DNA of 35,650 nucleotides, taken from contig JAAYEC010000009.1 in NCBI GenBank assembly GCA_012728915.1, positions 1-35,650 on the forward strand. The letters are read 5' to 3'. Positions within the stretch are counted from its first letter, which is position 1. The number at the start of each line of letters is the position of its first letter. Positions 1 through 35,650 of the stretch are shown piece by piece. The position numbers and the translations under genes were made by a program. The stretch is from Deltaproteobacteria bacterium. GTDB taxonomy: Bacteria > Desulfobacterota > Syntrophia > Syntrophales > UBA2192. Below the pieces are notes generated by a model, which was not told the origin of the DNA, made no database searches, and saw only the letters and a list, made by a program, of their open reading frames with translations.

Positions 1-267
1 CTTCGTGCTGCGCAAGGCCATGGAACACAAACTTAAAAAAATCTTCGATCTCTGCTATAAACGGACTCTCTGTCGTCAGCGACCTGAGCCCCATCTTCGG
101 TAACATTTATTTATGAGGCAACGGGCCTGCGCGGCACGTTGCGGGCCGGTGGCGCGCCTGCGGGCGATCACCCCGGACCTGCAGGGGGCAACGGGGTCAT
201 GACTCTTCCCTGATGAACGGGGGCGCGAACAGCCGGGACGGCAGGGGCTGGCGGGGTTCGGCCCGCC
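1..267. other. Left edge: possible truncated gene (1-106) and gene-free GC-rich spacer
   Basis: Bases 1 to about 118 are clearly AT-richer than the rest of the window, and composition changes abruptly near 118. On the minus strand an ATG at 104-106 opens a frame running off the window (35 codons, beginning MLPKMGLRSL), without a clear ribosome-binding site. On the plus strand a frame from base 2 ends at a TAA at 101-103, and its product is lysine/arginine-rich like the end of a transposase. Only one of the two can be real and I recognise neither. Bases 119-267 lie downstream of tamB and hold two GC-rich dyads (GCAACG at 118-123 with CGTTGC at 137-142; GGCGGG at 250-255 with CCCGCC at 262-267). 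Neither is followed by a T-run on the minus strand, so no intrinsic terminator is evident. Confidence 0.3.
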
Positions 268-3200
268 CTAGTCGAACTCGATCCGGAAGTAGAGGTTCGC
301 GCCGGTCTGCGCCCCTGCCTTGCTTTCCACTTCCCACTTCGGGGACAGGGCGTATCGCAGGGAGACGAAGTAGTCCTCGTTAAACAGGGAGCGGCCGTAG
401 CTCACGTAAAGGTCGGGCTGCAGGTACTTGCCCACGGTGATGATCGACTGGCTTGCGGTTCCCGCCCTTGTGGATTTCATGTCCACCGTATCCGGGCCGA
501 ACTGGCGCTTCAGCCGGCTCAGGGTCGATTCGGATCCGCCCCCGGAAAGAAGGGCCTCGGCAGCCGCGCCGAGCATCGCCGCCTTGGACGCATCAGCGCC
601 AGCCTGCCGGCCCAGAACGATGTAGCTCATAACGTCTGCGTCGGACATGGCCGGCTCCGAGTAAAGCCTCACCAGGGGCGCCTGCGGGGTCCCCGTGATG
701 ATGACACCCGCCTTCACTTCCCTGAAGCTGCCCAATGACTGTCCGGCCTGATCGGGCCTCTCCGCGACGGTTCGCAGGGCCAGCACGTCGAGTCTCGGCT
801 GATCCGCCCGAGCGCCTTCGAAAACAATGCGTCCCCGGGTGATGTCCAGTCGCAGACCTTTCGCGCTGTACGTGCCGTCCTTGAGCCGAATCTCGCCGGT
901 TGCCTTCATCGCGTCGAGAAACCGGGCCGCAAGCAGAACATCCCCTTCCATGCGCGCATCCACTCCCTCGGCCTTGACAAACGCCCGGTCTCCGAGAACA
1001 ACCCGGACCTCCAGGTCGACGGGAACAGGACGTCTTCTCTCCTTGGCGCGGCCCTCTCCCACCATCACCACGTCTTTGCTGGGCCGGGACACGGCTCCCC
1101 TCTCGCCGCCCCGGATGAGAAGCTCCGGGATGGTGATGCTGCCGCGCACCTTGAGGACACCCGGCAAGCCCTCGAAGGTCAGGCGGGGGCTGGCGAGCAT
1201 CTCCATTTCGGGCAGCCGCACGACCTGGAACCGCTCCCCCTCGAGTCTCGCCTCGATCTGGCGAATCTCCCGGTTTTTGAGGCGCACGGTACCATTTCCT
1301 TCGATGCTTCCCGGGCCCGAGTGTGCCCGGAACGAAGTGATGTGGACCGCCTGGTCCTCGAACCGCGCGTCCATCGCCACATCGCTTAGCTGGATGCCCG
1401 TGGTCGGCAGATAGGCGTCTGCCTGTTCTATCTTCAATGTCCCGTGAACGTTCGGGATTCTCCATGTGCCGCTCACGTTACCGTCCAGATCGAAACGCCC
1501 CCTGCTCTCCTGGATCAGACTCGGGAATAATGCGCTCAGGAGTCCCTTCTCCCGCATGTCGGCACGCACAGCGAGCCGTATCGGTCCCTCTTCCTCGATG
1601 GCAACGGGAAGCTTTGCCGGGATGGGGAGATGGAAATCGGCTTTGAGAGAGCCGTGATTGGTGAGCAGAAGATCGACATCCCCGCTCAACGTCTTTTCCC
1701 GCCATGTCCAGCGCAGCTGCGCCCTCTGCGCGTGCGCCGTGACCTGCCCTCTCTTGTCCTGCAGGGAAAAAGCGCCCTGGGTGAGTTTCACCTCACCTGC
1801 GGCATCGAGGCGCGATCGAGGAAGCAGTCTCCCGGCCGCCGATCCGGACAGCGCGCTTGTCATGGACAACGGTTCCGGGAAAAACGGCTTCAAAAGGGCA
1901 GCGTCGAGTTGATCCGCCGTCAAACGGAAATCGCCCCTCTCCGGCAGGCCGGCCCGGGGCGGATCGGTTGAGGACAGGCGCGCCGCCAGGCGGCCGGACC
2001 GGCCGAGGTCCGCGTGGGCCGACGCCGTGAGGCCCCCTTTGTCCCAGTCGAGTTTTCCGGTGCCTTCCTTGACATCCAGCGTGAGGCCGTCGAGGGTCAT
2101 GGTCCCGGCAAGAGCCACCGCGGAGGAGACGGTTGCTCTGTCCCTCTCACGGAAATCCGCCCGGACATGGCCCTCCGTCAGGCCACGGATCTGACAGTCC
2201 GACAGGATGAAGTCCAGCCGCGCCAGATTGATCTTCTGCCATCTGGCCGAGAAAAAACCCCGCATCGGGTCTCCGGACACATCCATGGAAAAATCAACGG
2301 ACTCGCCTCCCGTTCCGGCGATCCTCACCGGGCTGACGCTCGTCCTTTCCGCGGACACCACGAGAGACGCGGGATCCCGAAGGCCCCACGAACCCGCCGT
2401 ATCGCGACCGTTCAGCGTCTCCAGCACCCCGTACCAGACGGCCTTTTCATAACGGCCCTGCAGCGCTGCCTCCATCTTTCCTTCACGAGACTCGAGCAGG
2501 ACCCGGATTGTGTGATTCCCAACCGTCCCCGTGGTCTTCAACTCTGCAGTGCCGATCCGCACGGGCCCGCGGGCAAGCCCTTTGAGATATACCCTTCCTC
2601 CGAGTCTTTGCGGCTCGCCGCTCCCCAGCACCGCATCCGCCTCGACGGCTGAGACCCGGACCCCGGTCATGGATATGTTGCTGCCACGGACTGTCGCCGC
2701 GCCGGCCAGGCGCTCCTTTGCGCGACGAATCCAGCCGGACGCGGAAAGCCGCCCCGCGCTGCCGGGGACGAACGCGGAAGGATCGCTCACCTGCACGGCC
2801 CAGGACAGCCGCTCCCCGATAGAGCCGGCTGCCCTTGCCTCGAAACCGGATCCCTGCAGGAATAGCCTGTCCAGCCGCAGCACGCCGGCCTTCCACCGGG
2901 CATCGACCGCTCCGGTGAGAGCCCTATCGCGCAGAAAGCTTTTCAGGAGTTCCCCCCTGAGGCGCGCTTCGGGAGAGCCCCCCTCCGGCCAACGAACGGC
3001 ACCCTCGACATTCAGGTTGATGACGCCCCGCATCTCCGGGCTGATCTTTGCGGGGTTGAGAGCCCTCGCCTGAAGGGACCCTGTCCATAACATTTCTCTG
3101 TCCCATAAGCCCCTCAGCGCGCCCTCCACGGTGCCGTCCAGGAGGCGGCCGGTCAACCGGCTCACCCGGATCCCGTTGAGGTTGCCGGAAAGGTCGCCGT

Positions 3201-4212
3201 AGAGCTGTGCCGACCGCCACGCCTCGCCGTGGCTCTGCAGGGCTATTCGTCCATCGTAACGGTCAGGGAAGCCCTCTGCTTCAATTGCACCCGTGAGGGA
3301 CAACGCCGGAATCCAGCTCACCTCCCCGATCTGGAACGAGGCGCCTGCCAGGATCCGCTCCGTCGAGACGTCCACCCTTCCCTCGGCGGTCACGACGGCC
3401 CGCCCTTCGCCATCCTTCCATCGAAGATTCCGGAAATGCACAGCCTTCCGAGTCAGCCCGATTTCACCCTCGAGCTGGACCTGCGGTCTGCGGCCCGAGA
3501 GCGCGTCAATCCGGATGACTCCCGCTACCTGCTCGGGATCCTTTCCCGCGGAGAGATCCGCGTTCAGCGTCAGGACGTCGAATTTCACGGAGTCCCGATC
3601 CGGCTTCACCGTTACATCGGCCCGAAGGGATGGAAACAGGAAGCCAGCCTGCAGGCTTCCTTCCACTCGCGCTCCTGGCAGGCGAAGCAGAGCGTCCCTG
3701 ACCGACAGGACGGATCCGCGCTCCCAGACCACTTCCCCCCGGACCTCGCGGAGGACGACGGGTTCCCTGCCGCGTTTCCGATAGGACACGTCCTCCAGGC
3801 GAAACTTCCGGATGTGGCCGCCTGTGACCGTCAGCAGACGAGGCGCACGGGGCCAATCGAGATCGTAGGGCGGGGCGCTCTCCGGGCTGTTATCGTCGAT
3901 GAGGACCTCTCGCACATCCATTTCGGCCAGCGACAGCGTGCCGGCCAGCAGGTAAAGGGGCTGCAATCGAATACGCACCGTGGCGACCCGCGCATCCCCG
4001 CTCGGCCAGGCCACGCGGAGGCCCTTCAGGATCAGGTCATTGGCCAGCTGCCCCGTGATCCGTTCCGCCTCGACCGTCACGGGCAGGAGGCGAAAAATAG
4101 TCGTCATCACCAGGCGCGATCCGGCCGTGCTGCAGACCAGCCAAGCCCCCAGGGCAGCCGCCGCGACGATGAGGGACAGGACGGGAAGTCCTATGCTGCG
4201 GAGTTTCTTCAA
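268..4212 (-). CDS. tamB: Translocation and assembly module protein TamB (DUF490/AsmA-like)
   Basis: This 1314-residue protein is an inner-membrane-anchored, periplasm-spanning member of the TamB/AsmA-like family. The family works with TamA in outer-membrane protein assembly and in lipid transport between membranes. One N-terminal membrane segment (about residues 8-30) is followed by about 1000 residues of beta-rich repeats and a conserved C-terminal TamB domain of about 300 residues (ending in IEFD) that contains the VMSYIVLGR stretch typical of the family. The length matches the E. coli protein (about 1260). The start is TTG, and its TTGA overlaps the tamA stop codon by 4 bases, so translation is probably coupled and tamA-tamB form an operon. 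Assignment rests on domain layout and on the neighbour. Confidence 0.93.
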   Translation of the reverse strand: MKKLRSIGLPVLSLIVAAAALGAWLVCSTAGSRLVMTTIFRLLPVTVEAERITGQLANDLILKGLRVAWPSGDARVATVRIRLQPLYLLAGTLSLAEMDVREVLIDDNSPESAPPYDLDWPRAPRLLTVTGGHIRKFRLEDVSYRKRGREPVVLREVRGEVVWERGSVLSVRDALLRLPGARVEGSLQAGFLFPSLRADVTVKPDRDSVKFDVLTLNADLSAGKDPEQVAGVIRIDALSGRRPQVQLEGEIGLTRKAVHFRNLRWKDGEGRAVVTAEGRVDVSTERILAGASFQIGEVSWIPALSLTGAIEAEGFPDRYDGRIALQSHGEAWRSAQLYGDLSGNLNGIRVSRLTGRLLDGTVEGALRGLWDREMLWTGSLQARALNPAKISPEMRGVINLNVEGAVRWPEGGSPEARLRGELLKSFLRDRALTGAVDARWKAGVLRLDRLFLQGSGFEARAAGSIGERLSWAVQVSDPSAFVPGSAGRLSASGWIRRAKERLAGAATVRGSNISMTGVRVSAVEADAVLGSGEPQRLGGRVYLKGLARGPVRIGTAELKTTGTVGNHTIRVLLESREGKMEAALQGRYEKAVWYGVLETLNGRDTAGSWGLRDPASLVVSAERTSVSPVRIAGTGGESVDFSMDVSGDPMRGFFSARWQKINLARLDFILSDCQIRGLTEGHVRADFRERDRATVSSAVALAGTMTLDGLTLDVKEGTGKLDWDKGGLTASAHADLGRSGRLAARLSSTDPPRAGLPERGDFRLTADQLDAALLKPFFPEPLSMTSALSGSAAGRLLPRSRLDAAGEVKLTQGAFSLQDKRGQVTAHAQRAQLRWTWREKTLSGDVDLLLTNHGSLKADFHLPIPAKLPVAIEEEGPIRLAVRADMREKGLLSALFPSLIQESRGRFDLDGNVSGTWRIPNVHGTLKIEQADAYLPTTGIQLSDVAMDARFEDQAVHITSFRAHSGPGSIEGNGTVRLKNREIRQIEARLEGERFQVVRLPEMEMLASPRLTFEGLPGVLKVRGSITIPELLIRGGERGAVSRPSKDVVMVGEGRAKERRRPVPVDLEVRVVLGDRAFVKAEGVDARMEGDVLLAARFLDAMKATGEIRLKDGTYSAKGLRLDITRGRIVFEGARADQPRLDVLALRTVAERPDQAGQSLGSFREVKAGVIITGTPQAPLVRLYSEPAMSDADVMSYIVLGRQAGADASKAAMLGAAAEALLSGGGSESTLSRLKRQFGPDTVDMKSTRAGTASQSIITVGKYLQPDLYVSYGRSLFNEDYFVSLRYALSPKWEVESKAGAQTGANLYFRIEFD

Positions 4213-6023
4213 AACTGCATCCCCACGGTGAAATGAAACCGGTACTGCGGGTCGGACACCCCGGCCTGCCGCGCCAGATCGAGACGGATCGGCCCCACGG
4301 GAGTGTAGTAGCGAACGCCCAGTCCCACGCCCTGGGCGAGTTGAAAACTGCCGAAGTCGTCAAAGGCATTCCCCGCATCATAGAAGGCGGCAATTCCCCA
4401 GTCCGTGCCGATGGCCCGCTCCAGCTCGATGCTCCCCGCCAGCAGGTGCTTTCCTCCGACCACGTTGCCCCGGGCATCTTTCGGTCCCAGCGACTGGTAT
4501 GCATATCCCCTCACGCTGCTGTCACCGCCCGTGAAGAACCGGAACGGGATCGGGACATCCATGAAGTCACCGTTCATGGACGTCGCCCCGACCTGCCCCC
4601 TCACCTTGACGGATCCTCTCTGCGGAAGTGGTACCAGGATGTTGCCGTTTCCCAGGAACTGGGCGAAGCCGATGTCGGATCCGAAATGCTGCGTCGTCCC
4701 CCTTGCCTCGAGTTTGTAGTAGAACCCCCGGGTCGGTCGAACGAGACTGTCGTAGCGGCTTTCGGAAAAGCGCAGGCCGGGCACCACGAGAAAGGTATTG
4801 GTGGTGTCACCGCCTGCCGTGGAGTTTTCCTGCTGGAGCTGAAGATAGATCGAACCGAGCCTGTCGCTGCCGAACCCTTTCGTCCTTTCCATCTCGGCCG
4901 AGACGGATTTCGTGGTATAGCTCACCGTGTCTTCCCGCTGGACGGACAGGCGTGTGTTGGTGTTGCTCCTGAAGTCGGCGCTGCCCGGCTGGACGTATCG
5001 CAACGCAGCCCCCTGGAGGCGCTGGCTCAGGTTCAGCTCGCTTTCCAGTCTCTGCGCGGTATCAAAGACGTTCAGGTCCTCGTACCGAGCGGAAAACCCC
5101 GGTCCGTAGTCCGTGGTGTACCCGGCGCCCAGTCGCACGGTTTTTCGGGGCAAGGGGAGCAGTTCGACGTTCACCGGAACCGTGTGCTCCCTGGCTCCCG
5201 CCTTGTCGGGCTGAATGACAACGGAACGGAACCTTTCCGCACTCGCAAAGTTGAGCTGGCTCTGAAGAATTTTTTCCGCAGAATAGATATCGCCCGGCTT
5301 GAAATCGAGAAAGGTCTGCAGGAACGATTCCGGATAGCGGGGTGCGCCGGTGTAGTGCACATCGCCGAATCGGTACGGCTCGCCCGTTTCGAGAACCAGC
5401 TCGAGATCGGCTTTCGACGCGTCGACATCCAGCCGAATCGTGTGGACCGTGAATTGCGCGTCCAGGTACCCCTTCTCCACGGCCTTTGCCTGAAGCTCCC
5501 CCTTGGCCTTCTCGTAGACCTCGTGTCGAAGGATGTTCCCTGTGCGCAGGGGAAAACCCGAAGCCGCCTGCACCAGCGCCGTATCGGCGGCCCCGGGCCC
5601 CTGCACGCGAACCTGCACGGCTGCCACGCGCACCGGCTCGCCGGGCTGGACCCGGACGGTCAACCGGTATACACCTTCCTCGGGCGTGTCCAGGTTCGTG
5701 GCAATAGCGGGCTTGTAGTACCCGAAGACCTCCAGGGCCTCTCTGATCCTGGCAGGTGCCTGGCGCTCGAAGCGATCGAGCCACAACCGGTCCACCTTTC
5801 CCTCCCGGACGAGTGCAGGTGGAACCGACATCGCCGCCTCGACATTGGCCCGCTCTTTCCCCGAAAGGCCTTCGATGATGACTTTTACGGACTCGCCTGA
5901 CGAAGCAGCCGCGGCGGTCGCGACCAGCAGGAAAACCGCCAGGAACGGAACGGCGAACGGCAGGGATTGACGTCTTCGGGATCTCGTAAACACCCCGTAT
6001 GTTTCTGCGCGACGGAAAGACAT
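4209..6023 (-). CDS. tamA: Outer-membrane assembly protein TamA (Omp85 family)
   Basis: The product (604 residues from the chosen ATG) is an Omp85-family outer-membrane protein. It has a basic N-terminus and a hydrophobic signal segment ending in an alanine run. About three POTRA domains follow, then a C-terminal beta-barrel of roughly 300 residues with the conserved FFTGGDSSVRGY motif, in which the arginine corresponds to the (V/I)RG(F/Y) lid-lock element. The final residue is Phe, as usual for barrel proteins. TamA works with TamB, encoded next to it with overlapping codons. I prefer the ATG at 6021-6023; an in-frame TTG at 6063-6065 would add 14 residues that do not look like a signal peptide. 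No promoter is obvious between the upstream tRNA terminator and this start. Confidence 0.93.
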   Translation of the reverse strand: MSFRRAETYGVFTRSRRRQSLPFAVPFLAVFLLVATAAAASSGESVKVIIEGLSGKERANVEAAMSVPPALVREGKVDRLWLDRFERQAPARIREALEVFGYYKPAIATNLDTPEEGVYRLTVRVQPGEPVRVAAVQVRVQGPGAADTALVQAASGFPLRTGNILRHEVYEKAKGELQAKAVEKGYLDAQFTVHTIRLDVDASKADLELVLETGEPYRFGDVHYTGAPRYPESFLQTFLDFKPGDIYSAEKILQSQLNFASAERFRSVVIQPDKAGAREHTVPVNVELLPLPRKTVRLGAGYTTDYGPGFSARYEDLNVFDTAQRLESELNLSQRLQGAALRYVQPGSADFRSNTNTRLSVQREDTVSYTTKSVSAEMERTKGFGSDRLGSIYLQLQQENSTAGGDTTNTFLVVPGLRFSESRYDSLVRPTRGFYYKLEARGTTQHFGSDIGFAQFLGNGNILVPLPQRGSVKVRGQVGATSMNGDFMDVPIPFRFFTGGDSSVRGYAYQSLGPKDARGNVVGGKHLLAGSIELERAIGTDWGIAAFYDAGNAFDDFGSFQLAQGVGLGVRYYTPVGPIRLDLARQAGVSDPQYRFHFTVGMQF

Positions 6024-6063
6024 GGTGACCCGGAATGGACGCGAGACCGACCCGGGAGGAATC

Positions 6064-6094
6064 AAAAAAGGGGGGCGGTTATCTCGTACCCCCC
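6064..6094 (-). terminator. Intrinsic terminator after tRNA-Pro
   Basis: On the minus strand, six G (6094-6089) pair with six C (6075-6070) around a 13-base loop, followed by six T (6069-6064). It lies 10 bases beyond the tRNA 3' end and 41 bases before the tamA ATG, so it should end the tRNA transcript. It leaves little room for a separate tamA promoter. Confidence 0.85.
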
Positions 6095-6103
6095 GTCATT
6101 GCC

Positions 6104-6180
6104 TGGTCGGGGTGGTCCGATTTGAACGGACGGCCCTCTGCTCCCAAAGCAGATGCGCTACCAGGCTGCGCCACACCCCG
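6104..6180 (-). tRNA. tRNA-Pro (anticodon TGG)
   Basis: The 77-base minus-strand sequence folds as a cloverleaf. The acceptor stem CGGGGTG pairs with CACCCCG, and the anticodon loop TTTGGGA carries anticodon TGG (proline, CCA and wobble codons). The T-arm includes GTTCAAATC. The discriminator A is followed by a genome-encoded CCA (6106-6104), so CCA need not be added after transcription. It sits between rdgB and tamA, preceded by the octamer-repeat hairpin at 6192-6283 and followed at once by an intrinsic terminator. Confidence 0.96.
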
Positions 6181-6191
6181 TATAAAGACAG

Positions 6192-6283
6192 GAAGTCAGG
6201 AGGTTATGAAGCGCGGAAGAGCGGACGAACAAATGCCTCTCGTCTTTTTTCAGCTCTTCTTCACTTCTGCTCTTCCTGGCTTC
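6192..6283 (-). repeat. Octamer-periodic inverted repeat downstream of rdgB
   Basis: On the plus strand, 6192-6231 is five 8-base units that nearly all begin GAAG (examples GAAGCGCG, GAAGAGCG). Bases 6251-6283 read the same way on the minus strand (GAAGCCAG, GAAGAGCA). The two arms are therefore inverted and would form an imperfect hairpin with a loop of about 19 bases in the minus-strand transcript. The right arm includes the last codons and stop of rdgB. It closely resembles the element at 21252-21374. Confidence 0.7.
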
Positions 6284-6875
6284 GTTTTTTCAAGAGCCAC
6301 GCCCTGAACTTCGCAAATGCCTGTCCCCGGTGGCTGATCCGGTTTTTTACCTCCGGGGGGAGCTCCGCAGCCGTGAGACCCTGCCGCGTGTCCAGAAAGA
6401 GCGGATCATAGCCGAAGCCCATGGACCCCCGCGGCTCGAAGAGAATCTCGCCCCGCCAGGTGCCCTCGAAGACCTCGCTCCGGCCGTCCGGGTCGCTCAA
6501 CGCGAGCACGCAGCGGAACGCGGCACCCCGCTTGCCCTGCGGCACGTTCCGGAGATCGAACAGGAGCTTTCGATTGTTGCTCTCGTCGCTGGCGGCCTCC
6601 CCCGAGTACCTCGCCGAGTGGATCCCCGGCTCTCCGCCAAGGGCATCCACCTCGAGCCCTGAATCGTCGGCCAGCACCGCCTCCGATGTGTGCCGGGCGA
6701 CCTCACCGGCCTTCTTCAGGGCATTCTCCCGAAAGGTTTCGCCGTCCTCCTCCACCTCGGGCACGCCCGGGATGTCACGCAGGGAAAGGACCTCGACCGG
6801 AAGATCACGCAACATCTGCTTCAGTTCCCGGACCTTCCCCTCGTTTCTGGTAGCCAGTACGATTCGGCGGATCAG
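6261..6875 (-). CDS. rdgB: XTP/dITP pyrophosphatase RdgB (HAM1 family), non-canonical start
   Basis: This enzyme hydrolyses non-canonical purine nucleotides (XTP, dITP, ITP) to monophosphates and pyrophosphate, keeping them out of DNA and RNA. Family motifs are intact: [10 protein letters not shown] near the N-terminus, the [12 protein letters not shown] active-site segment, [10 protein letters not shown], and FGYDPLF near the end. About 204 residues is normal. Motif IVLATRN lies upstream of the first ATG (6813-6815), which would delete the nucleotide-binding start, so translation must begin earlier. No ATG, GTG or TTG lies between that ATG and the rph stop. The candidates are CTG at 6873-6875, overlapping the rph stop, or ATC at 6870-6872; GGGGAGG ends 4 or 7 bases upstream of them. 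I annotate from the CTG. Its last codons lie inside an octamer-repeat arm. Confidence 0.93.
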
Positions 6876-7594
6876 AGCGCCTCCCCGAGAACTTCGATCT
6901 GCTTTCGCGTGAGCGTGGCGATTCCCTTCATGGCGAGATCCGTCATGGCGTCGAGCCTCTCCCGCGCAAACGGGACGGCCTCCGCTGTCCCCTGTACCTC
7001 GATGAACAGCCCCCCGCGGGTCGCCACGACATTCATGTCCACTTCCGCCCGGCGGTCCTCCTCGTATTGCAGGTCGAGGAGCATCTCGCCGTCTACGATC
7101 CCGACACTGACGGCGGAGACGAAGTCCCGGATGGGCATCCGGTCGACAAGGCCTTCCCGGCGGAGGTTCCGGAAGGCGTCTGCCAGAGCGACGAAGGCGC
7201 CCGTGATGGAGGCCGTCCGGGTCCCGCCGTCGGCCTGGATGACGTCGCAGTCGACATGGATCGTCCGCTCCCCGAACGCCGTGAGGTCCGTTACCGCCCT
7301 CAGCGAGCGGCCGATGAGCCGCTGAATCTCATGGGTTCGCCCCCCGATCTTCCCTTTCGCCGACTCGCGCGCGCTTCGCTCGTGCGTCGAGGACGGGATC
7401 ATCGCGTATTCGGCCGTGAGCCATCCCCGGCCCGAGTTCTTCAGAAAGGGAGGGACTCCTTCCTCGACGGAGGCCGCGCAGATCACTCTCGTGTCTCCCA
7501 TCTCGATGAGGACGGAGCCCTTGGGGTGACGAAGATAATCCCGCGCGATCATGACGGGACGGATCTCGTCCGCTTTCCTTCCGTCTCTCCTCAT
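6872..7594 (-). CDS. rph: Ribonuclease PH
   Basis: RNase PH is a phosphorolytic 3'-5' exoribonuclease that trims the 3' ends of tRNA precursors, and it forms a ring of six subunits. The 240-residue length is standard. It shows the family N-terminus ([14 protein letters not shown]), the [19 protein letters not shown] segment with its phosphate-binding arginines, and the [14 protein letters not shown] motif. It starts 7 bases after the amidase stop. Its stop overlaps the presumed rdgB start, matching the common rph-rdgB pairing. The tRNA-Pro gene downstream already encodes CCA, so its 3' processing would need exact trimming. Confidence 0.97.
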
Positions 7595-7601
7595 CGGGCG
7601 C

Positions 7602-8312
7602 TCACTGGAAATACTCCCTCACGCTGTCGGCGATCGCCTTGGCGACGGAAGCCTGGATGGACTCGTCCTGCAGCTTCCGGCGGTCGTTCGGATTGGTCGC
7701 AAAGCCCGTCTCGAGGACGACCGCGGGAATTGCGACGTTCTTGAGAATAGGCACCGGCGCGGACCGCAGCCCGCGTGCCTGGCGCGGGAAGACGGGCTCG
7801 AGATTCTTCTGCAGGATCTGGGCGAACCGCACGGTCTCGTTGAGGTGCTTCGTCCGGACCAAATCGCGCACGATGGCGGCCGACTCCCCCTTGGATGCCC
7901 CCCTCGCCGTCTCCTGCGCAGCGAAGCCGGGGAAGTACAGCTCGTAGCCCGCTGCCTCCTTCTCGAAGCCGGCATTGACGTGGATGCTGATGAACAGGTC
8001 GGCCTGGGCCTTGATGGCCGCCCCCACCCGGTCTGTCATCGCTACCCCGGCGTCTCCCATCCTCGTGAAGCGGACCGTCACATTCTTCGCGTCCTCGAGA
8101 TTGCGCTTCACGAGGGTCGCGATGGACAGGGTGATGTCCTTTTCCACGACCTTGCGAGCCAGCTGCACACCGTCGTCCGGCCCTCCGTGGGCGGGGTCGA
8201 TGACCAGCACGAATTTCCCCGTCGGGTCCTTCGCCGAAGTGAACGGAGGCAGCGCGATCCCCAAGGCAAACAGGACAGCCGAAACAACCGCGATCAACAC
8301 TCGGATTTTCAT
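7602..8312 (-). CDS. N-acetylmuramoyl-L-alanine amidase (Amidase_3)
   Basis: This is an exported zinc amidase that cleaves the bond between N-acetylmuramic acid and L-alanine in peptidoglycan, as AmiA/B/C do in daughter-cell separation. A signal peptide ([10 protein letters not shown] and following hydrophobic residues, cut near an Ala at about residue 27) leads directly into the catalytic domain. No AMIN or other targeting domain is present. Zinc ligands and catalytic residues are visible: His in [10 protein letters not shown], Glu in VVEKDITLS, His in ISIHVNAG, and Glu in VVLETGF. Possible starts are GTG at 8321, ATG at 8315 and ATG at 8312; I chose 8312 because GGTG sits 6 bases upstream. 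A near-consensus promoter lies upstream, and rph and rdgB follow closely. Confidence 0.93.
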
Positions 8313-8366
8313 CATGCACACCGGACTGCTGCTATTGGGCTCTGCACGTTCTTTGCAAGCTGGGAA

Positions 8367-8395
8367 TTTATACCGGAAGGCTTCGGACGTGTCAA
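8367..8395 (-). promoter_or_regulatory. Sigma-70-type promoter for amidase-rph-rdgB
   Basis: On the minus strand, a perfect -35 box TTGACA (8395-8390) is followed by a 17-base spacer and the -10 box TATAAA (8372-8367). Transcription would start near 8360, about 50 bases before the amidase ATG. It lies in the 125-base gap after the rel stop, so this trio has its own strong promoter. Confidence 0.8.
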
Positions 8396-8446
8396 CCCGA
8401 ACAACCTGGTTTCGGAGATCGGCCCTTCGCCCCGTGCTTCGCGCGA

Positions 8447-10648
8447 TCAGTGCATCCCCTTTCTGTCCGATTTCTTCTCGGGCTTCTTCTCCGGCCTCGC
8501 ATCGGACACGCGCACCCGTTCGACGGCGATGACGGCCCTCAGGCGCCTGAGCGACGCGACCACATCGTTGAAGTGCTTCAGGTCCCGGACGTCGAGATCG
8601 AACTCGCAGATCGCCTGCTCCCCGGGGATCGTTTCGACCGTGGCGTGACTGATATTGACGTCATGGGTGGAGATGGCCGTGCTCAGCTCGGCGAGCAACC
8701 CCTTCTTGTCCTTGCAGGTCACCCGGACATGAACGGGGTAGGTGTGTTTCTCCGTGATGTTCCACTGCACGTCCACGATTCGCTCGGGATCGAAATCCGC
8801 GATCATGGGGCAGTTGGCCCGGTGCACGCTCATTCCCCTGCCGCGCGAGATGTAGCCCACGATCTCGTCGCCCGGCAGGGGGTCGCAGCACTTGCCGAAT
8901 CGCACCATGACGTCGTCGATCCCCGTGATGGACACCCCGGTGGTCTCGGGCTTGCGCAGTTTCTTCCAGATCTTCTCCGGAAGCGAATCCTCCTTCTTCT
9001 CCGTTTCCTCCGGGAGGTAGCGGTTCACGATCTGGCGTGCCGAGATCTTCCCGTAGCCGATGAGGGCCATGAGATCGTCGACTTCCTCGATGGAGTACTC
9101 CCCGCAGATCTTCTTGAGTTCCTCGGCCTTGAGAATCTGGGTGAGGCTCAGTTTGTGCTTGCGGAACTCTTTCTCCAGGATGTCTCGACCCAGGGCGATG
9201 CTCTTGTTGCGCTCCTCGGTCTTGATCCAGGCCTTGATCTTCGAGACGGCCCGGGAGGTCACCGCATGCTTGAGCCAGTCCTTGCTGGGGTGACGCCCCT
9301 GCTGGGTGCTGATCTCGACGGTGTCCCCGTTCTGGAGCTGGTAGGACAGGGGCACGATGTTGCGGTTCACCCGGGCCCCAACGCACTGGTTGCCCACGTC
9401 GGTGTGGATGCTGTAGGCGAAGTCGATGGGCGTGGCCCCTTTCGGGAAAGCCCGGACGTCGCCCTGCGGCGTGAAGACGTAGACCTCGTCCGGGAAGAGG
9501 GCGAGCTTAAGGTTCTTCATGAACTCCCGGGGGTCCTTGAGCTCCTGCTGCACCTCGAAAAGGTCCCGGAGCTTCTGGATCTGCTCCTGGTCGCTTCCCT
9601 TGAGCGCCCCCCGCTCCTTGTAGCGCCAGTGGGCGGCGATGCCCCCTTCGGCCCACTCGTGCATGTCGCGGGTGCGGATCTGGATCTCGACACGCTCCCC
9701 GTAGGGTCCGATGACGGTCGTGTGCAGCGACCGGTAGTTGTTCGCCTTGGGCATGGCGATGTAGTCTTTGAAGCGGCCCGGCACGGGCTTCCAGAGGGCG
9801 TGGACGACGCTCAGGGCCTCGTAGCACTCCCGTTCCCTGTTCGAGTCCAGGATGATGCGGAAGGCGATCAGATCGTAGACCTCGTCGACCTCGATCCGCT
9901 GGGCCTCCATCTTGCGGTAGATGCTGAAGTAGTGCTTCGCCCTGCCCTCCACCTCGCCCTTGAGGCCGAAGTTTTCCATCTCGCGCTGGATGATGCCCCT
10001 CACTTCCTGCGTGTACTTGTCGCGCTCTTCCTTGCGCTTGGCGATGCGCTGCACGAGATCGTTGTAGGGCTCGGGGTAGAGGTACTTGAAGGCCAGATCC
10101 TCCAGCTCCATCCGGATCCAGTTGATCCCGAGGCGGTTGGCCAGGGGTGCGTAGAGCTCGAGGGTCTCCGTGGATATGGTGATTTTCCGCTGTTCGGTCT
10201 GGAACTCGAGGGTGCGCATGTTGTGCACCCGGTCCGCAAGCTTCACCAGGATGATCCGGATGTCGGCCGACATGGCGAGGATCATCTTGCGGAAGTTCTC
10301 CGCCTGCCGCTCCTCGCGGCTGGCGAATGTGATCTTGGAGAGTTTCGTGAGCCCGTCGACGAGGGCGGCGACCTCTTTGCCGAACCCCTCCTCGATCTCC
10401 TCGAGGGTGGCGAGCGTGTCCTCTACGGTGTCGTGCAGGATGCCGGTCACGATCGTCGCTGCGTCGAGTTTCATGTCGGCCAGGATGTTGGCCACTTCCA
10501 TGGGGTGCGTAAGGTAGGGTTCGCCGGACAGACGCATCTGCCCGGCGTGGACCGAGGCCGAAAAGATGTAGGCCTTCTCGATCCGTTCCAGGTCCGCCGG
10601 GGCGGCGTACTCTCCGACCTTATCGAGGATGTCCGTTATTCGGATCAT
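8447..10648 (-). CDS. relA: Bifunctional (p)ppGpp synthetase/hydrolase (RelA/SpoT family)
   Basis: This long RSH protein (733 residues) makes and degrades the alarmone (p)ppGpp. The N-terminal HD hydrolase domain looks intact (HD at residues 72-73 in ILHDTVEDT, and Asp139 in KLADRVHNM). The synthetase domain has the RFKDYIAMPK motif; the RxKD signature is typical of bifunctional rather than synthetase-only enzymes. EIQIRTRDMHEWAE and GIAAHW follow, then TGS, helical/zinc-finger (CCDPLPGDEI) and C-terminal ACT domains. The length is normal. The ATG lies inside proS, and the two genes overlap by 29 bases in different frames, so translation may be coupled. It is the last gene of the ispG-proS-relA group. 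Confidence 0.97.
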   Translation of the reverse strand: MIRITDILDKVGEYAAPADLERIEKAYIFSASVHAGQMRLSGEPYLTHPMEVANILADMKLDAATIVTGILHDTVEDTLATLEEIEEGFGKEVAALVDGLTKLSKITFASREERQAENFRKMILAMSADIRIILVKLADRVHNMRTLEFQTEQRKITISTETLELYAPLANRLGINWIRMELEDLAFKYLYPEPYNDLVQRIAKRKEERDKYTQEVRGIIQREMENFGLKGEVEGRAKHYFSIYRKMEAQRIEVDEVYDLIAFRIILDSNRERECYEALSVVHALWKPVPGRFKDYIAMPKANNYRSLHTTVIGPYGERVEIQIRTRDMHEWAEGGIAAHWRYKERGALKGSDQEQIQKLRDLFEVQQELKDPREFMKNLKLALFPDEVYVFTPQGDVRAFPKGATPIDFAYSIHTDVGNQCVGARVNRNIVPLSYQLQNGDTVEISTQQGRHPSKDWLKHAVTSRAVSKIKAWIKTEERNKSIALGRDILEKEFRKHKLSLTQILKAEELKKICGEYSIEEVDDLMALIGYGKISARQIVNRYLPEETEKKEDSLPEKIWKKLRKPETTGVSITGIDDVMVRFGKCCDPLPGDEIVGYISRGRGMSVHRANCPMIADFDPERIVDVQWNITEKHTYPVHVRVTCKDKKGLLAELSTAISTHDVNISHATVETIPGEQAICEFDLDVRDLKHFNDVVASLRRLRAVIAVERVRVSDARPEKKPEKKSDRKGMH

Positions 10649-12368
10649 TCAGGGCCTTCAGCTCCGCATTGACGATGCCCCGGATCACGGATTTCGCTTC
10701 CCCGGCCGGGATCGTCCGGGTCTCTCCCGTCCGGCGGAATTTCAACTCCACGTTGCCCGCAGCCAGGCCCTTGGGCCCGATGGTCACCCGGAGGGGGATG
10801 CCGATAAGGTCGGCGTCGTTGAACTTCACGCCGGCCCTCTCGTCCCGGTCGTCCAGGAGAACCTCGACGCCCTCTTCCCCGAGTGTGCGGTAGAGCTCCT
10901 CGGCCGCGGCGGCAATCCTCCCGTCGTTGACGTTCACGGGCACAACGATCACCTGAAACGGGGCGATGGTCATGGGCCAGAGGATGCCCCGATCGTCGTG
11001 CTGCTGCTCGATGGCGGCCGCCACCGTTCGGCCCACCCCGATCCCGTAGCAGCCCATGATCATGAACTTCTCCTTGCCGTCCCGGTCGAGGAAAACGGCC
11101 TTCATGGCCTTGCTGTACTTGGTACCCAGCTTGAAGACGTGCCCCACCTCGATGCCTCTGGCGAAGCGGACGGGCTTCCCGCAGCGCGGACAGCTGTCGG
11201 ACTCCTTGATGATCCGGAGGTCCGCGAAGGCCTTCACGGCGAAGTCCCGGCCGAGATTGGCGTTCTTCACGTGGTAGTCCTCCCGATTGGCCCCCATGAC
11301 CATGTTGACACGATTCATCAGCGAGTAGTCGGCGTAGACGGGAGCCCGGATCCCGATGGCGCCGGCAAACCCCTTGGGAGAGTTCGTCACCTCCAGGACG
11401 ATGTCGTCGGTGGCCAGCTCCACGGCATCGGCGCCCAGGAAGTTGCGCAGCTTGGCCTCGTTGACCTCCTCGTCGCCGCGGATGAGAACGGCCGCGGGCT
11501 TTCCGTCGGCCGTGAAAACGAGCGTCTTCACGATATCCTGAGGGGTGACGTCGAGGAACGCCGAGACCTCCTCGATCGTTCGGACGCCCGGGGTGTGGAC
11601 CGTCTCGAGGGGCTTGAACTGCGAGACGTCGAGCGGCTGCTCGACGGGTTTCTCGATCTCGGCCTTTTCGAGGTTGGCCGCGTAGTCGCACCCCGAGCAG
11701 AAGGCCAGGGCGTCCTCGCCCGTATCGGCCAGGACCATGAACTCGTGGGAGTAGGCGCCTCCGATATTGCCCGAGTCGGCCTCGACGGGACGGAATATCA
11801 GGCCGATCCTCGTAAAGATGCGCGAGTAGGCCTTGAACATCTTCTCATAGCTGAGGTCGGCGCCCTTCTCGTCCGCGTCGAAGCTGTAGGCGTCCTTCAT
11901 GTCGAACTCACGGCAACGCATGACGCCGAACCGGGGCCTGACCTCGTCACGGAACTTCGTCTGGATCTGATAGAGGTTCCGGGGCAGCTGGCGATAGGTC
12001 TTGACCTCGTTCCGGACGAGATCCGTGATGACCTCCTCGTGGGTGGGCCCGATGCAGTAATCGCGCATGTGACGATCCTTGAACCGCAGCAGTTCCTTGC
12101 CGTAAAAGCCCCACCGCCCCGACTCCTGCCAGAGCTCGGCGGGCTGGACAGCCGGGAGGTAGACCTCCTGTGCGCCTGCCGCGTCCATCTCCTGGCGGAT
12201 GATCTCCTCCACCTTCTTCACGGTCCGGTAGCCCAGGGGAAGGACGGAATAGATCCCCGAGGTGAGCTTGCGAATCAGGCCCGCACGGATCATGAGCTGG
12301 TGGCTGATGACCTCCGCATCCGATGGCACCTCCCTGACCGTGGGAAGGAACATCCGGGAATACCGCAT
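10620..12368 (-). CDS. proS: Prolyl-tRNA synthetase, bacterial type
   Basis: This class II synthetase charges tRNA-Pro. The 582-residue length and the editing (INS/YbaK-like) domain between motifs 2 and 3 mark the bacterial-type enzyme, which removes mischarged Ala-tRNA-Pro. Visible motifs include RPRFGVMRCREFDMKDAYSF (motif 2) and GIGVGRTVAAAIEQ (motif 3), with a C-terminal anticodon-binding domain starting around VIVVPVNVND. The ATG at 12366-12368 follows the ispG stop by 2 bases and has AGGGGG 8 bases upstream. The open frame continues upstream into ispG, but that part is a shadow. A tRNA-Pro gene lies about 4 kb downstream in the same window. Confidence 0.97.
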   Translation of the reverse strand: MRYSRMFLPTVREVPSDAEVISHQLMIRAGLIRKLTSGIYSVLPLGYRTVKKVEEIIRQEMDAAGAQEVYLPAVQPAELWQESGRWGFYGKELLRFKDRHMRDYCIGPTHEEVITDLVRNEVKTYRQLPRNLYQIQTKFRDEVRPRFGVMRCREFDMKDAYSFDADEKGADLSYEKMFKAYSRIFTRIGLIFRPVEADSGNIGGAYSHEFMVLADTGEDALAFCSGCDYAANLEKAEIEKPVEQPLDVSQFKPLETVHTPGVRTIEEVSAFLDVTPQDIVKTLVFTADGKPAAVLIRGDEEVNEAKLRNFLGADAVELATDDIVLEVTNSPKGFAGAIGIRAPVYADYSLMNRVNMVMGANREDYHVKNANLGRDFAVKAFADLRIIKESDSCPRCGKPVRFARGIEVGHVFKLGTKYSKAMKAVFLDRDGKEKFMIMGCYGIGVGRTVAAAIEQQHDDRGILWPMTIAPFQVIVVPVNVNDGRIAAAAEELYRTLGEEGVEVLLDDRDERAGVKFNDADLIGIPLRVTIGPKGLAAGNVELKFRRTGETRTIPAGEAKSVIRGIVNAELKALNDPNNGHPR

Positions 12369-12370
12369 GT

Positions 12371-13453
12371 CTACGACCCCCTTTCCGATGTCATTCGTTC
12401 GATTTCCCGGAGGAGAACCCCGACGAGTTCCTCCTCCTTCACTTTCCTGACCGGCTTTCCGCGCTTGAACAGGATCCCGAGGCCGCGGCCCCCGGCGATG
12501 CCGATGTCCGCCTCGGCGGCCTCTCCAGGCCCGTTGACCACGCAACCCATGATGGCGATCTTCAGGTGCGACTTCATCCCCGCCAACCTCTTTTCCACCT
12601 CCTCCACGAGGCCGGGAAGGTCTATTTCGCAGCGCCCGCAGGTCGGGCAGGCAATGATGTCGGGCCCCACCTTCCGGACGCCCAGGGCCCTGAGGATGCC
12701 GTAGGCGATGGCGATCTCCACGGCGGGGTCGCCCGTGACGGAGACGCGGACCGTATCGCCGATCCCCTCGTGAAGCAGAGCGCCGATCCCGATGGAGGAC
12801 TTGATGCTCGAGGCCAGCACGCTGCCGGCCTCGGTGACCCCCAGGTGCAGGGGGCAATCGGTCTTTTCCGACACCATCCGGTAGGCCCGGATCATGGTGG
12901 GAACGTCCGAGGACTTGAGCGAGAGTTTGAACTCCCGGAACCCGAGATCCTCGATAAAGGCGACGCTGCCCAGCGCGCTCTCCACGAGCGCCTCGGCGCA
13001 GGGCCCCCCGTACCGCTCCAGCAGGGCCTTCTCCACCGACCCCGAGTTGACGCCGATGCGCAGGGACGCCCCACAATCTCTCGCGGCGGCGACGATCTCT
13101 CGGATTTTCTCCCTTCCCAGATTTCCGGGGTTGACACGGATCGCCTCGGCGCCGCTCTTCAGGGAGGCGATGGCCAGCGCGGCGCTGAAGTGGATGTCGG
13201 CGATGAGCGGAATCCCGATCGCCTTGCGGATGCGCCGGATGGCCCGGGCCGCCTCCTCGTCGAGGACGGCCACGCGGATGATCTCGCAGCCGGCTTTCTC
13301 GAGGCGCTCGATCTGTCTGACCGTCGCCACCACGTCCCGGGTGTCCGTGGAGGTCATCGACTGCACCGCCACGGGAGCGCCGTCCCCGACGGGTACCGGG
13401 CCCACGCGGATCCGTCTCGTCTTCCTTCTCTCGATGGCAGCGGGTTCACTCAT
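12371..13453 (-). CDS. ispG: 4-hydroxy-3-methylbut-2-en-1-yl diphosphate synthase IspG (GcpE)
   Basis: IspG is the [4Fe-4S] enzyme that reduces methylerythritol cyclodiphosphate to HMBPP, the next-to-last step of the MEP isoprenoid pathway. From the chosen ATG it has 360 residues. The N-terminal TIM-barrel portion (PVAVQSMTSTDTRD, ADIHFSAALA, RVNPGN) leads to the cluster-binding end with CPTCGRC (cysteines near 269 and 272) and GCVVNGPGEA (cysteine near 304, glutamate just after). I start at the ATG 13451-13453, preceded by GGTGA; an in-frame TTG 30 bases upstream would add ten residues unlike the family. Another pathway enzyme, Dxr, is encoded about 9 kb away, and proS follows after 2 bases. 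Confidence 0.96.
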   Translation of the reverse strand: MSEPAAIERRKTRRIRVGPVPVGDGAPVAVQSMTSTDTRDVVATVRQIERLEKAGCEIIRVAVLDEEAARAIRRIRKAIGIPLIADIHFSAALAIASLKSGAEAIRVNPGNLGREKIREIVAAARDCGASLRIGVNSGSVEKALLERYGGPCAEALVESALGSVAFIEDLGFREFKLSLKSSDVPTMIRAYRMVSEKTDCPLHLGVTEAGSVLASSIKSSIGIGALLHEGIGDTVRVSVTGDPAVEIAIAYGILRALGVRKVGPDIIACPTCGRCEIDLPGLVEEVEKRLAGMKSHLKIAIMGCVVNGPGEAAEADIGIAGGRGLGILFKRGKPVRKVKEEELVGVLLREIERMTSERGS

Positions 13454-13504
13454 GAATTCACCGGGTTGAAGCTCTCCACACAACTACCCCATATCACGAA
13501 AAAC

Positions 13505-13533
13505 AAAAAAAAGCAGGGCCTTGTGCACCCTGC
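13505..13533 (-). terminator. Intrinsic terminator downstream of the PurF-like gene
   Basis: On the minus strand GCAGGG (13533-13528) pairs with CCCTGC (13518-13513) around a 9-base loop, and eight T follow (13512-13505). It comes after the octamer hairpin at 13545-13653, so the 3' end of the PurF-like transcript would carry two hairpins in a row. Confidence 0.9.
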
Positions 13534-13544
13534 CCCAATAAATC

Positions 13545-13653
13545 AGAAGGTAAGAAGTTGAGAAGGTAAGGAGCTTGGCGAGTCGGCAGGCAAGCCATCG
13601 ACCGATGGGCAATCCGACCTTCTCACCCTCTTACCCCCTCACCCTCTTTCTCG
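13545..13653 (-). repeat. Octamer-periodic inverted repeat downstream of the PurF-like gene
   Basis: The plus strand carries 8-base units near AGAAGGTA (for example AGAAGGTA, AGAAGTTG) from 13545. The matching units on the other strand read AGAGGGTG and AGGGGGTA near 13620-13650. The arms run toward a perfect central dyad, CCATCG-AC-CGATGG (13595-13608), so the whole 109 bases could fold as one imperfect hairpin. Position class (after a gene) and period match the elements at 6192 and 21252, but the unit sequence differs. Confidence 0.7.
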
Positions 13654-13667
13654 GCGGCAAAGCCGCC

Positions 13668-15065
13668 TCAACAGCCTCTCCAGCAATAGAGGCACAGGTC
13701 CTCTTCGGGCAGCCCGATGGCGTCGATCATCTCGTCGATGGTCAGGTACTTGAGCGAGGTCACGTTGAGGTCCTTTCGAATCCACTCGACCATCTCCCTG
13801 TAGGCCCTCGTCCTGGGGTTCAGGTAGGGGGCAATGCCCTCCCGGTCCCTGCCCGTGAGGCTTCGAATGGCCTTGCGGGCGGCCAGTTCCCCCTTGGTGC
13901 GTGTCGAGCTCCCGTAGATGCAGGGGTACATGAGGGGCGGGCAGGCCACGCGGAGGTGGATCTCCCGGGCGCCGTTATTCCAGAGCTTTTTGATCGTGAA
14001 GTTCTTCAGCTGCGTTCCCCGGACGATGGAGTCATCGCAGACGACCATTCGATTCCCCCGGATCACCTCGCGCACGGCGATGATCTTCATGGTGGCCACG
14101 AGATCCCGGATCTCCTGGCTCGGCGGCGTGTAGCTCCTGCCGTAGCCCGGGGTATACTTCACGAGGGGCCTCTTGTAGGGGATGCCCGATTCCTGCGCAT
14201 ATCCGACGGCGTGCCCGATCCCCGAATCCGGGATGCCCGTGACGAAATCCGCCTTCACCCGGTCCTTGCGGGCCATAGCCCTGCCGCAGTGCTCGCGGGC
14301 GATCTCGACGGAGCGTCCCTCATACGTCGAGGACGGTTCCCCGGTGTAGATCCACAGAAACGCGCAGACCTTCTTCACGGCCATCGGCGGCCGGAGCTGC
14401 TTGATCCCGGAGCGGCTGAGGGTCATAATTTCACCGGGCCCCGGGTACAAGAGCACGTCATAGCCGAGGTTCTGCAGCGAACTGGCCTCGGTGGCGATCA
14501 CGTACTCCCCCTTCTTCCCCGTCGCGCCGACGACCAGCGGAAAGCGTCCGAAGAGATCCCGGGCTGCGTAGATCCCGTCGTCCTTGAGAATCAGGAGGCA
14601 CAGCGATCCCTCGAGGAGTTTCTGCATGTTGACGATGCCATCAATCAGGGTCTCGCCCCGGTTGATGAGCCGCGCCACGAGTTCCACGGGATTGACGCCG
14701 CCGCCCGCCATTTCGCTGAACGAAACACCTTGCCGCAGGAGCCCTTCGGCGAGGATGTCCTTGTTCGTGATGAGGCCGCTTGCCGCGATGGCATAGGTTC
14801 CGAACTTGGAGCGCACGATCAGGGGCTGGGGCGCCACGTTGTTGATGGAGCCGATCCCCATGGTCCCGTTCATCTCCCGGTAGTCTGCGATGAACTTCGA
14901 CTTGAACTGGGCCTGGCTGATGCTGTGAATGGTCTGGTAAAACCCCTTGTCCCCGAAAATGGCCATGCCGCCGTTCTCGGTCCCCAGGTGCGAATGGTAG
15001 TCGGTCCCGTAGAACAGGACCTTGGAACAGTTCTGGTTGGAAACGACTCCGAACAATCCTCCCAT
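13668..15065 (-). CDS. PurF-like amidophosphoribosyltransferase homologue with a lost glutaminase site
   Basis: This 465-residue protein aligns along its whole length with glutamine PRPP amidotransferase (first step of purine synthesis). The phosphoribosyltransferase half looks functional: the PRPP loop CDDSIVRGT (343-351) is intact. All four [4Fe-4S] cysteines known from the Bacillus subtilis enzyme have counterparts (Cys234, Cys382, Cys458, Cys461). The N-terminal nucleophile half does not: the protein begins Met-Gly-Gly-Leu-Phe-Gly where active enzymes have a catalytic Cys after Met. The HNGNLTN oxyanion motif is ASGLITN, and the usual active-site Arg near residue 73 is Asn. GGGAAGGGG just before the ATG supports this start. 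It may use ammonia, another amine, or have a different role. A normal purF would be expected elsewhere. Confidence 0.85.
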   Translation of the reverse strand: MGGLFGVVSNQNCSKVLFYGTDYHSHLGTENGGMAIFGDKGFYQTIHSISQAQFKSKFIADYREMNGTMGIGSINNVAPQPLIVRSKFGTYAIAASGLITNKDILAEGLLRQGVSFSEMAGGGVNPVELVARLINRGETLIDGIVNMQKLLEGSLCLLILKDDGIYAARDLFGRFPLVVGATGKKGEYVIATEASSLQNLGYDVLLYPGPGEIMTLSRSGIKQLRPPMAVKKVCAFLWIYTGEPSSTYEGRSVEIAREHCGRAMARKDRVKADFVTGIPDSGIGHAVGYAQESGIPYKRPLVKYTPGYGRSYTPPSQEIRDLVATMKIIAVREVIRGNRMVVCDDSIVRGTQLKNFTIKKLWNNGAREIHLRVACPPLMYPCIYGSSTRTKGELAARKAIRSLTGRDREGIAPYLNPRTRAYREMVEWIRKDLNVTSLKYLTIDEMIDAIGLPEEDLCLYCWRGC

Positions 15066-15104
15066 AACCCCTTCCCTTCCCCGGAGGGCATGGCCGGCCG
15101 CGCT

Positions 15105-16298
15105 TTATCCCAGCGCCGCGACCGCCCGAGCGATGCGCTTCATGCCCTCCACGATCAGCTCCATCGACGTGGCGTAGGAGAGGCGGATGTGCCCGTCGTT
15201 GCCGAAGGCCCCGCCGGCGATCACCGCCACGTTGGCCTCCTCGAGCAGGAACTCGGCGAACTCGCTGGAGTTCGTGATCGGCTTTCCCCTGAATGTCCTC
15301 CCGTACAGGGCGGAGACCCGGGGAAATACGTAGAAGGCCCCCTGCGGGGTCGAGCAGGTGATGCCGGGGATGGCGTTGAGCTCCGCCACGATCGTGTCGC
15401 GTCGCCGCTTGAACTCCGTCACCATCATCGGGATGAAGGCCTGGTCGCCCAGGAGCGCCTCGATCGCGGCCTTCTGCACGATCGAGGCCGGGTTGGACGT
15501 GCTCTGGCTCTGGATTTCCGTCATGGCCGCGATCACGTTCTCGGGTCCCGCGGCGTACCCCATGCGCCAGCCCGTCATGGCGTGCGACTTTGACAGGCCG
15601 TTGACGAGGATCGTCTTGTCCTTCATCTCCTCGCTGACAGTGGCCATGTTGGCGAACACGAAGCCGTCATAGACGACCTTCTCGTAGATGTCGTCGCTGA
15701 TCACGATGATCTCCGTCCCCCTCAGCGTCTCCGCGAGGGCCGTCAGTTCCTTCCTCGTGTAGGCCGCTCCCGTCGGGTTCGAGGGGCTGTTGAGGATGAG
15801 GGCCCTCGTCCTGGCGGTGAGGGCTTTCCCGAGCGTGGCCGGCGTCAGCTTGAAGCCCTCCTCCTCGGTGGTGTCGACGATGACGGGCGTCGCATCGGCC
15901 AGCTGCACGATGTCCGGATACGAGACCCAGTAGGGCGCCGGGATGATCACCTCGTCGCCCGGTCCGAAGAGAACCTGGGCCATATTGAACAGGGTGTGCT
16001 TCGCCCCCGTGGAGACGATGATCTCGGAGCGCTTATAGGCGAGGCCGTTGTCCCTCTTGAGCTTTTCGATGACGGCGTCCTTGAGCTCGTCGATGCCGCC
16101 GACGGGCGTGTACTTTGTGAACCCCTCCCGTATGGCGCGGATCGCCGCGGCCTTGATGTTGTCGGGCGTGTCGAAATCGGGCTCGCCGGCCCCGAAGCCG
16201 ATGATGTCGCGGCCTTCCTTCTGAAGGGCCTTGGCCCTCATCGTGACCGCCAGCGTCGGCGACGGCCTGAGCACTCGAGTCAGGGGTCCGAGTTTCAT
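15105..16298 (-). CDS. aspC: Aspartate aminotransferase, class I PLP enzyme
   Basis: This 397-residue fold-type I aminotransferase resembles the subgroup I-beta aspartate aminotransferases (Bacillus/Thermus type), which interconvert aspartate + 2-oxoglutarate and oxaloacetate + glutamate. Signature segments are GAGEPDFDTP, the nucleotide-like GAKHTLFN loop, APYWVSYPD, NSPSNPTG, SDDIYEKVVYDG, and the PLP lysine (Lys237) in NGLSKSHAMTGWRMGY. The C-terminal arginine region IRLSYATS is present. Some members also act as prephenate aminotransferases, which sequence reading alone cannot settle. The start has GGGATAAGC upstream. It lies between coaD (4-base gap) and the PurF-like gene. Confidence 0.93.
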   Translation of the reverse strand: MKLGPLTRVLRPSPTLAVTMRAKALQKEGRDIIGFGAGEPDFDTPDNIKAAAIRAIREGFTKYTPVGGIDELKDAVIEKLKRDNGLAYKRSEIIVSTGAKHTLFNMAQVLFGPGDEVIIPAPYWVSYPDIVQLADATPVIVDTTEEEGFKLTPATLGKALTARTRALILNSPSNPTGAAYTRKELTALAETLRGTEIIVISDDIYEKVVYDGFVFANMATVSEEMKDKTILVNGLSKSHAMTGWRMGYAAGPENVIAAMTEIQSQSTSNPASIVQKAAIEALLGDQAFIPMMVTEFKRRRDTIVAELNAIPGITCSTPQGAFYVFPRVSALYGRTFRGKPITNSSEFAEFLLEEANVAVIAGGAFGNDGHIRLSYATSMELIVEGMKRIARAVAALG

Positions 16299-16302
16299 GT
16301 GC

Positions 16303-16800
16303 TTATCCCTTTCCGGACAGGGTGGAGTACTTGGCCTGCAGTTTCTGCAGAACGATCTCGGGAACGAGTCCGCGGACCGAGCCGCCGTGGCCCGCGGCCT
16401 CCTTGATCAGATTGGAACTCGTGTAAAACCACTTGTAGCCCGTCATGAGGAAGACGGTCTCGATGTCGCGGTTGAGGCGCCGGTTGATGAGGGCCATCTG
16501 GAACTCGTACTCGAAGTCCGAAAGGGCCCGCAGGCCTCTCAGAATGACCTGTGCGCCCGCGTCCCTCACGTAGTTCACGAGGAGACCAGAAAAGCTGTCC
16601 ACCCGGATCCGCGGGTCGTCTCCGACGACCTGGCGGATCATCTCCATGCGCTCGTTCACGCTGAACAGCCCCGATTTGTTCGGGTTGTAGGCCACGAGAA
16701 TGATGAGCCGGTCGAAGGAGCGAAGGCCCCGCTTGATGATATCGAGATGCCCGTTGGTGATCGGATCGAACGAGCCCGGATACACCGCCAATCTCTCCAT
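16303..16800 (-). CDS. coaD: Phosphopantetheine adenylyltransferase
   Basis: CoaD transfers AMP from ATP to 4'-phosphopantetheine, the fourth step of coenzyme A synthesis, and acts as a hexamer in the cytoplasm. The 165-residue product starts MERLAVYPGSFDP, with the nucleotidyltransferase T/HxGH motif as TNGH at residues 15-18. It also has LRGLRALSDFEYEFQMALINR and the late YTSSNLIKE segment that binds ATP phosphates. The upstream open frame adds 37 non-homologous residues; the ATG at 16798-16800 has GGGAGGGAGAC directly before it. It is followed after 4 bases by aspC and preceded by rsmD, a pairing seen in many bacteria. Confidence 0.96.
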   Translation of the reverse strand: MERLAVYPGSFDPITNGHLDIIKRGLRSFDRLIILVAYNPNKSGLFSVNERMEMIRQVVGDDPRIRVDSFSGLLVNYVRDAGAQVILRGLRALSDFEYEFQMALINRRLNRDIETVFLMTGYKWFYTSSNLIKEAAGHGGSVRGLVPEIVLQKLQAKYSTLSGKG

Positions 16801-16853
16801 GTCTCCCTCCCCTGCGTGATTTCGGCCCGCCGCTTCCTGCTGCGCGCCGCCCG

Positions 16854-17480
16854 CTATCCGTCTGGTCTCGCCTGATCGCCGGCCCGGGTCTCTTTCCCCT
16901 CCGAGCGCCACGGCACGGCGAGAAAGCTCAGCATCGTGTCGCCGTACCGGCGTCTTTCCTCGAGCCGGTACCCCTCCCGGCGCACGGGAATCTCATCCCG
17001 GACCGAATGCTGGACGACGACGAGACCCCCCTGCGCGAGCAGACCGAGGGACCGGATCAGCCGGAGGGCCTCGCCTGCCGCATCCTCCCCGTAGGGCGGG
17101 TCGGCAAAGATGATGTCGAAGGATTCCCCCCGGTGCCCGAGAAGCCTCAGGGCCCTTTCCGACGGGCATTCGATCACCTCGATCTCCGGGGCCCCGTCTC
17201 CCCGGGCGGGCATGTTGAGAAACCCGCATCGCTCGATGTTCGTCCGAATCGCCCGTGCGCAGGCCCGGTTGCTTTCCACGAAAAGCACCCTCGAGGCCCC
17301 GCGGCTGGCGGCCTCGAGGCCCACGCCGCCTGCCCCCGCGAAAAGGTCGAGAAACCGCCGGCCCTCGACCGGAAGAATGTTGAACAGGGATTCCTTCAGC
17401 CGGTCCGTCGTCGGCCGCAGAGCCTTCGCTTTCGGCGCGGTCAGGACCCTTCCCTTCGCCTTCCCCGAAATGATGCGCAT
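16854..17480 (-). CDS. rsmD: 16S rRNA (guanine966-N2)-methyltransferase RsmD
   Basis: RsmD methylates G966 of 16S rRNA in the assembled 30S subunit. From the ATG at 17478-17480 the protein has 208 residues and begins with the family signature MRIISGKAKGR. The SAM-binding LDLFAGAGGVGLEAASRGA, the acidic LFVES strand end and the catalytic FADPPYG follow. An in-frame TTG at 17507 would add nine atypical residues. Neither start has a recognisable Shine-Dalgarno sequence, because the bases upstream belong to the pyrimidine arm of a heptamer inverted repeat. Its expression could therefore depend on structure or on coupling to asd. coaD follows after 53 bases. Confidence 0.95.
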   Translation of the reverse strand: MRIISGKAKGRVLTAPKAKALRPTTDRLKESLFNILPVEGRRFLDLFAGAGGVGLEAASRGASRVLFVESNRACARAIRTNIERCGFLNMPARGDGAPEIEVIECPSERALRLLGHRGESFDIIFADPPYGEDAAGEALRLIRSLGLLAQGGLVVVQHSVRDEIPVRREGYRLEERRRYGDTMLSFLAVPWRSEGKETRAGDQARPDG

Positions 17481-17559
17481 GGCAAACAGGCTCGCGGCGA
17501 AAGGCAAACGGCTTGGATGCGACGGTTTCCCCCTTGCCCTTCGCCATTTGCCCTTTGCC
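17480..17559 (-). repeat. Heptamer-periodic inverted repeat between asd and rsmD
   Basis: The plus strand from 17480 has 7-base units such as CGGCGAA, AGGCAAA. The minus-strand reading of 17533-17559 has the same pattern (ATGGCGA, AGGGCAA). The arms are inverted and would pair over about 27 bases with mismatches, around a loop of about 16 bases. The element fills the gap exactly, from the base before the asd stop to the first base of the rsmD ATG. Its unit (about RGGCNAA) is shared with the elements at 28325 and 29620. Confidence 0.7.
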
Positions 17560-18579
17560 TCAGTTCAAATAGTCCCTGGCGTAGATCTCCGCAATCTGGA
17601 CCGCGTTGAGGGCCGCACCCTTGCGCAGATTGTCGGAGACGACCCACAGGTTGATCCCGTTCTGGATCGACTCGTCCTCGCGGATCCTGCCCACGTAGGT
17701 CCCATCCTTGCCCGCGGCGGTGATGGCCAGGGGGTATTGCCGCTTGACCGGGTCGTCCACGACGATGACGCCGGGCGCCTTCTCCAGCAGCTCCTTGACC
17801 TCCGCCGCGCTGATCTTCTTCTCCGTCTCGATGTTCACCGACTCGGAGTGGGCGCGGAGCACGGGCACGCGCACCGTCGTGGCCGTGACGCCGATCGACT
17901 CGTCGCCGAAGATCTTCCTGGTCTCCCAGACCATCTTCATCTCTTCCTTGGTGTATCCGTTCTCGAGGAAGACATCGATCTGGGGCAGGCAGTTGAAGGC
18001 GATCTGGTAGGGGTAGACCTTCGCCACGGGCTCCTTGAAGCTCAGCAGGGCCCTCGTCTGGTCGATGAGCTCGTCCATGGCCTTCTTCCCCGTTCCCGAG
18101 ACGGACTGGTAGGTCGACACGACGATGCGCTTGATCCGCGCAGCGTCGTGGATGGGTTTCAGGGCGACCACCATCTGGATCGTCGAGCAGTTGGGGTTGG
18201 CGATGATTCCCCGTTTCCTGAAGCCGGCGATTTGCTCCGGGTTCACCTCGGGCACGACGAGCGGGATGTCGGGCTCGTTGCGAAACGCCGCCGTGTTGTC
18301 GATGACCACGCACCCGGCCCTGACCGCATGGGGAGCAAACACCTGGCTGATGCTTCCTCCCGCGGAGAAGAGCCCGATCTCGATGCCGTCGAAGGAATCC
18401 TCCTTCAGCACCTGTACCGGGTAGGATTTGCCCCTGAACTCCAGCTCCTTGCCGACGGATCGCTCCGAGGCCAGCAGCCTCAGTTCGCCCACGGGGAAGT
18501 TCCGCTCCTCGAGAATGCTGATCATTTCGTTTCCGACGGCGCCCGTGGCGCCGACGACGGCTACCCTGTAGGTTCTCAT
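17560..18579 (-). CDS. asd: Aspartate-semialdehyde dehydrogenase
   Basis: Asd reduces aspartyl phosphate with NADPH to aspartate semialdehyde, the branch point to lysine/diaminopimelate, threonine and methionine. The 339-residue length is standard. It shows the NADP-binding GATGAVGNEM loop, the SAGGS segment, and the active-site cysteine Cys131 in NPNCSTIQ. STYQSVSGTGKKAMDEL and the substrate-binding RVPVLRAHSE motif with the catalytic His follow. The ATG has GGAGGGAAGGGA just upstream. It follows pssA after 70 bases and is the last gene before a heptamer-repeat hairpin. aspC, which supplies aspartate, lies three genes further on. Confidence 0.97.
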   Translation of the reverse strand: MRTYRVAVVGATGAVGNEMISILEERNFPVGELRLLASERSVGKELEFRGKSYPVQVLKEDSFDGIEIGLFSAGGSISQVFAPHAVRAGCVVIDNTAAFRNEPDIPLVVPEVNPEQIAGFRKRGIIANPNCSTIQMVVALKPIHDAARIKRIVVSTYQSVSGTGKKAMDELIDQTRALLSFKEPVAKVYPYQIAFNCLPQIDVFLENGYTKEEMKMVWETRKIFGDESIGVTATTVRVPVLRAHSESVNIETEKKISAAEVKELLEKAPGVIVVDDPVKRQYPLAITAAGKDGTYVGRIREDESIQNGINLWVVSDNLRKGAALNAVQIAEIYARDYLN

Positions 18580-18649
18580 GGATTCCCTTCCCTCCTCGAG
18601 CGTCTCGTCCCGTGCATCCGGTATCCTCCCGCGAACGGCGGCATGCCGC

Positions 18650-19489
18650 TCACGGCGCGGTCCTAGGTTTCGTTTCCGTCTTGGCCCCGCCGGCGTCGGC
18701 GGGTTGCGTCCCCTTGGCCGGCCCGAACAGGCGTCTCGCCGTCTGCAGGACCCACAAGGCCGGACCGGAAATCGCGTAACTGACGGCGAAGGTAAAGATC
18801 ATGATCTGAGGCTCCGCCAGGACGATGATCATCAGGATGACGGCCAGCACCACCGTCATGAACGGCTCCCGGCTCAGGAAGTGCAGGTCCTTGAAGCTGT
18901 AGAACTTGATGCTGCTCACCATCAGGAGCGACAGCGCGATCATCCCGATCAGGATCGAGACGTGCGTGAACATGCCCTCCCCTCCCAGGTAATCGTAGAG
19001 CAGCACCGTCGAGGAGACGACGATGGCAGCCGCTGGGATGGCGAGCCCGTTGAAGTAACGGCTGTCGATAACTCCGATCTGGACGTTGAACCGGGCGAGG
19101 CGCAGGGCCCCGCACGTCGTGAACAGGGCCGCGGCGAGCCACCCCCACTTCCCGAAGGAGGAGAGGGACCACGTGTAGGCCAGAACCGACGGCGCCACCC
19201 CGAACGCCACCAGGTCCGACAGCGAGTCGTATTCCACGCCGAAGCTCGACGTGGTGTGGGTCATCCGAGCAATCCGACCGTCCAGGCCGTCCAGGATCAG
19301 CGAGATCGGGATGGCGACGGCCGCGTGGAGAAACTGGCCCTGGATGGAGGATATGATCGCGTAAATGCCCGCGAAGAGGCTCGCCGTCGTGAAGAGATTG
19401 GGGAGGATGTACACCCCCTTCTTCATCTGGTCCTTCGGGAAGAATTTCCCTCTCCTGAGGAAGCGTTCTCTCTTGACGTTCTTGTCCAT
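18650..19489 (-). CDS. pssA: CDP-diacylglycerol-serine O-phosphatidyltransferase
   Basis: PssA makes phosphatidylserine from CDP-diacylglycerol and serine in the inner membrane. The 279-residue protein has several hydrophobic segments and the CDP-alcohol phosphatidyltransferase signature (residues 67-89 in the longer form: DGLDGRIAR ... FGVEYDSLSD, that is DGxxAR-x8-Gxxx-D-xxx-D). A proline/alanine-rich charged tail ends the protein. The ATG at 19487-19489 shares its A with the psd stop (TGATG), so translation is probably coupled; a GTG immediately before is an alternative. Product and substrate link it to Psd just upstream and to CdsA, 4 kb away in this window. Confidence 0.95.
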   Translation of the reverse strand: MDKNVKRERFLRRGKFFPKDQMKKGVYILPNLFTTASLFAGIYAIISSIQGQFLHAAVAIPISLILDGLDGRIARMTHTTSSFGVEYDSLSDLVAFGVAPSVLAYTWSLSSFGKWGWLAAALFTTCGALRLARFNVQIGVIDSRYFNGLAIPAAAIVVSSTVLLYDYLGGEGMFTHVSILIGMIALSLLMVSSIKFYSFKDLHFLSREPFMTVVLAVILMIIVLAEPQIMIFTFAVSYAISGPALWVLQTARRLFGPAKGTQPADAGGAKTETKPRTAP

Positions 19490-20130
19490 CACAGGACCCC
19501 AAGCGGTGTTTCCCCGGCGCGCACCTTCTGGCCGGCCTGGACGAGGATTTTCGATTCAAGCGGCAGGACGACCTCGAGCCTCGAGCCGAAGCAGATCAGT
19601 CCGAACCGCTGACCTCTGACAACCTCCATGCCCTCCCCGACCCAGCAGACGATCCTTCGGGCGATGAGCCCCGCGATCTGGATGGTGAGGAACGCCTTCC
19701 CTTCTTTCGTCCGGATCAGGACGGAGTTCCTCTCGTTGTCCGCGGAGGCCTTGTCCAGATCGGCCGAGAGGAATTTACCCGCCTGATACTCGATCCTCTC
19801 CACGCGCCCGGAATGGGGGGCGCGGTTGACGTGGACGTTGAACACGTTCATGAAAATGCTGACCTTCCGGTAGGTGCCCTGCAGCAACCCGTCGAGGCAC
19901 ACCTCTTCGACGTTGAGCACCCTCCCGTCGGCGGGGGACACGAGAAGTCCTTCCCCGGAGGGGACCGCCCTCTCGGGGTTCCGGAAGAAGAAGGCAACGA
20001 ACAGCATGACCGCCAAGACGGCCGAGGCAAAGCCCTTCAGGCCCACCCAGAACAGGGCGGCCGCCGCGAGCCCGAGCGCGACGATGAGCGGGATTCCTTC
20101 CCGCACGATATATTCCCCATGCCTGTCCAT
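19489..20130 (-). CDS. psd: Phosphatidylserine decarboxylase proenzyme, short archaeal-type
   Basis: Psd decarboxylates phosphatidylserine to phosphatidylethanolamine. At 213 residues it belongs to the short (archaeal-type) group that usually pairs with this kind of PssA. An N-terminal membrane region (about 14-50) precedes RNPERAVP, SPADGRV and the FNVHVNRAPHSG segment. The pyruvoyl cofactor should form by self-cleavage at Gly182-Ser183 in FGSRLEVVLP. The start is ATG at 20128-20130, 30 bases after the DUF465 gene. psd and pssA share a base, and together they convert CDP-diacylglycerol to phosphatidylethanolamine. Confidence 0.95.
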   Translation of the reverse strand: MDRHGEYIVREGIPLIVALGLAAAALFWVGLKGFASAVLAVMLFVAFFFRNPERAVPSGEGLLVSPADGRVLNVEEVCLDGLLQGTYRKVSIFMNVFNVHVNRAPHSGRVERIEYQAGKFLSADLDKASADNERNSVLIRTKEGKAFLTIQIAGLIARRIVCWVGEGMEVVRGQRFGLICFGSRLEVVLPLESKILVQAGQKVRAGETPLGVL

Positions 20131-20160
20131 GCGTCCGCCTGTCTCCCTGCTCCGGGGCGC

Positions 20161-20388
20161 TCAGTCGCCCTGCCTGTACTTCGAGAGGATCGCGTAGATC
20201 CGGTCCTTGCTCGCGAGCTTCATCTTCTGCAGCGTCTTCCGCTCCATTTCCTCCTGGGGGGTGAGGTAGATCCGCCGGTTGAAGTCCTCGAGCGCGGTCT
20301 CGAGTCTCCGGTGATCGTCCACGTGTCGCTTCAGTTCGCCGTCCTGCCGGATGTATCGCTCGATGAGCAGTTCGTCGGCTTGTTCCAT
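20161..20388 (-). CDS. Small DUF465/YdcH-like protein
   Basis: This is a 75-residue, highly charged and mostly helical protein beginning MEQADELLIERYI. The end pattern, in which ERKTLQKMKLASKDRIYAIL resembles the LKKEKLxLKDxI tail, matches the DUF465 (YdcH-like) family of small coiled-coil proteins, whose function is not established. AGGAG lies 7 bases before the ATG at 20386-20388. The longer open frame upstream is non-coding. A TATAAG -10-like box (minus strand, 20425-20420) lies in the 100-base gap after tsaB, but I see no convincing -35, so a promoter is only possible. psd follows after 30 bases. Confidence 0.85.
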   Translation of the reverse strand: MEQADELLIERYIRQDGELKRHVDDHRRLETALEDFNRRIYLTPQEEMERKTLQKMKLASKDRIYAILSKYRQGD

Positions 20389-20488
20389 GTCCGTCTCCTG
20401 CTTCTGCAAAAGAGCTTCGCTTATACCACAAACCCCCGGCGCAATGTAGCGAAAATTGAATCGCCGCGGGCCTTCGCCCTCCTTCCGC

Positions 20489-21181
20489 TCACGGCTTTTC
20501 CCCGAGACGGACCTCGGCCTCCGACCGGCGGAGGTAGCGCGGAACGAAGGTCGCGAGATCGAGCACGTCGCCCCGCAGGTACCGTCTCCGGCCGATGAGC
20601 GCGACGCTCGAGGCCCGGACCGATTGCTGGTTCGGGGCAAGGAAATGGGAAAGCCCCCTGGGGCGCTCGGCGATGAGGCGGGCCGCCGCCGCCAGCCCGT
20701 CCCCCAGAAACAGGGCGTTCCCCTCGACGAGCGGCAGGATCTCGCAGGGCGCGGCGACCCGTTCGTCCAGCACCGGCTCGGGACGTCCTTCCCCGTCGAT
20801 TCGATACAGCGCCGCGTACACTTCGCCCTTGCGCGCGTCGATCAGGGGACAGACCAGGCCTGCGAACCCCGCGGCGTTGCAGGCGAGCGCCTCGAGCGTG
20901 GAGACGCCGACAGCGGGAGCTCCCGTCGCAAACGCAAGCCCCTTGACGGTGCTGGCGCCGATGCGCAGGCCCGTGAACGACCCCGGTCCCACGGTCAGCG
21001 CGAAAAGGCCGACATCCCCGATGCCGAGCCCCGCCAGCGCGAGAGCCTGGTTCACGGCAGGCAGTACCGTCTCGGAATGGTTGAGCGGCAGGTTGAAGAA
21101 ATACTCCGCGAGGACCCGCTCGTCACGGAGCAGGGCCACGCCCGCCGTCTTGGTCGCCGTGTCGATGGCCAGTGTGATCAT
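20489..21181 (-). CDS. tsaB: tRNA threonylcarbamoyladenosine biosynthesis protein TsaB
   Basis: TsaB is the non-catalytic scaffold partner of TsaD and TsaE in making t6A at position 37 of ANN-decoding tRNAs. The 230-residue product has the ASKHA-fold signs ITLAIDTATKTAGVAL, NHSETVLPAV and GPGSFTGLRIG, and DARKGEVYAALY in the second half. The ATG at 21179-21181 follows a 246-base gap that contains an octamer hairpin. A TATAGT box on the minus strand at 21218-21213 could be its -10, but without a good -35. Neither tsaD nor tsaE is in the window. Confidence 0.95.
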   Translation of the reverse strand: MITLAIDTATKTAGVALLRDERVLAEYFFNLPLNHSETVLPAVNQALALAGLGIGDVGLFALTVGPGSFTGLRIGASTVKGLAFATGAPAVGVSTLEALACNAAGFAGLVCPLIDARKGEVYAALYRIDGEGRPEPVLDERVAAPCEILPLVEGNALFLGDGLAAAARLIAERPRGLSHFLAPNQQSVRASSVALIGRRRYLRGDVLDLATFVPRYLRRSEAEVRLGEKP

Positions 21182-21251
21182 ATCCTCAACGATGAATGCC
21201 CAGGCAATCTGGACTATAAAGCCGTATGCGGGGCTTACATTCTATGGCTGT

Positions 21252-21374
21252 GAACTTAGGAAGCTATGAAGAGCGGAAGATCGGAAAGAAAATATTTTCC
21301 CGTCCTGGTCTGTTATTCTCTCTTATCCGCTCTTCCTAACATCCGATCTTCCGATCTTCATGGTTTCGAAGCTC
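21252..21374 (-). repeat. Octamer-periodic inverted repeat between rseP and tsaB
   Basis: Plus-strand units from 21252 begin GAAG/GAAC every 8 bases (for example GAAGAGCG, GAAGATCG). The minus-strand reading of 21374-21342 repeats the theme (GAAGATCG twice in a row), and further units lie at 21311-21341. The outermost 33-34 bases of the two arms match at about 27 positions allowing one gap, so a long stem is plausible, with a loop of about 50 bases. The unit order (GAAGCTAT then GAAGAGCG) parallels the element at 6192 closely enough to suggest common descent. Confidence 0.75.
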
Positions 21375-21427
21375 AAACCGTCGAATGCAGGCTTGAGACG
21401 GCTGCCATCCCGCCAGAGAGCTGCGCA

Positions 21428-22492
21428 CTACTCTCCGAAGATCCGCATGATGTCGTTGTAGAACACGAAGATCATCAGCATCACCAGGATGAAGAACCCC
21501 ACCTGTTGGGCCCGCTCCCTCCACCGGATGTTGACTTCCCTTCCCGTGACGAGTTCGATGAGGAAGAACAGCAGGTGTCCGCCGTCCAGCACGGGAATGG
21601 GGAATAGGTTCAGAACGGCCAGGTTGATGCTCAGCAGGGCCATGAAGAAAACGAAGTTCATGATCCCCTTCTTGACGTGGGCGCCCGCCATCTGGGCGAT
21701 CGCGATGGGGCCCCCGAGGGAGTCCGGGGAGACGACGCCCTGGACCATTTTCACGATGCTGATGACGGTCAGCTCCGTGATGTTCCACGTCTGCTCCACC
21801 CCGGACCAGAGGGCCCGGAAGGGATTCTGGCGGTCGAGAAAGGTGTTGCTCGACGCCCCCACGCCGATCTTCCAGATGTCGACATCCTCTCCGAAAATGC
21901 TCTTCCCCCTGGCCAGCTCCGGCTTCACGCGGATCTCCTGCAGCGCCCCGTCCCGCTTCACCTTCACGGCAAGCTCCCGGCCCTCACTCCGGGAGATCGT
22001 ATCGGCCAGTTCGCCCCAGCGGATCACGGTCTTCCCGTCGATGGCAACGACCTGGTCTCCGGCGCGAAAGCCCGCGGCCTCCGCGGGGGATCCCGGCTGG
22101 ATGCTGCCGATGTCCGTCGTCAGGCTCGGCACGCCGACCATGTAGATGACGGCGAAGGCCAGGACCGCGAAGAGGAAGTTGAACAGGGGGCCTGCGACGA
22201 CAATGGCGATTTTCTTGAGGACATGCTGTTTCACGAAGGAACGCCGCTCATCCGCGGGAAGCACATTGTCCGCGTCCGACTCGCCCAGGAGCTTGACGTA
22301 CCCTCCCAGCGGCACCATGGAGATCATGTACTCCGTCTCGCCCACCTTGCGGCCGATGAGCCTGGGACCGAACCCCAGCGAGAACTTCAGGACGCCCACC
22401 CCGAGGGACTTGGCCAGCAGGAAATGCCCCAGCTCGTGGACGAAGATCAGGACGCCCAGCAGCACGACGACCGATACGACGTTGACACCCAT
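21428..22492 (-). CDS. rseP: Site-2 intramembrane metalloprotease RseP
   Basis: RseP is an inner-membrane zinc protease that cleaves transmembrane substrates such as anti-sigma factors and leftover signal peptides. The 354-residue protein has the HELGH zinc motif at residues 19-23 in the first membrane segment. A single PDZ domain follows (about 115-195, DIGSIQPGSPAEAAGFRAGDQVV); E. coli RseP has two. The second catalytic motif NLFPIPVLDGGH lies in a late membrane segment. It begins 7 bases after dxr and is the last gene of the uppS-cdsA-dxr-rseP group. No anti-sigma factor gene is nearby, so the substrate is unknown. Confidence 0.96.
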   Translation of the reverse strand: MGVNVVSVVVLLGVLIFVHELGHFLLAKSLGVGVLKFSLGFGPRLIGRKVGETEYMISMVPLGGYVKLLGESDADNVLPADERRSFVKQHVLKKIAIVVAGPLFNFLFAVLAFAVIYMVGVPSLTTDIGSIQPGSPAEAAGFRAGDQVVAIDGKTVIRWGELADTISRSEGRELAVKVKRDGALQEIRVKPELARGKSIFGEDVDIWKIGVGASSNTFLDRQNPFRALWSGVEQTWNITELTVISIVKMVQGVVSPDSLGGPIAIAQMAGAHVKKGIMNFVFFMALLSINLAVLNLFPIPVLDGGHLLFFLIELVTGREVNIRWRERAQQVGFFILVMLMIFVFYNDIMRIFGE

Positions 22493-22499
22493 GGAAAAA

Positions 22500-23663
22500 T
22501 CACCCTGTTCCTTCTTTCATGATCTCTTCGGCCTGCCCTCGTGCCCAGGCATCCGCCGACAGGACGGCCTGCAGCGAGGTCAGCTCGACAACGGCATGCC
22601 GGGCCATCACGTGCTCGATGACCCGGGCAATGTCCAGAAACGCGATGCGCCCTTCCAGAAAGGCGTTAACCGCCTCCTCGTTGGCCGCGTTCATGACCGC
22701 GGGCATGGTGCCCCCCGCCTTGCCGGCCTCGTAACCGAGCCTCAGGCACGGGAAGCGCTCGACATCCGGGGCCAGGAATTCCAGGACGCCCGCCTTCACG
22801 GGATGAAAGGGCGGAAAGCCGCCGGGGTGCCTGTCCGGGTAGAACAGCGCATAGGAGATCGGCCCCCGCATGTCGGGCTGGCCCATCTGGGCCAGCACGG
22901 AGCCGTCGACGAACTCCACGAGGGAGTGCACGATGCTCTGGGGATGGATGACCACGTCGATGCGGTCATAGCCGACCCCGAAGAGCCACCGGGCCTCGAT
23001 GACCTCGAGCCCCTTGTTCATCATGGTGGCCGAGTCGATCGTGATCTTCCGGCCCATCGCCCAGTTCGGATGCCGGAGAGCCCCGGCGACGGTAACCCTT
23101 TCCAGCTCCTGCTGCGTCGCTCTCCGGAAGGGCCCCCCCGATGCAGTCAGGATGACCCTGGCCACGCTGCCGGTCGGATTCCCCTCGATGCACTGGAATA
23201 CGGCGCTGTGCTCGCTGTCGACGGGGATGAGCCGCACCCCTTTCAGACGAGCCTTTTCGGTGACGAGGGGCCCGGCCGTGACAAGCGTTTCCTTGTTGGC
23301 CAGGGCCACGTCCCGGCCCGCCTCGATGGCCGCCATCGTCGGCAGGAGTCCCGCGGCCCCGACGATGGCCGAGAGCACGAGGCCGGCCCCCGGCGCCGTC
23401 GCGACACGGCAATATCCCTCGTCGCCCCAGAGCACGGCCCCGGGACATTCCGAGCCCAGCCTCTCCCGGAGCGAGCAGGCATGTTCCTCGTCGATCACGG
23501 AAACGATCTCGGGCCGGAACCGGAGGACCTGCTCGCTCAGCAGATCGATGTTGCGGCCTGCCGCCAGGGCGACCACCCGGAGCTCCCCGGGGTTCCTCGT
23601 CACCACGTCGAGGGCGCTGACCCCGATCGATCCTGTCGAGCCGAGTATGGCGATCTTCTTCAC
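22500..23663 (-). CDS. dxr: 1-deoxy-D-xylulose 5-phosphate reductoisomerase
   Basis: Dxr rearranges and reduces DXP to 2-C-methyl-D-erythritol 4-phosphate with NADPH, the committed step of the MEP pathway. The 387-residue product carries the NADP-binding ILGSTGSIG, ALANKETLVTAG, the metal-binding DSEHSA, the substrate loop TASGGPFR, and HPNWAMGRKITIDSATMMNKGLEVIEA (read as separate active-site segments). The start is GTG at 23661-23663, overlapping the cdsA stop as GTGA; the open frame upstream of it is a shadow of cdsA. With ispG in the same window, two of the pathway's enzymes are present, and uppS uses the downstream isoprenoids. Confidence 0.97.
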   Translation of the reverse strand: MKKIAILGSTGSIGVSALDVVTRNPGELRVVALAAGRNIDLLSEQVLRFRPEIVSVIDEEHACSLRERLGSECPGAVLWGDEGYCRVATAPGAGLVLSAIVGAAGLLPTMAAIEAGRDVALANKETLVTAGPLVTEKARLKGVRLIPVDSEHSAVFQCIEGNPTGSVARVILTASGGPFRRATQQELERVTVAGALRHPNWAMGRKITIDSATMMNKGLEVIEARWLFGVGYDRIDVVIHPQSIVHSLVEFVDGSVLAQMGQPDMRGPISYALFYPDRHPGGFPPFHPVKAGVLEFLAPDVERFPCLRLGYEAGKAGGTMPAVMNAANEEAVNAFLEGRIAFLDIARVIEHVMARHAVVELTSLQAVLSADAWARGQAEEIMKEGTG

Positions 23664-24469
23664 GAGAGCACGTACGTCCTGTAGTAGTAGACAAAGGGCA
23701 CGATGAACAGCAGGCAGTCCAGCCTGTCGAGGATCCCGCCGTGGCCCGGCAGGATGCCGCCGGAATCTTTCGCGCCCGATGCCCTCTTGATCAGCGATTC
23801 GAACAGGTCCCCGAGCTGTCCGAAAATCCCGCCGGCCAGGCCGATGGCGGCGATATGCGCCGCGGGGACCCCCGGCAGGAAAAAATGCCGGTAGATCAGG
23901 CAACCCGCCACGCTTCCGACTGCGAGGCCCAGGAGCCCCTCCACGGTCTTCCCCGGGCTCACGAGGGGCATGAGCTTGCGCCGACCGAAGCTCCTGCCCA
24001 CGTAAAAGGCCGCGATGTCCCCCGAAAAAGCAAGTACGATGACGAAGAAGATCCAGGCCACCCCCTGGCCGTCGCTCCTCAGCAGGATGAAGTGCGACAG
24101 CATGACGGGCAGGTACAGGTAGCCCAGGACGTAGCGCGCGAGCGGATTGAGATCGAGGGCGCCTTCCCTCACGCCGAACAGGGTGAGAACGAAGACCAGC
24201 AGGCTCGACAGGACTGCAACGGCCAGGACCGCAGCCGCGCCGGCCATGGCGGCGGCAAGGGGCGCCAGGAGCCCGAAGAGCATGAGGGCGCGTTTCTCCA
24301 TGGCCCCGTCCCGCCCGAACACGAGCCGGTTGTACTCGAGGACAGCCACGGCGGTGACCAGGAGGACGAAGCCGGCAAAGACGGGCTCCGGGGCAAAATA
24401 TACGATCGAGAAGAGGACGGGGACGGCGATGATGCCCGTGACCCACCTCTTGACGTGCGGGCTGGTCAT
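23660..24469 (-). CDS. cdsA: Phosphatidate cytidylyltransferase
   Basis: CdsA makes CDP-diacylglycerol from phosphatidic acid and CTP, feeding PssA and other phospholipid synthases. The 269-residue integral membrane protein has about seven or eight hydrophobic segments. It has the complete C-terminal family signature SLIKRASGAKDSGG followed by ILPGHGGILDRLD, and an SPGKTVEG stretch. The ATG at 24467-24469 overlaps the uppS stop (ATGA), and its own stop overlaps the dxr start, so three genes are linked by 4-base overlaps. The 49 extra codons upstream lie within uppS and are not coding here. Confidence 0.96.
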   Translation of the reverse strand: MTSPHVKRWVTGIIAVPVLFSIVYFAPEPVFAGFVLLVTAVAVLEYNRLVFGRDGAMEKRALMLFGLLAPLAAAMAGAAAVLAVAVLSSLLVFVLTLFGVREGALDLNPLARYVLGYLYLPVMLSHFILLRSDGQGVAWIFFVIVLAFSGDIAAFYVGRSFGRRKLMPLVSPGKTVEGLLGLAVGSVAGCLIYRHFFLPGVPAAHIAAIGLAGGIFGQLGDLFESLIKRASGAKDSGGILPGHGGILDRLDCLLFIVPFVYYYRTYVLS

Positions 24470-25209
24470 GACCGTGTCTTCTGCAGCTGGGCGCTCGTCT
24501 GCCCGAACCGCCGCTCCCGTTTCTGGTACTCGAGGAGAGCCTCGAGAAGCTGTTCCTCCCGGAAATCGGGCCAGAGGGTTTCGGTGAAATAGAATTCCGT
24601 GTAGGCCATCTGCCACAGGAGGAAGTTGCTCAGGCGGTACTCTCCGCTCGTCCGGATGAGCAGGTCGGGGTCGGGAAGGCCCCTCGTGTGGAGACGGGCC
24701 GCGAAGCTCTCCTCCGTGATCGACGCCGAGTCGATTGCCCTCCTCCCCGCCTCCTCGGCAATCGTCCTGACGGCCTGCAGGATCTCGTCATGGCTGCCGT
24801 AGTTCAGGGCGAGGATCAGGGTCATCGCCGCGTTGCCTGCCGTCTTGGCGACGGTATCGTCCAGCACGGCCTTGACCCTCGGCGGAAGGGCTCCCGTCCG
24901 GCCGATCGCCAGCAAACGGATGTTGTTCCTCATCATGCTTTTCAGCTCGGACTTCAAATATCGCTCAAGAAGCGTCATGAGGGCCTTGACTTCCTTCTCG
25001 GGGCGGTTCCAGTTCTCCGAGGAGAAGGCATAGAGGGTGAGATAGGGGATGCCGATCCGGCGGCAACACTCGACAATGCTGCGCACCGATTCCGTCCCCT
25101 CCCGGTGGCCGGCGATGCGCCCCAGGGAGTGATTCTGCGCCCACCGTCCGTTTCCGTCCATGATGATGGCGATGTGCCGTGGAAGGTTGGTTTTGTCGAG
25201 TTGATCCAT
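24466..25209 (-). CDS. uppS: Undecaprenyl diphosphate synthase (isoprenyl transferase)
   Basis: UppS adds isopentenyl units in cis to farnesyl diphosphate, making the C55 carrier lipid for peptidoglycan and O-antigen. The 247-residue protein has the IMDGNGRWA motif with catalytic Asp18. GHREGTESV, the YAFSSENWNRP loop, and the substrate/metal region DLLIRTSGEYRLSNFLLWQMAYTEFYF (one continuous conserved block near residues 195-220) are also visible. The ATG is weakly preceded by AGAG. A promoter-like TTGAAA-N17-TAGTCA sits upstream, after the frr terminator, so this begins a new transcription unit with cdsA, dxr and rseP. Confidence 0.97.
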   Translation of the reverse strand: MDQLDKTNLPRHIAIIMDGNGRWAQNHSLGRIAGHREGTESVRSIVECCRRIGIPYLTLYAFSSENWNRPEKEVKALMTLLERYLKSELKSMMRNNIRLLAIGRTGALPPRVKAVLDDTVAKTAGNAAMTLILALNYGSHDEILQAVRTIAEEAGRRAIDSASITEESFAARLHTRGLPDPDLLIRTSGEYRLSNFLLWQMAYTEFYFTETLWPDFREEQLLEALLEYQKRERRFGQTSAQLQKTRS

Positions 25210-25249
25210 TCAGGCTCTATTTATCGATTTTCAATAATGAATTGACGCT

Positions 25250-25278
25250 TGACTACCACAGCCGGCCGACATTTTCAA
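25250..25278 (-). promoter_or_regulatory. Candidate promoter for uppS-cdsA-dxr-rseP
   Basis: On the minus strand, TTGAAA (25278-25273) is separated by 17 bases from TAGTCA (25255-25250), which would start transcription about 35 bases before the uppS ATG. The spacer contains one arm (GCCGGCCG, 25261-25268) of a dyad whose other arm is CGGCCGGC at 25299-25306, so binding of a regulator or a fold here could affect it. Confidence 0.5.
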
Positions 25279-25306
25279 GGGATGTTTCGGCTCCTCCGCG
25301 GCCGGC

Positions 25307-25331
25307 AAAAAAAAAGGAGCCCGGAGGCTCC
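25307..25331 (-). terminator. Intrinsic terminator after frr
   Basis: On the minus strand GGAGCC (25331-25326) pairs with GGCTCC (25321-25316) around the loop TCCG, followed by nine T (25315-25307). It lies 31 bases after the frr stop and should end the rpsB-tsf-pyrH-frr transcript. A second GGAGCC at 25294-25289 could pair with the same GGCTCC instead. Confidence 0.93.
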
Positions 25332-25362
25332 CTGTCTTCTTTTTTCCCGCGCGAGGCGACGG

Positions 25363-25929
25363 TCAGATTTCCATGATCTCCTTTTCCTTGGTCTGCAGCG
25401 CCCTGTCCGCCTTCTCGATGAAATCGTCCGTCACCTTCTGCACGTCGGCCTGGAGCTTGAAGAGCTCGTCCTCTGCGATATCCCCGTCCTTCTTGAGTTT
25501 CTTGAGTTCCTCATTGGCGTCGCGGCGCAGGTTGCGGAGCTTCACCTTTCCCTCCTCCGCCATCTTTCTCACGATCTTGATCAGCTCCTTACGGCGTTCC
25601 TCGGTGAGGGGCGGGATGCTGATTCGAACGATCTTGCCGTCGTTGATCGGGTTCAGACCCAGTTCGGATTTCTGGATGGCTTTCTCGATGCCGGGGATCA
25701 CGCCGGAGTCCCACGGCGAGATCTGGATCAGCCGGCTTTCAGGAACCGACAGGGACGCCACCTGGTTGATCGGCGTGGGAACTCCGTAGTAGTCCACCCT
25801 GATCCCGTCGAGCAGGGCGAGCGAGGCGCGCCCGGTCCTGACCTTGCTGAAGGACTTCTCGAGAAACTTCACGCTCTTTTCCATGTTTTCCTTCATCTCG
25901 GAAAAGACGAGGTCGGTCATCTCGCTCAT
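25363..25929 (-). CDS. frr: Ribosome recycling factor
   Basis: RRF, with EF-G, splits post-termination ribosomes. The 188-residue product is nearly all coiled-coil helix plus the small beta domain. It shows the [15 protein letters not shown] segment with the conserved arginine, [18 protein letters not shown], and the C-terminal [19 protein letters not shown] ... [14 protein letters not shown] helices. The ATG at 25927-25929 follows the pyrH stop by one base. It is the last gene of the classical rpsB-tsf-pyrH-frr operon and is followed by a strong terminator. Confidence 0.98.
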
Positions 25930-25930
25930 G

Positions 25931-26653
25931 TCATCCTCCCACTATGGTTCCCACGGATCTGCCGCTGATGACGGCCTTGATGTTGCCTTTCCTAGAAATG
26001 TTGAACACCCGAATGGGAATCTCGTTTTCCCGGCAAAGGGAAATGGCGGCTGCATCCATTACCTTAAGGTTTTTCGCCAATGCCTCGGTGTAACTTATCT
26101 TTTTGAACATTTTTGCATCGGCATGCTTGACGGGGTCTCTGTCGTACACCCCGTCGACCTTCGTTGCTTTGAGAATGACCTCTGCCCGGATCTCGGCGGC
26201 CCTCAGCGCGGCAGCCGTATCCGTCGTAAAGTAGGGATTTCCCGTCCCCGCAGCGAAGATAACGACCCGTCCCTTTTCCAGGTGGCGGGTGGCCCTGCGG
26301 CGGATGAAGGGCTCGGCGACTTCCCGCATTTCGATCGCCGTCTGGACGCGGCACTTGACGCCCATCCCCTCGAGAACGCTCTGCAGGGCCAGACTGTTGA
26401 TCACGGTGGCAAGCATGCCCATGTAATCCGCCTGGGTGCGCTCCATACCCCGGGCGCTTCCCTCGATGCCGCGGAAGATGTTGCCGCCGCCGATCACGAC
26501 GCCCATCTCCACGCCCATCCGGACCACGTCCCGGATCTCTGCAGCCAGAGCCTGGACGACCGCCGGGTCGATGCCGAAGGACCGCCCCCCCATCAGCGCT
26601 TCCCCGCTCAACTTCAGGAGAACCCTCCTGTATGCAGCCTTGCCTGCCGTCAT
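25931..26653 (-). CDS. pyrH: Uridylate kinase
   Basis: PyrH phosphorylates UMP to UDP, with bacterial-type hexameric allosteric control by GTP and UTP. At 240 residues it shows [54 protein letters not shown], and [14 protein letters not shown], all typical of the amino-acid kinase fold of this family. The ATG at 26651-26653 is 43 bases after tsf. It lies in the conserved rpsB-tsf-pyrH-frr order. Confidence 0.98.
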
Positions 26654-26696
26654 GTCTCCGCCGTCCCTGCGCGGCCGCCCCGGGGGCGGATCCGGC

Positions 26697-27314
26697 CTAC
26701 AGCGCGTTGTCGGCCGCCTCGTCGCCGCCGAGCTGGTACCGGACGAACCGCTTCACGAGGATGTTCTCCCCCGTCGCGGCAATCGAGGCCTTGATAAGGT
26801 CCTCGACCGTCATGTTCGTGTCCCTGATGAACTTCTGTTTTACAAGGCAGACTTCCTCGTAGAACTTCTTCAGCTTGCCCTCGACGATCTTGTCGGCGAT
26901 CTTTTCTGGCTTGCCCTCGGCAATGACCTGCTTCCGGTAGATGTCCTTTTCCCTCTGCAGGGTGGCCTCGGGGACGTCTTCGGGCTTCACGTACAGGGGG
27001 TTCATGGCGGCGACGTGCATGGCGAGGTCGCGGGTCAGATTCTTGAAGTTCTCCGTCTTGGCGACGAAATCCGTCTCGCAGTTCACCTCGATCATCACGC
27101 CGACCTTTCCGCCCATGTGGATGTAGGAGGTGATCAGCCCGTCCTTCGTGGCGCGGGAGGATTTTTTCGTGGCCGCCGAGAGCCCCTTCTCTCGCAGGAA
27201 GTCCACCGCCTTGTCGAAGTTGCCGTTCGAAACCTTCAGGGCTTCCTTGCAGTCCATGATGCCGGCGCCCGTTTTCACCCTCAGTTCTTTTACACGATCC
27301 GCTGCAATTTCCAA
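26697..27314 (-). CDS. tsf: Translation elongation factor Ts (TTG start)
   Basis: EF-Ts exchanges GDP for GTP on EF-Tu. The protein has 205 residues, in the short class of EF-Ts (E. coli has 283). It shows the N-terminal UBA-like region [20 protein letters not shown], the [10 protein letters not shown] motif that contacts EF-Tu, and [14 protein letters not shown]. No ATG fits the start: the TTG at 27312-27314 yields [12 protein letters not shown], matching the family, with GGGGAGGAGG about 10 bases upstream. The longer open frame upstream overlaps rpsB and is a shadow. The gap to the rpsB stop is 46 bases. Confidence 0.96.
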
Positions 27315-27360
27315 TGCTCCTGTACCTCCTCCCCTCGTCGGGATATGTCTGGGGTCCTGT

Positions 27361-28179
27361 TCAACTCGCAGACTGCTCCGCGCCCGTCTCCGTTCCCTTG
27401 AGTTCGACGCTGTCGGGCACGTCCGTCTCCCCGGCCGGTTCTTCCTTCGCGTCCGTGTCCGGCCGCTTGTCGCTCTCCGCCTGGATCTTCTCCTCGAACT
27501 TCTGCTTGCCCTCCGAGACAGCGTCGGCAATCCGCGCTGCGAACAGTTTGATCGCCCGGATGGCGTCGTCGTTGCCGGGGATGATGTAATCCACCACGTC
27601 GGGGTCGCAGTTGGTATCCACGATCGCGACGACGGGCACGCCCAGCTTCCGGGCCTCGTGGACGGCGATGTCCTCCTTCTTGGGGTCGACGACGAACACG
27701 GCCGCGGGGGTACCCTTCATCCGGCGGATCCCGCCGAGCACCCTGTCGAGCTTCTCCTTCTCCCTCTGGTAAAGGAGGATTTCCTTCTTCGGGAAGACAT
27801 GGACCGACTCGTCGGAGAACATCGCGTCGAGTTCGTTGAGTCGGTCGATCCGCTTCTTGATGGTCGAGAAGTTGGTGAGCATGCCGCCCAGCCAGCGGTA
27901 GTTCACGTAGGGCATCCCGCAGCGCTCGGCCTCCTCGCGGATCGACTCCTGGGCCTGCTTCTTCGTGCCCACGAAGAGAATTTCACCGCCGTCGGCGACG
28001 GTGTTGACGACAAAACTGTAGGCCCCCTTGAACATCTCGACCGTCTGCTGGAGGTCGATGATGTAGATCCCGTTGCGGGCGCCGAAAATGTAGGGTTTCA
28101 TCTTGGGATTCCACTTGTTGGTCTGATGACCGAAGTGGACGCCGGACTCGAGCAGCAGCTTCATCGATACGGTGGACAT
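27361..28179 (-). CDS. rpsB: 30S ribosomal protein S2
   Basis: S2 is a peripheral protein of the 30S subunit needed for binding S1 and mRNA. The 272-residue protein has the characteristic [25 protein letters not shown], the [14 protein letters not shown] helix, and the [28 protein letters not shown] block. An acidic, Glu/Asp-rich tail of about 45 residues is longer than in E. coli. The ATG at 28177-28179 has GGAAGGAGA close upstream; 23 upstream in-frame codons are not part of the protein. A promoter and a structured leader precede it, and tsf follows. Confidence 0.98.
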
Positions 28180-28220
28180 GGGTTTCTCCTTCCTGTTTGA
28201 TTCCTCCACCCCTTCAACCC

Positions 28221-28257
28221 GGCGGGGAACCCTTCCCGTGAAGGGCAACAGGCCGCC
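28221..28257 (-). promoter_or_regulatory. Hairpin in the rpsB leader
   Basis: Within the predicted leader of about 100 bases, GGCGG (28221-28225) can pair with CCGCC (28253-28257), and an inner CCCTTC (28230-28235) with GAAGGG (28240-28245). S2 often represses its own mRNA through a leader structure in other bacteria. That this one does so is an inference. Confidence 0.4.
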
Positions 28258-28287
28258 GATCCGAGGGTGTGAGTGATAGAACGGGCT

Positions 28288-28316
28288 TAACTAGCACAAT
28301 CGAAAAAATTTGGCAA
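28288..28316 (-). promoter_or_regulatory. Promoter of the rpsB-tsf-pyrH-frr operon
   Basis: On the minus strand, TTGCCA (28316-28311), a 17-base spacer and TAGTTA (28293-28288), preceded by TGTGC as an extended -10, form a good sigma-70-type promoter. The predicted start is near 28281. Its -35 box lies in the T-rich stretch immediately after the argJ hairpin, so the argJ 3' end and this promoter are packed together. Confidence 0.7.
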
Positions 28317-28324
28317 ATAAAAAA

Positions 28325-28413
28325 TGGCTAAGAGCTGAGGGCGAATGGAAAAGCCGGCAATGATGTTGCCCTTTGCCCTTTACCCTTCGCCTTTAGCCTT
28401 TCACCCTTTGCCT
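28325..28413 (-). repeat. Heptamer-periodic inverted repeat after argJ, terminator-like
   Basis: The minus strand from 28413 has seven 7-base units near RGGCNAA (for example AGGCTAA, AGGCGAA). The plus strand from 28325 has four (TGGCTAA, then GAGCTGA and others). The inverted arms surround a short loop, and the minus-strand pyrimidine arm runs into ATTTTTTATTT. The whole could work as the argJ terminator. It starts 4 bases after the argJ stop. Confidence 0.75.
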
Positions 28414-28417
28414 GTTG

Positions 28418-29617
28418 TTATGTCGTATAATGCGCGTTGATCTTCACGTAATCGAGGCTCAGGTCGGAGCTGAAGACCCGGAAGCTCTTGACGCCCTGGC
28501 CGAGCCCGACGACCACCCGGATGTGGTCCTTTTTCATGACCTCCACGAGTTGCTGCAGGTGGCTCGCGATCCCCTGGCCCTGCCGGAAGAGCGGCAGGCC
28601 GTCGAAGGTCAGCTCGACGGCCGCCGGGTCGAGCGCCACCCCGGCCGCCCCGGCGGCTGAAATGATCCGACCCCAGTTCGGGTCGCCCCCGTAAAAGGCC
28701 GTCTTGACCAGGTTCGAGCGGGCGATCTGGTAGGCGACGGCCTTCGCCTCTGCCGCCGACCTGGCCCCTTCGACGACGATCTCGATGAGCTTCGTGGCCC
28801 CTTCGCCGTCACGCACGATCATCCTGGCCAGCTCCGTCATCACCTCGGTGAGCATCGCGGCAAACACGGTGAAGTCCCTCGTCGAGGCACGGATCTTCCT
28901 GTTCCCCGCAATGCCGTTGGCCAGCAGGAGAACCGTGTCGTTGGTGCTCATGCAGCCGTCGACGCTGATGGCGTTGAAGCTCTGGTCCACGGCATCCCGA
29001 AGCGCACGTCTCATCGCCTGGTCGTCGATGTCGGCATCGGTGAGGATGAAAGCCAGCAGCGTCGCCATGCCGGGCTCGATCATGCCCGCCCCCTTGGCGA
29101 TGCCGCAGACGCAGACATCGCTGCCGCCGACGGGCCCTTCCCGGTACTGGATCTTCGGGTATCGGTCCGTGGTCATGATGGCCTCGGCCGCCTCGGGAAT
29201 CCCGCCTGGCGAGAGTCCCTTGACCAGCCTGCTCACGCTTCCCGCAACCCGGTCGACGGGAAACTTGCGGCCGATGACGCCCGTCGAGGCCACGAGGACC
29301 TGCGCCTCGTCGATCGAGAGAGCCCCGGCGCAGAATCGGGCCATCTTCACGGCATCCTGGAAGCCCTCGTCGCCGGTTGCGGCGTTGGCGTTGCCGCTGT
29401 TGACGATGACGGCCCTCGTCGTGCCGCTCTTGATGCGCTCCATATCGAGCAGCACGGGCGCCGCCTTGAAAACGTTCGTCGTGAAGACGCCGGCGGCTTT
29501 TGCCGGCACCTCGGAGTACAGAAGGGCCAGGTCCTTCCGCCCGTCCTCCTTGATCCCCGCCGCGATCCCGCCGGCCTGAAACCCGGGGACTTCGTATTTC
29601 TGCTCACCGTTTGCCAT
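28418..29617 (-). CDS. argJ: Bifunctional ornithine acetyltransferase / N-acetylglutamate synthase
   Basis: ArgJ moves acetyl groups from N-acetylornithine to glutamate (and in bifunctional members from acetyl-CoA), closing the cyclic arginine pathway. The 399-residue precursor has the self-cleavage site Ala185-Thr186 in KGAGMIEPGMATLLAF, where Thr becomes the nucleophile of the beta chain. It also has STGVIG and the oxyanion residues in that region. It ends in HYTT near a typical C-terminus. Its ribosome-binding region (AAGGGGAAGG, 10 bases before the ATG) lies inside a heptamer repeat array filling the gap to secA. Whether it also has synthase activity cannot be read from sequence. Confidence 0.96.
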   Translation of the reverse strand: MANGEQKYEVPGFQAGGIAAGIKEDGRKDLALLYSEVPAKAAGVFTTNVFKAAPVLLDMERIKSGTTRAVIVNSGNANAATGDEGFQDAVKMARFCAGALSIDEAQVLVASTGVIGRKFPVDRVAGSVSRLVKGLSPGGIPEAAEAIMTTDRYPKIQYREGPVGGSDVCVCGIAKGAGMIEPGMATLLAFILTDADIDDQAMRRALRDAVDQSFNAISVDGCMSTNDTVLLLANGIAGNRKIRASTRDFTVFAAMLTEVMTELARMIVRDGEGATKLIEIVVEGARSAAEAKAVAYQIARSNLVKTAFYGGDPNWGRIISAAGAAGVALDPAAVELTFDGLPLFRQGQGIASHLQQLVEVMKKDHIRVVVGLGQGVKSFRVFSSDLSLDYVKINAHYTT

Positions 29618-29619
29618 GA

Positions 29620-29673
29620 TTGGCCTTCCCCTTGCCTTTTTCCCTTCGCCCTTCGCCTTTCGCCCTCAGCCTT
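29620..29673 (-). repeat. Single-arm heptamer array between secA and argJ
   Basis: Read on the minus strand, the 54 bases from 29673 to 29620 are 7-base units of the type RGGCGAA (for example AGGCGAA, GGGCGAA). No inverted partner arm is present here, unlike at the other sites. The purine-rich units supply the only Shine-Dalgarno-like sequence for argJ. Confidence 0.7.
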
Positions 29674-32196
<2,523 letters not shown>

Positions 32197-32206
32197 GGTT
32201 CCGCCT

Positions 32207-32233
32207 AAAAAAAACCCGGTAAGCCCTTACCGG
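32207..32233 (-). terminator. Intrinsic terminator between the M23 peptidase gene and secA
   Basis: On the minus strand CCGGTAAG (32233-32226) pairs perfectly with CTTACCGG (32223-32216), and after one G eight T follow (32214-32207). It lies 39 bases after the M23 stop and ten bases before the secA ATG. It could simply end the M23 transcript or act as an attenuator in a secA leader. A TATAGT -10-like box lies just upstream on the minus strand (32249-32244). Confidence 0.9.
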
Positions 32234-32272
32234 ATTTTCGGATACTATACCCTGTTTTTTCGCAAAAGGGAA

Positions 32273-33190
32273 TCAGGGCAGATACTTCCTGGGGTTGACA
32301 TAGACTCCATTGAGATTCACGGAATAGTGCAGGTGGGCCCCGGTGCTGCGGCCCGAGTTGCCGACATACCCGAGGACCTCCCCGCGCTTGACCATCTGTC
32401 CCTTGCTGACCGCGGAGCGGAAGAGGTGGGCATAGAGGGTGAAGATGCCCCTTCCGTGTTCGACCTTGATGAGAAGGCCCAGGTCCGGTCTCTTTTCCAC
32501 GTTGGCCACGATCCCGTCGGCCGGCGCCTGGATAGGGGCTCCGAGCTTCGCCGCAATGTCCATCCCCGAGTGAAATTCCCGCCGGCCGCCGAAGGGGTTG
32601 GCCCTGGGTCCGAACTCGGAGGTCACCCAGCCGGTGACGGGCCACAGGTTGGGCGTCACGGCGGCGATGGAGCGCTGAGCGCGCAGGAATTCCTGCAGCT
32701 CGGCAAGGCTTCGCTCGCGGGCGGACGCATCCTCCAGCAAACGGTCCATGTGCCGGTTGAGGCTGGTCAGCTTGTCGGCGCCGGTTTCCCCCGCCGGCAT
32801 CGGGCCGCCCACGCCGAGAGCCTGTTCCCGGGCAGGCGCCGTTTCCTTCCTGGATGCCTTGCGGGGCTTGCCGGCCAGATCCATCGCCATCGTGCGGATC
32901 TTTTCATCCACCTGTTTGAGCTCGGCCAGCTTCCGCTCGAAGAAGGTGATCTTCCCCTCGAGGGTGTCGATCTGCTCCTGCTGGGTGGATGTGAGCCGGC
33001 GCAGGTTGAAAAGTTCCATCTGCTCGAGTTTGATCGTCAGGTAATCGACGGCACAATAGCCGAGAAAACAGAACAGGGCGACCAACAAGGTTGTGGCGAG
33101 GCGGAAATGACGCGGTGTGGCGAGGAACTTCTTGACGGAGTCTTTCTTTTTATGAGGGATGATCAGGAGGGTGTAAAAATGCTTCGGCAT
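32273..33190 (-). CDS. Membrane-anchored M23 (LytM-type) peptidoglycan endopeptidase
   Basis: This 305-residue protein has a basic cytoplasmic N-terminus, one membrane segment (about 31-52) and a coiled coil (about 53-105). A low-complexity linker and second helical stretch (about 140-172) and a C-terminal LytM domain (about 180-305) follow. The zinc ligands and catalytic residues are complete: His207 and Asp211 (FHSGMD), His255 (YAHL), and His286/His288 (HLHY). It should therefore be an active endopeptidase cutting peptide cross-links, not a degenerate EnvC/NlpD-type activator. It resembles the MepM/M23 proteins often found beside secA in deltaproteobacteria. A promoter within a palindrome lies upstream and an intrinsic terminator downstream. 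Confidence 0.93.
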   Translation of the reverse strand: MPKHFYTLLIIPHKKKDSVKKFLATPRHFRLATTLLVALFCFLGYCAVDYLTIKLEQMELFNLRRLTSTQQEQIDTLEGKITFFERKLAELKQVDEKIRTMAMDLAGKPRKASRKETAPAREQALGVGGPMPAGETGADKLTSLNRHMDRLLEDASARERSLAELQEFLRAQRSIAAVTPNLWPVTGWVTSEFGPRANPFGGRREFHSGMDIAAKLGAPIQAPADGIVANVEKRPDLGLLIKVEHGRGIFTLYAHLFRSAVSKGQMVKRGEVLGYVGNSGRSTGAHLHYSVNLNGVYVNPRKYLP

Positions 33191-33374
33191 TGCTCATCCT
33201 CATCCTTTCTTTGCACCCGGGAACCGGGGAAGGAGGCTTCCCGCTTTCCCTGGCAAGTACGGGAGGAAAGACGGCGCGTGATGCCGAGGGACACTCTGCA
33301 TCCCCCAAATCACCGCGTCAAAAGAGACCCCGGTCACGAACCACCGAAACCGCCGGATTCCGGAGACAGGCGTC

Positions 33375-33403
33375 TAAATACCCGCAAACGGGCGACCTGT
33401 CAA
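33375..33403 (-). promoter_or_regulatory. Promoter of the M23 peptidase gene
   Basis: On the minus strand, a perfect -35 TTGACA (33403-33398), a 17-base spacer and TATTTA (33380-33375) form a sigma-70-type promoter. The ATG is about 180 bases further on, giving a long leader. Confidence 0.7.
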
Positions 33404-33420
33404 GACGAAATCGCCCGTTT
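33386..33420. promoter_or_regulatory. Operator-like palindrome around the -35 box
   Basis: AAACGGGCGA (33386-33395) and TCGCCCGTTT (33411-33420) are perfect 10-base inverted arms, 15 bases apart. The -35 box lies between them and one arm lies in the promoter spacer. No T-run follows on either strand, so it does not look like a terminator. A repressor or other DNA-binding protein site is a fair guess. Confidence 0.5.
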
Positions 33421-33423
33421 CAG

Positions 33424-33458
33424 AAAAAAATGAAACGAATCCGGCCCCATGTGGATTC
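33424..33458 (-). terminator. Weak terminator candidate after the carboxyltransferase gene
   Basis: On the minus strand GAATCC (33458-33453) can pair with GGATTC (33442-33437) over a 10-base loop, followed by GTTTCA and seven T (33430-33424). The stem is short and separated from the T-run, so the call is tentative. It is placed correctly, 15 bases after the stop. Confidence 0.35.
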
Positions 33459-33472
33459 CCAGAGATCAGAAA

Positions 33473-35464
33473 TCAGCCCTTCCTCGCGCGGGACCCGTGG
33501 CTTCCCACCTCTCCTTCGGGGGCTTTCTTGACCGACAGCAGCGGGTCACCCACATCGACCGGGTCGCCGGGGTTCTTGAAGACCTCCACGACCTTCCCGT
33601 TGATGGCCGAGACGACGTTGTTGAGCATCTTCATGGCCTCGAGCACGATGAGCACCTGCCCGGCGGACACCTCGTCGCCCTCGGACACGGGAACCTCGTT
33701 GACGGATCCCTTGATGGGCGAGCGGATGTCGCCGTCCCTGGCCAGGGCATCGAGCTCCTTGGCGCTGAGGGTCGCCTTCTTCGTCTCCGCCGTCGCACCC
33801 TCCTGCTCGAGCTCCGTCAGGATCGGCTCGGGGTGATGGTCGATGACGAGGTAGGTCACCGCGTCGCCGCTCGAGGTCCGGCGCTGGGGCCCGATGACGA
33901 TCGAGTGCAGCTTCCCGTAGGCATCGGGGAACTCGAAGGTGTCGCCCAGGTTGAACCCGCCCTTCTTGAACCAGACACTGGGCGGAAGGACCCACACCTT
34001 GCCGTATTTTTCCTCGAACTTGAAGAAACTTACGGCGTCATTGGGGTGCTGCAGGTACAGGACCAGTTCCTCCTCGGAGACCTTTCGTTCGAGCCTCTTC
34101 TCCAGGACGCGCTTCTCGATGGCGAGGTCCACGTCCTCGATCTTCTGGTAGCCGTAGTCGCGTTCCACGGTCTTCTTCCAGTTCGGGCCGAAAACGGCCT
34201 CGTAGATCCAGTCGGCCGGCTTTCGGAAAGGCAGCTCGCCGTACCGGCCGAGCATCAGGTTCTTCAGGTCGTCAGTGGCATCCTTGTACCGGGCGCGCTT
34301 CAGGACATTGTTGACCGCCGTGGTCCAGAGGATCTGGGAGCCCGGCGTCACGCTCCACCAGTTGCCGAGCTCGACCTGGACCTTCGGAAGCTCCTGCTGG
34401 AGGATCTCCGGCATGAGGTGCAGGAAGTTGCCCTTTACGGCCTGCTCGAAGCTCGACCCCGTGGCCCCGCCGGGCAGTTTGTGGATCTGGACGGTGGGGT
34501 CGAAGCCGAGGAACTGGGACTCGAAGTCCTTGTAGTGCTCGCGCTCGGGACGCAGTTTGTTGGAGGTGTCGATGACGGCCTGCTTGTCGATCCCGATGCA
34601 GGGGTAGCCGTAGTCCTCGAGGGTCTCGACAATCGTCAGCAACGGGGGCGGGCCGTAGAATCCCGTGAAGGAGTGGTCGCCGCCGTTGACGATCCTGGCC
34701 CCGTTTCGGACGGCCTCGACGGTACGGCCGATGTCGTTGCCGTCGGTGTTGTGGCCGTGGTAATGGATCAGCAGCCCGGGGAACCGGTCGAGAATGGCCT
34801 TCACGAGATCCCCGATGCGCTTCTGTGTCCCGAGTCCCCCGTGGTTCTTGATGCACAGGATGATGTCCTCACCGGTGATGTCGACGATCTGGCCCACTTT
34901 CCCCACGTAATAGCCGTCCGTGTGCTCGGGCCCCGTGGAGAAGCAGATGGCCGGCTCCAGGATCCGGCCGGCGCGCTTCACCTCCTCGAAGACGGGAATC
35001 ATGTTCCGGACGTCATTGAGGAAGTCGAAGACGCGGAACACGTCGATCACCTCGGCGAAATGCTGGATCGTCAGGCGGACGACGTTGTCCGGGTAGGGCC
35101 GATACCCGAAGAGGTTGATCCCCCGGACCAGCGTCTGAAACAGGGTCTCGGGCATCATGGACTTGAGGACCCGCAGCTTCTCGAAGGGATTGATCTGCTT
35201 TCGCAGCATGTCCACGTGGATCGAGGCCCCGCCGGAGATCTCGATGGAAAAATAGCCGCAGGCGTTTCGCTCCCCGGCCACGAGCATCTGCGTGTGGGGC
35301 AGCACCCGGTTCTTGAAATCCGACTGGGAGAGGTCCCTCTCGGTGTTGGTCATGTAGTAGCCCTTCGACCGGCGGATCTTGTCCAGGACGTATCGAACCC
35401 CGTGCTCCTTGAGCTCCCGCGGGGTGATTCTCTCGTTGACCGGGTGTGACGTCTTCTTCGCCAT
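33473..35464 (-). CDS. Biotin-dependent carboxyltransferase, pyruvate carboxylase subunit B-like but divergent
   Basis: The 663-residue protein has a TIM-barrel carboxyltransferase domain (about 35-320), a PYC/OadA-type middle domain (about 330-545), and a C-terminal biotinyl domain with the attachment lysine Lys612 in EAMKM. Family metal ligands have counterparts: Asp44, Lys206 (normally carbamylated), His236 and His238. Substrate-side motifs differ from pyruvate carboxylase and oxaloacetate decarboxylase: RDAHQS is RDLSQS, KDMAGL is KNHGGL, HTHDT is HGHNT, and PGGQYTN is PGGATGS. The substrate may therefore not be pyruvate. No biotin carboxylase or membrane decarboxylase subunit is in the window; the gene upstream is beyond its end. 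GAGAAGGAA precedes the ATG. Its C-terminus extends about 18 charged residues past the biotinyl domain. Confidence 0.85.
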   Translation of the reverse strand: MAKKTSHPVNERITPRELKEHGVRYVLDKIRRSKGYYMTNTERDLSQSDFKNRVLPHTQMLVAGERNACGYFSIEISGGASIHVDMLRKQINPFEKLRVLKSMMPETLFQTLVRGINLFGYRPYPDNVVRLTIQHFAEVIDVFRVFDFLNDVRNMIPVFEEVKRAGRILEPAICFSTGPEHTDGYYVGKVGQIVDITGEDIILCIKNHGGLGTQKRIGDLVKAILDRFPGLLIHYHGHNTDGNDIGRTVEAVRNGARIVNGGDHSFTGFYGPPPLLTIVETLEDYGYPCIGIDKQAVIDTSNKLRPEREHYKDFESQFLGFDPTVQIHKLPGGATGSSFEQAVKGNFLHLMPEILQQELPKVQVELGNWWSVTPGSQILWTTAVNNVLKRARYKDATDDLKNLMLGRYGELPFRKPADWIYEAVFGPNWKKTVERDYGYQKIEDVDLAIEKRVLEKRLERKVSEEELVLYLQHPNDAVSFFKFEEKYGKVWVLPPSVWFKKGGFNLGDTFEFPDAYGKLHSIVIGPQRRTSSGDAVTYLVIDHHPEPILTELEQEGATAETKKATLSAKELDALARDGDIRSPIKGSVNEVPVSEGDEVSAGQVLIVLEAMKMLNNVVSAINGKVVEVFKNPGDPVDVGDPLLSVKKAPEGEVGSHGSRARKG

Positions 35465-35650
35465 TTCCTTCTCTTGAACCGTCGTTTCCTGTTTTATCTT
35501 TTATCCCGAGCCCCGCGCTCCTGCCTAGCAGGGTGTTGAAAATCTGACTTCTTTTTCTCGTTTGTCCTTTATTATCGGGTCAAACGAGTGTGCGGATGGC
35601 TTAAACTGTGTTTTTTGCTCTTTCACATGGCTGATTCATAGGGCCTCAGC
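35465..35650. other. Right edge: AT-rich non-coding stretch, possible mobile-element end
   Basis: No gene is visible. From about 35490 the sequence becomes clearly AT-richer. At 35528-35545 it contains AGCAGGGTGTTGAAAATC, and GGGTGTTGAAAA resembles termini of several insertion-sequence families. A perfect inverted pair, CTCGTTTG (35557-35564) and CAAACGAG (35581-35588), lies further in. Without the other end, identification as an insertion sequence is only a suggestion. No promoter for the carboxyltransferase gene could be identified with confidence. Confidence 0.3.

Follow-up and report, generated by a model that had tools for sequence, protein, structure and literature searches.

A conserved hairpin and U-run directly ahead of secA, a candidate leader attenuator in an order of Desulfobacterota

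In a stretch of 35,650 nucleotides from a bacterium of the Syntrophales (the window), the Shine-Dalgarno sequence of secA is immediately preceded by a short hairpin and a run of uridines. Among 134 genomes of the same order, which we infer to be the Syntrophales, 120 carry a hairpin flush with a U-run at this place, and these carriers cover 17 of 21 families. We consider it moderately likely that the element is a terminator-only leader attenuator with partial or factor-controlled read-through. The initial annotation of the window had proposed an attenuator or a read-through element, and the order-wide conservation supports this as its likely nature.

The doorstep of secA lies on the minus strand and reads, from 32249 to 32194, TATAGT ATCCGAAAAT CCGGTAAGGGCTTACCGG G TTTTTTTT AGGCGGAACC ATG. 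The hairpin (32233-32216) has a 7-bp stem formed by the 5′ arm CCGGTAA (32227-32233) and the 3′ arm TTACCGG (32216-32222) around the loop GGGC (32223-32226), whose letters vary in relatives. Two arms of eight letters with 2 nt between them can be read from the sequence, and RNA folding turns them into this 7-bp stem with its GGGC loop; the stem reaches 12 bp once the flanking A's and part of the U-run are allowed to pair. A single G (32215) separates the stem from the eight U's (32207-32214), which are directly followed by the Shine-Dalgarno sequence AGGCGG (32201-32206), AACC and the ATG of secA (32196-32194). No promoter fits below the U-run because exactly ten bases (AGGCGGAACC) remain before the ATG, as the initial annotation had argued. 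Its description of a perfect terminator ten bases before the secA start is accurate in coordinates, letters and the ten-base gap, while the word perfect is too strong for a stem of modest strength with one G between it and the U-run.

The hairpin together with its eight U's folds with a ΔG of -10.8 kcal/mol (z -2.5), a value equalled by 1 of 200 shuffles, and longer stretches of the window fold less specially (z -2.1 for 49 nt, -1.2 for 82 nt and -0.3 for 141 nt). The sequence features of an intrinsic terminator, a GC-rich hairpin with a U-run immediately after it, are found in the window and in the 118 relatives scored by script, where the gap of 0-2 nt between stem and U-run follows partly from the construction of the detector. 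The hairpin is absent from the list of a simple terminator scanner, probably because the stem was extended into the U-run there. A repeat origin was rejected since the stem pattern is unique in its own genome, with one other, imperfect site at up to two mismatches.

Upstream of the hairpin, the -10-like hexamer TATAGT is present at 32244-32249, as the initial annotation had noted, and a weak -35-like TTCCCT (3 of 6) lies 17 bp from it at 32267-32272, with identical letters in five other members of the genus that were inspected. A promoter at this site, as suggested by its letters, would start the RNA 2-5 nt ahead of the CCGG arm. The genes on the minus strand follow the order carboxylase subunit, M23 peptidase, secA, argJ, rpsB and tsf. 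The secA frame (29674-32196) matches PF07517 (E 3e-132) and other SecA domains, and the upstream gene (32273-33190, TGA at 32275-32273) encodes an M23-family peptidase (PF01551, E 3.3e-30) whose translation, inspected by eye, shows an apparent membrane segment at the N-terminus. A domain search found PYC_OADA and biotin domains in the carboxylase subunit; argJ, rpsB and tsf were named from their translations by eye. A gap of 76 bases separates the stop of M23 (32273) from the start of secA (32196), and this stop codon is 39 nt ahead of the hairpin.

The sample of relatives was drawn as 149 genomes; secA was matched in 136 of them, and DNA ahead of it was available in 134 (not in G002 and G408). 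The script scored 118 of them, and G053 and G043 were added to reach the 120 carriers; counts of anatomy and context use the 118. Loci L030 and L086 were counted as carriers and L014 and L082 as lacking the element. The relatives are unevenly spread, with 37 of 133 genomes from one family and many assemblies in hundreds of contigs. The same detector scored 15 of 18 secA starts (18 of 30 secA starts could be placed) versus 1 of 18 argJ starts and 0 of 9 M23 starts, and with 120 carriers among 134 genomes the element is more than chance. The stem pattern is near-specific to secA, where 24 of its 46 rows in 60 genomes fall; a reversed control pattern gave 8 matches. Full-length SecA proteins outside the genus are 65-76% identical, and the stretch from the M23 gene to the hairpin looks by eye unalignable between families. 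The initial annotation had named a lack of conservation of the hairpin as a refutation and the spacing to secA as a check, and both hairpin and spacing are kept: in the 118 scored genomes the median distance from the end of the stem to the start codon is 20 nt (5-95% range, 18-27 nt).

A wider spread of the element through the phylum was not seen in the loci inspected. A survey of the phylum with model R1 gave 66 rows in 46 of 297 genomes; among 30 loci inspected, four were at secA, all in the same order, and G343:C39 adjoins secA by coordinates. Of 80 named secA loci, one (L089, within the order) has a CCGG hairpin with a T-run and one (L088, also within the order) a decayed CCGG hairpin; no CCGG hairpin with a T-run was found at the other 78.

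CCGG/CCGG arms are present in 113 of the 118 scored genomes and in 42 of 45 genera, enclosing 89 different inner sequences of 6-13 nt. The U-run is 5-10 long (nine in 49 genomes) and starts 0, 1 or 2 nt past the stem in 101, 11 and 6 genomes, respectively, 2 nt being the limit of the detector. Three of the five exceptions to the CCGG rule are stems that have been re-paired, to CCCGTAA/TTACGGG in G048 and to the CTGACC/GGTCGG type in G047 and G019; G027 has a different, longer stem, and G366 keeps the 5′ CCGG but has CGCCG before the U-run. In 38 aligned sequences, 97.8% of the pair cells hold standard pairs, and the observed covariation was reached by 0 of 500 shuffles. This MAFFT alignment left out L014, L082, L086 and L030 and misregistered L067 and L069, so that some two-sided changes there are not real; the re-pairings in G048, G047 and G019 were taken from the stem sequences directly. 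The conservation of the CCGG letters and of the pairing, with loop and spacing left free, fits an element of RNA more readily than a palindrome in DNA. A DNA-binding palindrome is disfavored because the CCGG arms lie anywhere from 6 to 13 nt apart and G-U pairs are tolerated. An A-run able to serve the opposite strand is found in 2 of 118 genomes.

The stems are fairly weak, with genus means averaging -9.2 kcal/mol. In 400 kb of a congener (G005, contig C1), 14 of 18 other terminator-like hairpins are stronger than the one at secA, two of the 18 being both strands of one site. Four of the 19 terminator-like sites in this sequence lie within 45 nt of a plausible start, and the gap at secA is the shortest; terminators near starts are thus uncommon but not unique to secA in the congener. 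The same sample (L168-L187) holds three more genes with a terminator-like hairpin and a T-run stopping 15-25 nt short of the start, which by eye encode a lipoprotein-like protein, a membrane protein and a dihydropteroate-synthase-like protein. In two loci of family f17 (L018 and L065), a second terminator-like hairpin stands directly upstream of the CCGG hairpin as a tandem.

The element is absent from 14 of the 134 genomes and is therefore not indispensable. In six of these the stop codon of the carboxylase gene lies 5-66 nt before secA, as if the element were lost when secA becomes a tightly packed member of an operon. The remaining losses comprise all four genomes of family f19, both of f6, one of f10 and one of f14, with decayed remnants in some; G041 retains a remnant hairpin without a U-run. 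A T-run above 5 never occurs in the last 60 nt before secA in any of the 14 hairpin-less genomes, indicating that the two parts of the element are kept or lost jointly.

The gene upstream of the element changes among carriers. It is an M23 gene in 99 of the 118 scored genomes, a carboxylase gene in 11, all of which retain the hairpin, and neither in eight. In three of these eight the upstream DNA is too short to judge (15-115 nt), in one (G023) the 600 nt upstream hold no open frame of 70 codons, and in the other four (G035, G047, G019 and G009, from three genera and two families) secA is divergent from an EF-G-like gene, with 250-335 bp between the two starts. Searches with three of the four partial divergent proteins gave EF-G models with E-values no higher than 3.3e-126, the matches being below the whole-protein cut-offs as expected of fragments, and the gene in G019 was called EF-G-like by its likeness to that of G047. 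By eye, all four divergent loci have in the direction of secA a TTGACT or TTGACA, 16 nt and a TA.... hexamer, located 72-89 nt before the hairpin. As consensus matches, these sites score 13.0 in G009, 12.2 in G019 and 9.0 in G047; the site in G035 has a poor second hexamer and is not the top-scoring one. The order at these loci is, by sequence and with predicted promoters, promoter-like sequence, hairpin and secA, and if the sequence is a promoter, all secA transcripts there cross the hairpin. The divergent loci are the strongest single argument for a leader element and point to secA, and not the upstream gene, as its owner.

Promoter claims are limited to the named loci because two general measures were not decisive. 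The enrichment of -10-like sequences near the hairpin over 45 genera was not significant (difference 0.31, se 0.30), and a general -10 box at a fixed distance from the hairpin was rejected on this ground. The near-site promoter score exceeded that of shuffles modestly (5.86 vs 5.32, sd 0.34).

The attenuator reading can be put as a sequence of steps. A polymerase coming from a secA promoter, or reading through the upstream gene, would make the fairly weak CCGG hairpin and the long U-run; a share of the polymerases would stop just ahead of the ribosome-binding site and the rest would enter secA, and a set-point, or a factor acting on the stem or the polymerase, would fix the amount of secA mRNA. 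We infer termination in the cell, its partial nature and its regulation by a trans-acting factor from the sequence, and the conservation of the CCGG letters may point to a stem-reading protein. A fairly weak stem, a long U-run touching it and a near-fixed seat fit a 5′ regulatory terminator, a group reported to be weaker than other terminators (Naville and Gautheret 2010, PMC2965389). A point against attenuation is that the RNA of the window's genus, predicted to begin 2-5 nt before the hairpin, would be very short for a terminator. Another is that in some families the nearest -10-like sequence is only 0-3 nt from the hairpin, so close that the RNA might start within the 5′ arm.

The predicted start in the window's genus bears on the main rival of the attenuator reading, which we regard as unlikely. 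Here the hairpin would cap the mRNA against decay and the U-run would be a landing site for ribosomal protein S1, promoting ribosome loading without any termination. U-runs bind S1 and 5′ hairpins stabilize mRNA. In the window's genus, G007 and G016 (in G016 at a site that is not top-scoring), the RNA is predicted to start at the hairpin or immediately ahead of it, the window and many relatives have the U-run in direct contact with the Shine-Dalgarno sequence, and the position of the element relative to the start codon is tight, all of which would suit a stabilizer. However, a stabilizer needs no contact between stem and U-run, yet 101 of the 118 genomes have no base between them (within a detector limit of 2 nt), and the lack of T-runs above 5 in the hairpin-less genomes also speaks against this role. 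At the divergent loci, moreover, the promoter-like site 72-89 nt upstream would place the hairpin away from the 5′ end of the RNA.

Quite unlikely, in our judgement, is an insulator, in which a terminator of the upstream operon is nested in the secA promoter and secA RNA escapes it by starting inside the stem. Most hairpins (99 of 118) do follow an M23 gene, and the six genomes in which the carboxylase stop comes close to secA all lack the hairpin. In family f14, many members have a -10-like sequence approximately 3 nt before the CCGG, which places the start inside the 5′ arm. In contrast, the predicted start in the window's genus precedes the whole hairpin, the two tandem loci already have a second terminator-like hairpin a few bases upstream, and the element is kept in the four divergent genomes, where no co-directional gene was found upstream.

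The initial annotation had also considered a translation- or secretion-linked control through the M23 gene, and the relatives speak against it. The M23 stop codon is 35-402 nt from the hairpin (median 57), with none closer in all 99 cases measured. In an E. coli test system (PMC4824070), ribosomes at a stop codon no longer suppress the tR2 terminator beyond approximately 30 bp, so ribosomes ending M23 are unlikely to reach the hairpin. Among genomes with enough DNA ahead of secA, 16 keep the element without an M23 gene there, and in some of them a carboxylase gene or a divergent EF-G-like gene takes that place. The alternative pairing of the stem with the M23 3′ region that had been envisaged does exist in the window as 13-nt arms with 85% complementarity, but it is not above shuffled upstream DNA: within the window's genus the z-scores range from -0.85 to 0.41, and over 45 genera no pairing between the 100 nt upstream and the 3′ arm exceeded shuffles (mean z -0.13, se 0.13). 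An antiterminator from upstream RNA was rejected for want of a consistent excess over shuffled upstream DNA. SecM-style control, in which ribosomes on M23 decide whether the hairpin forms, has in its favor the apparent membrane segment of the protein encoded just upstream and the partial pairing in the window, and it is very improbable given the stop-to-hairpin distances, the swaps of the upstream gene, the lack of a consistent alternative pairing and an M23 C-terminus in the window that, by eye, shows no SecM arrest sequence.

Other leader types were considered as well. Short ATG frames occur upstream of the stem in three of the four divergent leaders, with no shared sequence seen and no relation to one another beyond, perhaps, a single genus; two genomes have a frame of this sort that stops 9 nt short of the stem or just inside it, so that a leader peptide may exist in single genomes. 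A riboswitch, T-box or other Rfam leader was not found at the secA leader. The sole Rfam match of the window at gathering score is a tRNA elsewhere (6107-6180, minus strand), no family reached the gathering score at 12 loci from relatives or Clostridia, and a relaxed threshold gave three weak matches below it.

Further hairpins were seen at other places. Seven of 21 Firmicutes loci among the named secA loci, all from Clostridia (L106, L114, L144, L149, L150, L160 and L165), have a GGAACC...GGTTCC-type hairpin just ahead of the secA Shine-Dalgarno sequence, with T-rich tracts of varying quality. By its letters, this hairpin looks like an unrelated, independent equivalent of the Syntrophales one. 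Three cases come from the same phylum as the window. In G302 (L196), a CCGGC...GCCGG-type hairpin and nine T's precede a start that is S-adenosylmethionine synthetase-like by translation, and this might be a metabolite attenuator. In G339 (L193), the ribosome-binding site of a NUDIX-like gene adjoins a CCGGTCTCTGACCGG hairpin with a long T-run, and a similar hairpin occurs in G121 (L195) on the opposite strand.

A more specific form of the attenuator reading is a long shot at present: feedback on secA by attenuation, in which a protein, possibly SecA or a dedicated RNA-binding factor, would read the nascent CCGG hairpin and set the read-through, with the Clostridia hairpin as an independent invention of the same device. 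If true, it would be a secretion-linked secA sensor in Syntrophales that works without an arrest peptide of the SecM type.

Well-studied bacteria cannot do without secA, and E. coli adjusts the level of secA to the demand for export by means of SecM; to our knowledge, the tuning of secA in other bacteria is largely open. We found no earlier description of this element in the open-licence papers searched. An order-wide element with near-fixed geometry offers a different and testable control point for secA, and its conservation suggests that these bacteria control secA by gating the polymerase at the doorstep of the gene. Like SecM, the hairpin would be an upstream cis element that sets secA expression. 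The two differ in that the SecM arrest peptide frees the Shine-Dalgarno sequence whereas the hairpin would act at transcription and independently of the upstream gene; no arrest peptide was recognized, and M23 is not a fixed upstream neighbor of secA, with 16 carriers lacking it. E. coli SecA also binds its own mRNA and represses its translation, which is likewise a candidate coupling of secA output to the SecA level near the start codon, although binding of the hairpin by SecA is only conjectured. The short-leader attenuator of B. subtilis pyrG, in which CTP-dependent slippage supplies the antiterminator, resembles the hairpin in having a terminator very near the transcription start and a short leader.

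The closest kind of element is the rimP-leader (RF01770), which Naville and Gautheret 2010 (PMC2965389) describe as a short terminator, 4-130 nt from its gene, that combines a U-stretch with conserved letters in the stem. It has no larger conserved element around it and no visible antiterminator in most species, it is tandem in some, and a stem-recognizing protein is proposed for it, a factor left unproven there. Common to both are a terminator only, conserved stem letters and occasional doubling. The rimP-leader stands before rimP-nusA-infB with a GGGc/gCCC stem, whereas the present hairpin stands before secA with a CCGGU/ACCGG stem, has a close, near-fixed spacing to the start codon and is seen in one order only. 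The covariance model of RF01770 gives 18.2 bits against a gathering score of 47. Judged by these features, the secA hairpin is of the same kind as the rimP-leader without being a member of that family, and it would be a clear-cut example of a terminator-only attenuator whose stem letters are conserved, the class to which the rimP-leader belongs.
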